From Paenibacillaceae bacterium GAS479 (lineage in GTDB: Bacteria > Bacillota > Bacilli > Paenibacillales > Paenibacillaceae), in NCBI GenBank assembly GCA_900105225.1, contig LT629764.1:260098-324097 (forward strand): a DNA stretch of 64,000 bases, read 5' to 3'. Below the pieces are notes generated by a model. That model worked only from the letters and a program-made list of their open reading frames with translations. It was not told the origin of the DNA and searched no databases. How positions within the stretch are numbered: the first letter of the stretch is position 1; the number at the start of each line of letters is the position of its first letter. Of this stretch, positions 1 through 64,000 are shown one piece after another. A program made the translations under genes and the position numbers.

Positions 1-2
1 TT

Positions 3-245
3 CGAAACTGGGTGAAGGAGTATCAGGAGAAAGTCGGTCATGATGCGATCCCAACCATCGATGAACGGATCGACGATGCCAGGCGACTTGCTGAGCTAGA
101 GGCCAAGTATGAGCAAGCCCTCAAGGCACTAGGTGAAAAGGAACTGGAGAACAACGTTCTGCGGGAGCTCGTAAAAAAGTCCAGCCCTGCCTCGATGACA
201 AACTTCACGTTGCCCAAACGTTCGTCGAGCAGGGACACCAGATAG
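3..245 (+). CDS. IS3-family transposase OrfA, 5'-truncated by window edge
   Basis: The frame is open from base 3, so the gene starts outside the window. The visible 80 residues are a charged coiled-coil (leucine-zipper-like) with KALGEKELENNVLRELVKK, typical of the second half of IS3 OrfA proteins after the helix-turn-helix. OrfA binds the element ends and limits transposition. The frame ends at 245, while the OrfB frame is open from 179 onwards in the -1 frame. The overlap and the slippery run at 173-179 indicate that OrfA is also made as an OrfAB fusion. Confidence 0.75.
   Translation, partial: RNWVKEYQEKVGHDAIPTIDERIDDARRLAELEAKYEQALKALGEKELENNVLRELVKKSSPASMTNFTLPKRSSSRDTR
173..179 (+). 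other. Programmed -1 frameshift site (A AAA AAG)
   Basis: The heptamer AAAAAAG sits in the OrfA frame as A AAA AAG, the canonical -1 slippery sequence of IS3 elements. Slipping back one base moves ribosomes into the OrfB frame, which is open from 179 through the transposase to 1141. The fusion protein is the active transposase in this family. A downstream stimulatory structure was not modelled. Confidence 0.75.
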
Positions 246-1141
246 CCGTTCTTTTACGTATCGTTGACCTGTCTAGCTCCACGTTTTACAGCCGGCGAAA
301 CCAGGCGAATCGTTCTGTCCGTTCCACTCCCCAGCGCTCAGGACGGCCTCTCTCGACCCAGTCGCTCACCATGGCCGGCCGTGTCATTAGCGACGAGCAA
401 ATCAAGGAATGGTTGCTGGAGCTGGTATCAGGGGAAGAGCACGGGTATGGCTACAGCCTCCTAACCGAATGTCTTCGCAAGTCCTATGATTTGGTTATTA
501 ACAAAAAGAAGGTGTACCGACTCTGTCGCGAGCTGCAGATTCTGCATCCCCAGCGCCGAAAGAAGGTTCATTACCCGAGACGTCTGGCGCGTTACCACGA
601 CATTACGGCCTCGAACCAGCTGTGGCAGCTGGATATTAAATATGGATACGTAGACGGCTACAGCCAGTTCTTTTTTATCGCGGACATGATCGATGTATTT
701 GACCGCAGCATTGTGGGCTACTACACCGGCTCTAGTTGCGAAGCCAAACACGTCTGCGATATGGTGCGTACAGCACTAAATCTACGTCTCATGCCTGGAC
801 AACAAACACCTGTTATTCGAACGGACAATGGCCCTCAGTTTGTGAGCAAGGCGTTTGGAGAACTGGCGGAGGAGCTTATATTTGTGCATGAACGAATCCC
901 TCCGAAAACGCCCAACATGAATGCCTATATTGAATCGTTCCATGCCACGCTGGAGCGCTGGTTATTGAGTAAGGAGCGCTTTACTACGTTTGAAGAGGCG
1001 TTTCAGGCCGTGGATTCGTTCATGGATTTCTACAACCACCGCAAGATGCACCTCAGCTTAGGGAAGCGATCCCCCGCTGAGTTTATGCAGTGGATTGCCG
1101 AAACAAATCCGGATGTATCCGAGTACAAACGGGCCGTATAA
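182..1141 (+). CDS. IS3-family transposase OrfB (DDE integrase core), expressed by -1 frameshift
   Basis: Catalytic part of the transposase. The first ATG in frame is at 371, but the frame is open upstream to the slippery site, and the upstream stretch is typical OrfB sequence (VLLRIVDLSSSTFYSRR), so it is normally translated as OrfAB. Counting from the ATG at 371, the DDE triad is D88 (QLDIKYG), D152 (RTDNGPQF) and E188 (NAYIESFH). The D-E gap of 35 residues is the DD(35)E spacing of IS3/retroviral integrases. No internal stop or frameshift is seen, so the element may be functional if its left end is intact. Confidence 0.85.
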   Translation, partial: QPCLDDKLHVAQTFVEQGHQIAVLLRIVDLSSSTFYSRRNQANRSVRSTPQRSGRPLSTQSLTMAGRVISDEQIKEWLLELVSGEEHGYGYSLLTECLRKSYDLVINKKKVYRLCRELQILHPQRRKKVHYPRRLARYHDITASNQLWQLDIKYGYVDGYSQFFFIADMIDVFDRSIVGYYTGSSCEAKHVCDMVRTALNLRLMPGQQTPVIRTDNGPQFVSKAFGELAEELIFVHERIPPKTPNMNAYIESFHATLERWLLSKERFTTFEEAFQAVDSFMDFYNHRKMHLSLGKRSPAEFMQWIAETNPDVSEYKRAV

Positions 1142-1312
1142 GCGTATTTGCGAGAAAAATGAAGCTAGACTTCGATTCAAACCTATTTCGCCCTGAACTC
1201 TCCAGAATTAGGGGGCCAGCCCGCTATATCTTACTGCCGGCCTAAATAACTAAAGGGTAGCCCCTAAATCATCTAAAGATGACTTTTGGGCCGCCCCCAC
1301 GTTTTCCCTAAC

Positions 1313-1344
1313 AAAAAAAATCCCTCAAGCGCCCGCTTGAGGGA
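1313..1344 (-). terminator. Rho-independent terminator of lysC
   Basis: Perfect 11-bp hairpin (arms 1321-1331 and 1334-1344, core ccctcaagcg/cgcttgaggg) followed on the minus strand by eight T residues. It lies 17 bases beyond the lysC stop. Confidence 0.9.
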
Positions 1345-1360
1345 TAAATCGAATTAATCC

Positions 1361-2614
1361 TTAGCGGCGTTCCGAAGGACCGCCGACGAATACTTGCTCC
1401 GCCGTATCCAAACCGTATGCGGTATGGAGAGCACGGACTACTTCTTGCAGCGGGCCAGCCTCGATGACACAGGAGGTTTTGATCTCCGAGGTGCTGACCA
1501 TCTTGATGCTGACGCCAGTCTCTGCCATGACGCGGAACATTTTGGCGGCAACACCCGGATTGCTCACCATGCCGGCACCAACGATCGAAACTTTCACAAG
1601 GCCGTCCTCAGAGGTCGTTTCACGGTAAGGAACTTGGGCACGGTTACCTTCAATAATGGCCATAGCCTTATCGCGGTCGCCACTGCCGATCGTGAAGCTG
1701 AAGTCGGCTTTGCCTTCCATGACTCCGCTCTGCACGATGATGTCGACATTAATACCGCCGTCTGCCAGTGCGCCGAATACGCCAGCGAGCACGCCAGGTA
1801 CATCCTCCACGCCCAGAATGCTGATGCGGACAACATCTTTGTCGAACGCAATTCCGCTTACCACGATTCCTTGTTCCATGACCGCTTCCTCCTTGACCGT
1901 CGTTCCCTCATTATGGTTGAAGCTCGACCGGACGACCAGCTTCACATTGTACTGCTTCGCATATTCAACCGCCCTTGGATGTAACACAGCCGCCCCCAGG
2001 TTCGCGAGCTCCAGCATTTCATCATAGGAGATCTCATCCAGCTTGCGTGCATTTTTCACAACGCGTGGATCGGTGGAATAGATGCCATCCACGTCGGTGA
2101 AAATCTCGCAAACATCCGCTTCGATCGCCGCAGCAAGCGCTACAGCCGTCGTGTCGGAACCGCCTCGTCCGAGCGTTGTAATCTCTCCGGTGTCCGTCAT
2201 ACCCTGGAATCCGGCTACGATGACGATCCCGCCGTCATTGAGTGCCGCATGAATACGCTCCGGCTGAATATCCGTAATCCGTGCCTTTCCATGCAGAGCT
2301 TCCGTCAGGATGCCTGCCTGCCAGCCTGTCATCGAGACGGCTTCGCGTCCCAAAGCATGTATGGTCATCGACAGCAAGGCGACCGAGATCTGCTCGCCTG
2401 TCGTCAGCAGCATATCCATTTCACGAGCCGGAGGGTTCGGGTTCAGCTCCTTGGTTTTGTCGATCAAGTCATCCGTCGTATCTCCCATTGCAGACACCAC
2501 GACGACAACTTTATGCCCCGCATCCCTGTTCTCAACAATCCGTCGCGCAACTCTTTGCATCCGTTCTGTCGTGCCGACCGAACTGCCGCCGAACTTCATT
2601 ACGATCAACGACAC
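1361..2614 (-). CDS. lysC: Aspartokinase (class II, alpha/beta type)
   Basis: Phosphorylates L-aspartate with ATP, the first step toward lysine, threonine, methionine and diaminopimelate. 417 residues. The N-terminal kinase fold opens with VMKFGGSSVG, followed by a GRGGSDTTAVALA nucleotide/substrate loop. Two ACT-type regulatory domains follow from about residue 255. The start is a GTG at 2614 with GGGAGTG upstream. An in-frame ATG at 1879 (codon 246) has its own strong Shine-Dalgarno and would yield a 172-residue beta subunit, as in B. subtilis LysC. No lysine riboswitch was found in the 180 bases upstream. Confidence 0.93.
   Translation of the reverse strand: MSLIVMKFGGSSVGTTERMQRVARRIVENRDAGHKVVVVVSAMGDTTDDLIDKTKELNPNPPAREMDMLLTTGEQISVALLSMTIHALGREAVSMTGWQAGILTEALHGKARITDIQPERIHAALNDGGIVIVAGFQGMTDTGEITTLGRGGSDTTAVALAAAIEADVCEIFTDVDGIYSTDPRVVKNARKLDEISYDEMLELANLGAAVLHPRAVEYAKQYNVKLVVRSSFNHNEGTTVKEEAVMEQGIVVSGIAFDKDVVRISILGVEDVPGVLAGVFGALADGGINVDIIVQSGVMEGKADFSFTIGSGDRDKAMAIIEGNRAQVPYRETTSEDGLVKVSIVGAGMVSNPGVAAKMFRVMAETGVSIKMVSTSEIKTSCVIEAGPLQEVVRALHTAYGLDTAEQVFVGGPSERR
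1877..1894 (-). promoter_or_regulatory. Internal ribosome binding site and start for LysC beta subunit
   Basis: On the minus strand AAGGAGG (1894-1888) lies 8 bases before an in-frame ATG (1879-1877), which is codon 246 of lysC. B. subtilis aspartokinase II is known to make a separate beta subunit from an in-frame internal start at the same codon number. The quality and spacing of this site argue for real internal initiation. Confidence 0.7.
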
Positions 2615-2725
2615 CGCTGTTCACTCCCTACCTAAGCTGATACAATCAAGTACCGATTATAGCACATTCCCGCATTACAGAGTAGATGAAATTCCCCCGT
2701 CGCCGCCTACCCCAAAATGGAATAA

Positions 2726-2747
2726 GCCGCCCGGCAAGCCAGGCGGC
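2726..2747 (-). terminator. Hairpin after efp
   Basis: 9-bp GC-rich stem (gccgcccgg / ccaggcggc, one G-U pair) with a 4-base loop between efp and lysC. The T-tract on the minus strand is weak (ttattcc), so termination may be partial. A second small hairpin lies at 2766-2786. Confidence 0.5.
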
Positions 2748-2796
2748 CAATTCCTAACATGATTGCCTTTCCAAGTAAAGGAAAGGCTACTATTCA

Positions 2797-3354
2797 CTAG
2801 GCGCGGGAAATGTAGCGACCTTCGCGAGTATCGATCAGAAGCACGTCGCCTTCGTTGATGAACAGTGGAACTTGAACCGTGAAGCCCGTTTCCAGCGTAG
2901 CATTTTTCGTAGCGCCTTGAGCTGTGTTGCCTTTAACGCCTGGCTCGGTTTCCGTTACCTTCAGCTCAACGCTGTTAGGCATCGTGATTCCGATGATTTC
3001 GCCTTTGTAGCTGGCGATGTTAACGTTCATGTTTTCTTTAAGGAAGTTGATCTCCCACTCCAGCTGTTTCTTGTCCAGGTTGAACTGGTCAAAGGACTCA
3101 TTGTCCATGAAGCTGTACTCAGAGCCGCTATTGTACAGGTACTGAACTTCGCGGTTTTCAACATGAGCACGGCCAAGCGTTTCGCCGGCACGGAAAGTTT
3201 TTTCCACGATGTTGCCGTTGCGAAGGTTTTTGAGCTTGGTGCGGACGAATGCAGCGCCTTTGCCCGGTTTAACGTGTTGGAACTCAATAACGGTGAAAAT
3301 ATCGGTTTCTACTTCAATCGTAATGCCGGTTTTAAAATCATTCACTGAAATCAC
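2797..3354 (-). CDS. efp: Translation elongation factor P
   Basis: Relieves ribosome stalling at polyproline stretches. 185 residues, the usual family size, with three beta domains. The N-terminal KOW-like domain starts ISVNDFKTG and carries the conserved modified-lysine loop KPGKGAAF (K32). The OB domains end in EGRYISRA. The start is a GTG at 3354 preceded by AGGAGG with an 8-base spacer, and the protein begins exactly where family members do. Downstream of the M24 peptidase and in the same order as B. subtilis yqhT-efp. Relevant here because several local products are very proline-rich (for example GerPC). Confidence 0.95.
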
Positions 3355-3378
3355 AGGTGATTCCTCCTAAGATGGGTT

Positions 3379-4449
3379 TTAAAGCACGATCAATTGTTGC
3401 TTAGGTGAAGAGGTCAAAATGCGAATGCCGCTGTCCGTAATGACAACGTCATCCTCGATACGAACGCCGCCGAAGCCTGGGACGTAGATGCCTGGCTCAA
3501 CGGTGACGACCATTCCGGGAGCAAGCATCATGTCGCTACGCATGTTCAGCGTAGGCTGCTCATGCACCTCCATGCCAAGGCCATGACCAAGGCTATGACC
3601 GAAGTTATCGCCGTAGCCATACTTCGTGATGATGTCGCGAGCCAGCGCATCGGCTTCTTTGCCGGTCATGCCGGGACGGATGTTGTTAAGCGCATGAAGC
3701 TGCGCCTCAAGCACAATGTCATAAATTTCACGATGCTTGTCTGACACCTCTCCAACCGCCACCGTACGGGTAATATCGGAGCAGTATCCATGATAAAGGG
3801 CGCCGAAGTCGAGCTTGACAAACTCGCCCATGCCGATGATCCGATCGCTGGCTACACCATGCGGAAGCGCAGAGCGCTCACCTGAAGCTACGATCGTATC
3901 GAAGCAGGAAGAGGCTGCCCCGCCGGAGCGCAGGAATACTTCTAGCTCCAGAGCGACATCGGATTCCTTCATGCCAGGCTTGATAAGCCCTTGGATGTAC
4001 TGGAAGGCACGATCCGCGAGATTAGCTGCTTCTTGCATGATGGCAAGTTCGGTCTCGTCCTTGATAATACGCAGTTGCTCCACAAGCGCCGGGGCAGGCA
4101 CGAGCTTAATGCCCTGGAGCGTCTTGCTCCATTTGACATACTGAGCATACACCGTATGCTCCTGCTCGAAGCCGAGCGAGGTGATGCCTTCGCTGCGAAG
4201 CAGTTCTCCTACCGTAACGAGCGGGTCCGATCCATGCTGCACGATCTCAAACCCATGCACCTGCTCGGCTGCCTGAACGGTATAACGGAAATCGGTAAGG
4301 AACCAGCTCTTGGCCGCAGTTACGAGGACCCATCCAGCCGATCCTGTGAATCCGCTTATGTATTGGCGATTGTAAGTACTGCCGATAAGCAGCGATTCCA
4401 ATCCTTGACTAGCCAACTTCTCACGAAGCTTGTCTAACCGGTGCTTCAT
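3379..4449 (-). CDS. M24B family aminopeptidase P-like (YqhT type)
   Basis: Metallopeptidase that removes N-terminal residues before proline (Xaa-Pro). 356 residues. The N-terminal creatinase-like domain is followed by a pita-bread catalytic domain with the metal ligands in VKLDFGALYHGYCSDITRT (two Asp), GHSLGHGLGMEVHE (His), TVEPGIYVPG (Glu) and GVRIEDDV (Glu). The chosen ATG at 4449 has AAGGAGGTG nine bases upstream. A TTG seven codons earlier lies inside this ribosome binding site and is not used. 24 bases upstream of efp, likely co-transcribed. Confidence 0.9.
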   Translation of the reverse strand: MKHRLDKLREKLASQGLESLLIGSTYNRQYISGFTGSAGWVLVTAAKSWFLTDFRYTVQAAEQVHGFEIVQHGSDPLVTVGELLRSEGITSLGFEQEHTVYAQYVKWSKTLQGIKLVPAPALVEQLRIIKDETELAIMQEAANLADRAFQYIQGLIKPGMKESDVALELEVFLRSGGAASSCFDTIVASGERSALPHGVASDRIIGMGEFVKLDFGALYHGYCSDITRTVAVGEVSDKHREIYDIVLEAQLHALNNIRPGMTGKEADALARDIITKYGYGDNFGHSLGHGLGMEVHEQPTLNMRSDMMLAPGMVVTVEPGIYVPGFGGVRIEDDVVITDSGIRILTSSPKQQLIVL

Positions 4450-4501
4450 GCTGCCGGCCACCTCCTTCAAAGCTGATATGCCCTTCCAGCGGGCCCTCCG
4501 T

Positions 4502-4951
4502 TCAAGCCGATTGATCAGCCTTCAAATGATCCAAAAGCGCTTGCAAGCCCAGCGTGTAGCTGGCTGCTCCGAAACCGGCTATCTGTCCGATGGCCGCCGC
4601 GGCAGTAACCGAGACATGGCGGAACGCTTCTCTTTTGTGGATATTCGATAGATGGACCTCAACGGTTGGGATGGAAACAGAGCTGATTGCATCCCTCAGC
4701 GCATAGCTGTAATGCGTCAGTGCACCTGGATTCAGAATCAGCCCGTCCACTTCACCAAAGGCAGCATGAATCCGATCGATCAAGGCTCCCTCGTGATTGG
4801 ATTGGAAACATTCCAGCTCAGCTCCAGCAGCAGCTGCCTGCTCACGAAGCATCGCTTCAATCCTTTCCAACGTGACTGTACCGTAAACACCCGGCTCCCG
4901 AACCCCCAGCATGTTGAGATTCGGGCCATTCAATACGAGAATTCGAATCAT
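4502..4951 (-). CDS. aroQ: Type II 3-dehydroquinate dehydratase
   Basis: Converts 3-dehydroquinate to 3-dehydroshikimate in the shikimate pathway. 149 residues, normal for the small dodecameric type II enzyme. Active-site elements are R18 and Y23 in [17 protein letters not shown], the NHEGALID loop, NPGALTHYS with the family His, and [15 protein letters not shown]. The start at 4951 is preceded by GGAGGAG six bases away and matches family N-termini. It is followed by the M24 peptidase and efp on the same strand, as in the B. subtilis yqhS-yqhT-efp order. Confidence 0.94.
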
Positions 4952-5119
4952 CCCGCTCCTCCAATGCCAAGTCTTCAAGCATCACGGCAGCACCTTCCTA
5001 ATGGGCGGTGTCCGTATGCAATAGGAATACGAGAACTATATCGCTAAGGATATAAATTCCAGCATGTTGAAAAAAGGCTACTTGCCATTCTAACACAAAA
5101 AAGGAGCCGTTGAGAAGGG

Positions 5120-5647
5120 CTATTCCGCCTTCTGAGGCTCACGCGAAGCCTCATCATTGAACTCAAAGGCAATAGAATATCCGATAAAGATTCCCCATAC
5201 CGCAAATAAGCTCAGCTCCGAAAGTACACCGCCCCATCCCAGTTGATTGACCGGATTCATCATGCCGAGCAGCGGACCGAAAGCAAGAAAGATCATCGTC
5301 CACCATAACAAACCATAAATCAGCCCCGGCCATGGTCCTTGAAAACGACCGAGCAGCAGCTTGTACAGTAATGCGGCCAGGATGGAAAAGAGGATAAAAT
5401 AGACCAAGCCTGCGACATGCCCCCAACCTGTGACTAGAAAGGACCGTCTATAAAATGGCTCGGCCATAAAACCAGGCAATACTGGTGTAAACCGGAATGT
5501 ATACATCAACCAGTGAATACCGCCCCAGATCAGCCCTCCCCAGAAGCCGATCATAAGGCAGAATTTCCAAGGATTCGTCACCTTTCTGTGATAGGGTCCC
5601 CGATCTCTGCTTCTCCCCCCTGAAGCTGCTGCAGCGGATGCACTCAT
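5120..5647 (-). CDS. yqhR: YqhR-like conserved membrane protein
   Basis: 175 residues with four or five hydrophobic segments (for example FCLMIGFWGGLIWGGIHWLMY, GLVYFILFSILAALLYKLLL, IYGLLWWTMIFLAFGPLLG, LFAVWGIFIGYSIAF), a polar N-terminus and a charged tail, so an integral membrane protein of unknown role. The ATG at 5647 has GGAGGAGG upstream, which excludes longer in-frame versions. It lies between aroQ and a divergent yqhQ, the position of yqhR in B. subtilis. The identification rests on this synteny and the membrane layout. Confidence 0.75.
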   Translation of the reverse strand: MSASAAAASGGRSRDRGPYHRKVTNPWKFCLMIGFWGGLIWGGIHWLMYTFRFTPVLPGFMAEPFYRRSFLVTGWGHVAGLVYFILFSILAALLYKLLLGRFQGPWPGLIYGLLWWTMIFLAFGPLLGMMNPVNQLGWGGVLSELSLFAVWGIFIGYSIAFEFNDEASREPQKAE

Positions 5648-5820
5648 ATATTCACAACCTCCTCCAATGTCATGTAGGTAGTATGCACCAATAAAGCGTC
5701 CCAATTCCGATAAACCCCCAGCAAGGCGCGCTGGCATTGGACTTGCTCATCAAGTACAATAGGAACATACAGATTCAGCGGATTCATGCCGCTGTGGACA
5801 CACAGAAAGGTGGAGCTTCG

Positions 5821-6819
5821 TTGCCAGAGCCGACAACATCCATATACGGCGGACAAGCGGTCATTGAAGGCGTCATGTTCGGAGGACGCAACGTCAATGT
5901 TACAGCTGTTCGACGCAAAAATGATGAAATCCAATATTTTGAGGTTCCTGCAAGCCAGAAAAAACCTTGGTATCAGCCGCTCAAGAAAATCCCATTCATT
6001 CGTGGTGTCATCGGCATCCTTGAATCCAGCGCGAGAGGGTCGCAGCATCTTAACTTCTCCATGGAAGCCTATGCGGAGGACAGTGAGGAAAGCGACGGCA
6101 AAACCGAGGTCGGCAAGGCCGATAAAGTCGAGAAGGCAGAGCCCAAGCCTGAGAAAAAGGAAGGCTGGAGTCTCGCGATGGTTTTTGGCGTCGCTGTGGC
6201 CGGCGTTATCAGCTTTGTACTCGGAAAGGTTGTGTTTACGGCAGTTCCGGCGATCGTCGAGGAGTTTTTATTCGACGGGAGATTTGACAATATTGTCGTG
6301 CACAATTTGCTCGAAGGCGCAATTAAGATCATCTTCCTGCTCTCTTATCTGTACTTACTTTCCTTAACGCCGATGATCAAGCGGCTGTTCCAGTATCACG
6401 GAGCGGAGCATAAGGTTATTACCGCCTACGAGAATGGTTCCGAGTTGACTGTAGATAAAGTGCAGAAGTTTACTCGACTACATTATCGCTGCGGCAGCAG
6501 TTTTATTATTTTTTCCGTCATTGTCGGCGTCATTGTCTATTCCTTCTTCACTTGGGATACTCTATGGGAGCGGGTTTACATCCGGATTCTGTTGCTGCCA
6601 GTCGTACTCGGCATCTCTTATGAGGTACTTCGCTTCACAAACTCTCTCCGTGACGTTCCTGTGCTGCGCTTCCTGGGATATCCGGGACTGTGGCTACAGA
6701 TGTTGACGACCAAAGAGCCGACGGATGATCAAGTAGCCGTCTCCATCGCTTCCTTCAATCGGATGAGAGAACTTGAGAAAAAGGTCAACGCTCCACAATC
6801 CGCAAGCACAGCGGTGTAG
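5821..6819 (+). CDS. yqhQ: YqhQ-like DUF1385 membrane protein
   Basis: 332 residues from a TTG at 5821, which has AAAGGTGGAG seven bases upstream. Longer in-frame starts lack such a site. It opens with the family signature YGGQAVIEGVMFGGRNVN, then a charged acidic/lysine linker, two or three transmembrane segments, and the conserved FQYHGAEHKVITAYENG and RLHYRCGSSFIIFS motifs, whose His/Glu/Cys residues suggest metal binding. The family is described as predicted metal-dependent, with no firm function. It is divergent from yqhR and followed by yqhP, as in B. subtilis. Confidence 0.88.
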   Translation: MPEPTTSIYGGQAVIEGVMFGGRNVNVTAVRRKNDEIQYFEVPASQKKPWYQPLKKIPFIRGVIGILESSARGSQHLNFSMEAYAEDSEESDGKTEVGKADKVEKAEPKPEKKEGWSLAMVFGVAVAGVISFVLGKVVFTAVPAIVEEFLFDGRFDNIVVHNLLEGAIKIIFLLSYLYLLSLTPMIKRLFQYHGAEHKVITAYENGSELTVDKVQKFTRLHYRCGSSFIIFSVIVGVIVYSFFTWDTLWERVYIRILLLPVVLGISYEVLRFTNSLRDVPVLRFLGYPGLWLQMLTTKEPTDDQVAVSIASFNRMRELEKKVNAPQSASTAV

Positions 6820-6858
6820 GTGTAGACGGGAGTCATATAGTGAAAGGCGGGATTTTCC

Positions 6859-7167
6859 ATGAAGCGTAAAACGGCATCGATATGGATGGTTATTCTGTCT
6901 GTTCTGGCGGTGATCGGCTTGGTTGACATGCTGCTCGACCGCAATTACGTCATGCTACTGCCTTTGGCGGTGCTGGCCATTATATTCGCGCTTTACAAAT
7001 GGAATCCCGGACGGCGCAATGCTCAGCCCCGTATCAAGCCTGGCAGAGCAGCTGCCAGCAGACCACGCTCATCTTCCACTGCTGCCAAAAATCGCGCTCG
7101 TAAGCCATCCCCTTTTCGGGTTATCGATGGCGGTAAGGATGACGACAGCATGCCGAAGTATCATTGA
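6859..7167 (+). CDS. Small YqhP/SA1362-like membrane protein
   Basis: 102 residues. Two transmembrane helices (IWMVILSVLAVIGLVDMLL and VMLLPLAVLAIIFALYKW) are followed by a basic, Pro/Ser/Ala-rich cytosolic tail ending in FRVIDGGKDDDSMPKYH. The ATG is preceded by GAAAGGCGGG. It follows yqhQ by 39 bases, likely co-transcribed, and a strong terminator follows. Function unknown. The YqhP link is based on size, layout and gene order. Confidence 0.65.
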   Translation: MKRKTASIWMVILSVLAVIGLVDMLLDRNYVMLLPLAVLAIIFALYKWNPGRRNAQPRIKPGRAAASRPRSSSTAAKNRARKPSPFRVIDGGKDDDSMPKYH

Positions 7168-7177
7168 GCCGCATTGC

Positions 7178-7226
7178 AAAGAACCTCTTTCTCCACCTAA
7201 GCCGTGGAGAAAGAGGTTCTTTTTTT
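7178..7226 (+). terminator. Terminator of the yqhQ-yqhP unit
   Basis: A perfect 19-bp inverted repeat (aaagaacctctttctccac and its complement, loop ctaagcc) followed by a T-run on the plus strand. It also separates yqhP from the convergent mntR. Confidence 0.92.
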
Positions 7227-7267
7227 AATAATTATCGGCTCTTGGAAAGCTCTTAAGCTCTTTGAAC

Positions 7268-7693
7268 TTAAGCTTCCGAGTCCAGCTCGCTGCGAAGATT
7301 CCGAAGCGACTCCACACGCCCGCCATCACGCCGGAAATATTCAATCAGCGTCTCGATGCAAGTAATGGAATCCCAGCTCAGGTGATGCTCGATTCCTTCC
7401 ACATCCTGATAAATATTCTCCTCTTGAACGCCGATCAGCTGCAGAAACTCCTCAAGCAGATGATGTCGCTCAACGAGACGTTTGCCCATTTTTTTGCCTT
7501 TGCTGGTTAATACAAGTCCGCGATACTTCTCATAAATGAGGTACTGATCCTTGTCCAGCTTCTGAATCATCTTGGTTACCGATGAAGGATGTACTTCAAG
7601 ACCTTCCGCTATATCCGAGACGCGGGCATACCCCTTCTCCTCAATTAGCTTATAGATCCGTTCCAAATAATCTTCCATGCTCGGTGTAGGCAT
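7268..7693 (-). CDS. mntR: Manganese-responsive transcriptional repressor MntR
   Basis: DtxR-family regulator of Mn2+ uptake. 141 residues. A winged helix ([20 protein letters not shown]) is followed by a dimerisation helix domain. All six metal ligands of B. subtilis MntR are present at the same numbers: D8, E11, H77, E99, E102, H103. The start at 7693 (MPTPSMEDY) has AGGAGGG upstream, so the 20 extra codons that could be read upstream are not part of the protein. No SH3-like third domain, as expected for MntR. Its place next to yqhP matches the B. subtilis yqhN locus. Confidence 0.95.
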
Positions 7694-7927
7694 GTAAACC
7701 CTCCTAACCGGCTGTACACCTGCACTGGTGACTGCCATGCTCTTATGTATCATACAACGTAAAGAATTGCGACTGCAACTTGCTGCGCCCCAAATTTACC
7801 GGATTGTTAGGCTGAAACTCAGGCAAAACTAAACCAGGCGTTACTGTATCAATGATCTTCCATCTTCCCAAAGGAGGAATGACGTCTGAGTACCACTTTA
7901 GAGCGGCCCCGCACAGGCCGACCGGAT

Positions 7928-8944
7928 GTGTTCGTCCCGGAGCTCGTCTATTTTGAACCTGATGCGATGAATTATCCTAAGGGCAAACGTATCCATGAAT
8001 GGGCCGTCAAACAAGGCTTGCCGATCCGCATGACTACCTCCCATAACCGCATCACAAACCTGCCCGGGGAGTCCGAGCTGGAGCAATACAAAATCGCCAA
8101 GCGCACCCTCGTTGTCGGCATCCGCAAAACACTGAAATTTGATCAGTCCAAACCTTCTGCGGAGTATGCCATTCCTATAGCAACCGGCTGCATGGCTCAT
8201 TGCCATTATTGTTACCTGCAAACGACACTCGGAGCGAAGCCTTATATACGCATCTATGTAAATACAGACGAGATCATGGAGGCGGCCAAAGGGTACATCC
8301 AGGAAAGAGTGCCGCAGATTACCCGCTTTGAAGCGGCTTGTACCTCTGATCCAGTTGGACTTGAGCCAATCAGCGGCTCGCTCGCGGAGCTGATTGAATT
8401 CATGGCCGAGCAAGAATTCGGGCGGCTGCGCTTTGTGACTAAATTCCACCATGTCGATTCTCTGCTTGGGTTAAAGCATAATGGGCATACTCGCATCCGC
8501 TTCAGCGTCAATTCACGGTACGTCATTAAAAACTTCGAACCTGCTACCTCACGCTTCGAGCAGCGCATCGAAGCCGCCGGGAAAGTTGCTCACGCGGGTT
8601 ATCCCATCGGCTTCATTATCGCGCCGATCATTTGGCATGATGGCTGGGAGGAAGGTTATTCCGAGTTGCTGGAAAACTTGGCAAAAACTCTGCCTCCTGG
8701 CATCAAGGACTTAACTTTTGAACTGATTCAGCATCGCTTTACAAAAACGGCAAAAAACACAATTGAAAGAAGATACCCAAAAACAAAGCTTGAAATGGAT
8801 ATCGAAAAACGCAAGTATAAATGGGGCCGCTGGGGACAAGGCAAATATGTTTACCCCGATGAACAAGCAAATGCGCTCCGCTTGTTTATCTCGGAGCGCA
8901 TCTTTGAACATTTTCCACAGGCAACGATCGACTACTTCACTTAA
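7928..8944 (+). CDS. splB: Spore photoproduct lyase
   Basis: Radical SAM enzyme that reverses the 5-thyminyl-5,6-dihydrothymine lesion in germinating spores. The [4Fe-4S]-binding CxxxCxxC is C88, C92, C95 (ATGCMAHCHYCYLQ). The catalytic cysteine is in EAACTSD (C138), and the C-terminal FELIQHRFT and YKWGRWGQGKY motifs match B. subtilis SplB closely. The GTG at 7928 has no Shine-Dalgarno. A strong AAAGGAGG at 7870-7877 lies 8 bases before an in-frame CTG at 7886, giving 14 more residues, so the true start may be that CTG. No splA gene precedes it. Confidence 0.93.
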   Translation: MFVPELVYFEPDAMNYPKGKRIHEWAVKQGLPIRMTTSHNRITNLPGESELEQYKIAKRTLVVGIRKTLKFDQSKPSAEYAIPIATGCMAHCHYCYLQTTLGAKPYIRIYVNTDEIMEAAKGYIQERVPQITRFEAACTSDPVGLEPISGSLAELIEFMAEQEFGRLRFVTKFHHVDSLLGLKHNGHTRIRFSVNSRYVIKNFEPATSRFEQRIEAAGKVAHAGYPIGFIIAPIIWHDGWEEGYSELLENLAKTLPPGIKDLTFELIQHRFTKTAKNTIERRYPKTKLEMDIEKRKYKWGRWGQGKYVYPDEQANALRLFISERIFEHFPQATIDYFT

Positions 8945-8951
8945 TCCTCGA

Positions 8952-9662
8952 TTAGAACCTCAGCCAATCCGGCGTGATGCTGTTCAGATAGACCGTGATC
9001 ATAAACATGCGGTCAGTGAACAGCAGCACGCCCATTATTAACATGAGCCCGCCTCCGACTTTCATCATTATGGACGAATATTTCTGAATCCAACGAGCCG
9101 ATCCAATGAAAAACGCCATAATGAAAAATGGAATAGCGAAGCCAAGCGCATAAGCAGTAGTAAGGCCGAACCATGTTCCCGGATCAGATGCGGCAAGCGC
9201 CAGAATACCGGCCAGAATCGGCCCAATGCACGGCGACCAGCCGGCCGAGAAGCCGATTCCGAATATGAAGGAGCCTATATACCCCGACTTAAACTTCACC
9301 GGCAATTTGAAATCTCTCATTAGCGCCCGGGGCTGAAATATCCCGAGCAGGAACAGCCCCATCAACATGATCAGAATGGCCGACAGCATACGGATTAAAT
9401 CCTGATAATCAGCGAACACCTCGGCTAGTTTATTCGTGCTGTAACCGAGTGTGTAATAAACGACCGAGAAGCCAAGGATGAAGAACAACGTATGGCTCAT
9501 CGTCCGCTTGCGGATCTCGGCACTTGGTTTGTTGCTTTTGAGATCAGCAACAGAAATACCGGTTACATAGGAAAGATAAGAAGGATAAAGCGGCAGGCAG
9601 CACGGCGATATAAAAGATGCAAATCCGCCGACAAAGGCCAAGCCGAGATTCAGCGTAGACAT
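8952..9662 (-). CDS. ccdA: CcdA-type cytochrome c biogenesis / thiol transport membrane protein
   Basis: 236 residues with six predicted membrane helices. It passes electrons from cytosolic thioredoxin across the membrane to thiol-reducing partners for cytochrome c maturation and spore functions. The two redox cysteines sit in the duplicated motifs SPCCLPLYPSY (helix 1) and GWSPCIGPIL (helix 4), typical of the DsbD-beta/CcdA family. It converges on splB with only 7 bases between stops. bdbC/bdbD, the opposing oxidising system, occurs further along in this window. Confidence 0.9.
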   Translation of the reverse strand: MSTLNLGLAFVGGFASFISPCCLPLYPSYLSYVTGISVADLKSNKPSAEIRKRTMSHTLFFILGFSVVYYTLGYSTNKLAEVFADYQDLIRMLSAILIMLMGLFLLGIFQPRALMRDFKLPVKFKSGYIGSFIFGIGFSAGWSPCIGPILAGILALAASDPGTWFGLTTAYALGFAIPFFIMAFFIGSARWIQKYSSIMMKVGGGLMLIMGVLLFTDRMFMITVYLNSITPDWLRF

Positions 9663-9705
9663 AAGCGGGGGGTTCCCCCTTTCACGTATCTTGAGAGACG
9701 CGTTC

Positions 9706-11781
<2,076 letters not shown>

Positions 11782-11792
11782 TTAGGCCCGTG

Positions 11793-12097
11793 AAAAACAA
11801 AAAGCCCCCGTCCGCTATGGGACGAGAGCGGGAGCGCTTCGTGGTACCACCCAAATTCCCTTCCCTCTCCCCATAATGGAGAAAACAAGGAAGGCTTCGT
11901 GTCGCCGCTCCGTGGGGAGCGACAGTAGCCTTTAACGCCGGCAGCCGCGTCCGCGTCTTGCGCCACTCTAAATTAGAATAGCGTTCGAGGCGAAATCCTC
12001 CAGGACCATATTCGTCTCTCTCCCCCGTCCGGCTTGCACCAAAATGCCCGGCTCTCTGAATCGGCGGCTAAGAAACTACTCTTCCCTTCATCGGAAC
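11793..12097 (-). ncRNA. T-box leader (methionine specifier) upstream of metG
   Basis: Read on the minus strand. The AG-rich stem I base contains GAAGAGTAGTTTCTT (AGTA box). The distal stem I element AGAGAGCCGGG...TGGTGCAAGCCGG follows. The specifier loop GAAT-ATG-GTCC has AUG at 12009-12007, which fits tRNA-Met. The conserved T-box TTTGGGTGGTACCACG is near 11856-11839. A 10-bp terminator hairpin (11804-11813 / 11820-11829) with a T-tract ends about 50 bases before metG. Uncharged tRNA-Met would pair with the specifier and T-box bulge, favour the antiterminator and switch metG on. Confidence 0.93.
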
Positions 12098-12148
12098 TCA
12101 TATTTAATGGTAATAATACCGAATGCCGACACGACATGTCAAGGAAGG

Positions 12149-12364
12149 TCATGGCACCGGATCTATGCCCCCCGGATGAAAAGGATGGCAGCGCAGAATA
12201 CGTCTCGCCGAGAGCCAGGAGCCCTTGGCTACGCCATGTTTCTCGATCGCTTCCAGCGCATAGGCGGAGCAGGTCGGATAAAAGCGGCAGGTCGGCGGTT
12301 TCAGCGGTGAAATGACCTTGCGGTATACATGTATCGGGATTTTGACCACAAACCTCACACTCAT
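12149..12364 (-). CDS. yidD: Membrane protein insertion efficiency factor YidD
   Basis: 71 residues, with the YidD signature [21 protein letters not shown] and [17 protein letters not shown]. It is a small amphipathic protein at the inner face of the membrane that assists YidC-dependent insertion. The ATG at 12364 has AAAGGAGGAG upstream. Longer in-frame readings are not supported. It lies upstream of the metG T-box leader on the same strand and is probably a separate unit. It is not next to rnpA/yidC, as it often is. Confidence 0.9.
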
Positions 12365-12600
12365 TTTCCTTACTCCTCCTTTCCTCTTGTCCACGCTGTA
12401 AGTAACTCCTTCTATTTTGAACCAATCCGAATCAGGAATCAACTGCCGGCCAATGCAAGATAGCATAAAGATTGCCCTACTTTGCCTCTGTCACTTCTGC
12501 GTTAGCTGTGCTACCTTTAAGCCAAGCGAACGAGGAAGCGCTCTCACGCACTTCTCCCGCTCTGATGAAGTTCATAATCGGAAGGAGCTTGACTAATCTT

Positions 12601-13596
12601 ATGAAAATTCGTATTGCAAAACTTAGCTACTGGCATGTTCATGCTTGGGAGTATACCGACTTTGCCCTCCAACATCCCGACACGGAAATTACCGCCGTCT
12701 GGGACGAGCTGCCGGAACGCGGTCGGAAAGCTGCCGAGAAGCTTAGCGTACCTTTCGTTGAAGACCTGGACGAGCTGCTCGCTCGCGACGATATTGATGC
12801 CGTTATTGTAGATGCTCCGACGACGATGCACCGTGATGTAATGGTCAAAGCCGCGCGCGCAGGCAAACATATTTTCACAGAAAAGGTCGTAGCTCCAACA
12901 ACAGCCGAACTAAATGATATATTAGCCGCTGTCCAGCAATCCGGCGTTAAGCTGATCGTTTCGCTGCCGCGTCTCTATGATGGCTATACGGTTGCAATTC
13001 GTGAAGTGCTGCAACAGGAATCGCTTGGCCAGCTAACACAAGTTAGGGTGCGCCTTGCGCATGACGGCTCCATTTCCAATTGGCTTCCTGAACACTTTTA
13101 TAACCTTGAGCAGACGGCTGGCGGTGCGCTGATCGACCTTGGCTGCCACCCCATGTATTTGAGCAGCCTGTTCCTCGGCGGATTGCCAGAGAGCCTGACA
13201 GCGACCTACGGTTATGTAACGGACCGCGAGGTTGAGGACAATGCCGTTGCAGTCCTCTCGTATCCAAACGGCGCCGTAGCTGTAGTAGAGGCTGGCTTCG
13301 CAGCCAAACACTCTCCTTTCCAGATCGAGATTAGCGGCACTGCTGGCTCCTTGCTCTACGGCATGCCGGGGGATCGGCTGCTCATTCGCACTGACAAAAC
13401 TGAAGGCTGGAGCGAGTTGCCGCTTGCGGAGCGCTCACCGAATGCCTTTAACCAGTGGGTCGGTCATATTCAAAATGGAACCAATGCCGATGAAAATATT
13501 GAGCTGGCAAGCAACCTAACCCGTCTCATGGAGGCGGCCAATCTGTCCGCAGCTCAAGGCCGCCGCATTGTTCTGTCTGAGCTATCCGAAAACTAA
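12601..13596 (+). CDS. Gfo/Idh/MocA family oxidoreductase
   Basis: 331 residues. An N-terminal Rossmann domain (IRIAKLSYWHVHAWEYTDFA, with a diverged glycine motif) is followed by the C-terminal alpha/beta substrate domain of NAD(P)-dependent sugar or inositol dehydrogenases. The usual EKP motif reads TEKVVAPT, so the proline is lost. LIDLGCHPMYL holds the conserved Asp and His of the active site. The nearest Shine-Dalgarno (GAAGGAG) is 13 bases from the ATG, rather far. It is followed 24 bases later by a second member of the family. The substrate cannot be told from sequence. Confidence 0.82.
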   Translation: MKIRIAKLSYWHVHAWEYTDFALQHPDTEITAVWDELPERGRKAAEKLSVPFVEDLDELLARDDIDAVIVDAPTTMHRDVMVKAARAGKHIFTEKVVAPTTAELNDILAAVQQSGVKLIVSLPRLYDGYTVAIREVLQQESLGQLTQVRVRLAHDGSISNWLPEHFYNLEQTAGGALIDLGCHPMYLSSLFLGGLPESLTATYGYVTDREVEDNAVAVLSYPNGAVAVVEAGFAAKHSPFQIEISGTAGSLLYGMPGDRLLIRTDKTEGWSELPLAERSPNAFNQWVGHIQNGTNADENIELASNLTRLMEAANLSAAQGRRIVLSELSEN

Positions 13597-13620
13597 ACAA
13601 GGAACTCAAGGAGTGACAAT

Positions 13621-14736
13621 ATGAGCATCCAGAACATTCGAGTCGGCATCATCGGCAGCGGTGGAATCGCGGGTGGACATGCCGCTGCCTACAAAACGAT
13701 TCGTGGCGTAGAAATCGTAGCTATAGCCGATGCCATTCCAGGAAAAGCAGCTGAATTCATCGAAAGACATGGCCTTCAGGGGGCTCAAGCGTTCGATGAT
13801 TACCGCGAACTTCTGAAGCTCGACCTGGACGGAATCAGCGTATGCACACCTAACTCGGCGCATCGTCAGCCGACGGTAGACTCACTTGAGGCCGGCAAAC
13901 ATGTGCTGCTTGAGAAACCAATGTCCGTATCGCTGGATGAAGGTCTCGATATGGTGCGTGCTTCCCGTCTCAGCGGGCGCATCCTTACGATAGGCTTCCA
14001 GCCACGCTACGATCCCAATATGAAGCTGATTCAGGACATCGTGCGCTCCGGCAAGCTCGGCAAAGTGTACTACGTGGAAACCGGGGGCGGACGTCGCCGC
14101 GGCATGCCAGGAGGCACGTTTATCCGCAAAGAGCTGGCTGGCGCCGGTGCAATGGCCGATATTGGCTGTTACTCGCTCGACATGGCGCTGAACGCTCTTG
14201 ATTATCCGAAGCCGCTCACTGTGTCAGCGAGCACATTCAATCATTTCGGCCGCAATCCGCTTCATCATCCAGAAGCCGATAAGTTTGACGTGGAAGATTT
14301 CGGGGCGGCTATGATCCGTTTTGAGGGCGATCTGACGCTGCATTTCAAAATCAGCTGGGCCATGCATCTGGATTCGCTCGGTACGACCAACTTCCTCGGT
14401 ACAGATGCCGGCTTGAAAATCACTCCGTTCGGCCAAGGCAATTGGTCTGGCGTATGGGATGGCAAAGTCGGCAGCATTCAAATGTTCCATGATTTCATGG
14501 GCGGCCAAACGATGACGCAGGTCCCGCTTATCGAGCATCAGCTTGACCTGTTCCGCGAGAAGGTGCGTGACTTCGTTGACGCGATTCGCGAAGGACGCGG
14601 CGCGCCGATTCCCGGCGAGCAAATTCTCATCCAACAAGCGATCATTGACGGCGTTCTCCGCTCCGCGGAGCAGCGCGCTGAAGTAAGCGTCGTTGTGCCT
14701 GACTATGCCGGCGGCTCTGCCGACGAGCAAAACTAG
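13621..14736 (+). CDS. Gfo/Idh/MocA family oxidoreductase
   Basis: 371 residues. A clear NAD(P)-binding GIIGSGGIAGGH at the N-terminus, the family EKP motif (LLEKPMSVS), an active-site region in MADIGCYSLDMALNAL, and a C-terminal dehydrogenase domain with beta-sheet. AAGGAG lies 8 bases before the ATG. It forms a two-gene unit with the preceding oxidoreductase, and the two presumably act on the same unidentified sugar or polyol. A terminator follows directly. Confidence 0.87.
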   Translation: MSIQNIRVGIIGSGGIAGGHAAAYKTIRGVEIVAIADAIPGKAAEFIERHGLQGAQAFDDYRELLKLDLDGISVCTPNSAHRQPTVDSLEAGKHVLLEKPMSVSLDEGLDMVRASRLSGRILTIGFQPRYDPNMKLIQDIVRSGKLGKVYYVETGGGRRRGMPGGTFIRKELAGAGAMADIGCYSLDMALNALDYPKPLTVSASTFNHFGRNPLHHPEADKFDVEDFGAAMIRFEGDLTLHFKISWAMHLDSLGTTNFLGTDAGLKITPFGQGNWSGVWDGKVGSIQMFHDFMGGQTMTQVPLIEHQLDLFREKVRDFVDAIREGRGAPIPGEQILIQQAIIDGVLRSAEQRAEVSVVVPDYAGGSADEQN

Positions 14737-14749
14737 ACTTAAAAGCCAA

Positions 14750-14783
14750 AACAGCCCCCCGATAATCGTATCGGGGGGCTGTT
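14750..14783 (-). terminator. Bidirectional terminator between convergent genes
   Basis: Perfect 14-bp stem (aacagccccccgat and its complement) with a 6-base loop. On the minus strand it is followed by ttttggctttt, serving the stalk-domain gene. On the plus strand the T-tract is weak, but the stem may also stop the oxidoreductase pair. Confidence 0.8.
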
Positions 14784-14789
14784 CGTTGA

Positions 14790-16742
14790 TTAGTTCTTCT
14801 CAGCCGGAAGCGGCTGGAAGATCATCGTAACCGGCAGGTTGCTGCCAGATGCGATAAGGTAGGTCAGATTAAGCGTTTCGCGTGAGTTGCCGGAGCGATA
14901 AATCACCATGGCTTCGTTTTGCGAGCGCAGCCAGCCGCTCGTCGGCACCGGAACGAGGCTTCCGTTCACGATAAATGCGCCGGTATACAGACCGCCGCGC
15001 GGGTTAAGCGCAACGAGCGTGCGTGGGGAAAGCTGGATGTTCATTTTGTACAGGACGCCGAAGTTGCCTCGGTTCAGCTGCAGCGAGCCGTCTGTGTTGT
15101 CGTATCCATCCAGATAAGGGTCAAGCTTGTTGTCGCCGAGCACGATGCGCTCCGGCTTGTTTCCGAGTACGCCCGGCACGTCAATCGCTCGTGTCGCGTT
15201 GTTGAACGAGCCACGGGTATGCTTGCCGTCCGCCGGCATCAGCTCCATACGGTTCACTTCCTTCAGCGGGTCCTTGCCGTCAGCAACGACAACAACGCGG
15301 AAACGAAGTGTCTCATCAGAAGTGACATCCGCATAAGCGGAGTAGACCATACCCGTCTTGATCGCGGACGAAGAAATTTCCGACAGCACCACTTTGGATT
15401 GTCCCGGTTTGATGCTTGTAGTCTTGATTTGCGGAGTGGTGAGCAAGGAATCCATGTAGCGTACCGTGGACATTTTACCCGTCGTATCCTCATATTGAGC
15501 CGGACCACCAGCCCCAAAATGTTTCACTCCAAAGTTTGCCGTACGCCAGCCCTCATTGGTAGCAACGAGGTACATGCGAAGCGGGATGTTAGATGTGTTT
15601 TTGTTATGGAACAGCAGCCGGATTTCGCCTTGGAACTGATCATCATAAGCGATTCCTTCCGATGTCCATAACTCCGGACTGTTGCTTCGAACCAACTTGG
15701 ACGGCTCAGAGTGGAATTCATAGGACAGAGTCGGGATGCTCAGCACCGACTTGCCATCAACTGGGAACATCTCGCCGATGGCAGTGAACAACTTGCCGTA
15801 TTCTTCACGAGTGTACAGGACCTCATCCGAGATACGGATCGTCTTTGTAATGCTGGATGCATACCCTTCTTCATCGGTTACTTCCAGAGTAATCGACTTC
15901 TCTCCTGCCTCGAAAAATACATCTTGCTTGCCGATCCAGTATTCCTTCAGATTGGTCGTTGCATCATCCGTGCTCAAGCTTGTAAAGGTGATGCGCTCCC
16001 CTTGACGGTAAACCTCTTTGTCCGTGCGGAAATCTGCGACAGGAGGCTGGTTCGGTGCGTGTACCTCGATCGTGACTGTGAACGGATCACTCCATGCGCC
16101 CGAGGCGTCCTGCACAGAGCGAGTAATCGTATACGTTCCAGGATCAAGGAATACCTCCTGGCGACCTTGCCACTCCTCATTGACCATCGGCTCACCGGAT
16201 GGAGAGCTGTATTTATCCACATAGGTTACAGGATCTCCCGTGTAGATTTTGGTAGGCTGTACACTGAAAGCGGCGCTAGGCTTGGTGTCCCAGGCCAAAT
16301 TGACCTTAACGCCCGAAGCCGACACGCGACTATTCGTCGCTTGAGCCCAGGTACGGATAGGAACCATCATCGAACCATTCAGCGAAAAGGAAGCTGCTTG
16401 GCCCGTGATTTTGCCCCCATTTACAAGCACAACCTTAGTATTCATACGGAAACGGATCTCGCCGGACGCGGTGCGCGCGACGGATTCCTTGGTCTTAGCG
16501 TCGTAGGAAACGGCATAGCCGTAACGGGCAGCCATGGAGCTGAATGACGCGAACGACACGCCATTGCGGATTGTGAGCGGCTGTGCACCGATGAAGGCGG
16601 TGCCATTGAGCACCATTGACTTGCTGTTCTTAGTGAGGACGAGTAAATTGGACGCGCCGCGCGCCGTAGCGGGACTCGCAGCAATACTCCCCAGTAGAGA
16701 TAAAAAGATGGAAAACGCCAACAACAACTTGAATAATTTCAT
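14790..16742 (-). CDS. Secreted copper amine oxidase N-domain (stalk) protein with PKD-like domains
   Basis: 650 residues. Signal peptide at 1-28 (MKLFKLLLAFSIFLSLLGSIAASPATARG). A copper-amine-oxidase-N type beta domain follows (about 35-165, with SFSLNGSMMVPIRTWAQAT). Two PKD/Ig-like repeats come next (about 168-300), each with the motif YWIGKQDVFFEAG or EEWQGRQEVFLDPG. A roughly 320-residue C-terminal region is unrecognised. Despite the domain name there is no amine oxidase catalytic part. Such stalk domains are common in Paenibacillus surface proteins, so a cell-envelope structural or adhesion role is inferred. Flanked by terminators, so monocistronic. Confidence 0.75.
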   Translation of the reverse strand: MKLFKLLLAFSIFLSLLGSIAASPATARGASNLLVLTKNSKSMVLNGTAFIGAQPLTIRNGVSFASFSSMAARYGYAVSYDAKTKESVARTASGEIRFRMNTKVVLVNGGKITGQAASFSLNGSMMVPIRTWAQATNSRVSASGVKVNLAWDTKPSAAFSVQPTKIYTGDPVTYVDKYSSPSGEPMVNEEWQGRQEVFLDPGTYTITRSVQDASGAWSDPFTVTIEVHAPNQPPVADFRTDKEVYRQGERITFTSLSTDDATTNLKEYWIGKQDVFFEAGEKSITLEVTDEEGYASSITKTIRISDEVLYTREEYGKLFTAIGEMFPVDGKSVLSIPTLSYEFHSEPSKLVRSNSPELWTSEGIAYDDQFQGEIRLLFHNKNTSNIPLRMYLVATNEGWRTANFGVKHFGAGGPAQYEDTTGKMSTVRYMDSLLTTPQIKTTSIKPGQSKVVLSEISSSAIKTGMVYSAYADVTSDETLRFRVVVVADGKDPLKEVNRMELMPADGKHTRGSFNNATRAIDVPGVLGNKPERIVLGDNKLDPYLDGYDNTDGSLQLNRGNFGVLYKMNIQLSPRTLVALNPRGGLYTGAFIVNGSLVPVPTSGWLRSQNEAMVIYRSGNSRETLNLTYLIASGSNLPVTMIFQPLPAEKN

Positions 16743-16867
16743 GCTTCGACTCCTTTTTTGTCGGACTGCACCGGATGCCGTGCTTTCCCTATGTCGATAG
16801 CATAAACGCTTTGAACACGGGAAAGTTGCGTTTAGTCAAGGAATCGTCATAAAACGTCCACATGAAA

Positions 16868-17089
16868 TCAACCGTTCATCTTCATATCTGTGAGGAATGC
16901 GGTGGCCATAACAATGAACAAAACGACGGAGGTCAGAGCCGCTGTTTTTCTACGGCGGCGATGCCGCACAAGCTTCTCGGGTGAGTCCTTGCGAAAGAGC
17001 GAGTCAGCGTAAGCCCGATGCAAAAACATATACCAAATCAGCGTGGCGACGAAGGCAATGTTGCTGAAAAACCAAATTACTTTCCACAT
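16868..17089 (-). CDS. Small two-helix membrane protein, unknown
   Basis: 73 residues. Two hydrophobic helices (VIWFFSNIAFVATLIWYMFL and AALTSVVLFIVMATAFLTDM) flank a basic loop KLVRHRRRRK. The ATG has AAGAGG upstream. No family recognised. It lies between the stalk protein and another small membrane protein on the same strand. Confidence 0.55.
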   Translation of the reverse strand: MWKVIWFFSNIAFVATLIWYMFLHRAYADSLFRKDSPEKLVRHRRRRKTAALTSVVLFIVMATAFLTDMKMNG

Positions 17090-17144
17090 AAGGCAACCTC
17101 TTTTCCATTCCCAAAATAAACATATTAGCTACCACTTTAAACGC

Positions 17145-17169
17145 AAAAAACCGCGGCAGCGCCAGCGGT
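17145..17169 (-). terminator. Terminator after the 66-residue membrane protein
   Basis: On the minus strand, accgc...gcggt with an inner ggc/gcc pairing is followed by six T residues. It sits about 50 bases beyond the stop at 17221. Confidence 0.7.
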
Positions 17170-17220
17170 CCATCCGAAAAGATAGGCTCCGGATTCATAG
17201 AATTTGTCCAAATATAAGAG

Positions 17221-17421
17221 CTAGATATACCAAAGATCAAGTAACAAATAGAACACGACGGCGCTGACAACGCTTCCTGCAAAGTAGAACCATCCGGCAC
17301 GGAAACGCTCCTGGAACATTCTCAGTACACCGAGGCTGAGCAAAGAAAAAATAAGCAGAATAAAGATGACTCCTAGAACGAATAAACCAGCGGGAACACT
17401 GCTTACATCTACGGCTGACAC
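17221..17421 (-). CDS. Small two-helix membrane protein, unknown
   Basis: 66 residues from a GTG at 17421 preceded by AAGGGAG. The longer reading frame upstream has no ribosome binding site and is not supported. Two helices: AGLFVLGVIFILLIFSLLSLGVL, then a short charged MFQERFRAG loop, and FYFAGSVVSAVVFYLLLDLWYI. No family recognised. It lies downstream of the Hsp20-like gene but behind that gene's terminator. Confidence 0.55.
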   Translation of the reverse strand: MSAVDVSSVPAGLFVLGVIFILLIFSLLSLGVLRMFQERFRAGWFYFAGSVVSAVVFYLLLDLWYI

Positions 17422-17544
17422 CTTCGCCACTCCCTTATGTATGATTAGTCTTCTTGCATCATAAAGGAAGCGTTTGCCAAACGCAACCTGATTCGCCCGT
17501 GTTGAGTAAAGCTGCTCGCTCAAATTTGTCGGGTCTGCAAACTC

Positions 17545-17573
17545 AAAAAAAGCGAGAGGCAACTAGCCCTCGC
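17545..17573 (-). terminator. Terminator of the Hsp20-like gene
   Basis: On the minus strand, gcgaggg...cctctcgc (one G-U pair) is followed by seven T residues, immediately after the stop at 17574. Confidence 0.75.
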
Positions 17574-18065
17574 TCAGTCCATACCTTCTTCAACGGAAAT
17601 CTCAATAAAACGGCTAGCCATTTTCTTTTTCATGCGGATTCTCAGAACGCCTCCCCGCAGGACAGCACGGGTAGACCTGGGCAGAATCGGGCTTGGAAGC
17701 TTGAGCACCTGCGGTTTGCGGCCGGGCAGCCCTTCGAGTTTAAGCTTATCTTCCTTCGCCATCACGCGCATTGTATCCCAATCCGGATCTCCGTTCATGG
17801 GCAGTTTAAGCACTAAATATTCTCGACTTTCGCTCCATTTGGCTTCAATGGAAGAAATCGCCGCTTGGAACTCCTTATCCTTGCCTTCCTGTTCAGCGGT
17901 TTCCTGTAAGCCAGACAGTCCCGCCGAAGGATTGCCGCTCATTGCGCTTTCCATCATGCCTTTGACGAAGCTTGCAACCCATTCCGGATCCTTCATCATA
18001 TCGAACCCTCGCGGAAGCTGCTGTTTAGACAGCCAATCCTGCATTCGATCGAATCTGCCTCCCAT
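17574..18065 (-). CDS. Hsp20/alpha-crystallin-like protein next to gerP operon
   Basis: 163 residues from the ATG at 18065, which has AAAGGAGG nine bases upstream. The TTG two codons earlier is too close to that site. The N-terminal half is helical and Met-rich. The C-terminal half (about 75-163) has the beta-strand pattern of the alpha-crystallin fold (EYLVLKLPMNG, KLKLEGLPG, VLRGGVLRIRM), weakly conserved. It is divergent from the gerP operon, which suggests a sporulation or spore-coat role, as Hsp20-like CotM/CotP proteins have in B. subtilis. That link is inference. Confidence 0.65.
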   Translation of the reverse strand: MGGRFDRMQDWLSKQQLPRGFDMMKDPEWVASFVKGMMESAMSGNPSAGLSGLQETAEQEGKDKEFQAAISSIEAKWSESREYLVLKLPMNGDPDWDTMRVMAKEDKLKLEGLPGRKPQVLKLPSPILPRSTRAVLRGGVLRIRMKKKMASRFIEISVEEGMD

Positions 18066-18149
18066 GGGCAATCGCCTCCTTTATGCCTTACGCTATGCAT
18101 CAGCATCTCCAATGGTGACAGCTCGCGCCCTTCCGGCTCGACTTTTGGC

Positions 18150-18175
18150 ACATTTGGGCGAATGCCGCATATAGT
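18150..18175 (+). promoter_or_regulatory. Candidate sigma-K promoter of the gerP operon
   Basis: The -35 element AC at 18150-18151 (in ggcac), a 16-base spacer, then CATATAGT at 18168-18175 match the mother-cell sigma-K consensus (AC, 16, CATANNNT). It lies 68 bases before the first gerP gene. gerP operons are sigma-K-controlled in Bacillus, which supports the call. Confidence 0.6.
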
Positions 18176-18242
18176 GGGGATAAAGGCGGCAACCCCGAAT
18201 GCTTAGCGGATTGCCCACATCTACCGATTAGAGGTGAATTTC

Positions 18243-18482
18243 ATGCCAGCTGCGATAGGCTTCGTTAATATAGTCAGCGTCGGCTCCAGCGGAGTGGTAC
18301 AGTTCGGGGATACCGTTCAAATATCTCCTGCCAGCACCTCCAAAACATACGCCGGCTCCGGCTCATTTCTGACCGGCGGCTTGACTAACGCCAACAACGG
18401 ACTCAGTGCTACCAACACGCTGGATCCGGATCTCCAGGATAACTCAAGTAACGAGATTGCCTCGGGAGCTAATGTCATATGA
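18243..18482 (+). CDS. gerPA: Spore germination protein GerPA/GerPF family
   Basis: 79 residues. It begins MPAAIGFVNIVSVGSSGVVQFGDTVQISP and continues KTYAGSGSFLTGG...NNGLSATNTLDPD, the conserved GerPA/GerPF pattern. GerP proteins sit in the inner spore coat and help germinants reach their receptors. The ATG at 18243 is used. A GTG three codons earlier overlaps the Shine-Dalgarno AGAGGTG. First gene of a tightly coupled operon, with the next start overlapping its stop by 4 bases. GerPA and GerPF are paralogs, so the letter is assigned by position. Confidence 0.88.
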   Translation: MPAAIGFVNIVSVGSSGVVQFGDTVQISPASTSKTYAGSGSFLTGGLTNANNGLSATNTLDPDLQDNSSNEIASGANVI

Positions 18483-18691
18483 ATCTGACCGTACACCAGT
18501 CCATTACCATTAATCAATTACGCGTCGACACCGTCACAAATAGCTCTGTGCTGCAGATTGGAAGTGCGGGATCAATTAGACCCGTCTCGCAGCTGTATAA
18601 TTCCGGAGGCTTCAATAAACCGGCAGCACAGCTCACCAGCGAGGAAAGTGCGAACTCTCTCAACTTCGTCCCGTTGCCCAAACCAAGCTGA
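18479..18691 (+). CDS. gerPB: Spore germination protein GerPB
   Basis: 70 residues, MNLTVHQSITINQLRVDTVTNSSVLQIGSAGSIRPVSQLYNSGGF, matching GerPB (INxLRxxxISNSSILQIGSAGSI). Starts in an ATGA overlap with the preceding gene, so translation is coupled. The short C-terminus ends in Pro/Ser residues. Spore coat component needed for normal nutrient germination in Bacillus. Confidence 0.9.
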   Translation: MNLTVHQSITINQLRVDTVTNSSVLQIGSAGSIRPVSQLYNSGGFNKPAAQLTSEESANSLNFVPLPKPS

Positions 18692-18715
18692 TTCGCCAAG
18701 GAGGTGACTAACCGG

Positions 18716-20935
18716 ATGGAACATAAGGAATCTTCCGCTCCAGGCGGTGTACAGCAGCAAGCGGAGGCTCCCCAGGTACATCCGAATCGTCCTATTCCTC
18801 TCACCTCTGCGCTAGGAGTTCTGACTGGCATGAGTGGCCTTGGAGGCAAAGGCGGCCTAGGGACGAACATTGCTTCTAATTTGCTTGGCAAAAGCATGGC
18901 CTGGCCCGGTTTGGGCGGAGCATTCCCAGGCATGATGGGCAAACCTGGAGCAGGCTTTCCACCGAAGTGGCCGCTTTACCAAGGAGCCGTTCCCGGGCAA
19001 GGTTGGCTGCAGCAACCAGGCGGGCCTGGTTTTCAAAATGGCGGGCCACAAGGATCACCATTTGCCGCGGCTCCGAAAGGGTACCCTCCCGCAGGCGGCG
19101 CAGGGTGGCCCGCCCCAAATGGCTGGCCCGCAGGGGCGGGCCAAGGGTGGCCTCCCCCCGCTGGTTCATCAGCAGGGGCCGGTCAAAATTGGCCTCCCCC
19201 GGGCCCACCGGCAGGGCCAGGGTGGCAATCCCCAGGTGGTCCAGCAAAAGGGTCGGGTCCCGGGTGGCCTGCTCCCGGGGGCCCGCCCCCAGGAGCAGTC
19301 GCAGGTTGGCCTCCCCCAGGCGGGTGGCCCGCGGGCGCTGGCCCGGGTTGGCCTGGCTCCGGTGGTCCGCCCCCAGGAGCGGGTGTCGGAAAGCAAGGAA
19401 ACCTGAACAAGGAAGAGCCGATTTCCGAGCTTATCGAAGGCAGCAATACGTTTGACCTGCATGGTACAACGATCGAACTGACACCTGGCGGAATTGTTGA
19501 AATACCAGGCGAGGAGAAAGCGGAAGCAGAGTCTAACTTGCAGCACACTGGCCAGCTTGGATTTCAAGGAAGCAACTTTACCATCGCTCCTAATGGTGGA
19601 CTCCAGCAAGGAGGCCAGCCAGTTGGGATCGGTATCCCTGGACTGGATCCAAACGCAATTCCAGGTGTTAATAAAAATAGTGTTCCTCAATTTTTCCAGG
19701 CTCTTGATCCTGGGTTTCCGCAGCAGTGGGAGGACTATCAAGGCTGGCCCTTTTCCGGCCCTCCTAATATGGTCCCGCTGGCAAACAACTCCGCAAGCTC
19801 CCCCAGCTTGCAGGCGGAAACCTCCACAAATATGCAAAATCCATGCTCAGGCAATCTACAAGACCCCCATTGCTTACAGCAATGCCTCGGGGCTATGGCC
19901 GCTGGTTTGGCCGAGCAGCAACAGCTTAATCTGCAGTTAACTGCTTATATGAAATTGTTATGGGAAAGGCTGCAAGAGCTGGAGACGAAGCCATCCTATA
20001 CAATCGAGAAGCTGGAGTACAATTTTGATCAGCTGAAAGTAGAGCAGTTAGACGGCACGCTTAACATCGGCATGACGGCTCCTTCCGAATCGCAGCTGCA
20101 AGAATTCGGCCAAATGTCGCTGCCTAATAAACAAACGAATGCAGGAGCCAAGGTTTATCCGTTGCCGATTCCCCAAAATGCTAAAGCCGGCCCGAACAAC
20201 TCCTCTAATTCTGGTGCGGTAAATAAGAGTATTGCTGCCGCGAAAGCACAACAACCCTTACAGCCGCAAGCAACCTCTAGCCAACCAGCCACTTCCGTTC
20301 AGCCGGGATTGGGCAATATTCCGGCTCCAAGTCCAGGCCTCGCTCCAGGCGCGGCGGCAATCCCCGGCTTCTCGGGCCCACCGGTTTCGAGCATGCCAGG
20401 GAATGGAGGAGCGGCTAGTAACAGCTTCTCCCAGCCAGGGTTTATTCCCGCCTCTCCCGGCTTAGGGATGCCGGGATCACAAAGCAATCTCCAGCCGGAA
20501 TCCAGCCCTTTTACGACTCAGCCGACAACCGGAAGCTCTTCCTCCCCAGCTCAGGCAGCAGCATTGGGGACAGCTCCATCTCCTATCCCTTTGCCTGGCT
20601 TTACCGATGTCCGCTCCTATGTAAACGGCTGGCTGAATGAATCCGCTCATGAAATATTGGAAAGAGCGGCCAAATCAAGCAAAATTCCGCTGGACCCGAC
20701 CCATCGGCAAATGGTTATCGAGGACGTCAGGCGCCAGCTTCCTGAACGGATACACTTTTACATGAACGAAGAGCTGGGTAATCACAGACCATCTGGAACA
20801 AACCCGGATAACGCCATGCTGAGCGACGCGCAGCTGCGTCGGACGGCAGAGCGGACGCTTCGCGACGCGGAATCCGCGCTCAAAAGTTATGTCCAGCAAC
20901 TTGCTCGCAACGCGCCTGAAGGAAGAAGGAGATGA
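18716..20935 (+). CDS. gerPC: GerPC-like spore germination protein with very large Pro/Gly/Trp-rich extension
   Basis: 739 residues from the ATG at 18716, with AAGGAGGTG ten bases upstream. The recognisable GerPC core is about residues 415-485: a coiled-coil stretch ending LWERLQELETKPSYTIEKLEYNFDQLKVEQLDGTLNIGMTAPS. A C-terminal helix-rich piece follows (about 635-735, IEDVRRQLPERIHFYMNEE). GerPC of Bacillus is about 200 residues. Here about 400 extra N-terminal residues include a GWPxPGG-type low-complexity block (about 95-220). A second Pro/Ser/Gln-rich linker of about 140 residues separates the two GerPC parts. It lies between gerPB and gerPD. Confidence 0.8.
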   Translation: MEHKESSAPGGVQQQAEAPQVHPNRPIPLTSALGVLTGMSGLGGKGGLGTNIASNLLGKSMAWPGLGGAFPGMMGKPGAGFPPKWPLYQGAVPGQGWLQQPGGPGFQNGGPQGSPFAAAPKGYPPAGGAGWPAPNGWPAGAGQGWPPPAGSSAGAGQNWPPPGPPAGPGWQSPGGPAKGSGPGWPAPGGPPPGAVAGWPPPGGWPAGAGPGWPGSGGPPPGAGVGKQGNLNKEEPISELIEGSNTFDLHGTTIELTPGGIVEIPGEEKAEAESNLQHTGQLGFQGSNFTIAPNGGLQQGGQPVGIGIPGLDPNAIPGVNKNSVPQFFQALDPGFPQQWEDYQGWPFSGPPNMVPLANNSASSPSLQAETSTNMQNPCSGNLQDPHCLQQCLGAMAAGLAEQQQLNLQLTAYMKLLWERLQELETKPSYTIEKLEYNFDQLKVEQLDGTLNIGMTAPSESQLQEFGQMSLPNKQTNAGAKVYPLPIPQNAKAGPNNSSNSGAVNKSIAAAKAQQPLQPQATSSQPATSVQPGLGNIPAPSPGLAPGAAAIPGFSGPPVSSMPGNGGAASNSFSQPGFIPASPGLGMPGSQSNLQPESSPFTTQPTTGSSSSPAQAAALGTAPSPIPLPGFTDVRSYVNGWLNESAHEILERAAKSSKIPLDPTHRQMVIEDVRRQLPERIHFYMNEELGNHRPSGTNPDNAMLSDAQLRRTAERTLRDAESALKSYVQQLARNAPEGRRR

Positions 20936-20940
20936 ACAAA

Positions 20941-21291
20941 ATGGCAATGAATGTTCATATTACGAATCATTTGCTATCCGTTGGCTGCCTTGAGCTGACA
21001 GGCGTCGCTGCGGCTTCCATGCTGCAGATCGGCGATACCGATTCCATTAATCTGTATTCCATTTTTGATACACCACCCGAGGCCATCATTATCGGGCCCT
21101 TTGCACCGTTGCCTGCTCCGGGCGCAGGAGAGACAGAGGCTGGCATTATCCAAGGCGCTGGCGGACAATCCATTGTACCCATTCAAAACACTACCGGTAC
21201 TGTTCAACCAGAAGCAACACCGGGAAGACCAGCATCTATAAATAGGAACGGCTCCATAATTCCTGCTTCCGCCGTTAACCTTACCTTATGA
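20941..21291 (+). CDS. gerPD: Spore germination protein GerPD, extended
   Basis: 116 residues from the ATG at 20941, which has AAGGAG nine bases upstream. The ATG at 20932 abuts that site. The first half is GerPD (NHLLSVGCLELTGVAAASMLQIGDTDSINLYSIFDTPPEAIIIGPF). Bacillus GerPD ends near this point at about 58 residues. Here a further ~55 residues of Gly/Pro/Ala/Thr-rich sequence follow. It starts just after the gerPC stop and overlaps gerPE by 4 bases. Confidence 0.87.
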   Translation: MAMNVHITNHLLSVGCLELTGVAAASMLQIGDTDSINLYSIFDTPPEAIIIGPFAPLPAPGAGETEAGIIQGAGGQSIVPIQNTTGTVQPEATPGRPASINRNGSIIPASAVNLTL

Positions 21292-21773
21292 TCGACTCCG
21301 ACAATTCCATCCGCACCTCATACATCGGTTCCGTCGAAATGATCACTGTTGGGCTATCCTCCGTCATTCATTTCGGAGATACCGGCACTATTAACGCCAA
21401 ATCGACAGGCATTGCCGTGCAGCGTCAACTCGATCACCGCGTCGGAGGTGAGGTAGATTTCAGCGGTTACTCGCTATTTAACGCGCCACTCAATCCTCTG
21501 CCGGAAGAGAGCCTGGACGAGGCAGATGTGCGTACAATCCGATCCAATCCGGTTCCAGCTATTCAGCTCGGTTCGCTTTATGTCATCACCTATAGCTCCT
21601 CCTCCATTCTGCTTGGAGGCAGTGCCGTTGAAGTCAATCTAGAGTCACGCCTGAAGCATTTTCGGCAATATGCTTATTCGCTTGAATCAACTCCGACTCC
21701 GAATACAGAAGCAAGCGAGATCATCCAGAACGCTGACACCAGCGGTTCGAAACTTACCGCAGATAACGATTGA
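21288..21773 (+). CDS. gerPE: Spore germination protein GerPE
   Basis: 161 residues. SYIGSVEMITVGLSSVIHFGDTGTINAKSTGIAVQRQ and the later QLGSLYVITYSSSSILLGGSAVEVNLESRLKHFRQY match GerPE, including the second half with RLKHIRQ. Translation is coupled to gerPD by an ATGA overlap. No sixth gerP gene (gerPF) follows, so this operon is gerPA-E only. Confidence 0.88.
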   Translation: MIDSDNSIRTSYIGSVEMITVGLSSVIHFGDTGTINAKSTGIAVQRQLDHRVGGEVDFSGYSLFNAPLNPLPEESLDEADVRTIRSNPVPAIQLGSLYVITYSSSSILLGGSAVEVNLESRLKHFRQYAYSLESTPTPNTEASEIIQNADTSGSKLTADND

Positions 21774-21931
21774 TCTAACAATGCCATTCAAGTCCGCCGC
21801 ATGAACCGGGACAAATGCCAGGGTCCGTAAACTCGCCTCCCGCATACATTGTGATTGTGAAGTCCGCCAATTAGCATAGCATGGCAGGGTCAATCGGACT
21901 TCATAACATCCAAGTATGGGAGGCATTCACG

Positions 21932-22105
21932 ATGGGTTATGGGGTCGAAGGCGCAGGCGTCGGGTACGGACCAGGCTGGGGGGCTGGCTGTGGACAGAAC
22001 TGGGGCGGTTGCGGAAACGGCTGCGGGAATTATGGCTCGGCCATAGGCATGATCTTGGTTCTGTTTATTCTGCTCGTCATTATTACTCGCGCTTTTTTCA
22101 TCTAG
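21932..22105 (+). CDS. YjcZ-family small sporulation protein
   Basis: 57 residues from the ATG at 21932, preceded by GGGAGG. The Gly/Tyr/Trp/Cys-rich N-terminus (MGYGVEGAGVGYGPGWGAG, then GCGQNWGGCGNGCGNYG) is followed by the family hydrophobic helix SAIGMILVLFILLVIITRAFF. Such small Gly-rich one-helix proteins (YjcZ, SscA-like) are made during sporulation in Bacillus and Paenibacillus. SscA affects spore coat assembly. It lies 160 bases after the gerP operon and has its own strong terminator. Confidence 0.85.
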   Translation: MGYGVEGAGVGYGPGWGAGCGQNWGGCGNGCGNYGSAIGMILVLFILLVIITRAFFI

Positions 22106-22233
22106 TTGACATTCGTACTACTCGAATAGAAGCATGATGGGCTCCGCAGCTTGACCTGGCAGTAGAGTGCCTGGGATAGACTAACTGCGTTGGGAAGCCG
22201 GGCAGGGTTTTATTCCTTGTCGGCAATATGTTA

Positions 22234-22277
22234 AAAGGACGTTCCTAAAGCAGCTTGCTGCTTTAGGAACGTCCTTT
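22234..22277 (+). terminator. Bidirectional terminator
   Basis: Perfect 20-bp stem (arms 22234-22253 and 22258-22277) with loop cttg. It serves the YjcZ-type gene and the convergent acetyltransferase. T-tracts are short on both sides. Confidence 0.8.
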
Positions 22278-22309
22278 ATTGAAAGTTCATTATCCACTCT
22301 TCTCACCAT

Positions 22310-22888
22310 TCATCCTCCGTGTCCTTCCTCATCGCACTCCAGAGCATCGTTCAGCATCACCATATGGATATGATCTTCCCATTTGCCGTTGATTTTGAGA
22401 TACCGCTTGGCCAGTCCCTCCTCCTGAAAGCCCAGCTTGCGAATAACCGACAAGGAAGCGGCATTGCGGGGAATAATATTCGCTTCAATCCGATGAAGCC
22501 CCAGATTGTCGAAACCATGCTTCACGATCGCCTGCACTGCTTCAGGCATATAGCCCTTTCCAAGCAATCCTTTGTCCAAACGATAACCTAAATTACAGCT
22601 TAAAAATACACCTCGTACGATGTTGCCCAACGCAACGGAGCCGATAACGGTGTCTGGGTCCGCTTGCAAAGAAATCCAAAACTTGACGAGCCCGCCACTC
22701 TCTATCATTTGCTCGTCGGCTTCCAACAGCGCACGCTGGGACTCCTCCGTAAAAAAAGCCTCTTCACGTTTCGGCTCCCATGGCGCTAGGAACTCCTTGT
22801 TGCGAATTACATAGCTGGTAATGACCGCTGAATCTTCTGGGCTCGCTACACTTAAGAGCAATCTGTCTGTCTTCAATATCCTTTTCAA
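22310..22888 (-). CDS. RimJ/RimL-type GNAT acetyltransferase
   Basis: 192 residues from a TTG at 22888, which has AGGGGAG six bases upstream. Longer in-frame starts lack a site. GNAT fold: ILKTDRLLLSVASPEDS, LGYRLDKGLLGKGYMPEAVQAIVKHGF (acetyl-CoA pyrophosphate loop region), LHRIEANIIPRNAASLSVIRKLGFQEEG and KWEDHIHMVML. This is the ribosomal-protein N-acetyltransferase subgroup, though such enzymes also act on other amines. It sits between sporulation genes on the opposite strand, with no clear functional link. Confidence 0.85.
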   Translation of the reverse strand: MKRILKTDRLLLSVASPEDSAVITSYVIRNKEFLAPWEPKREEAFFTEESQRALLEADEQMIESGGLVKFWISLQADPDTVIGSVALGNIVRGVFLSCNLGYRLDKGLLGKGYMPEAVQAIVKHGFDNLGLHRIEANIIPRNAASLSVIRKLGFQEEGLAKRYLKINGKWEDHIHMVMLNDALECDEEGHGG

Positions 22889-22958
22889 TCTATTCTCCCC
22901 TTTTATCAAAACTATCATTCTACTGGACATTTGCCGGAGTTCGCATTCCTTACTAACA

Positions 22959-22967
22959 CATAGATTA
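22959..22967 (+). promoter_or_regulatory. Candidate sigma-K-like -10 element
   Basis: CATAGATTA fits the sigma-K -10 consensus CATANNNTA and lies 54 bases before the ATG at 23021. No AC was found at the expected -35 position, so this is weak. Confidence 0.3.
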
Positions 22968-23020
22968 CTTATAGATAAGTGAAACGACGAGTAATGATCT
23001 ACTTACTGGAGGAACCCATT

Positions 23021-23551
23021 ATGAAAAATAGTCCCACAACCACCTCAATTAGTAATTACAAGGACGGCCTTGGATCAAGCATGGGCATCATTCTTATTCT
23101 ATTTATTCTACTAGTTATTGTTACGCAAGCTTTTTCCCCAAAAAAAATCGCTCCCTTCCCTATCGAATCGCCGGACAGTGGATCGTCCTCCATCGCATTC
23201 ACCCAAAGTTTCAATATCATCAACAACACGCAATCGATTACGTTCCAGCGAACTAGCATTTCTGGAAGAATTGTTGAGCCCCTCCCTCCCACCAATCTTC
23301 TTCCCCTTGGCGGAGAGCAGATTTATAATCTATCGATTCGGATAAATAGAACGGCAGAAGGTACTGTCAATTATATTTGGTACTTTAATGACTTCTCTAG
23401 TGTAGGTGAGTTCCAATTCACGCTTCGGGTACAGAACGTTAGTTTAGAAGGATTTTTCGTAAATACACCTTCCATTATTAACATTACAACAGATGCACCG
23501 GTCCGTTTGGACACGACCCGCGCACTTTTGACCCTATCCGATGAAGTCTAG
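23021..23551 (+). CDS. YjcZ-type membrane segment fused to unknown beta-rich domain (copy 1)
   Basis: 176 residues from the ATG at 23021, with GGAGG upstream. A short polar N-terminus (MKNSPTTTSISNYKDGLGS) leads into MGIILILFILLVIVTQAF, the hydrophobic helix typical of YjcZ/SscA-type sporulation peptides. Instead of ending there, the protein continues for about 140 residues of Asn/Ser/Thr-rich sequence with alternating hydrophobics (SFNIINNTQSITFQRTSISG, LPLGGEQIYNLSIRINR), consistent with a beta-sandwich. The domain is not recognised. A paralog follows 19 bases later, and a third starts at 63748. Location next to gerP and a YjcZ gene suggests a spore-surface role, by inference. Confidence 0.75.
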   Translation: MKNSPTTTSISNYKDGLGSSMGIILILFILLVIVTQAFSPKKIAPFPIESPDSGSSSIAFTQSFNIINNTQSITFQRTSISGRIVEPLPPTNLLPLGGEQIYNLSIRINRTAEGTVNYIWYFNDFSSVGEFQFTLRVQNVSLEGFFVNTPSIINITTDAPVRLDTTRALLTLSDEV

Positions 23552-23570
23552 CTCTACAGGGGGAACTAAA

Positions 23571-24083
23571 ATGAATAAAAATAACACAGTGGGCTCTGGC
23601 GGCTCCGTATTTAACATAGGTATTATACTAATTCTTTTTATTCTGCTGGTCATCGTTACCGGCACCTTCAGCATTGGCCCAACCCGCTCCGCTTGTATCG
23701 ACTTTGATGATGAGTCACCCTCTATCACAGAAACGCGAGTATTCAATATCATCAATCTCACGAGCAACTTCACGCTTAACGTCGTGTCTATCGTTGGACC
23801 CTCGAGTTGGCCCAGCCCCTCCATTATTGTTCCTAATGGGGGAGTCACCAGCTTCTACGTGTCGTCCAATGGATTCAATACAACCAGTGCAGAAGTGAGA
23901 CTTAATGTGAACGATGCTAACCGATTAAGTGTCGGTCAACTACAATGTACACTCGTAAATTTAAACAGTCAGGACAAGGCTTACTTCAGCTACGTTTCAA
24001 CAACTGCTCCGATTAGAATCTTCCCACAACAATCGCAGTACCCTGATAAAATTGCAAGGTTGACAATCTACAACGTGCTTTGA
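23571..24083 (+). CDS. YjcZ-type membrane segment fused to unknown beta-rich domain (copy 2)
   Basis: 170 residues from the ATG at 23571, preceded by AGGGGGA. Same layout as the upstream gene: polar lead (MNKNNTVGSGGSVFN), helix IGIILILFILLVIVTGTF, then a beta-rich domain. Shared blocks are xxRVFNIINLTSNFTLNVVSIVG and the later PSIIVPNGGVTSFYVSS, matching FNIINNTQSITFQRTSISG and LLPLGGEQIYNLS in copy 1. Overall identity outside these blocks is low, so the duplication is old. Likely co-transcribed with copy 1 and ended by the terminator at 24128. Confidence 0.75.
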   Translation: MNKNNTVGSGGSVFNIGIILILFILLVIVTGTFSIGPTRSACIDFDDESPSITETRVFNIINLTSNFTLNVVSIVGPSSWPSPSIIVPNGGVTSFYVSSNGFNTTSAEVRLNVNDANRLSVGQLQCTLVNLNSQDKAYFSYVSTTAPIRIFPQQSQYPDKIARLTIYNVL

Positions 24084-24127
24084 ATGTAAGTCGTGTTTTG
24101 AAAGCACATCGTGCTTTGAATGTACAA

Positions 24128-24169
24128 CATAGAAATCCCGGCTCCACAATCGGAGCCGGGATTTCTATG
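24128..24169 (+). terminator. Terminator between copy 2 and the GH15 gene
   Basis: Perfect 18-bp stem (catagaaatcccggctcc and its complement), 6-base loop acaatc, followed by ttt on the plus strand. Probably bidirectional, serving the convergent glycogen operon as well. Confidence 0.82.
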
Positions 24170-24214
24170 TTTAAAAGCACTAATTCAGTACAAACCTCAA
24201 ATCCAGTAAATCCT

Positions 24215-26179
24215 TTAATTCACCGCAAGCTCCTTGTACTTCGCCGCATACTTGGAGACGCTCTGCACGAACGTAGCATGAGACCAGGTAAGCGGAGCAA
24301 CAGATAGCGGAGTTCCGTCATACGGATTCAATTGCTCTGGAAGCAAGCCGCTTTCAAGAGCTTGGGACACGACCCATTCCAGCGTACGGCGCGGTGCCTC
24401 CAGATCAGTCAGTGTCCGTGCGGAGTCAATCTCAAAGTTGGCTACCCACAGCGTGCAGATGATCCACGGATTACCCGGAACCTTGTCGATTTCGCCAGAC
24501 TGCTGAAAGTAGTAATCGTTGGTGTAGCGTGCGATGCCGCCGACATGAGTGCGTACAGCTAACCCCTCGCGAATCGATTCCATCGTGCGGACGACGCGGT
24601 AATCATCTGCCGGCAGCACGCCGAATTCTAGGACTGCGAACAAGCTGCTTTCCAGCGTCATATCTTTAACCCAGCCGCCGTCCTTCTGGACGAGGCCACG
24701 AGCGAAACGGCCACTATCTTCATCCCATAGATGAGTCAAAATACCTTGTTTGACGTCTGCCGCAGTCCGCTTATAATGATCGCTGCGCTCATAATCGCCG
24801 AATAGCTCCGTGAAAAAGGCTGCTGCCATCAGACCGCCATATACGGAAGCCGCCGTATAAGTCCAGATCCCGTAGCGTTCTTCCCACAAGTCATAACTCG
24901 GCTTCGGCAGCGAGAGCGAATGCTCCATATAACTGCTCAAGAAAGCACCGGCTTTACGAATCAGCTTGCTGTACATTGATTGCGGCAGCTCGATGATTTG
25001 ATGGCGCTGGTAATCTCGCCACAGAGCGAATAATACTAAAGCCGTTTCATCCTCTTGAATCGGCAGTCTTTTGGAGCCTTGCACCGTGTAGGGATGCCAG
25101 CTTGAGCCTACTGTACCGTCTGGATTGAACTTATGATTGAGATAACCTTCCGGGGTGAGCGCTTCCGTACAAAATTGGAAAAATGGCGCAATGACGGTCT
25201 GATAACCAGCCAGCGACATCGCATCCGCAACAAGCGCCCCGTCCCGTGGCCACATATAGCTGTAATGGTCACGATTGTATTGCAAAATATCCGTGTCATT
25301 AGCGGCAATGATCGCTCCACGTTCATCGGTTTGCGTGCGCACGACCAGCAAGCTATGCCGGAACAGACGCGCCACAGAAGGTGGCAAATCGCCGAGCTCT
25401 CTTTCCGCACGGTTCAACCAGTGGTTCCAGTAAATGACGACGCGGCTGAGCAGCTGTTCAGGATGATTATCCTCAACATACTCGTTAAGCTTCTTGACCT
25501 CTTCCAAGCTTTTACCGATCGACATCCAGTAGTAAATGGTCTTCTCGCCGCCAGCCGGAATAACCGTGCTGAAGCTGATCGTGCTGTCCACCGATCCCTG
25601 AGCGATTGCGTTGCCCATGAGCACGCCGTCCTCAGCATCGCGCCATGTCCCTTCTGCGGAGTGGAATCGCTTGATGCCCGTGGAGTACTGCGTCATCCCG
25701 CCCTCCTCCGAGAAGCCGTTGAACATAAAGTAGGACGAGCGTTTATAGTGGAACAACGTATGATTATCCGGATAATATGCGGCGGTATCGCCCACTTCCG
25801 AGCCGTCGATCATCAGATCTTGATGGAAAAAGAGACGGAATTCCCGTTCCCGGTCCGCATGGTTGCGGATGACAACCCGCTTCAGATAGATGCATTCACG
25901 CTGGTGAATGCCATCGTTCATTTGCAGCTCAACGTCCAATCCGCTATGCCGCGCCGTAACATCGGTCACGAGGGAATCCTCGATATATCCGAGGCTTTTG
26001 TTCCATGCTGCATCTTCAAGCCAGGTGAACTGTCCTTCGGTCCAAAGACCAAGGCGACAGTACTGACCCCCAACATGATTGAGCTGGCCAACATAGGGAT
26101 AATAAATATCCCGGATGTAACAGTTATGGTCCAGGTTCAGGAGCATTTTGCCATTGCCGATTACGAGATGACGGGCCAT
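24215..26179 (-). CDS. GH15 glucoamylase-like enzyme, last gene of glycogen operon
   Basis: 654 residues from the ATG at 26179 (AAGGAG upstream). An N-terminal beta-sandwich (about 1-270) with YIRDIYYPYVGQLNH is followed by an (alpha/alpha)6 barrel. The catalytic glutamates are in YDLWEERYGIWTYT (general acid) and GLLPEQLNPYDGTPLSVAPLTWSHA (base). GH15 enzymes release glucose from alpha-1,4/1,6-glucans, or act on trehalose or dextran in some branches. It overlaps the glgA stop by 19 bases, so it is translated with the glycogen genes and probably acts in glycogen turnover. No signal peptide, so cytosolic. Confidence 0.87.
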   Translation of the reverse strand: MARHLVIGNGKMLLNLDHNCYIRDIYYPYVGQLNHVGGQYCRLGLWTEGQFTWLEDAAWNKSLGYIEDSLVTDVTARHSGLDVELQMNDGIHQRECIYLKRVVIRNHADREREFRLFFHQDLMIDGSEVGDTAAYYPDNHTLFHYKRSSYFMFNGFSEEGGMTQYSTGIKRFHSAEGTWRDAEDGVLMGNAIAQGSVDSTISFSTVIPAGGEKTIYYWMSIGKSLEEVKKLNEYVEDNHPEQLLSRVVIYWNHWLNRAERELGDLPPSVARLFRHSLLVVRTQTDERGAIIAANDTDILQYNRDHYSYMWPRDGALVADAMSLAGYQTVIAPFFQFCTEALTPEGYLNHKFNPDGTVGSSWHPYTVQGSKRLPIQEDETALVLFALWRDYQRHQIIELPQSMYSKLIRKAGAFLSSYMEHSLSLPKPSYDLWEERYGIWTYTAASVYGGLMAAAFFTELFGDYERSDHYKRTAADVKQGILTHLWDEDSGRFARGLVQKDGGWVKDMTLESSLFAVLEFGVLPADDYRVVRTMESIREGLAVRTHVGGIARYTNDYYFQQSGEIDKVPGNPWIICTLWVANFEIDSARTLTDLEAPRRTLEWVVSQALESGLLPEQLNPYDGTPLSVAPLTWSHATFVQSVSKYAAKYKELAVN

Positions 26180-27624
26180 GTTTCCTTCTCCTTCCGCTCC
26201 GGTGCGAGTTGTTCGTAGAGGCCGATATAAGAACTGGCGGAACGGCTCCAGCTGTAATCGTCTCGGGTTCCATTGAGAACGATCCCTTTCCAAACATCCT
26301 CTTTGTTATAAAAACCAATCGCCTCACGGATCGTATACAGCATGTCGTGGGCATTGTAGTTCGTAAAGCTGAAACCGTTGCCCTCGCCAGTATATTCGTT
26401 GTATGGCTGGACGGTGTCCTTAAGTCCTCCGGTCTCGCGAACAATCGGAACCGTACGGTAACGAAGCGCCAGCAATTGACTCAGACCGCAAGGCTCGAAT
26501 TGCGATGGCATAAGGTACATATCCGAGCCAGCGTAGATCCGGCGAGCCAGCGCATCATTGAAGCCGGTTCGAATACTAACCTTGTCATAACGCGAGTGGG
26601 AGGCTGAGCGAAACATCTCTTCGTACTTCCAATCCCCGGAGCCGAGCACAGCGAACTGAACTTCTTCTTCCAACAACTCGCCGAACACGCCGTCGATCAG
26701 ATCGAAGCCCTTCTGCTCCACCAGGCGAGATACAATTCCAATTACCGGCACGTCGGGATTTTGCGGCAAGCCCATTTCCTTCTGAAGAGCCAGCTTATTC
26801 AGCCGCTTTTTATCCAGCGAATCGAGATAAGGAGCACTAATCGCAGCATCGTTCATCGGGTCGAACAACTCCGTGTCGATGCCGTTTACAATCCCACTTA
26901 AGTCACCAGAACGAACTCTAAGGATACCGTCGAGACCCTCGCCATAAAAAGAAGTTTTGATCTCCTCGGCATAGGTTGGGCTGACCGTCGTAAGCTTGTC
27001 CGCGTAGAGCAGGCCGCCCTTCATGCAGTTGGCCGCGTCGTTATGTTCAAGCCCGTCCCATCCGAAAATTTCCGGTCCCATACCGATAAGGTCCATCATC
27101 TCTTGCTTGCCGAATACGCCTTGATACCGCAAGTTGTGGATGGTGAATACCGTCCGGATGCCGGACAGTCGATCATCGTTCCAGTAGCGACGCTTCAGAA
27201 GAAAAGGAATGAGACCTGTCTGCCAGTCATGACAGTGCAGAATATCCCATTGCTCCTCCATACGCCTTGCCGCCTCCAGCACCGCGATGCTGAAGAAGAC
27301 GAACCGCTCGGGGTCATCGTCATAACCATATAATCCTCCGCGGCGGAAGTAATGTTCATTGTCGATTAAGTAATAGGTGACGCCGTCGATTTCACCCTTC
27401 AGTAAGCCGCAATACTGGGAACGCCAGCCAAGATTTACCGAGAACACATCCACCGTTTTGAAATGCTTCAGATGCTCCCAGGGAATCGTTTCGTAATTAG
27501 GAAGAATGACTCGTGCGTCGATGCCTTTGTTCAACAGCGCCTTAGGAAGTGCGCCAGCAACATCGGCCAACCCGCCAGTTTTGGCGAGCGGAACCGCCTC
27601 CGAAGTAGCAAATAATACTTTCAT
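26161..27624 (-). CDS. glgA: Glycogen synthase (ADP-glucose, GT5)
   Basis: 487 residues. Elongates alpha-1,4-glucan from ADP-glucose. The N-terminal domain has the sugar-nucleotide motif KTGGLADVAGALPKAL, and the C-terminal GT-B domain has VSRLVEQKGFDLI and MPSQFEPCGLSQLLALRYRTVPIVRETGGLKDTV with the catalytic Glu. The ATG at 27624 is preceded by GGAGGG. The 15 codons that could be read upstream are not supported. The end overlaps the GH15 start. Confidence 0.96.
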   Translation of the reverse strand: MKVLFATSEAVPLAKTGGLADVAGALPKALLNKGIDARVILPNYETIPWEHLKHFKTVDVFSVNLGWRSQYCGLLKGEIDGVTYYLIDNEHYFRRGGLYGYDDDPERFVFFSIAVLEAARRMEEQWDILHCHDWQTGLIPFLLKRRYWNDDRLSGIRTVFTIHNLRYQGVFGKQEMMDLIGMGPEIFGWDGLEHNDAANCMKGGLLYADKLTTVSPTYAEEIKTSFYGEGLDGILRVRSGDLSGIVNGIDTELFDPMNDAAISAPYLDSLDKKRLNKLALQKEMGLPQNPDVPVIGIVSRLVEQKGFDLIDGVFGELLEEEVQFAVLGSGDWKYEEMFRSASHSRYDKVSIRTGFNDALARRIYAGSDMYLMPSQFEPCGLSQLLALRYRTVPIVRETGGLKDTVQPYNEYTGEGNGFSFTNYNAHDMLYTIREAIGFYNKEDVWKGIVLNGTRDDYSWSRSASSYIGLYEQLAPERKEKETWPVIS

Positions 27625-27648
27625 TCGTATGGTTCCCTCCAAAAATAA

Positions 27649-27694
27649 GCGCTCTTCCCTCTTACGCAAGGCTCTATCTGTAAGGGAAGAGCGC
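27649..27694. repeat. Inverted repeat between glgD and glgA
   Basis: Arms gcgctcttccct (27649-27660) and its complement (27683-27694) enclose a 22-base loop just upstream of glgA. Without a T-tract it is more likely an RNA structure affecting relative glgD/glgA expression than a terminator. A second hairpin spans the glgD stop codon (27708-27735, aaagaaagaccat around the TAA). Confidence 0.55.
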
Positions 27695-27716
27695 CGAATT
27701 TAGTAAAGAAAGACCA

Positions 27717-28829
27717 TTAAATGGTCTTTCTTTTGCCCGCCAGGAAGGGCATGCCTTCCGTGCCGCGGATATCACGTTCCGCTTCAACATTACTTTCCTT
27801 ATCCAAAATGACGCGGTCCAGCCCGGTGCCGGCGCCGATAATTCCATTCTGCATAATAATGCTGTTGCGGATCACCGCTCCCTTACCGACATGCACGCCA
27901 CGAAACAGCACGCTGTTGATAACCGTACCTTCAATCTTGCAGCCATTGGCAATAAGCGAATTTCCGGTTTTGGCTCCCTCGAGGTAACGGGTTGGCGGCT
28001 CATCCTTTGTTTTGGTTAAAATCGCGCCCGGCTTGAAAAATAGCTCGCGGGCAGCGTCCGGCCGCAACAGATCCATGCTCGTGCGATAGTAGGCATCCAC
28101 CGTGTTCACAACGCCGAGATAACCTTCATACAGGTAGCCAAATATCCGCAGGCTGTCTACCCGTGAAAGAATCGCGTGCCGTACCAGATGATCCTGGCCC
28201 TGCGCCAAGGACGTCTGCACGAGATCCATGAGCAGATCCTTTTTCATAACATAGATTTCCATGGAATGGATATCCGTATCCATATTCCCAAAGTGGTCCT
28301 GCATCCCTTTTACACGGCCGCTCTCACCAAGCTCGACCTTGCGTGTTTTGCCACCAAGCAGGTCGGCTTGCTTTTTGCATACGAGAGTAATGTCAGCACC
28401 GTTGTTCTCATGGAAGTCTATCACTGCTTCCAAATCGATATTGCACACCATATGGCTGCGTGTCACGACGACATATTCCAGCTTGCAACGCTGGAAGTAG
28501 TCACGATGTTGGTAGAAGTGGAACAGATCGCCGCGGCTAAGCTCATGAATATTGTCAGTCGCCGGAGGCAGAATGAACAGTCCGCTTTGGCGGGTGTGCA
28601 AATCCCAAGGTCGGCCCGATCCCAGATGATCCATGAGTGAACGGTACTTCGTATGCGCGAACACCGCCACTTTCGAGATACCCGAATTCACCATACTGGA
28701 AAGGATAAAATCAATCAGCCTATAGCGTGCCCCGAATGGAACTGTGGCCGGGCAGCGGTAGGCCGTCAGACTTTCCAGTTCGTCTGTTTCGTGAATCAGG
28801 TTAACGACTCCCATAGCTTTGTTGATCAT
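27717..28829 (-). CDS. glgD: Glucose-1-phosphate adenylyltransferase regulatory subunit GlgD
   Basis: 370 residues. Homolog of GlgC with a degraded nucleotide loop: [36 protein letters not shown] lacks the GGxGxRL motif, as in GlgD subunits of Bacillus. A left-handed beta-helix C-terminus follows ([40 protein letters not shown]). GlgD associates with GlgC and raises its activity. Starts in a 4-base ATGA overlap with glgC. The start also has GAGGAGG. Confidence 0.94.
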
Positions 28830-29992
28830 GGCAGCGGTACCTCCTCGAGCGATTGGATTAAGCTTACCTTCTCGTCGCTGCCAACGACGCCGATATCACG
28901 GCTATCCGGGGAACCAAGCATAACTCCTGGCTCCAAAACAGCATTTTCGCCTACGATGGTGCGATACACCTTGGCGCCTGCGCCGATGACGGCTCCCGGC
29001 ATAATGACGGATTCCTCGATCACACTGCCTTCGCCGATCTCTACGCCGCTGAACAACACCGAGCGATTTACTTCACCTTCGATGATGCATCCCTCTGAAA
29101 TCATCGATTCCGTGACGGACGCCGCTGGCGAAACATAATGAGCGGGCCGATTATGCCTCGTAGAATAGATGCGCCAGTCGCTGTCACCGAGATCAAGCAA
29201 GGGCTCATCGCCGAGCAGATCCATATGAGCCTCCCATAGACTTTCGATCGTGCCGACATCCTTCCAATAACCCTTGAACGGATACATATGAAGCATAATG
29301 TCATCCTCAAGCATTGCCGGAATGATATCTTTGCCGAAGTCATGAGAGGACTTACGGTTAGCCTCGTCGCGAATGAGATACCGCTGAAGCACCTTCCAGT
29401 TGAAAATATATACTCCCATAGAGACGACGTTGCTGACAGGATGTTTAGGCTTCTCCTCAAAATCGGTAATTCGGCAGTTGTCGCCGATGATCATCGTACC
29501 GAATCGGCTTGCCTCCTTGATGTCGACTTCAAGACCAGCTACGGTCACATCCGCGCCTATCTCCTTGTGATGCTCAAGCATCTGCTCATAGTCCATTTTG
29601 TAAATATGATCACCGGAAATAATGAGCACGTATTCGGGTTCATAACGGTCAATGAAACCCATGTTTTGGTAAATGGCGTTGGCTGTTCCCTTATACCAGT
29701 CGCCCCCCTTGGACTTTACATAAGGCGGCAGTACGGCCATTCCGCCATCGCTGCGGTCAAGGCCCCAAGGGCTGCCTATGCCTAAATATCGATTCAGCAC
29801 GAGCGGCTGATATTGGGTCAGCACACCTACGGTGTCGATTCCCGAGTGCATGCAATTACTGAGCGTAAAATCAATGATCCGGTATTTACCTCCGAAGTGG
29901 ACGGCCGGTTTGGCCAAATCCTTTGTGAGCACGCCTAAGCGTTTGCCTTCTCCCCCGGCAAGCAACATGGCAATCATTTCTTTTTGGCCCAT
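28826..29992 (-). CDS. glgC: Glucose-1-phosphate adenylyltransferase catalytic subunit
   Basis: 388 residues. Makes ADP-glucose from ATP and glucose-1-phosphate. It has [39 protein letters not shown], the substrate motif [23 protein letters not shown]-type [11 protein letters not shown], and the beta-helix [27 protein letters not shown]. The ATG at 29992 has GAGGAG nine bases upstream. It lies between glgB (17-base gap) and glgD (overlap). Confidence 0.96.
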
Positions 29993-30009
29993 GATCCCAA
30001 CTCCTCGTG

Positions 30010-31926
30010 TCAATGTGTTCCCCGCGGCTGGAACTCTAGAAGTTGGAAGGACAGCGGGGGCAGGTGCAGGTTAAGACTGTAATCTTGGCCATGCATTGGT
30101 GCTGCCGTGCTGGTATAACGGGCCGAAAGCCCCTGAGAGGAGCCCCCGAATTGGGAATCGTCGCTGTGCAGGAGGAGCTTGAAGCGCCCTTTGTCCGGTA
30201 CTCCGACTTGGTATTCCCCATAATCGTTGCTCGAGAAGTTGGCGACAGTGACCGTGTAGCCACCGCTCCGCCCTCTACGGATGAATGAGATTACGCTCTG
30301 CTCGGCATTGTTCACATCGATCCACTGGAAACCGGCCGGATCGAAATCCTGCTCCCACAAAACGCTTTGCTTGCGGTACAGTCCGTTCAGCTTCCGCACG
30401 TACTGCTGCATGCTCTTGTGAGAATCGTACTGGAGGACCATCCAGTCGAGAGAGTCGCTATCCTTCCATTCGTCGAATTGACCGAATTCTCCTCCCATGA
30501 ATAGTAGTTTCTTGCCGGGATGTGTCATCCAGAATCCATAGAAAAGTCGGAGACCGGCAAACTTCTCTTCGTAACTTCCAGGCATTTTGTTCAGCAGGGA
30601 CTTTTTGCCATGGACAACCTCATCGTGAGAGAGCGGCAAGATAAAATTCTCTGTGTAAGCATACATCATGGCAAAAGTAAGTAAATTGTGGCGATTCGAC
30701 CTCTCGGACGGCTCAAGTTGCATGTAGCGGAGCATATCGTTCATCCAGCCCATATTCCACTTGAAGTTGAAACCGAGTCCTCCTTCATGAACCGGCGCCG
30801 TGATGCCAGGCTCGGAAGAGCTGTCTTCTGCTATCATGAGCGTATTCGGGAAATAGTGAAAAACTGCCTTATTGAGCTTTTTCAAAAACTCGTCCGCCTC
30901 AAGATTACGCGTTCCGCCATATTTGTTGCGCGTCTGCTGCTCCGGTGTTTTGTCCATCGTCAGATCCCTCATGCTGGCAACCGCGTCCACGCGCAAGCCG
31001 TCGATATGGAACATATCCATCCAGTACAGCGCATTGGAAATGAGGAAGCTCTGCACCTCTGTTCGACCGTAGTCGAAAGCATTCGTTCCCCAAAGCGGTT
31101 TTTCCGCGAGCCGCGAATCGCTTCCTTCGAAGATCGGCGTGCCGTCGAACTCGCGCAGCCCCTGTTCATCTTTGCAAAAATGGGCCGGTACCCAGTCGAG
31201 AATGACGCCAATGCCTTTGCGGTGGCAGCGATCAATGAACTTCATCAGGCTCTTAGGTGAGCCGTACCGCGCCGATGGAGCGAAAAACCCAGTAATCTGG
31301 TAACCCCATGATTTATCAAAAGGATGCTCCGCCAGCGGCATAAGCTCGATATGGGTGTAACCCATCTTCACGACATAGTCGAGAATTTCTCCGCCGATCT
31401 CATCGTAGCTGTAAAAAATCTCTTCGCCCTTGATTTTCCAAGTTCCAAAATGCATTTCATAAATGAGCATTGGCTGGTCGTAAGCTGCGGTTTCTTGCTT
31501 GCGTACTTGCCACTCCTCATCCTTCCACTTGTATCCGGACAGATCACCAACGACGGAGGCGGTACCGGGGCGAAGCTCGCTCATGAATGCGAATGGATCG
31601 GCCTTCAGCAGCTTGCGCCCATCACGGGCCAGAATCTCGTATTTGTACAAATCTCCAGGCTTAATGCCGGGAATAAACAGCGTCCAAACACCGGTTCCAC
31701 CGATCTCCTCCATCCCATGCTCGGAGCCTTTCCAGTCGTTGAAGTCGCCTACGACGCCAATCTCGACGGCATTAGGCGCCCACACCGTGAAGCGGACTCC
31801 CTTGCGCCGGTTCTCTAGTGCGATATGCGCCCCGAAAGTGCGGTAAGCGAAGTTATTCTCACCCCGGTTAAACAGATAAACATCCTTTAATAATTCATTG
31901 TCTTCTTTTACACTAACAGTCGGCAT
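30010..31926 (-). CDS. glgB: 1,4-alpha-glucan branching enzyme (GH13)
   Basis: 638 residues. A CBM48 N-terminal module ([23 protein letters not shown]) is followed by a (beta/alpha)8 domain with the catalytic Asp in [12 protein letters not shown], Glu in [12 protein letters not shown] and the stabilising Asp in [18 protein letters not shown]-terminal beta domain ends the protein. The ATG at 31926 is preceded by GGAGGTG. First gene of glgB-C-D-A-GH15. B. subtilis has glgB-C-D-A-P with a phosphorylase at the end. Confidence 0.96.
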
Positions 31927-32213
31927 GGGAACACCTCCGGAGAATAATAGATCAGGCAAGCAGCAATTGCGAATATAAGAAAACTCTATGTTGTCGATAT
32001 TGTGAACATTTTTGATATTGCGATAAGGAAACTCTTTAGTGTCGAGAAAGCGAGTCTTTACAGCATCGAGATAGCGAACCCTTGATGATTTTCGAGGTTT
32101 TTTTTATGCTATTTTCTCCCGCAGGCATGTAAATTGGAATTTTAAAGGTTATTAACCGTTAAATGTATCCACTTTCATGAACTACTTACCCTTACCATTT
32201 ACCCTTCGTAAAT

Positions 32214-32394
32214 GTTTGCAAACCAGTGCGCAGCTTAAGCTGCAGAGGCAGTTGTTAGCCAGAGCATAGCTTAAACTGCAGGAGTAGTTGTACAAGAGAA
32301 CATAGTTGGAACTGCAGAAACACTTGCATAAAAGAACATAATTTGAGCTACAGGCACAGTTGCATAAGAGAGCATAGCCTGAGCTACAGTCAGC
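32214..32394. repeat. Degenerate 36-bp tandem repeat array
   Basis: About five units. Four start at 32251, 32287, 32323 and 32359, an exact 36-base step, with a poorer first unit near 32214. The unit consensus is about cagttgcataagagagcata followed by gcttgagctacagg. Units differ at up to a third of positions, yet the phase is kept. No spacers, so not a CRISPR array. Confidence 0.8.
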
Positions 32395-32696
32395 ACTAGT
32401 CGCTGCAAAATTTATTCCTTTTGTTATAGAAAGTTATTCTCTTCCAAAAAAGCTTTTCCCTTCTTGAAGGTTTTTCATTTTTAACAGCAGTCGTCCTTTA
32501 GTCTCAAAATCTTCGTCCACTGGATGGTATATTGAAGGGGATTTTATCGAATACCGAAACCCTCTCCTGCTCGGTTACCCTAGAGCTGATGGATTTAAGC
32601 CTTGCTCTTCTGATACATTAGATTTGAGCTGATTTATAGAAATCTTCGGCTCCTGAATGTTATATTAGAGTTGATGTAATCGGTCGTGAAGCACAC

Positions 32697-32753
32697 GCCG
32701 CTTTAATGCAATCTACACCCGTTTTGGGTGAAATTGCATTGAAGCGGCTTTTT
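32697..32753 (+). terminator. Terminator-like hairpin upstream of the nuclease-wHTH gene
   Basis: A long stem (gccgctttaatgcaat...attgcattgaagcggc, with inner acacccg/tgggt pairing) is followed by ttttt on the plus strand, 62 bases before the ATG at 32815. No plus-strand gene lies upstream for several kilobases, so it may end a small RNA or act as an attenuator for the next gene. Confidence 0.75.
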
Positions 32754-32814
32754 GTTTGCCAGAAAGGCTCTATTTTGCATGGAGCATACTAACAAAAGAG
32801 AGGAATGAGATTAG

Positions 32815-33468
32815 ATGAATCGCTTTGAAACCGCTTATGAGGAATGGATGCAAACATGCATAGGCAAGGAGGAAAATCTAAGAAGACGCGAGCTGCTGGA
32901 GAAGGGGTTAGGTCACGGCACAGTAGAATTTCTGCGTACCGTCTGGTTTCCGACTGTAAAAACGTTCAACCACCTGCATCCAGAATGGGAGGTTCGGGAT
33001 TTTAACAATGGCTACCGCTACTTAGACCTTGCCTACATACCAAGCAGCGATGTCAAGGGAGGAATCGAGATCCAGGGCTTCGGTCCGCATGCACGCGATC
33101 TCGATGTCAGACGATTCAAAGACTTATGTTGGAGGCATTGCCTGCTGGCAATGGATGATTGGCTCTTTCTTCCGATAGCCTACCTCTCGATAATAGAGGA
33201 GCCTAAGCGCTGCCAACAACTAGTGCTATCTTTTATTGGGAAGTTTGTCGCAGTTGAAGTGCCTCTTGACCTGACGAGCTTAGAAGCAGAAACGATCCGC
33301 TTCGCCAGAAGGCTGCTTCGGCCTTTTAGCCCTACGGAGCTAGCCGTACATTTAAGGGTAACCGACACCTATGCAAGAAGAGTACTTTTCAAACTTACTG
33401 AACTTAAGTTGTTGGATGTTCACAGCGGCAAGCAACGTTTCCGCACATACAGTTTGCCAAGCTCATAG
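32815..33468 (+). CDS. PD-(D/E)XK nuclease-like protein with C-terminal winged helix
   Basis: 217 residues, with AGAGAGGAATGAG upstream of the ATG. Residues about 60-125 resemble the Vsr/DUF559 type of PD-(D/E)XK fold: RYLDLAYIP (acidic residue), then GGIEIQGFGPHARDLDVRRFKDLCWRHCLL (E-x-Q-G, H, D, R). The motif lysine is Gln here, so activity is uncertain. The C-terminus (about 160-217) is a winged helix: FSPTELAVHLRVTDTYARRVLFKLTELKLLDV. The layout recalls proteins often annotated 'transcriptional regulator' in many copies per Paenibacillus genome (recollection, not checked). It stands alone between two tandem-repeat arrays. Confidence 0.6.
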   Translation: MNRFETAYEEWMQTCIGKEENLRRRELLEKGLGHGTVEFLRTVWFPTVKTFNHLHPEWEVRDFNNGYRYLDLAYIPSSDVKGGIEIQGFGPHARDLDVRRFKDLCWRHCLLAMDDWLFLPIAYLSIIEEPKRCQQLVLSFIGKFVAVEVPLDLTSLEAETIRFARRLLRPFSPTELAVHLRVTDTYARRVLFKLTELKLLDVHSGKQRFRTYSLPSS

Positions 33469-33689
33469 ATTATCACCTTTATACGTAACGAAACTGAGAA
33501 GCTTTATTCCGGCAAATTGGCAAGCTTTTGAAACGTAACGAAACTGAGGAACGCTATTGAGGCAATACGATGGTAATATCATCATTTTCGCCCCGAATAA
33601 GACCGCTCAGTTTCGTTAGACGATTCGCACCCTGTTTTGAGCAGAAATAAGCTCTCTGAGTTCCGTTAGCTATGGATTAATGGTCGGGC

Positions 33690-33965
33690 GGACACGTGAT
33701 GAGCCTCTCTCCTGCGTGATTAGTCTAGTTAAGACACGTTGAGTTTCCCTCGTGCGTGGGTGGCCTAGTTAAAGCGTGATGAGTTTCTCTTGTGCTCGAT
33801 TAGTCTAGTTAAAACACGTTGAGTTTCTCTCGTGCGTGGGTGGTCTAGTTAAAGCGCGATGAGCTTCCCTCGTGAATGACTGGTCTAGTTAAAGCGAGAT
33901 GAGCTTCCCTCGTGCGTGATTAGTCTACTTATTGCGCGATGAGTTTCTCTCGTGCATAAGCTGAC
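33690..33965. repeat. 40-bp tandem repeat array, seven units
   Basis: The TGAG landmark recurs at 33700, 33740, 33780, 33820, 33860, 33900 and 33940, an exact 40-base step. Unit consensus is about tgagtttctctcgtgcgtga followed by ttagtctagttaaagcgcga. Units 1-2 and 3-4 form an 80-bp dimer duplication (alternating gattagtctag and gggtggtctag forms). No spacers of unique sequence. Confidence 0.88.
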
Positions 33966-33990
33966 GAGTCCACACGAGAAAAATGCACAA

Positions 33991-34025
33991 AAAAAACTCT
34001 GGCTACTAAGCAGCCAGAGTTTTTT
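33991..34025 (-). terminator. Terminator downstream of bdbC
   Basis: 9-bp stem (actctggct / agccagagt) flanked by an A-run and a T-run, so it works in either direction. It lies about 145 bases after the bdbC stop on the minus strand. Confidence 0.8.
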
Positions 34026-34168
34026 CAAATGTGTACGGGTTAGAGCTCGTCCTAGAGTTGTCCCAGAGAAAGCACCGATTTCCGTTCCCTACTTCCTGGG
34101 CAGGTTGCCCTTAGGAGCTTAGGAGCTGCTTTTCAGGTTGCTCTTGGCGGCTGCTTCTCAAGTTGCTC

Positions 34169-34642
34169 TTAACGGCGGCCTTTGATGTGCAGGCAAGCGA
34201 GAATCATCGTAAACGCCGTCAGCGACAACAGCGGAATCGTAATGAATCCGAACCAGTTCAGGTAATCCCTGTTGCAAGGAACTCCTGATTTGCATGGCAC
34301 GATGCCCGACAGATCCGGGAACCAAATGAGCATATTGTGATACAGAGCAATCGCAATGCCAATCCAGGCCAGCGGGATCACATAACGGGTAATCGAGCGA
34401 TCACCCTTGTAAACCGCGACGCCCAGTATAATAGCCAGCGGGTACATAAAGATGCGCTGGTACCAGCAAAGATCACAAGGGATAAAGCCCTTTATTTCGC
34501 TAAGATATAAGCTGCCCAGTGTGGCCGTCAGTGCGATAATCCAGGCAAAATAGAACCGGTATCGCTCCCAAAAGCCGAGATACTCCACCTCATCGTCATA
34601 TTCATCTTCATCGGAGGCTGCTTGTTGGTTCCAATTCTCCAT
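34169..34642 (-). CDS. bdbC: Disulfide oxidoreductase BdbC/DsbB family
   Basis: 157 residues with four membrane helices. It re-oxidises the extracytoplasmic thiol oxidase BdbD and passes electrons to quinone. The two redox pairs are FIPCDLCWYQR (CxxC) and VPCKSGVPCN in the second outer loop. The acidic N-terminal tail (DEDEYDDEVEYLG) is unusual but probably harmless. Downstream partner of bdbD, 26 bases apart. Confidence 0.9.
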   Translation of the reverse strand: MENWNQQAASDEDEYDDEVEYLGFWERYRFYFAWIIALTATLGSLYLSEIKGFIPCDLCWYQRIFMYPLAIILGVAVYKGDRSITRYVIPLAWIGIAIALYHNMLIWFPDLSGIVPCKSGVPCNRDYLNWFGFITIPLLSLTAFTMILACLHIKGRR

Positions 34643-34668
34643 GGTTAATCATTCTCCTTGTTTGGATC

Positions 34669-35388
34669 TTATTGGAGCTTGCTCTCAATCGCAGCCTTGA
34701 TGTCTCCGTAACTTCTGAATTCGATTTGTTGGCCATTAACGAACAAGGTCGGCGTGCCAGGAATTTTAAGCGTCTGTTCCGCTAGCTTTTTTTGATCGTC
34801 GATTTTATCCTCGCCAACCTTCGCATCGATGTCGCTGGCCAGCTTGTCAAAGTCGATGTCGAGCTTCGCATCCTTCGCGATTTGCACCATTCTCTCTGGA
34901 GTGGCCCATAAAGTTTGTTCATCGCCCTGATTGGCGTATATCGCATCGTTGTAAGACCAGAAGGCATCTGGATTTTGCAGATACACCGACTCAGCAGCAA
35001 TAGCAGCTGTTTTAGAGCCAGGTCCAATAAAAGCATAATTGGCAAAATACAGAGCTACTTTTCCCGGTTCAATAAAATCTTTGACGAGATCCGGTTTCAC
35101 TTGTACCGAGAAAGCTCTGCAGGCATCACAAGTGTAATCCCCGAATTCAACCAGTTTGACCGGAGCGTTCTCATCGCCAAGACGAGGAAGCTCGCTATAA
35201 TTGAATTCATAGGGCTCAGACAATGTTTTGGAGTCCTTAGATGAGTTGTTGATGCCCAAAATGATGACAACCGCAATGAAAGCAAAGGCGATAGTCAGCC
35301 AGATTAAGCCCCCGTTCCCTTTTTTCTTTTTGGAAGGAGGTACGTAAGCGAATTTCTTTCTCTTCTTGCTGGAATTAGATTGGCCCAA
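34669..35388 (-). CDS. bdbD: Thiol-disulfide oxidoreductase BdbD/DsbA family
   Basis: 239 residues. A basic N-terminus (KKRKKFAYVPPSKKKK) is followed by a membrane anchor LIWLTIAFAFIAVVIILGI, then a DsbA-type thioredoxin fold with active site DYTCDACRAFS, a helical insertion and the cis-Pro loop IPGTPTLFVNG. It introduces disulfides into exported proteins. TTG start at 35388 with AGGGAG nine bases upstream. Pairs with bdbC. The secreted barnase-like RNase nearby has two cysteines that could be a substrate. Confidence 0.9.
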   Translation of the reverse strand: MGQSNSSKKRKKFAYVPPSKKKKGNGGLIWLTIAFAFIAVVIILGINNSSKDSKTLSEPYEFNYSELPRLGDENAPVKLVEFGDYTCDACRAFSVQVKPDLVKDFIEPGKVALYFANYAFIGPGSKTAAIAAESVYLQNPDAFWSYNDAIYANQGDEQTLWATPERMVQIAKDAKLDIDFDKLASDIDAKVGEDKIDDQKKLAEQTLKIPGTPTLFVNGQQIEFRSYGDIKAAIESKLQ

Positions 35389-35541
35389 GAGGATGTTCTC
35401 CCTTCAATTGTCAGGCTGGAAAATATGAAGCCCATATTACACTAGCCTTAGATACTTACTAAAGTATAGATACCATGTACGAACAGCGTCAAGCGTAGAA
35501 AGTTTAGTTTTCGGGCGAATATATCGACGATTGTGTGAAGC

Positions 35542-37833
35542 TCAACTACCACTATACCAATTAACATCATCTACCATTAGCTTGCTGCCGCCCCCGCTTT
35601 GCGAACGGAACCTCAACTCAATGTAATCTAGCGCTCTCATGTTAATCCTAGAATTAACGCTTCGGAATTGCTGGAATGACAATCGGATCGTTTGACGGAC
35701 CGGCTCCGGCGGACGACTGTATTTACCTTTGCTGATCCCGCTGTCCAGCCAGGCGAGGCGCATAAAGTTATCCTGCCGAGGAGCGGTCAACGGTGTGGAC
35801 AGCTCAACTTCCGCCTCGCGCCCGCTGAGGTCACGCAAAACGACTGACAACTGCAGCGCCTGTGGCTGACAAGCCTTTTTGCGCTGGCACAGATCCCAGC
35901 TGCGGTTAGTAACCGCGAAGCTCAAGCCACCAAGCTCGGTGTCAGCCGGGGACGGCAGACCGGTGAGCCGCAGCCAGCCACCTTCGGAGTTGGAAGTTAC
36001 ACTCTCGGTGCTAACCTTGGTCGAATCCGGCAGGATGGAGCTTTGGCCTGCCGAATGCCAGCTCAGCACAGCTCCGCGGCTTCCTTTGACATCGCCGTTA
36101 CGGTCTGGCAGCGACTCCTCGGACCAAACAAACAGCGGTGAAGCGGAAGCGGAAACACCTCTCCCCGGCTTCGTTTTGTCACCACTCTCGAAATCCGCTA
36201 TCGTCTGTTCGCTCGCCTCGTTGTACTGACTGAGAACGCCAAGTCCCGGCTGACCCGTTGACACGCCTGTGTTCGGAAGCAGTCGTTTACGCGCCTGCTC
36301 GTCCCCCCCGAGCACTGCATCAGCAAAAGCTCCAATATAAAAAGCCGCCGCATCCCGTTGCCGCTCGCTGCTAAGCACCCCTTGCTGATTTAGCAGCAAA
36401 CCGCCAGGAAGCGAAATGTCCATCGTACCCCAATCGCTGTTGAATCGGCTATGGTTGGCATTTTGGATGTAAAATGCGCTCTTGAACCCATCCGAGCCGG
36501 CGCTGTAGCTAGTACGATTATATTGCCTCTCTCCATAAAAAACTGTCAAATCCGCATCCCGCGAACCATGCAGCGTTAAATAACTGACATCCCGCAGCTG
36601 CGCCTGCTTGCCCTCAACGACCATATCTGTCGGTGCAATAGCGGCAACCCCGACAATGGAAGCACGGAGATCTTCTTCGCCGCTGAACCAGCGCCCAGCA
36701 TCAGCTGCCATCGCCGCCGCCTGTCCTCCTCGGGAGTGACCGATCAGCAGCACTTTATCCGTGTCCAATCGACCGGAAAGCAACTGTCCTGGCTCACCTG
36801 ACAGCCGCCGCAATTCTTCCAAATGACGCAGCAGCATCCAGGCTCTGAGACGCATATCGGAATCCGATATTCCGCTCCAAGGCGAATAATTGAAGAAGTT
36901 TTGATCTACTGAAGCTACGGCATAACCTTTGCCCGCCAGCAGATCTCCCAAATAACTATAGCCCTGGTCGGACGGCTGAAGCGCAATATGGTTCCCATGC
37001 ACGATAAGGACAAGCGGAAAGGGTCCTTTCCCTTGCGGCAGCCAAAGAGTACCGTTTATCGGCAGCCTCTCTGGCTCGAAGCCCCAATACCAGGACTGAA
37101 GGCCGCTCCAGGAAGTCAGCATTGCAGAACCGTCAACGGTTTCCGTAAGCACATCAGCCCCACCCGAAAACTCGTCTCTTCTACCTACTCCGCTCCCGTA
37201 TGTCAGAACGGAATACGCATAACTTCCTGACTCAACTCTGTTAATCGGAGCATCGGAATCCGCACTGTCATCTAAACTGCCACCTAATCCACTTGCTGAA
37301 AAATCAATACCTAGAGGGACCAGCAATAACGTAAAAGCTGCTGCGACAACAACCAAATGCGGGCGAGGACGCCGCGGCGAAAGTCTTGAGCACACTAGAG
37401 CGAAAACGATGCCCGCCCCAGCAGCAACAAACGCATAAGTAACAGAGAGCAGCAATGCAGCAAGCAGCGTCGTCTCAATGACGAGCAGAACGGTCAACAT
37501 ACCACCGGCAAGGGTCAAACAGCCTCCGAGGAACAGTCGCGGCATCGGCAGCCGAATTACTGCTAGCAACCAAGCGATTAGCCAGGAACCGAGCGCCAGC
37601 ACTATCGTGCCGATCAGTGTCATAACCATAATATCCAGTGACGCACCGAAGCCAAGCGGCAAGCCTAGTGATGTGGCCCCACACAGAAAAGCTGCAGCAA
37701 TCCAAATGGCGGTCATTGCCCGTCTCCAAAAGACGGTATCCCGCTCTGCCGGAGCCGGAACTCGCCGCAGATGAGCCGTCCGCTTCGGCTGCGACCGGCG
37801 GTTAAGCTGTATTTGTGTCCTATCAACTGACAA
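35542..37833 (-). CDS. Membrane-anchored alpha/beta hydrolase with C-terminal beta domain
   Basis: 763 residues from a TTG at 37833, which has GGAGG nine bases upstream. An ATG ten codons earlier lacks a site. N-terminus: four or five membrane helices (about 40-185). Then an extracytoplasmic alpha/beta hydrolase: VLIVHGNH (oxyanion region), VLLIGHSRGGQAAAMAADA (nucleophile Ser in GHSRG), TLHGSRDADLT (Asp) and NANHSRFN (His). The last ~200 residues look like a beta-sandwich (VMVDDVNWYSGS end). The hydrolase part resembles plant-chlorophyllase/PET-hydrolase-like esterases. Substrate unknown. Confidence 0.75.
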   Translation of the reverse strand: MSVDRTQIQLNRRSQPKRTAHLRRVPAPAERDTVFWRRAMTAIWIAAAFLCGATSLGLPLGFGASLDIMVMTLIGTIVLALGSWLIAWLLAVIRLPMPRLFLGGCLTLAGGMLTVLLVIETTLLAALLLSVTYAFVAAGAGIVFALVCSRLSPRRPRPHLVVVAAAFTLLLVPLGIDFSASGLGGSLDDSADSDAPINRVESGSYAYSVLTYGSGVGRRDEFSGGADVLTETVDGSAMLTSWSGLQSWYWGFEPERLPINGTLWLPQGKGPFPLVLIVHGNHIALQPSDQGYSYLGDLLAGKGYAVASVDQNFFNYSPWSGISDSDMRLRAWMLLRHLEELRRLSGEPGQLLSGRLDTDKVLLIGHSRGGQAAAMAADAGRWFSGEEDLRASIVGVAAIAPTDMVVEGKQAQLRDVSYLTLHGSRDADLTVFYGERQYNRTSYSAGSDGFKSAFYIQNANHSRFNSDWGTMDISLPGGLLLNQQGVLSSERQRDAAAFYIGAFADAVLGGDEQARKRLLPNTGVSTGQPGLGVLSQYNEASEQTIADFESGDKTKPGRGVSASASPLFVWSEESLPDRNGDVKGSRGAVLSWHSAGQSSILPDSTKVSTESVTSNSEGGWLRLTGLPSPADTELGGLSFAVTNRSWDLCQRKKACQPQALQLSVVLRDLSGREAEVELSTPLTAPRQDNFMRLAWLDSGISKGKYSRPPEPVRQTIRLSFQQFRSVNSRINMRALDYIELRFRSQSGGGSKLMVDDVNWYSGS

Positions 37834-37941
37834 TGAAATCTTCCTCCATGCATTGCTAACCATACAAATCGTTTAGATTACAGCTTTAATTATAGCAGAC
37901 AGGAGTGAATTTCGGTCTTTGAAACAATACCCTCTGCCCTT

Positions 37942-38523
37942 TCAAACGGTAATTCGATTAAAATCGTCCCCGCCCGTTTCCTGGCGTTTCCAGTCAGCTT
38001 CCAGCAGCCCGTATACAATATGGTCGCGATAAACTCCCCCGCTGTATTCCTCCTGTCTCAGCACTCCCTCTTGTTTAAAACCGAGTCTTTCCGCTACGGC
38101 GCAGCTGCGCCGGTTGTCGGCGCGAGCCCGAATCTCCACTCGGTTCAGGTCAAGTGTTGCAAAGGCGAATCGAATCATCCCAGCGGCAGCATCCGTCATG
38201 ATTCCTTTGCCCTGCCGGGCAGAGTCCAGCCAGTATCCGAGCGTAACTTTCCGGTTGCGAAAATCGAGCTCCTGGTAGCTGATCAAACCTGCTGCTTCAG
38301 ATCCATCGAAAATCACAGCAGACATCGCTTTACCTTCCTTGTAGCGCTTACATTCAAAACGGACATAATTCTTCATATCCGCAGCATTCTCAATCTGGTG
38401 CACCCATGGCAGCCATGCCTCCAAAACGGCACGGTTCCTTTCTACGGTACGATAAAGCGCTTTTGCGTCGGAGATACGGAGCAGCCCCAGATGCAGGCCA
38501 TTTTCAAGCTCGCAAGCAAACAT
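37942..38523 (-). CDS. RimL-type GNAT acetyltransferase
   Basis: 193 residues. AAAGGAGG lies just before the ATG. GNAT fold: LENGLHLGLLRISDAKALYRTVERN, VTLGYWLDSARQGKGIMTDAAAGMIRFAFATL (acetyl-CoA loop QGKGIM), LNRVEIRARADNRRSCAVAERLGFKQEGVLRQEEY and YRDHIVYGLL. Close to YdaF/RimL enzymes that acetylate ribosomal proteins or small amines. Divergent from the M29 aminopeptidase. Confidence 0.88.
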   Translation of the reverse strand: MFACELENGLHLGLLRISDAKALYRTVERNRAVLEAWLPWVHQIENAADMKNYVRFECKRYKEGKAMSAVIFDGSEAAGLISYQELDFRNRKVTLGYWLDSARQGKGIMTDAAAGMIRFAFATLDLNRVEIRARADNRRSCAVAERLGFKQEGVLRQEEYSGGVYRDHIVYGLLEADWKRQETGGDDFNRITV

Positions 38524-38640
38524 TCTCGGTCCTCCTTTTCATGCTTATTCCATCCCATCCACGTATGAGATTTACCATTTTTGAACAAGATCGTGTACAA
38601 TAAGACAGTATAACGTCTATATGAAATGGAGGCTGAAATC

Positions 38641-39873
38641 TTGAGCAAACTACATCAGCAAATTGAACGTTACGCAGATCTGATCATCCAAGTGGGCGTC
38701 CGTATACAGTCCGGCCAAAAGCTGGTCATCAACGCTTCTCTTGATTCCGTCGATCTGGTCCGAGTACTTGTTCGCAAAGCTTATAAGGCGGGAGCATTCT
38801 CCGTCAAGGTCAACTGGGCAGATGACGCGATCTCACGCGCTCGATATGAACTAGCTCCGGATGAAGCATTCCTGGAAGAGCCAAAATGGTATGCCGCCGA
38901 GATGATGGATCTCGCTGAGCAAGGAGCTGCGATTATCAGCGTTGTATCGTCGGATCCCGACCTGCTGAAGGGCATCGCTAAGGAACGCATTACGAATCAT
39001 CAGAAAACATACGGCAAAGCAATGTCTACATACCGTCAGATGATGCAATCCGATAAATTCAGCTGGTGCGTCGTTGCTGCGCCTTCCAAAGCATGGGCTT
39101 CCAAGGTGTTCCCTGGATCAACCGAAGAGGAGCAATACGTCAGCCTATGGAACGCCATTTTAAAAGCAGTCCGCTGTGATCTCGATGATCCTGTTGCGGC
39201 TTGGGAAGAACATATTGCAGGTCTGAATTCCCGTTCGGAGCACCTTAATTCGCGGAAGTACAAAAAGCTGCACTATACCGCTCCAGGCACGGATCTGACA
39301 ATCGAGCTGCCAAAAGGCCACATCTGGGTCGCGGCTGACAGCACTAATGCAAACGGAATTCCGTTTGTTGCCAACCTACCGACTGAGGAAGTATTCACGG
39401 CTGCTCAGGCCGACGGCGTAAATGGTTATGTATCCAGCACGAAGCCGCTCAGCTACGGAGGCAATATCATCGACAACTTCAAGCTGACGTTCGAAAACGG
39501 CAGTGTGGTCAAGGCTGAAGCAGAGCGCGGCCTCGAAACGCTGGAAGGATTACTGGACATGGACGCTGGCGCCCGCCGCATCGGGGAAGTAGCGCTTGTG
39601 CCTTTCGATTCACCGATCTCGCGTTCCAACATTCTGTATTACAACACGCTGTTTGACGAGAACGCTTCTAATCACCTCGCACTCGGCAGTGCCTACGCCT
39701 TCAACCTTGAGGGTGGCAAAGAGCTGTCGCAAGACGAGCTTGCCAAGCGTGGCCTCAATACGAGCATTACGCATGTCGATTTCATGATCGGCTCCGCCGA
39801 TATGAACATCGATGGAATTGCCGAAGATGGCAGCTCCGAGCCGATCTTCCGCAGCGGCAACTGGGCGTTTTAA
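38641..39873 (+). CDS. M29 family aminopeptidase (AmpS/AmpT type)
   Basis: 410 residues from a TTG at 38641. An ATG five codons earlier overlaps the ribosome binding site GGAGG, which sits 8 bases from the TTG. Cobalt/zinc-dependent cytosolic leucyl/thermophilic aminopeptidase. Metal-binding elements include GIPFVANLPTEEVFTAA (Glu), RIGEVALVPFDSPI (Glu), ASNHLALGSAYAF (His), NTSITHVDFMIGS (His, Asp). Length and start match the family. Monocistronic, ended by the terminator at 39878. Confidence 0.93.
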   Translation: MSKLHQQIERYADLIIQVGVRIQSGQKLVINASLDSVDLVRVLVRKAYKAGAFSVKVNWADDAISRARYELAPDEAFLEEPKWYAAEMMDLAEQGAAIISVVSSDPDLLKGIAKERITNHQKTYGKAMSTYRQMMQSDKFSWCVVAAPSKAWASKVFPGSTEEEQYVSLWNAILKAVRCDLDDPVAAWEEHIAGLNSRSEHLNSRKYKKLHYTAPGTDLTIELPKGHIWVAADSTNANGIPFVANLPTEEVFTAAQADGVNGYVSSTKPLSYGGNIIDNFKLTFENGSVVKAEAERGLETLEGLLDMDAGARRIGEVALVPFDSPISRSNILYYNTLFDENASNHLALGSAYAFNLEGGKELSQDELAKRGLNTSITHVDFMIGSADMNIDGIAEDGSSEPIFRSGNWAF

Positions 39874-39877
39874 ACCT

Positions 39878-39925
39878 AAAAGAGCGAGTGGCTAGCCGAT
39901 TCCGGTCCTCCACTCGCTCTTTTTT
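39878..39925 (+). terminator. Bidirectional terminator
   Basis: 13-14 bp stem (aaaagagcgagtgg / ccactcgctctttt) with an 18-base loop and a T-run. It separates the aminopeptidase from the convergent acyltransferase-kdpED unit. Confidence 0.88.
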
Positions 39926-39955
39926 CTGCCTAAATGCCCGAATTCCTTCAGCGCC

Positions 39956-40771
39956 TCATAATGGCGCCATGATCTTGATGCCGCTGCCCACGCCGAGCTG
40001 GCGGCCCGACATGAGCCAAGCTTGCGCTGACCGCTGCAAGCTCGTCTTTACTTCATAATCGAGCGGATTCGCTTGGACCGAATGGAAAATTCGGTTTTCG
40101 GCTTGGCGGGAAGATTCATTGATATCGTAGATTTCAAATTGATTTTGAAACTGAACAATATTAGACTGGCTACCGAGCAATTCAGTGAGCCCGGGATAAA
40201 GCAGCCATGACTGGCAAATAAATACGGGAGTTATGCCGCGGAAGAACGTTAGGGCTGCTTCAAATGACGCCTCGACCTCATGCGGTAACAAGGGCTCGCC
40301 TTCCGGAATATGTACATTGAGCACAATTTGCTGCTTTTCAATAACTGCGTGATCTACTCTGACCTCTTCACTCATGGCAATGGGCTGGAATTGCAGTCGG
40401 CCCAGCCGGAAGAGCTTGAGCTGTACATGCTCTTTCAACCAATCATATTGAGCGATCCCGTACTCTCCAAACTTCCGCACACAGGCCATACACCAAATTT
40501 GAAGATCCGAAAACGTATCAAAGTAAATCTTGGAATCGATTCCCCGCTTCTGATAAGTTTCATAGGCATCAACCGCAAATCGCACAAACAGATACAGCAT
40601 TTTTTGGCGGCAATGGGGCTCGTTTTCAAGCTCTTTGAAAAAGGATTCCGAATGATTGTAAAGGGCTGTCTTGTGCTGCAAATACTCCGCTTCATCCATG
40701 TTATACGCTGCAATCAGTTCTCTAGCATCTTGATGGAGCCCAATTCCCTCGCAAAAATCATCGATTGTCAT
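39956..40771 (-). CDS. Acyltransferase-like protein (NAT_N / GNAT_C type)
   Basis: 271 residues from the ATG at 40771 (MTIDDFCEGIGL), with GGAGAG/AGGGA upstream. It overlaps the kdpE stop by 14 bases, so it is translationally coupled. An N-terminal helical region with IYFDTFSDLQIWCMACVRKFGEYGI is followed by a C-terminal half with YDWLKEHVQLKLFRLGRLQFQP and IVLNVHIPEGEPL, characteristic of a family annotated as acyltransferase domain-containing (split GNAT fold). Substrate unknown. It may be the output of, or just a passenger with, the upstream two-component system. Confidence 0.6.
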   Translation of the reverse strand: MTIDDFCEGIGLHQDARELIAAYNMDEAEYLQHKTALYNHSESFFKELENEPHCRQKMLYLFVRFAVDAYETYQKRGIDSKIYFDTFSDLQIWCMACVRKFGEYGIAQYDWLKEHVQLKLFRLGRLQFQPIAMSEEVRVDHAVIEKQQIVLNVHIPEGEPLLPHEVEASFEAALTFFRGITPVFICQSWLLYPGLTELLGSQSNIVQFQNQFEIYDINESSRQAENRIFHSVQANPLDYEVKTSLQRSAQAWLMSGRQLGVGSGIKIMAPL

Positions 40772-41486
40772 TCGCGTCCCTGCCCTCTCCAAGCAAGAAA
40801 CGATAACCGATGCCTGGCTCTGTCGCGATATAGATCGGGTCGGCAGGATGATCATCCAGCTTTTTGCGCAAATGGCCAACATAGATACGGAGGTAATGGC
40901 CCTCCGTTTCCAAATGCGCGGAGCCCCATACTTGGCGCAGCAGTTGCTTCTGGGTCATGACTTTGCCTGCGTTGAGGGCAAGCGTTTTGAGCAGATCGTA
41001 TTCCGTCGGCGTCAGCTTGATTCGATTGCCTGATCGCTCCACCAGCCGCTGTGCCAGATCGATCGTCAGCTCTCCGAAGCGGAGTACAGGCTCCGTTGAA
41101 GCCGTGCCAACCGCATGCCGAAGCGCTACGCGGATACGAGCGACAAGCTCGCCCATGCTGAACGGCTTGGTGACATAGTCATCCGCCCCGCTGTCGAGCG
41201 CCTCGATTTTGTCTTCTTCCCGATCCTTGGCAGTTAGTACAATAACCGGAACCGGCGACCATTGCCGTATGCGCTTCAGCACATCCAGTCCAGGCCCGTC
41301 CGGCAACCCAAGATCAAGCAAAATAAGATCCGGATGGTTCATCGATGCCTGCAACAAACCGTCTGAACCGGTTCCGCTCTCAAGCAGATCATACTGATGC
41401 GCCTGAAGCGTCACCTTCAGCAGCTTGCGAATCTGTGGTTCATCCTCGATAAGCAGAATGCGCGCTCCCTTGTGGGCTTCACTCAA
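40758..41486 (-). CDS. kdpE: KdpE-type response regulator
   Basis: 242 residues. OmpR family. The receiver domain has the acidic pocket (LLIEDE), phospho-acceptor Asp in LILLDLGLPDG, and Lys in YVTKPFS. The C-terminal winged helix (LTPTEYDLLKTLALNAGKVMTQKQLLRQVWG) is typical of KdpE. TTG start with AAGGAGGGG upstream. It overlaps the sensor gene by 8 bases. No kdpFABC operon is in the window, so the target is unknown. Confidence 0.88.
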   Translation of the reverse strand: MSEAHKGARILLIEDEPQIRKLLKVTLQAHQYDLLESGTGSDGLLQASMNHPDLILLDLGLPDGPGLDVLKRIRQWSPVPVIVLTAKDREEDKIEALDSGADDYVTKPFSMGELVARIRVALRHAVGTASTEPVLRFGELTIDLAQRLVERSGNRIKLTPTEYDLLKTLALNAGKVMTQKQLLRQVWGSAHLETEGHYLRIYVGHLRKKLDDHPADPIYIATEPGIGYRFLLGEGRDANDNR

Positions 41487-43023
41487 TTTGTTCCCCTCCT
41501 TGATCCACCAGCTCCAGCTGTTCCAGCGGAAGTTCTACGGTGATAGCTGTTCCTTTGCCGCCAGCGCCGACGCCGGCCATAATCGCGCCTCCATGCAGCT
41601 CAGCGATTCCTTTGGAGATCGCCAGTCCAAGACCAGTTCCAGTCAAGTGAGCCGCATTCCCGCTGCGATAAAATTTATCAAATACTTTGGAGGCATCTTC
41701 GCTTGGAATGCCAATCCCCTCGTCACGTACAATAAGCGACACACGATTGTCCGTCGTCCGCACTTCTAGCTCAAGCACACTTTGTTCTGGGGAATATTTG
41801 ATGGCATTGCTAATAATATTGACCATCATCTGCTCCAGCAGCACCGGATCGCCTTTCAGCAGCGGCACGGGCTCTGGCATAAGCATTACCGTTCTACGAC
41901 TACCACGAGCCTCGCGCAGCTGGCGCAGAGCAGCGCCAATCAGCTCATCAGCGCCTACCCAGTCGCGCCGCAGCTTGAGCATGCCTCCCTCAAGCCGCAC
42001 CATCCCTAGCAAGTTGCCAACGAGTCGGTTCATGCGCTGAGCACCATTGCGGATGGACTCAAGCAGTTCACGCTTCTCATTATCTGTAAAAAGGTTCCCC
42101 GATTCCAGCAAGCCGCTGCTGGAGCCGATGATTTCCGCGAGCGGTGTCCTCAGCTCATGCGACACTGAATCGAGCAGCGTTGCTCTCATTCGCTCGGATT
42201 CCGCTGTCACTTGCGCAAGCCTAGCCTCTTCGCCGCGCTTAATGCGGGCCAGTGCACCTGCAGCTAGATCGCTCAGCGCCGCCAGTCGCAACCGCTCCTC
42301 TGAATCCGGCCACCCGTTTTGCTCCCGACTTCGAAACGATACGGCCCCATGCACTGAATCCTCTGCTAGCAAAGGCAAACAAAAAACTTGGCCACCCATC
42401 GATTGTGAGATTCCCCTATCAGCAACCTCACTGATTAACATCGCTCGCTTGGCTGCCGATAGATTCGGGTCCTCGGGATCGGCAGCTCGTGAGCGGCCTG
42501 ATTCATCATGCCTTTGGAGCTCGCCTCCAGTTGTCGGAAGATAGAAAATCGTTTCCAGACCAGACATTTCCCGGATTCCACCGCCAAAAGCCCGCAAAAG
42601 TGCTGGCAAATCCGTCACATCGGACATGCTTCTGCTCATCCCGTACAAAATCGCCGTTAGACGCTCCTGCTGCCGAGCCTGTATCACCTGTTGTTTGAGA
42701 CGATCTGCAAGTCCAGCAGTCATGAGCGCCACCGCAAGATAAACAGCGAAGGAGATTAAATAGCGCAAATCAGCAACCGTAAAGCTAAGCACGGGAGGTA
42801 CAAAAAAGAAGTCAAAAGCAAGTACACCCACAATCGCCGCAAATACCGCTGGTGCTCTACCGCCATAAACCGCACATAACAGTACCGGAAATAAAAAAAG
42901 CAAAGCCGCATTGACCGGCTCCATACGCAGAACAGGAAGCTGCAGAACTACAGTAAGCCCTGCTATGCCGAGCATCGTAGCAGCGTAAATACGCCATCGC
43001 CGATTGGCAGCAGATGTTTGCAT
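41479..43023 (-). CDS. KdpD-like sensor histidine kinase lacking the N-terminal KdpD/USP domains
   Basis: 514 residues. It starts directly with the four-helix DUF4118 membrane region of KdpD (about 10-105), then a GAF-like domain (about 125-265), a HisKA domain with SVSHELRTPLAEIIGSS (phospho-His), and an HATPase (NIISNAIKYSPEQ, DEGIGIP, GTGLGLAISKGIAELHGG). Full-length KdpD has about 380 more N-terminal residues, with the KdpD and USP domains that bind c-di-AMP in Firmicutes. Pairs with kdpE by overlap. Confidence 0.87.
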   Translation of the reverse strand: MQTSAANRRWRIYAATMLGIAGLTVVLQLPVLRMEPVNAALLFLFPVLLCAVYGGRAPAVFAAIVGVLAFDFFFVPPVLSFTVADLRYLISFAVYLAVALMTAGLADRLKQQVIQARQQERLTAILYGMSRSMSDVTDLPALLRAFGGGIREMSGLETIFYLPTTGGELQRHDESGRSRAADPEDPNLSAAKRAMLISEVADRGISQSMGGQVFCLPLLAEDSVHGAVSFRSREQNGWPDSEERLRLAALSDLAAGALARIKRGEEARLAQVTAESERMRATLLDSVSHELRTPLAEIIGSSSGLLESGNLFTDNEKRELLESIRNGAQRMNRLVGNLLGMVRLEGGMLKLRRDWVGADELIGAALRQLREARGSRRTVMLMPEPVPLLKGDPVLLEQMMVNIISNAIKYSPEQSVLELEVRTTDNRVSLIVRDEGIGIPSEDASKVFDKFYRSGNAAHLTGTGLGLAISKGIAELHGGAIMAGVGAGGKGTAITVELPLEQLELVDQGGEQIE

Positions 43024-43174
43024 TCAATTCTGTCCTCTCTCTACCTGAATGGTATACCTATTATAGCTTAGGAGACGCCATAATCCAGCAAAATCCAATT
43101 CATTCCCTGCCCCCTTTATACAAGCTGACAGAGACATCTTTTACAAAATGTATAGCTTTGTGTGAGGAAATAAT

Positions 43175-43183
43175 TGGTATAAT
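43175..43183 (+). promoter_or_regulatory. Extended -10 sigma-A promoter of the RNase gene
   Basis: TGGTATAAT (TGnTATAAT) lies 44 bases before the RNase ATG. The -35 region is poor, which is usual for extended -10 promoters. Confidence 0.55.
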
Positions 43184-43226
43184 GCACATGCAGTCAAATC
43201 CCAATCCTGTCAGGAGGTATGAAGTA

Positions 43227-43664
43227 ATGAAAGCTTTTGTAAGACTTTTTGCATGCGTCGCACTAATCTTTTCCCTGGTGCTAGGCAGTGCACAGCCGCT
43301 GGGGCTGTCGCCTGTTCCTAACGCCGAGGCCGCTGTTTCAGGGCCGACAGATTTCGCCGGTATCATCAATTATTTGAAAGCCAACGGTAAGCTCCCGCCC
43401 AACTTTTTGACGAAAAGCCAGGCATCCAGTAAAGGCTGGGTATCCAGCAAATGCAATCTAGCTACAGTCGCTCCGGGGTACAGTATTGGCGGAGATGTGT
43501 TCCAAAACCGCGAGGGCTTGCTGCCGGCGAAAAGCGGCCGCACTTGGCGTGAAGCGGACGCCTACTATACATCTGGCTGCCGCAACGCTTCTCGTGTGTT
43601 ATATTCCAATGACGGGCTGTACTATTCAACAGACGATCATTACGCTACCTTTAAAAAATGGTAG
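43227..43664 (+). CDS. Secreted barnase-type ribonuclease (N1/T1 family)
   Basis: 145 residues. The ATG at 43227 has AGGAGGT upstream. A longer in-frame reading is not supported. Signal peptide about 1-36 (ending NAEAA). The mature domain aligns closely with barnase: catalytic E109 (GRTWREAD), R119 and R123 (SGCRNASRVLYS) and H138 (TDDHYATF), equal to barnase E73, R83, R87, H102. Unlike barnase it has two cysteines, C76 and C118 (barnase positions 40 and 82), probably forming a disulfide. Its inhibitor is encoded directly downstream. Confidence 0.94.
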   Translation: MKAFVRLFACVALIFSLVLGSAQPLGLSPVPNAEAAVSGPTDFAGIINYLKANGKLPPNFLTKSQASSKGWVSSKCNLATVAPGYSIGGDVFQNREGLLPAKSGRTWREADAYYTSGCRNASRVLYSNDGLYYSTDDHYATFKKW

Positions 43665-43752
43665 ATAACATTTAAAATTAGGAAAAAGGGACTTGTCCAA
43701 GCGGCAGGTCCCTTGGTCTTCCCAGCTAGAAATCAAGAAAGCAGGTGTAGCG

Positions 43753-44031
43753 ATGAAAGAGCTTCTGCTAGACGGAAAAAAACTTGCGTCTATGGACGAT
43801 GTGCATGACTTATTTGCTAGGGAATTAGCTTTTCCCGATTATTACGGCCGTAATCTGGATGCCTTGTATGATTGTCTGCAGGATTACAGCGAACCGCCGG
43901 TTCGAATTCGTTGGTCGCATTATAAGGAGAGCACAGCGAAGCTCGGCAACGGTAGTGCCGAATCACTCCTGGAGCTGCTAAAGGACATGGAAACCGAAGT
44001 GGCTGGATTCACGGTCGTAGTGGAGGAATAA
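43753..44031 (+). CDS. Barstar-family RNase inhibitor
   Basis: 92 residues from the ATG at 43753 (AGGTG upstream). FPDYYGRNLDALYDCLQDY matches the barstar helix that plugs the barnase active site. D36 and D40 correspond to barstar D35 and D39. Cytosolic, protecting the producer from the RNase encoded 88 bases upstream. In B. amyloliquefaciens the two genes are usually not adjacent, so the tight pairing here is notable. A strong terminator follows. Confidence 0.93.
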   Translation: MKELLLDGKKLASMDDVHDLFARELAFPDYYGRNLDALYDCLQDYSEPPVRIRWSHYKESTAKLGNGSAESLLELLKDMETEVAGFTVVVEE

Positions 44032-44064
44032 GGTACGAACTTAGCATCTTGTCTGGTTTTAGTC

Positions 44065-44123
44065 AAAAAGGCAGTCCCCGTCATCCCGGCTTGTACCGTT
44101 GATGACGAGAGACTGCCTTTTTT
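44065..44123 (+). terminator. Terminator of the barnase-barstar unit
   Basis: Two-part stem (aaaaaggcagt...actgcctttttt and inner gtcatc/gatgac) followed by six T residues, 33 bases after the barstar stop. Confidence 0.88.
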
Positions 44124-44202
44124 CTTTGGAAGCTGTGGCTGTTTGAGAAGCCATAGTAATTTCTTGTTATAGAAACAGGACTTTCGTGTTACAGAAATAG
44201 AA

Positions 44203-44952
44203 CTAAAGTACACTGCGAGAAGACACGTAGCGGTCTTTCCACCAACCGGAGTTCAGGCTGTCTATTTTAACGCCATCCGCGGAAGGTGCGTTATGAATGA
44301 ACTGACCGTTCCCCATGTAAATACCGACATGGTTGATTGCACCGTTATTGCTGCCGATTGAGTCGAAGAAGATCAGATCGCCCGTTTGCAGATTGGCACG
44401 GCTCACCGCTTTGCCCTGGAGCTTCTGAGAGCTTGTCCCCCATTTGAGATCAACGCCCACTTTATCGTAAATAAACTCAGTGAACGAGGAGCAGTCGAAG
44501 ATTAACTGGGATGTATTGCGAACGCCGAATTCATACGAAACCCGACCCATATAGCTCTTAGCAAGCTCAACGACCTGTTTGCGCTTGGACGAAGTATCTC
44601 CCGGCTGGGTTGTTTGCCCACCATCATCGTTATGGGTTTCGTCATGCGTGGAATATTTGCCATCCGAGGAAATGAACCCGCTCTCGCCCTGCTTCGTTTG
44701 TATTTTTAGCCAGCCAGTTCCCGCATGGCCGACGACATTTACCTGCTCGCCTTTTTTAAGCAACCGTATTTTGGATGAATTGACGCTTGCCTGCTCCCGC
44801 ATGTTTACGCCATAAGTAATTTTAGTATCATAAGATACAGCTGCGGACACCTTCTGAGCAGCTGGAATCCATGTTGCGCCGATCACGCTAAACCCGAGTG
44901 TTGCACATAGCGTTGCTCCGACCAGCTTTTTCGTTACCCATTTGTTGTTCAT
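44203..44952 (-). CDS. Secreted NlpC/P60 cell-wall hydrolase with SH3 domain
   Basis: 249 residues. Signal peptide (about 1-38, ending KVSAA), a bacterial SH3 domain (about 45-100, VNMREQASVNSSKIRLLKKGEQVNVVG), a Gln/Thr/Asp-rich linker, then an NlpC/P60 domain with the catalytic Cys in LIFDCSSFTEF and His residues in INHVGIYMGNG and FIHNAPS. It cleaves peptidoglycan stem peptides, typically D-Glu-DAP bonds. AAGGAGG precedes the ATG. No c-di-AMP (ydaO) riboswitch, which often precedes such genes, was found upstream. Confidence 0.92.
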   Translation of the reverse strand: MNNKWVTKKLVGATLCATLGFSVIGATWIPAAQKVSAAVSYDTKITYGVNMREQASVNSSKIRLLKKGEQVNVVGHAGTGWLKIQTKQGESGFISSDGKYSTHDETHNDDGGQTTQPGDTSSKRKQVVELAKSYMGRVSYEFGVRNTSQLIFDCSSFTEFIYDKVGVDLKWGTSSQKLQGKAVSRANLQTGDLIFFDSIGSNNGAINHVGIYMGNGQFIHNAPSADGVKIDSLNSGWWKDRYVSSRSVL

Positions 44953-45187
44953 CTAGTTGTAGCCTCCTTGGGTTTGTCTGGAACACAGCATATCAGAAAT
45001 GAAAGTAACTATATTTTTCCACAAAGAACAAAAAACCAATTAGAGACTGGTCTCTTTGACCTTTGTTAGAAAAATATGAGAAAGCTCTCACATTTGAAGA
45101 CATAAAAGTCGGAAAATTAGGACTTCTATGGTTTTTAGTGGAAAAGCGGATTTTGACCTTGCTGGAACTGGTCTTTTTGAAAACACA

Positions 45188-45233
45188 AAAAGACGACCTA
45201 TATCCAGTTGCTGGAGTCTAGATCGTCTTTTTA
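45188..45233 (-). terminator. Terminator of the GT2 gene
   Basis: Long imperfect stem (aaaaagacgacc...ggtcgtcttttt-type arms with inner tccag/ctgga) with T-runs on both sides, just after the GT2 stop on the minus strand. Confidence 0.82.
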
Positions 45234-45254
45234 GTTTTTTTGGATGTCCATTTT

Positions 45255-46334
45255 TTAATTAGGTAAAAACCCATGACTATCCTTAAAATAAGTCCGGTTG
45301 TGCAGCATGCTCGGGTGGCCAGGAAATAGCTTAAGCGCTTCCTCGTTGTGTGTATGCGCCTTAGAGTATAAGCCTAGTCTGTCATAACATAAACAGAGCT
45401 GAAGATGTGGATACCAAGTGCTGGAGGATCGGTCAGACATCCCCATCGTAGCAGGAGGCTCGGTCGTCACCGCAAGGTCATACCAGTATGCAGCGACGGT
45501 ATAGCTTCCAGCATCGAAAAGCGCATTGCCGATAGAGCAGCATACCTCAGGCCGCGGCGTATCGTACGAAAGCGCCCGGAGTGCGGACTGTAAGCGCAGC
45601 TCGGGCTGATTGAGTGCAGAATAGCAAGCTGACAGCTTAATACATGCTTGAATGTTGTCCTCCACCCAACCCTCGCCTGTCCTCAGCATCGTCTCGTAAT
45701 GAATAGCAGCTTCGTCGTTATGACCGTGATCTTTAAGCTCGTTCGCAAAATAATAAAGATCACGAATATTGAATTCCTCGCCCTGCTCCCTCCTGCTTCT
45801 ATAAATGCGCAAATTCCGGTCCGTATAGGCCTTGTCCTTGTCATGCTGCACTTCGGCATCCAAATCCAAATGTTGACCATACGCATTCAAATACTCGTGC
45901 ACGGCTCCGATCCACTCAAAGTTGCAATCCCGCCGCACCAGGCGGTTACGTCTCAAGCTCGAAAGCGCTTCTCCCGTTGCGCTGCGGCTTAACACATAAG
46001 GCATGGTGACCCGGCAAGTTGCAGGATCGAGGGTCTTTTTGAGATTCTTGAGCATTACAGCATCCTTTTGGTTCAAATAATCGTCTGCATCCAGCCATAA
46101 GATGTAATCTTTAGTCGCCTTGGAAAATGAGAAATTGCGCGCAGCGGCAAAATCGTCCACCCATTCAAAGCGCTCCACCCGCGCCCCGAATGACTTGGCA
46201 ATTTCCACGGTCCGATCCGTGGAGCCGGTATCCGCGATAATGATCTCATCCGGGATCCCTTTTACGGATTCAAGCACCCGTGCAAGGACGGCCTCCTCAT
46301 TTTTGACAATCATGCACAGACTTATCGTAATCAA
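45255..46334 (-). CDS. Family 2 glycosyltransferase with TPR-like C-terminus
   Basis: 359 residues from a TTG at 46334, with AGGAGG seven bases upstream. An ATG two codons earlier abuts that site. N-terminal GT-A domain: ISLCMIVKNEE, IIIADTGSTDRTVEIAK, and the DxD-like WLDADDYL. The C-terminal half consists of TPR-type helix pairs (about 190-350). This architecture is common in Bacillales next to exosporium or surface glycoprotein genes. The giant collagen-like gene starts 200 bases away in the opposite direction, so it may glycosylate its many threonines (inference). Confidence 0.85.
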   Translation of the reverse strand: MITISLCMIVKNEEAVLARVLESVKGIPDEIIIADTGSTDRTVEIAKSFGARVERFEWVDDFAAARNFSFSKATKDYILWLDADDYLNQKDAVMLKNLKKTLDPATCRVTMPYVLSRSATGEALSSLRRNRLVRRDCNFEWIGAVHEYLNAYGQHLDLDAEVQHDKDKAYTDRNLRIYRSRREQGEEFNIRDLYYFANELKDHGHNDEAAIHYETMLRTGEGWVEDNIQACIKLSACYSALNQPELRLQSALRALSYDTPRPEVCCSIGNALFDAGSYTVAAYWYDLAVTTEPPATMGMSDRSSSTWYPHLQLCLCYDRLGLYSKAHTHNEEALKLFPGHPSMLHNRTYFKDSHGFLPN

Positions 46335-46535
46335 GATCATCCCTCCTACTTAATCCGTATTCCGATGCTCAAAGGCTCATGCCATCAAATCAGGCCCGCT
46401 TGAAGCTGCGCCAAATTAGGCCACCGCGCCCCCTCATGCACCAGGACAAACGCGGAGTACATATAACACAACAACGAACGATTTCAGCAGCGCCTGAAAA
46501 TCGTACAGATTTTATCGGGATGGGGCGGTAAACGG

Positions 46536-54512
<7,977 letters not shown>

Positions 54513-54520
54513 TTTCGCTC

Positions 54521-54566
54521 AAAAAAAACTCCGGCGCCGCTTCTAAAGCGGCCAACCGGAGTTTTT
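54521..54566 (+). terminator. Bidirectional terminator
   Basis: aaactccgg...ccggagttt stem with an inner gccgct/agcggc hairpin, A-run before and T-run after. It ends the collagen gene and the convergent helicase. Confidence 0.87.
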
Positions 54567-54569
54567 CCA

Positions 54570-57500
54570 TTATTGTCCTGCTAAACCGAGCAGATCCCTC
54601 AGCTCTGCATCAGATAAACCATCCGCTCCCATCCCGCCCGGCTGGACAAGCTCTTCCATCAGCCCCTGCTTGCGCTGCTGAAGCTGATGCATTTTAGCCT
54701 CAATCGTGCCTCGCGCAAGCAATCGAATAACATGCACTACCCGCTTCTGCCCCATTCGATGCGCCCGGTCCATCGCTTGCTGCTCCACAGCCGGATTCCA
54801 CCACAGATCGTATAAAATAACCGTGTCCGCACCCGTTAAATTCAAGCCGGTCCCCCCTGCCTTCAATGAAAGCAGAAATACATCCCGCTCTCCTTCGTTA
54901 AAACGACGGCACATCGGTACTCTGTCTCGGACCGGCGTCGAGCCGTCCAGTTGAAAACAGTCCAGACCTGAATCCTCCAGCCTCCGGCGAATGATTCCGA
55001 GCATCGTCGTGAACTGGGAAAAAACGAGCGGGCGGCGGCCGGACTCCAGCGCATCCTTAATCAAACCGACCAGTTGCTCCAGCTTGGCTGAGCCTCCCGC
55101 ATAATCTTCCACAAATAAGCCGGGATGACCGCAAATTTGCCTGAGCCTAGTTATACCTGCCAAAATGCGAATGCGGTTTTGCTTCAATTCGTCCTTATCG
55201 ATATGCTTCAGAGTCTCCTGCTGCAGCTGCACAAGATAAGCGGCGTACAATTTCTTCTGCTCCGGCAGCAGCTCGGCGCTCTGAAGCGTCTCAATCTTAT
55301 CCGGCAACTCTTCCAATACGCTGCTCTTCAGCCTTCTCAGCAGGAAGGGACGCACACGCGCAGCAAGCTCCTCCCGGCGAAGCTCCTCAAATTGCTTCTT
55401 ACTGCCCAGGAGACGAGGAAATACCGCATGGAAAATGGACCACAGATCGGCTGCGTGATTTTCTACCGGCGTTCCCGTTAAAGCAAATTTGTAATGGGCA
55501 CTTACCTCTGCCACTGCTTTTGCAGTAAGCGTCGATTCGTTTTTGATCGTCTGAGCCTCATCCAGTATGAGCGCAGTATAGGGATACGCCACGTATGCTT
55601 CCCCATCCAAGCGAAGCTGCGGGTAGCTGGCAATAACAATGTCCGCCTCTTGTATGGAGTCCAACTTGCGCAAACGTTCTTTTTTGGCGCCGTCCGGAAT
55701 GAGCACACGCATATTCGGAGCAAAACGTTCCAGCTCGGCCGCCCAGTTGTACACAAGCGAAGAGGGACATACGACCAGTGCAGGCCGCCGCTCCGAACGA
55801 ATTTCCGGCAGTAGGGACAGCATAAACGCAATCGCCTGAAGCGTTTTGCCAAGCCCCATTTCATCCGCCAAAATGCCTCCAAACCGGTAAGCCGCTAGTG
55901 TCTTCATCCATTGATAGCCGGCCTTCTGATAATCTCGCAGGACATCGTCAAGTTCAACCGGAAGCGGATAATTCGCATGATCCGCCCCCTTGAGCGCCTG
56001 CAGCAGCTGTTTGGCCTGCTCGCTGGTGTGAACAACCGGACTGGAAATAGCCGCTTCGAGCAGAGGCACCCCCGCTGGCGCAGGCATTCGGTAACCGTAT
56101 GAGGTTTTCTCGGCATAGGTGAAACCCGTCTCATTAATATAACGAATCATTTCCTGATACGCTTCCGACTGCAAAGGCAGCAGAGACCCGTTGCGCAAAC
56201 GATAGAACGGCCTTTTTTCTTCCAACGAAAGCAGCACAGAGCGAATTTCCGACTCAGGAACTCCGTCCAGCTCAAAGCGGAATTCCAGCCAGTCGGTGCG
56301 CTCGTCAGGATAGACCCGGATAATAGGTGGCTGCGACTGCGCATGAACTCGCGTTTTCACCGCCGTCGTCACGTACACCTGTACAAGCAGTTCCAAACGC
56401 GGAAGCACGGTATATAAAAAATGAAATTCATCCTCTTCGCCGTCCACAAAACAGCCGCGCTCGGTCATGCTCATACGACCTTCGCCCATAAGCTCCAGAA
56501 TGTCATACTCCTTCTCGCGATCGCGGACAAGCAGCTTTCCGGTTGCGCGCCGCTCTTCCTCTTGAAAAGGACGAAACGTCTCCTCTCCATATTGAAACTC
56601 CAGATCTGCCAGCAGCCTGTCCCTCACTCGGTCCAGATACAGCTTTGCTTTCAAAGGCGGGTGCTCAATCCGCTCCGCCATTGAGCCGCTTAACCTTACC
56701 TCCGCCAGCCTTCCAAGCCCAGGCAACACATGCCGGCTCAGTTCTTCCAACTGATCCGAACTTAAATTAATCTTTGTACTGGAGGACGCTCGAAACAGTT
56801 GCTGCAGAGCGCCCAGTCTCCCGCAAATCTCCCTCCCGCAGTCGTACAGCTTGCCGCGTTGAAGCACGATGCCGTATTCGTCCAAAACGAGCAATTCATC
56901 CAGACCTTCCGCCGCAAGAACTCCCCCTCCTTTTAAACCGGAAGATAACTCAAAGCTAATATCCATCGATCCGCTGCGATCCGGGGCAAAAGGCTGCTCA
57001 TGCTCTCCTTGGCGCAAGCGGGCTTCGGAACATTCCTTTGCCAGCACGGACAACGTGGGCCACTCCGCCGGAGGAATTTCCAGCAGTTCCTCCCGCCGAT
57101 GGCCACTCAAGCTGTCCGCCTCCGATCGCAGCAACTTTTCCGTCGAAACAATTCTTCCTAAATGACGGATCAAAGCAGCCGTCCCTTCCGCGAACCGGTG
57201 CTTGTCGGGGTCATATGCGGATCTCCGGGTTATCGTTGCTGCGCGCCCATCCGTCACCCTCTCCAAGAAACTTCTCAAATAGTAAACCGGCTGCCAGCCT
57301 CCTTCGACAAAAACGTTGAGGCTAACGGCCAAAAGCAGCATTTCTCGCATGACTCTAGGCTGGAATTTCAATCTCATTCCCAGCGTCTCGCGCTGGTCAA
57401 ATAACGCCGGACGAATCAATGCCGAGTCTGCTCGCTGCCGGCGGGTAAAAGCAGCCATCACATTGGCGAGCGCAGCCGGGACAGGCTCCGTTTGCTTCTC

Positions 57501-57872
57501 CGAATGATGTAGTAGCTCACTCTGATCCGCATGATCTGCATCTGCCCCGCCGTTTCGCTGAGCGACATGCGACATTCCTTGCTGCCGCTGCCTTACGGCG
57601 TACAAAGCCGCAGCAATATGTTTGCAGCTTTTATCGTAGGAACCGAGAGCCGGACAGGAGCTGCAGCTTGCTTCAGTCAGCCCATGCTTGCCAAAAGCCA
57701 GCTCCACTCTTGCGGCATCTTTGCCAAGAATGTCCGCTGACAGGCGGTCCACCCCCGGAGGCCATTCCTGTATCACAACGAGCCCATCCGCAGCCAATTC
57801 CTTGCCCTTGCGGCTCGACAGCTTGCCGCAACGCAGCTGAATTTCGGACTCGCTCCATTGTTCCTTATGCAT
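54570..57872 (-). CDS. SNF2-family helicase with SWIM-like zinc finger
   Basis: 1,100 residues. The N-terminal SWIM-like cluster is CSSCPALGSYDKSCKH (about 71-86). A bacterial SNF2-associated domain occupies the middle. The Swi2/Snf2 ATPase begins near residue 640 with VLRDYQKAGYQWM, Walker A DEMGLGKT, box II DEAQ, ALTGTPVENH, and the second RecA lobe GGTGLNLTGADTVILYDLWWNPAVEQQAMDRAHRMGQ. DNA translocase, probably acting in repair or transcription-complex remodelling like RapA/HepA. GAAGGAAG precedes the ATG. Ordinary family length. Confidence 0.93.
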   Translation of the reverse strand: MHKEQWSESEIQLRCGKLSSRKGKELAADGLVVIQEWPPGVDRLSADILGKDAARVELAFGKHGLTEASCSSCPALGSYDKSCKHIAAALYAVRQRQQGMSHVAQRNGGADADHADQSELLHHSEKQTEPVPAALANVMAAFTRRQRADSALIRPALFDQRETLGMRLKFQPRVMREMLLLAVSLNVFVEGGWQPVYYLRSFLERVTDGRAATITRRSAYDPDKHRFAEGTAALIRHLGRIVSTEKLLRSEADSLSGHRREELLEIPPAEWPTLSVLAKECSEARLRQGEHEQPFAPDRSGSMDISFELSSGLKGGGVLAAEGLDELLVLDEYGIVLQRGKLYDCGREICGRLGALQQLFRASSSTKINLSSDQLEELSRHVLPGLGRLAEVRLSGSMAERIEHPPLKAKLYLDRVRDRLLADLEFQYGEETFRPFQEEERRATGKLLVRDREKEYDILELMGEGRMSMTERGCFVDGEEDEFHFLYTVLPRLELLVQVYVTTAVKTRVHAQSQPPIIRVYPDERTDWLEFRFELDGVPESEIRSVLLSLEEKRPFYRLRNGSLLPLQSEAYQEMIRYINETGFTYAEKTSYGYRMPAPAGVPLLEAAISSPVVHTSEQAKQLLQALKGADHANYPLPVELDDVLRDYQKAGYQWMKTLAAYRFGGILADEMGLGKTLQAIAFMLSLLPEIRSERRPALVVCPSSLVYNWAAELERFAPNMRVLIPDGAKKERLRKLDSIQEADIVIASYPQLRLDGEAYVAYPYTALILDEAQTIKNESTLTAKAVAEVSAHYKFALTGTPVENHAADLWSIFHAVFPRLLGSKKQFEELRREELAARVRPFLLRRLKSSVLEELPDKIETLQSAELLPEQKKLYAAYLVQLQQETLKHIDKDELKQNRIRILAGITRLRQICGHPGLFVEDYAGGSAKLEQLVGLIKDALESGRRPLVFSQFTTMLGIIRRRLEDSGLDCFQLDGSTPVRDRVPMCRRFNEGERDVFLLSLKAGGTGLNLTGADTVILYDLWWNPAVEQQAMDRAHRMGQKRVVHVIRLLARGTIEAKMHQLQQRKQGLMEELVQPGGMGADGLSDAELRDLLGLAGQ

Positions 57873-58260
57873 ACCTAGCTTCTTCCTTCCTCTATCTTTA
57901 TCAGGCCTGACAGGTGCAGGCCTTCGGTCCGGTTACAATTCTCTTTATCATATCATGGAATTAGGAACTGTTCGCATGGATCAGAACAGCTAAATCTAAG
58001 TCCCTAAACATCAATCAACCTTCTCCAGATTTATCTCGATTTATTTTTTAATATTTTTTAATAAAATTAATAACTAATTCTCGTCTTTAAATACTACCGT
58101 CCAAACGTTACCTGAACCGGTTCGCGGAAATTTGCGCAATAAAACGCAAAATCCACGAATTCCATTCTGTCTCTTGCAGGAGGTGGTGAGAAAGAACAGC
58201 AGCCCGGTATCGGCACAAGCAACAAGCAATACCAATCCATTCAACAAAGGAGAGTATTTT
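57873..58260. other. AT-rich intergenic region and leader of the first beta-helix gene
   Basis: No gene. 58020-58080 is strongly AT-rich (runs of ttttttaatatt). From about 58175 to 58260 there is a leader with an AGGAGGTG box and the string atcggca, loosely matching the leader at 59455-59534 before the second beta-helix gene, so the gene duplication included 80-90 bases of 5' sequence. Confidence 0.5.
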
Positions 58261-59284
58261 ATGAAAACAAAAGGGTTTAAAATCGGAGCTATGGTCTCCG
58301 CAGCGGCAATTGCCTTTACCTCATTTCAGCTGATCGGAGCCCCCCCGGCTGTCCAAGCGGCAGCCTCCTACTATGTGTCGACCTCCGGCAGCGACAGCAA
58401 TGCAGGCACAAGCACAGGCGCCGCCTTCAAAACGCTGCAAAAAGCCGCCAACACAGCAGGTCCTGGAGACACCATGTATGTGTTGGCAGGCACATACAAT
58501 CAAAAGCTGAAAATAACAAACTCTGGAACCTCGTTCGCACCGATCACCTTCCGCAACTACAATGCTGATGTTGCCGTTATCGACGGCACAGGCCTGTCTG
58601 TAAGCGGCATGGAAGGCATTGTGCAAATTACAAACGCCAGCAATATTAAAGTTCAAGGTTTTGAAATCCGCAATTATAAAACCTCTACAAGCGGGAATGC
58701 TGCTGTCGGAATATTTGCTACCGGCGCCGGAAGCAATATTGAAATACGAAATAACAACGTTCATCATATCGCAAGCACGGTAACACCAACCGGCAGCGAC
58801 CGTGAAGGACGGGACGCCCACGGAATCGCCGTTTATGGAACGAGCACGACTTCCTGGAGCAGTGGTTACCGTTGATGGCAACACGCTGAATAATCTCACA
58901 CTAGGGTCTAGCGAAGCGCTTATGCTGAACGGCAACGTCGACGGGTTTTCCGTAACCAACAATGCCATCCACCATTCCGACAACATCGGCATCGACTACA
59001 ATCTCTATTACGGCGTTGGCGGAAATTCAGGCTTAACATGGAACTGGAAAACTTCCGGTTATACAAACTTCAGCACGTACAAATCTTCGATCGGCAACGA
59101 TGCCCTTTCCATCGTAGCGAACCCGCAGCTAGTAAGCCCAACAACAAACTTTACGCTGAATACAGGATCTCCAGCCATTAACGCAGGCAATACGGATACC
59201 GCCATCATCGGCTCCATCGATCTGGCCGGCAGCACGCGCGTCCTCGGCAGCACAGTTGATATCGGCGCGTACGAAAAACAATAA
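58261..59284 (+). pseudogene. Secreted parallel beta-helix protein, broken by frameshift and internal deletion
   Basis: First of three tandem paralogs. AAAGGAG precedes the ATG. The signal peptide and N-terminal half (to VYGTSTTSWS) match the gene at 59535. Near 58860 one extra base shifts the frame to an early stop (58875), after which the paralogous sequence resumes in another frame (VTVDGNTLNNLTLGSSEALMLNGN). Then NIGID joins directly to YNLYYGVGG, removing about 172 codons that both intact paralogs have. The C-terminal NFTLNTGSPAINAG...VDIGAYEKQ is preserved. Confidence 0.85.
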
Positions 59285-59298
59285 TTCGCTTCTTTATC

Positions 59299-59328
59299 AG
59301 GCTGCTTCAACTCCAGAAGCAGCCTTTC
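59299..59328 (+). terminator. Terminator after the beta-helix pseudogene
   Basis: 10-bp stem aggctgcttc / gaagcagcct, 7-base loop, short T-tract. Confidence 0.75.
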
Positions 59329-59534
59329 TCACTCCGCCAAAAACCGACTTTATTCATTTTTCAGCGTTGACACTCAATTTGGAAAATGTTATAAACAAGT
59401 TGCAAGGTTTTGCGCAACTTTTACTTTTATTTTGCGCAATCATTAATACGCTTTCATGAGGAGGTGAATCGACAGCAACGCCAGCCAGGGATCGGCATAA
59501 GCAGACCAATTTATCGTACAAAGGAGAATTATTT

Positions 59535-61061
59535 ATGACACAGAAGAGGTTCAAAAGCTTCAAATTAGGAGCAATGGTGTCCGCAGTGGCAATCGCCGTC
59601 TCTGCTTTTCAATTGGTCGGTCCTGCAACTACCGTCCACGCCGCCACTTCCTATTATGTTTCCACTTCGGGAAGCGACAGCAACGCAGGGACAAGTACAG
59701 GCGCCGCCTTCAAAACGCTGCAAAAAGCCGCCAATACGGCAAATGCCGGAGATACTGTATTTGTTATGGCAGGGACGTACAATCAGAAGTTGAAGATCAC
59801 CAAATCCGGAACATCCGGTTCGCCAATCACATTCCAAAACTATAATAACGGCGCGGTTGTTATCGAAGGCAACAGCTTGCCCGTAAGCGGCCGCGAGGGC
59901 CTTGTCCATATGGCGAATGTCAGCAACGTCAAGGTTCAAGGCTTTGAGATCCGCAATTTCCAAACTTCAAGCTCCGGAGCTGTTCCGGTAGGCATTGCCC
60001 TTGAGGGTTCAGGCAGTAATATCGAACTTCGGAATAATAAAGTAAATAATATTAAAAACACGGCTTCTAGCAGCAGAAACGCCCACGGCATTTCCGTCTA
60101 TGGCTCTAAATCGACCCCATGGAGCAATATTACGATTGACGGCAATACGCTCAGCAATCTTGTCTTGGGAAGCAGCGAGTCACTCGTACTTAACGGCAAC
60201 GTAGATGGATTCTCGGTTACGAACAATATTGTTCGTGACAACGACAATATCGGAATCGATATTATCGGCTTCGAAGGTACCGCACCAAGCGGCTACGACC
60301 AAGCACGAAACGGTGTTATTCGCGGCAATAGCATCTCTAATATAGCCGTTAAAAACAACCCCGCCTATGAAAGCAACTGCTACTGTGCCGGCGGCATTTA
60401 TGTAGATGGCGGCAAAAACGTAGTCATTGAACAAAACCGCAGCTTCAACAATGACATGGGCATCGAGGTAGCAAGCGAATGGCAAGGTAAATCCACCTCC
60501 AACATTACCGTCCGCAACAACCTTATCTACAACAACAGATACACAGGAATCGCCATCGGCGGTTACGATACCCAGCGGGGCTCCACAGTGGACAGCAAAA
60601 TTGTCAACAACACTCTCTACAATAATGATACAGTCGGCAATGACGGCGGCCAATTGCTCATTCAGTTCGACACCAGAAACAATATCATCAAAAACAACAT
60701 TATGGTCGCCAGTTCTTCAGGCATTTTGATCCAAAATCAATTCACCCAAAACACCGGAAATATCGTGAACAACAACCTGTACTATGGTGTAAACGGGACA
60801 TCCGGCCTGAAATGGAATTGGAAAACGTCCTCCTACACGAACTTCAGCACGTACAAGTCCTCCACAGGCAACGATGCGAACTCTTCCGTAACCAATCCTC
60901 TGTTCGTAAATCCGACAAGCTCCAACTTCACTCTCGGCACCGGCTCCCCGGCCATTAACGCCGGCAGCACGGATACTGCGATTATCGGCTCCAATGATTT
61001 TGCCGGTAACGCACGAGTTCTTGGCGGCGCTGTCGATATCGGAGCGTACGAGAAGCAATAA
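59535..61061 (+). CDS. Secreted right-handed parallel beta-helix protein
   Basis: 508 residues. AAAGGAG lies before the ATG. Signal peptide about 1-36. A DUF1565-like start (SYYVSTSGSDSNAGTSTGAAFKTLQKAANTA) is followed by a long parallel beta-helix with Asn-rich turns (NNIIKNNIMVASSSGILIQNQF), and a C-terminal choice-of-anchor-Q-like end NFTLGTGSPAINAGSTDTAIIG...VDIGAYEKQ. The fold is typical of polysaccharide lyases and related carbohydrate-active or surface proteins. No specific lyase active site could be assigned. Intact paralog of the gene at 61318. Confidence 0.82.
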   Translation: MTQKRFKSFKLGAMVSAVAIAVSAFQLVGPATTVHAATSYYVSTSGSDSNAGTSTGAAFKTLQKAANTANAGDTVFVMAGTYNQKLKITKSGTSGSPITFQNYNNGAVVIEGNSLPVSGREGLVHMANVSNVKVQGFEIRNFQTSSSGAVPVGIALEGSGSNIELRNNKVNNIKNTASSSRNAHGISVYGSKSTPWSNITIDGNTLSNLVLGSSESLVLNGNVDGFSVTNNIVRDNDNIGIDIIGFEGTAPSGYDQARNGVIRGNSISNIAVKNNPAYESNCYCAGGIYVDGGKNVVIEQNRSFNNDMGIEVASEWQGKSTSNITVRNNLIYNNRYTGIAIGGYDTQRGSTVDSKIVNNTLYNNDTVGNDGGQLLIQFDTRNNIIKNNIMVASSSGILIQNQFTQNTGNIVNNNLYYGVNGTSGLKWNWKTSSYTNFSTYKSSTGNDANSSVTNPLFVNPTSSNFTLGTGSPAINAGSTDTAIIGSNDFAGNARVLGGAVDIGAYEKQ

Positions 61062-61075
61062 AACCATTTATCAAG

Positions 61076-61102
61076 ACTGCTCCTTCACGGAGCAGTTTTT
61101 CT
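61076..61102 (+). terminator. Terminator after the second beta-helix gene
   Basis: 8-bp stem actgctcc / ggagcagt with a 5-base loop followed by T-rich sequence. Confidence 0.87.
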
Positions 61103-61317
61103 TTTTTCTATGTTAACATCATTGTAATAGAGTTAAGTTAATAATAGTTGCATTTACAAGCTTCCTATTTCAAAAGTAATGGTTTTAATATATTTTCTAT
61201 GAAAATAGTAACAAAAAACTAGCTTGAGCAGCTATAAAAGTTGACAGTATATTTGCATAAATGATATAAACCTAGTGCAGACCCATTATAATTTATTTAT
61301 CGATAAAAGGAGACATC

Positions 61318-62877
61318 ATGATGAAGCACACGCGAAAAGGCTTTAAACTAGCCCTTATGGCTACCGCTGCAGCAACAGCTATCTCCACCTTCCAGTTTGC
61401 AGGGAATGAATCTGTGGTACATGCAAGCTCTTCCTATTATGTTTCGACAACCGGCAGCGACAGCAATTCGGGAACGAGCACAGGCTCCGCCTTTAAAACG
61501 ATTCAGAAAGCTGCCAATATAGCCACTCCTGGTGATACCATTTATGTGCGTGGCGGCATTTACAAGCAAAAGCTGAAAATTACCAAATCCGGTACAGCTA
61601 CCGCCCCAATCACCTTCCAGAGTTATTCTAATGAAAAAGCCGTAATCGATGGCAGCGGGCTTAAAGTGTCCGATCAAAGCGAAGGTCTCATCGAAATCTC
61701 CAACGTCAGCAACATCAAATTTAAAGGTTTTGAGGTTCGCAACTTTAAAACCTCTGTTTATGACGAAGTGCCGATGGGAATCTCCATATTCGGATCTGGC
61801 AGCAATATCGAGCTGAGCGGAAACAAAGTGCATCATATCGAGAGCAACGCCAAAGTAAGAAAAGACGGCGGCGATTGGTCCGGCCGCAACGCGCATGGAA
61901 TCGCCGTTTATGGGACAGAATCGACCGCTCTGAAAAATATTACAATTAGCGGAAACGAACTGTCGAATCTCGTGCTTGGATCAAGCGAGGCGCTCGTTGT
62001 TAACGGTAACGTTGATACGTTCAAGGTTACCAATAACCTCGTCCATGACAACGATAATATCGGAATCGACATCATCGGCTTCGAGGGCACCGCTCCCCAA
62101 AACGATCAGGCTCGCAACGGTCTTGTTAGCGGCAATACCGTCTACAACACTACCGCTACGAAAAACCCGTCCTACGGTCCTGTTCCGAATGATCAGTATT
62201 CCGCCGGTGGAATCTATGTTGATGGCGGTAAAAACGTTGTCATTGAGCGCAACAAAAGCTACAACAATGACATCGGCGTTGAGCTCGCCAGCGAGCATCA
62301 AGGCAAATCCACCAGCGGCATTACGCTGCGCAACAATCTGATCTATGGAAACAGCTATACTGGCATTGCCATCGGCGGTTATGATACGGAACGCGGCTCT
62401 ACCGTCGACAGCAAAATCGTCAACAATACGCTCGTTCAGAACGACACGATTGGGTATGAAGGCGGCCAAATTCTGCTTCAATACGATACCAAAAACAACA
62501 TCATCAAAAACAACATCCTGGTTGCAAGCTCTTCGAACATTATGATTCAGAACCAATATGCAAAAAACAGCGGCAACGTGGTGAATTATAACCTCTACTA
62601 CGGAACTGGCGGAGCAAATGGATCGCAATGGACATGGAAAAACAGTACTTACAAAAACTTTGCCGCCTATAAAAAGGCTACTAAAAACGATGCAAACTCC
62701 GTATTTGCCAATCCGCTCTTCGTGAACGCGGGCACTCGCGATTACCGTCTGAACGCTTCTTCTCCAGCTGTAAACAAAGGGGAGAAGCTTACGACAATCA
62801 TTGGCGCAACCGATCTGGCTGGTAAAACGCGGGTTGTTGGTTCCTCGGTTGATATCGGGGCTTATGAGCTGAAATAG
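61318..62877 (+). CDS. Secreted right-handed parallel beta-helix protein
   Basis: 519 residues. AAAGGAG is upstream. The ATG at 61318 is directly followed by a second ATG, and either could be used. Signal peptide about 1-38. Same layout as the gene at 59535: SSYYVSTTGSDSNSGTSTGSAFKTIQKAAN, an Asn-rich beta-helix (YSAGGIYVDGGKNVVIERNKSYNNDIGVELASEHQG is the most conserved block), and the end DYRLNASSPAVNKGEKL...VDIGAYELK. Its 5' leader differs from those of the other two copies, so it may be regulated separately. Confidence 0.82.
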   Translation: MMKHTRKGFKLALMATAAATAISTFQFAGNESVVHASSSYYVSTTGSDSNSGTSTGSAFKTIQKAANIATPGDTIYVRGGIYKQKLKITKSGTATAPITFQSYSNEKAVIDGSGLKVSDQSEGLIEISNVSNIKFKGFEVRNFKTSVYDEVPMGISIFGSGSNIELSGNKVHHIESNAKVRKDGGDWSGRNAHGIAVYGTESTALKNITISGNELSNLVLGSSEALVVNGNVDTFKVTNNLVHDNDNIGIDIIGFEGTAPQNDQARNGLVSGNTVYNTTATKNPSYGPVPNDQYSAGGIYVDGGKNVVIERNKSYNNDIGVELASEHQGKSTSGITLRNNLIYGNSYTGIAIGGYDTERGSTVDSKIVNNTLVQNDTIGYEGGQILLQYDTKNNIIKNNILVASSSNIMIQNQYAKNSGNVVNYNLYYGTGGANGSQWTWKNSTYKNFAAYKKATKNDANSVFANPLFVNAGTRDYRLNASSPAVNKGEKLTTIIGATDLAGKTRVVGSSVDIGAYELK

Positions 62878-62885
62878 CCGTAACT

Positions 62886-62941
62886 AAAAAAAAGGCCATA
62901 GTGCTGCAGCAGATGTTTAAGCTGCGCCGCTATGGCTTTTT
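62886..62941 (+). terminator. Terminator after the third beta-helix gene
   Basis: Stem gccatag / ctatggc extended by gcagc/gctgc pairing, A-run before and T-run after. Confidence 0.83.
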
Positions 62942-63302
62942 GTACGAAAATTGTGATTCAACTACCGCTGTAGCAACTTAGGGGTTGAATTGAAGTCGAA
63001 GGTTCCAGTAAAATGGCGCAAAAAGACCCACCCTATTTGTTTTTAAATACCAATTTTCTAGTCAAGCAGCCTGAGTGATTCTTTAGTTGCTGTTCCCAAG
63101 GTTTAAATCTCTTGCTTCGCTTTCTTGTCCAAAGGCCCTGTCAGTATACAAGCTACAATTGTTTCTTGATGTACGTCGAGCTCTGCACATCATTTCAAAA
63201 TAGCATCCATCTTCCTCCCCTTCCTTGTGTTCCATTCAGCAAATCATTCAGCAAAGAGAAGTGTACTTTTGTACACGTGCTCAGGGCAACAATCGGCGCT
63301 GC
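62942..63302. other. Intergenic region without recognised gene
   Basis: No credible coding region or RNA structure recognised. It borders the transposase remnant to the right and could be decayed mobile-element DNA. Confidence 0.5.
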
Positions 63303-63590
63303 TCAAATCTGGGGTAGGCCCGTTTTCTGTACGGGATCGAAATGCTTGAGTACCGTATGGAGTTGATTCACCCCTTTCCAAATCACCTTAGCTCCGGGTT
63401 CATCGTCCCCCTTCCGTCTCAAAAAACCTCCAAGTTGCACCAAATAAGAAACGACCTCTTTAATCGTTGAAGGGCTAGAGGGAGCAGTTCTCGTTCGATT
63501 GGAGATGCAATATAATACTCTCCACTCCTCTTCCTCTAGAAACGTGGTGCATGGTTCGTCGGGATGCTGCCTAGCCAAGTTATGCTACGT
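63303..63590 (-). pseudogene. Remnant of an IS4-family (Tn5-like) transposase, C-terminal end only
   Basis: About 95 codons on the minus strand match the C-terminal region of IS4-family transposases: EPCTTFLEEEEWRVLYC, then STIKEVVSYLVQLGGFLRRKGDDEPGAKVIWKGVNQL. A stop codon lies directly upstream at about 63590, and no catalytic DDE part is present. A dead fragment. Confidence 0.75.
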
Positions 63591-63686
63591 TTTCTTCTTT
63601 GAAACAAGAAATAGTTTTCAGACACGCCTTGGAATCTTTCAATTCATAGGGACATTTGATTGAGTCCGTCAGTTTTTCTTTTTCAT

Positions 63687-63731
63687 ATTATGAGAAAAGT
63701 AGTCAATAATCACTACTATTTTTCTCATAAT
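63687..63731 (+). promoter_or_regulatory. Large inverted repeat directly before the ribosome binding site
   Basis: Arms attatgagaaaa-gtagt and actac-(tat)-ttttctcataat form a 17-bp stem with a 3-base bulge and 8-base loop. The Shine-Dalgarno gaggagg begins 2 bases later. Could be a repressor operator, a 5' mRNA-stabilising hairpin or an upstream terminator. Confidence 0.6.
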
Positions 63732-63747
63732 TGAGGAGGCCGATATA

Positions 63748-64000
63748 ATGAATCAGGAATTCGTAACTATCAGCAACTACAGTAAGTCAGGTATTGGGGT
63801 CATTTTGGTACTGTTCATTCTGCTTGTAATCGTCGTTCAAACATTTTGCGACTCGCCAGGAAACAGGTGGCCTGCTGGTTTGACGGATAATGGAACCGTG
63901 TCTCCTGCAGCGACAAAAAGTTTTTATGTTGTCAATAGGACTCCCTACTGGTTGACGATTACATCGCTTACAGGAAACTCTTCGCTTCCTTCACCTAGAA
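63748..64000 (+). CDS. YjcZ-type membrane segment fused to unknown beta-rich domain (copy 3), 3'-truncated by window
   Basis: 84 residues visible from the ATG at 63748 (GAGGAGG 8 bases upstream), running off the window. N-terminus MNQEFVTISNYSKSG leads into IGVILVLFILLVIVVQTF, as in the two genes at 23021 and 23571. It continues with CDSPGNRWPAGLTDNG and ATKSFYVVNRTPYWLTITSL then TGNSSLPSPR, matching the FNIIN-T---T--SI-G---PLP blocks of the other copies. A member of the same family located 40 kb away, beyond the beta-helix genes. Confidence 0.78.
   Translation, partial: MNQEFVTISNYSKSGIGVILVLFILLVIVVQTFCDSPGNRWPAGLTDNGTVSPAATKSFYVVNRTPYWLTITSLTGNSSLPSPR

Follow-up and report, generated by a model that had tools for sequence, protein, structure and literature searches.

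The window, by which we mean the whole 64,000-nucleotide stretch analysed here, contains three genes of an unnamed protein family. The family is real, and its copy number is extreme: the genome of this Paenibacillus strain has 82 full-length members. The members combine a hydrophobic helix of the YjcZ/SscA kind with a variable C-terminal domain (C-domain), and as judged from profile searches the family is confined to one small Paenibacillus clade. We propose that it is a large, clade-limited family of late mother-cell sporulation proteins, in which the helix would anchor variable beta domains in a layer of the spore envelope; we put the chances of this reading at about even. A first-pass annotation of the window had been silent on the two main facts, namely how large the family is and that it is confined to a single clade.

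Copy number, architecture and distribution

With member 1 of the window as the only query, 91 places were found at E ≤ 1 in the 5,519,719-base genome, mostly open frames of 150-210 aa. The relationship between the three window genes, which the first-pass annotation had drawn from their helix and common C-terminal blocks, is thus real. A 41-row profile matched 98 genomic places at E ≤ 0.1, at least a dozen of which are helix-only YjcZ genes or fragments. Full-length members, defined as frames with a usable start, a length of 140 codons or more and a score of 40 bits or more, are 140-206 aa long and split 43 to 39 between the strands. They fall into 56 clusters, 40 of which consist of a single gene and the biggest of seven genes, and together they make up about 40 kb of coding sequence. 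Several broken copies are also present. The GC content of the members is 42%, compared with 52% for the window.

A member consists of a polar N-terminus, the hydrophobic helix GxILVLFILLVIVTxxF, a short linker and a C-domain of about 115-130 residues. The linker is often acidic and Ser-rich; a sub-group carries a basic, Cys-containing stretch (e.g. KRRKKKCPCKPP) after the helix instead. The helix is of the YjcZ kind, as had been noticed at first sight: at E ≤ 1, 31 of the 41 profile members matched TIGR01732 and 26 matched PF09680, the three window members lying below the curated cut-offs of these two families. An exact copy of its core, L[VI]LFIL, is found in 222 of the 238 members analysed from three genomes (82 here, 79 from P. 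herberti and 77 from P. pasadenensis, the latter two sets being taken from among the matches listed, out of 103 and 94 C-domain matches, respectively). Nine ORFs lacking the helix pattern had been removed before this count, which becomes 222 of 247 when they are included. Four to six of the six Leu codons are used at each Leu position of the core, and because of this synonymous variation the residues must be held by selection, not by recent descent. Over the eight helix residues LILFILLV, about 1% of the comparisons differed in 33 closer orthologue pairs.

A conserved helix followed by a variable domain also led us to consider a pilin-like reading, by comparison with type IV pilins. The archaeal Pilin_N profile matched one of the 41 members weakly (E 0.021), and the usual leader and cleavage motif of prepilins was not visible by eye in the consensus.

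Searches of the 82 C-domains against Pfam, NCBIfam, PHROGs and PADLOC (E ≤ 0.01) gave at most a single matching member for any one library family, in line with the earlier description of the genes as an unrecognised family. Weak matches to DUF2606, PapD_C, PACE-CTERM, LapA, Reo_sigmaC, Pilin_N and others concerned one member each and were dropped, as was Chagasin, the sole match of the C-domain profile among PDB sequences (E about 0.9). The mean column identity of the C-domain is 16%, and the motif [FY]-x-[IVLFM]-N-x-[TS] occurs in 215 of the 238 members. Conserved hydrophobic columns alternate along the alignment (autocorrelation of 0.27 at a lag of 2 and below zero at lags 1, 3 and 4). They form 11 alternating triplets; shuffling gave 4.7 on average and reached 11 in 8 of 2000 runs. 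This alternation points to an all-beta domain and agrees with the C-terminal beta domain suggested before.

Among eight genomes of the genus, the C-domain profile found matches at E ≤ 0.01 in three, namely this genome, P. herberti and P. pasadenensis (87, 103 and 94 matches, respectively), and none in the other five. The first-pass annotation had proposed to look for the domain in other genomes; its presence in two more species leaves the claim of a family standing. Wider scans matched 3 of 295 genomes at the family level, 4 of 392 at the order level, the fourth being spurious, and 1 of 398 at the phylum level, which was the source genome itself. These genome samples overlap, and since few candidates of each genome were scored (at most 15, 11 and 11 in the family, order and phylum scans), distant relatives of the C-domain could have been missed. 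A candidate distant relative from the order scan (G389, locus L182; E 5.6e-4) was rejected, as the match contains two stops and runs antisense to a 508-codon frame. The full-length profile matched 53 of 56 other relatives, at the helix level only (E 1e-8 or weaker), and in six genomes inspected closely nearly all helix-level matches were short frames. One genome of the same order and a different family (G050; loci L190, L196, L202 and others) has 37 such matches in short frames, and we take this to be an expansion of YjcZ-type peptides that lack the C-domain.

A search of plasmids with member 1 gave no match. A literature search, mainly of the open literature, returned no paper on the family, and the available part of the main text of the P. 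pasadenensis genome paper (PMC5774705) mentions neither YjcZ nor the coat. The neighbour gene at 24215-26293 is 98% and 92% identical in the two other family-bearing species, compared with 84-90% in the five family-less congeners, which suggests that the three family-bearing species are close kin.

The genes of the window and their neighbourhood

The features of the window are listed in Table 1, together with an ORF representing the basic, Cys-containing sub-group. Members 1 and 2 both start with ATG, the former behind the ribosome site GGAGG. The gap between them is 19 nt, and they presumably form one operon. The hairpin behind member 2 appears terminator-like from its sequence. Two further family members lie downstream of member 3.

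Table 1. Coordinates of family members and associated features (window positions unless marked as genome positions).
Feature	Position	Strand	Remarks
Free YjcZ-type gene, sigma-K-type promoter	21821..21858	+	GTCC, 16 nt, CATACATTG; motif-model hit, genome 281940
Free YjcZ-type gene	21932..22105	+	57 aa; same helix, without C-domain
Member 1, probable sigma-K-type promoter	22939..22975	+	GTTC, 16 nt, CATAGATTA; CATANNNT 62 nt before start
Member 1	23021..23551	+	176 aa
Member 1, conserved helix	23084..23134	+	residues 22-38; alignments of 41 and 82 members
Member 1, C-domain	23192..23551	+	residue 58 to the end, including stop; predicted all-beta; in C-domain profile
Member 2	23571..24083	+	170 aa
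Perfect hairpin	24128..24169	+	between member 2 and the convergent gene 24215-26293; read directly from the sequence
Member 3, probable sigma-K-type promoter	63664..63700	+	GTCC, 16 nt, CATATTATG; CATANNNT 64 nt before start
Member 3	63748..64000	+	incomplete, as the window ends within the gene; 162 aa in full, genome 323845-324333
Basic/Cys sub-group ORF	genome 2877212-2878203 (L075:4013-5004)		similar ORFs in loci L133 and L152

The normal YjcZ gene that had been reported nearby is present. It reaches 23.8 bits with TIGR01732 (cut-off 21.35) and is the sole one of six window proteins tested to pass. The genes for GerPC (18704-20935) and GerPE (21288-21773) are adjacent as well. The proximity to gerP pointed out in the first-pass annotation is therefore real, but it is a local and not a general trait, since the remaining members are spread around the whole chromosome. 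The GerPC homologue, with its 743 aa, is presumably unusually large for a GerPC protein; a long Pro/Gly-rich part precedes the GerPC match (residues 412-477). An ORF of 119 aa between the GerPC and GerPE genes (20932-21291) has sub-threshold similarity to GerPB (E 0.04) and GerPE (E 0.06) and perhaps encodes a diverged GerP protein. Towards the other end of the window, the gene at 61318-62877 encodes a right-handed beta-helix protein of 519 aa (Beta_helix, E 1.9e-12).

In P. pasadenensis and in the congener G001, members 1 and 2 are absent next to the counterpart of the neighbour gene 24215-26293, which is directly adjoined by a YjcZ gene in both genomes.

Upstream motif and probable timing of expression

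The regions upstream of the members contain a two-block motif, G(T/A)(C/A)C, 16 nt and CATANNATR, with CATA mostly 37-63 nt before the start. CATANNNTR was found upstream of 50 of the 82 members, compared with 12 of 261 control genes and a shuffled expectation averaging 8.1 of 82, related genes being counted as independent in the Fisher and shuffle tests. We defined as followers the genes located at most 200 nt behind another member. In the three genomes CATANNNTR precedes 121 of 167 leaders, leaving 46 leaders without it, and 9 of 71 followers; this contrast is the pattern expected of a promoter. A motif model built from the leaders scored above 10 bits in 110 of 167 leaders and in none of 167 shuffled sequences, a comparison that is partly circular as the model was scored on its own training sequences. 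Outside the motif the information content of the leaders falls to near background, and the motif is thus not a mere result of recent copying.

A scan of the analysed loci and the window with this model yielded 104 family hits, plus 13 others. A helix-bearing ORF follows six of these 13: in four cases it is a short or broken member and in two a free YjcZ gene, that of the window being one of the two. The other seven have no helix ORF behind them, although one sits 163 nt before a member, the limit being 160. The probable promoter of member 1 is weaker than the family consensus.

Sigma-K acts in the mother cell. The spacing of the two blocks agrees with the published sigma-K logo, in which a five-base and a ten-base element are 14-16 bases apart, and yjcZ itself has been assigned to the B. 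subtilis sigma-K regulon (PMC517825, available part). Sigma-K-type control of the family is well supported by these upstream sequences. The forespore targeting envisaged in the first-pass annotation is probably wrong, since a promoter of this type belongs to the mother cell, and the coat or other outer layers would fit better.

A second conserved block, approximately GGACA-N4-TGCC-GAGTCCG, is located about 35 to 20 nt before CATA in many members, where it overlaps and precedes the -35 region. It is possibly the site of a regulator such as GerE.

Evolution and possible role of the family

Comparison with P. herberti yielded 52 reciprocal best pairs, 46 of which have at least 500 nt of common flanking DNA. 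The median identity of the syntenic pairs is 82%, whereas that of flanking genes is 95.3% (78 of 261 being matchable in the loci analysed). In the comparison with P. pasadenensis, synteny was found for 23 of 34 pairs, 49 of the 261 flanking genes being matchable in the loci analysed. When 43 orthologue pairs were pooled, the helix had a dN/dS of 0.16 and the domain one of 0.40, the latter value being no proof of positive selection. In the 33 closer pairs, exposed domain columns differed in 16.6% of the comparisons and buried ones in 10.1%, a moderate contrast. These values indicate positional orthologues under purifying selection, and the family may well be called old and maintained, as it was initially. 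The nearest relative in the tree lies in another species for 72 of the 82 members here and for 58 of 77 in P. pasadenensis, so most of the expansion would predate the split of the species. Gain and loss are ongoing, as members 1 and 2 are missing at some loci and broken copies exist.

Three features lead us to infer a location in the spore envelope and a display function: promoters of the late mother-cell type, a helix of the YjcZ/SscA kind, and the near-invariance of this helix beside such variable domains. According to this model the mother cell would make the family members late in sporulation, under the sigma-K-type promoters, and the helix would be a common assembly module placing every paralogue in one layer of the forming spore envelope, either the coat or a layer at the outer forespore membrane. 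The helix would be near-constant because it makes common contacts, with the domains freer to diverge and to lend the layer many different surfaces. This layer may replace the surface role of F-ENA appendages. A bolder version, which we advance tentatively and regard as rather doubtful, is that the YjcZ/SscA coat-assembly helix might be a universal display anchor for about 100 beta domains, giving a combinatorial spore surface and perhaps replacing F-ENA fibres.

YjcZ and SscA, which we take to be one family (PF09680, YjcZ_2; TIGR01732, tiny_TM_bacill), are peptides that end at or shortly after the helix. The helix and the sigma-K-type promoter are common to these peptides and to the family described here, which instead goes on for about 115-130 residues, predicted to form an all-beta domain, and numbers 80 or more copies. 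The combination of helix and passenger is workable, since SscA is tabulated as an anchor for the display of beta-glucuronidase on B. subtilis spores (PMC13033320). A tiny coat peptide anchors a folded passenger in that system, as we propose here, but it is man-made and has one passenger, whereas the Paenibacillus family is natural and would have many.

S-ENA and F-ENA proteins resemble the family in being beta-domain proteins of the spore surface with an N-terminal connecting segment (PMC11952670, available part). Their connector is a short hook, whereas that of the family is a hydrophobic helix. Neither Enas (PF13157, S-ENA) nor DUF4183 (PF13799, F-ENA) matched any of the 82 C-domains at E ≤ 0.01, and the hhalign probabilities were 2.8% and 0.3%, respectively, so that by sequence the family is neither S-ENA nor F-ENA. 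Four of the five family-less congeners have DUF4183, which was not found in any of the three species with the family, the fifth family-less congener (G002) having neither; Enas was found in none of the eight congeneric genomes. A replacement of F-ENA by the family would be a lead only, as it concerns eight genomes and perhaps one event.

The main point against surface display is the membrane orientation suggested by charge. In 68 of the 82 members positive charge is higher before the helix than after it, and in 8 it is lower; if the helix spanned the outer forespore membrane, this bias would make the C-domain face the cortex instead of the surface. The members could then be true membrane proteins, residing in the outer forespore or mother-cell membrane and exposing the domain towards the cortex or cell wall, with a role in the maturation of the cortex or envelope, and there would be no surface mosaic. 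The continuous hydrophobic helix fits such proteins, and sigma-K timing is compatible with them too. A plain anchor would, however, not require such constancy of residues as is seen in 222 of 238 members, and some 100 variable domains would be unusual for a cortex function; we consider this explanation unlikely, though it deserves serious attention.

The large number of copies could also be explained if the proteins were a coat filler, made for protein mass, with a domain surface devoid of a specific role and a diversity due to drift under weak constraint. The domain is low in complexity, rich in Ser, Thr and Asn and poor in Lys, its dN/dS of 0.40 comes with nothing pointing above 1, and broken copies occur, all of which would suit a filler. 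Filler copies should nevertheless be interchangeable, whereas 46 of 52 best pairs hold their position and members stay distinct, and even the exposed columns agree in 83% of the closer orthologue comparisons, which makes this explanation improbable in our view. Most improbable of all is a selfish or mobile cassette multiplying within the genome without a role for the host. The scatter over 56 clusters, the low GC content relative to the window, the broken copies and the lack of members 1 and 2 beside the same neighbour gene in P. pasadenensis and G001 are what such an element might leave behind, but positional orthologues under purifying selection and the 72 of 82 members nearest in the tree to another species argue against it.

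If the members are indeed anchored in the spore envelope by their helix, then a helix of about 17 residues can be the common assembly module of a domain set that is open-ended. The family could moreover serve spore display as a ready-made library from nature, and its roughly 240 natural fusions would allow the role of the YjcZ/SscA helix to be tested.

The scarcity of Lys can be quantified: after residue 40 it averages 1.3% in the members, compared with 4.8% in 261 other genes, with Arg undiminished, and 24 of the 82 members have no Lys at all in this part. This perhaps reflects the avoidance of transglutaminase cross-linking in the coat.
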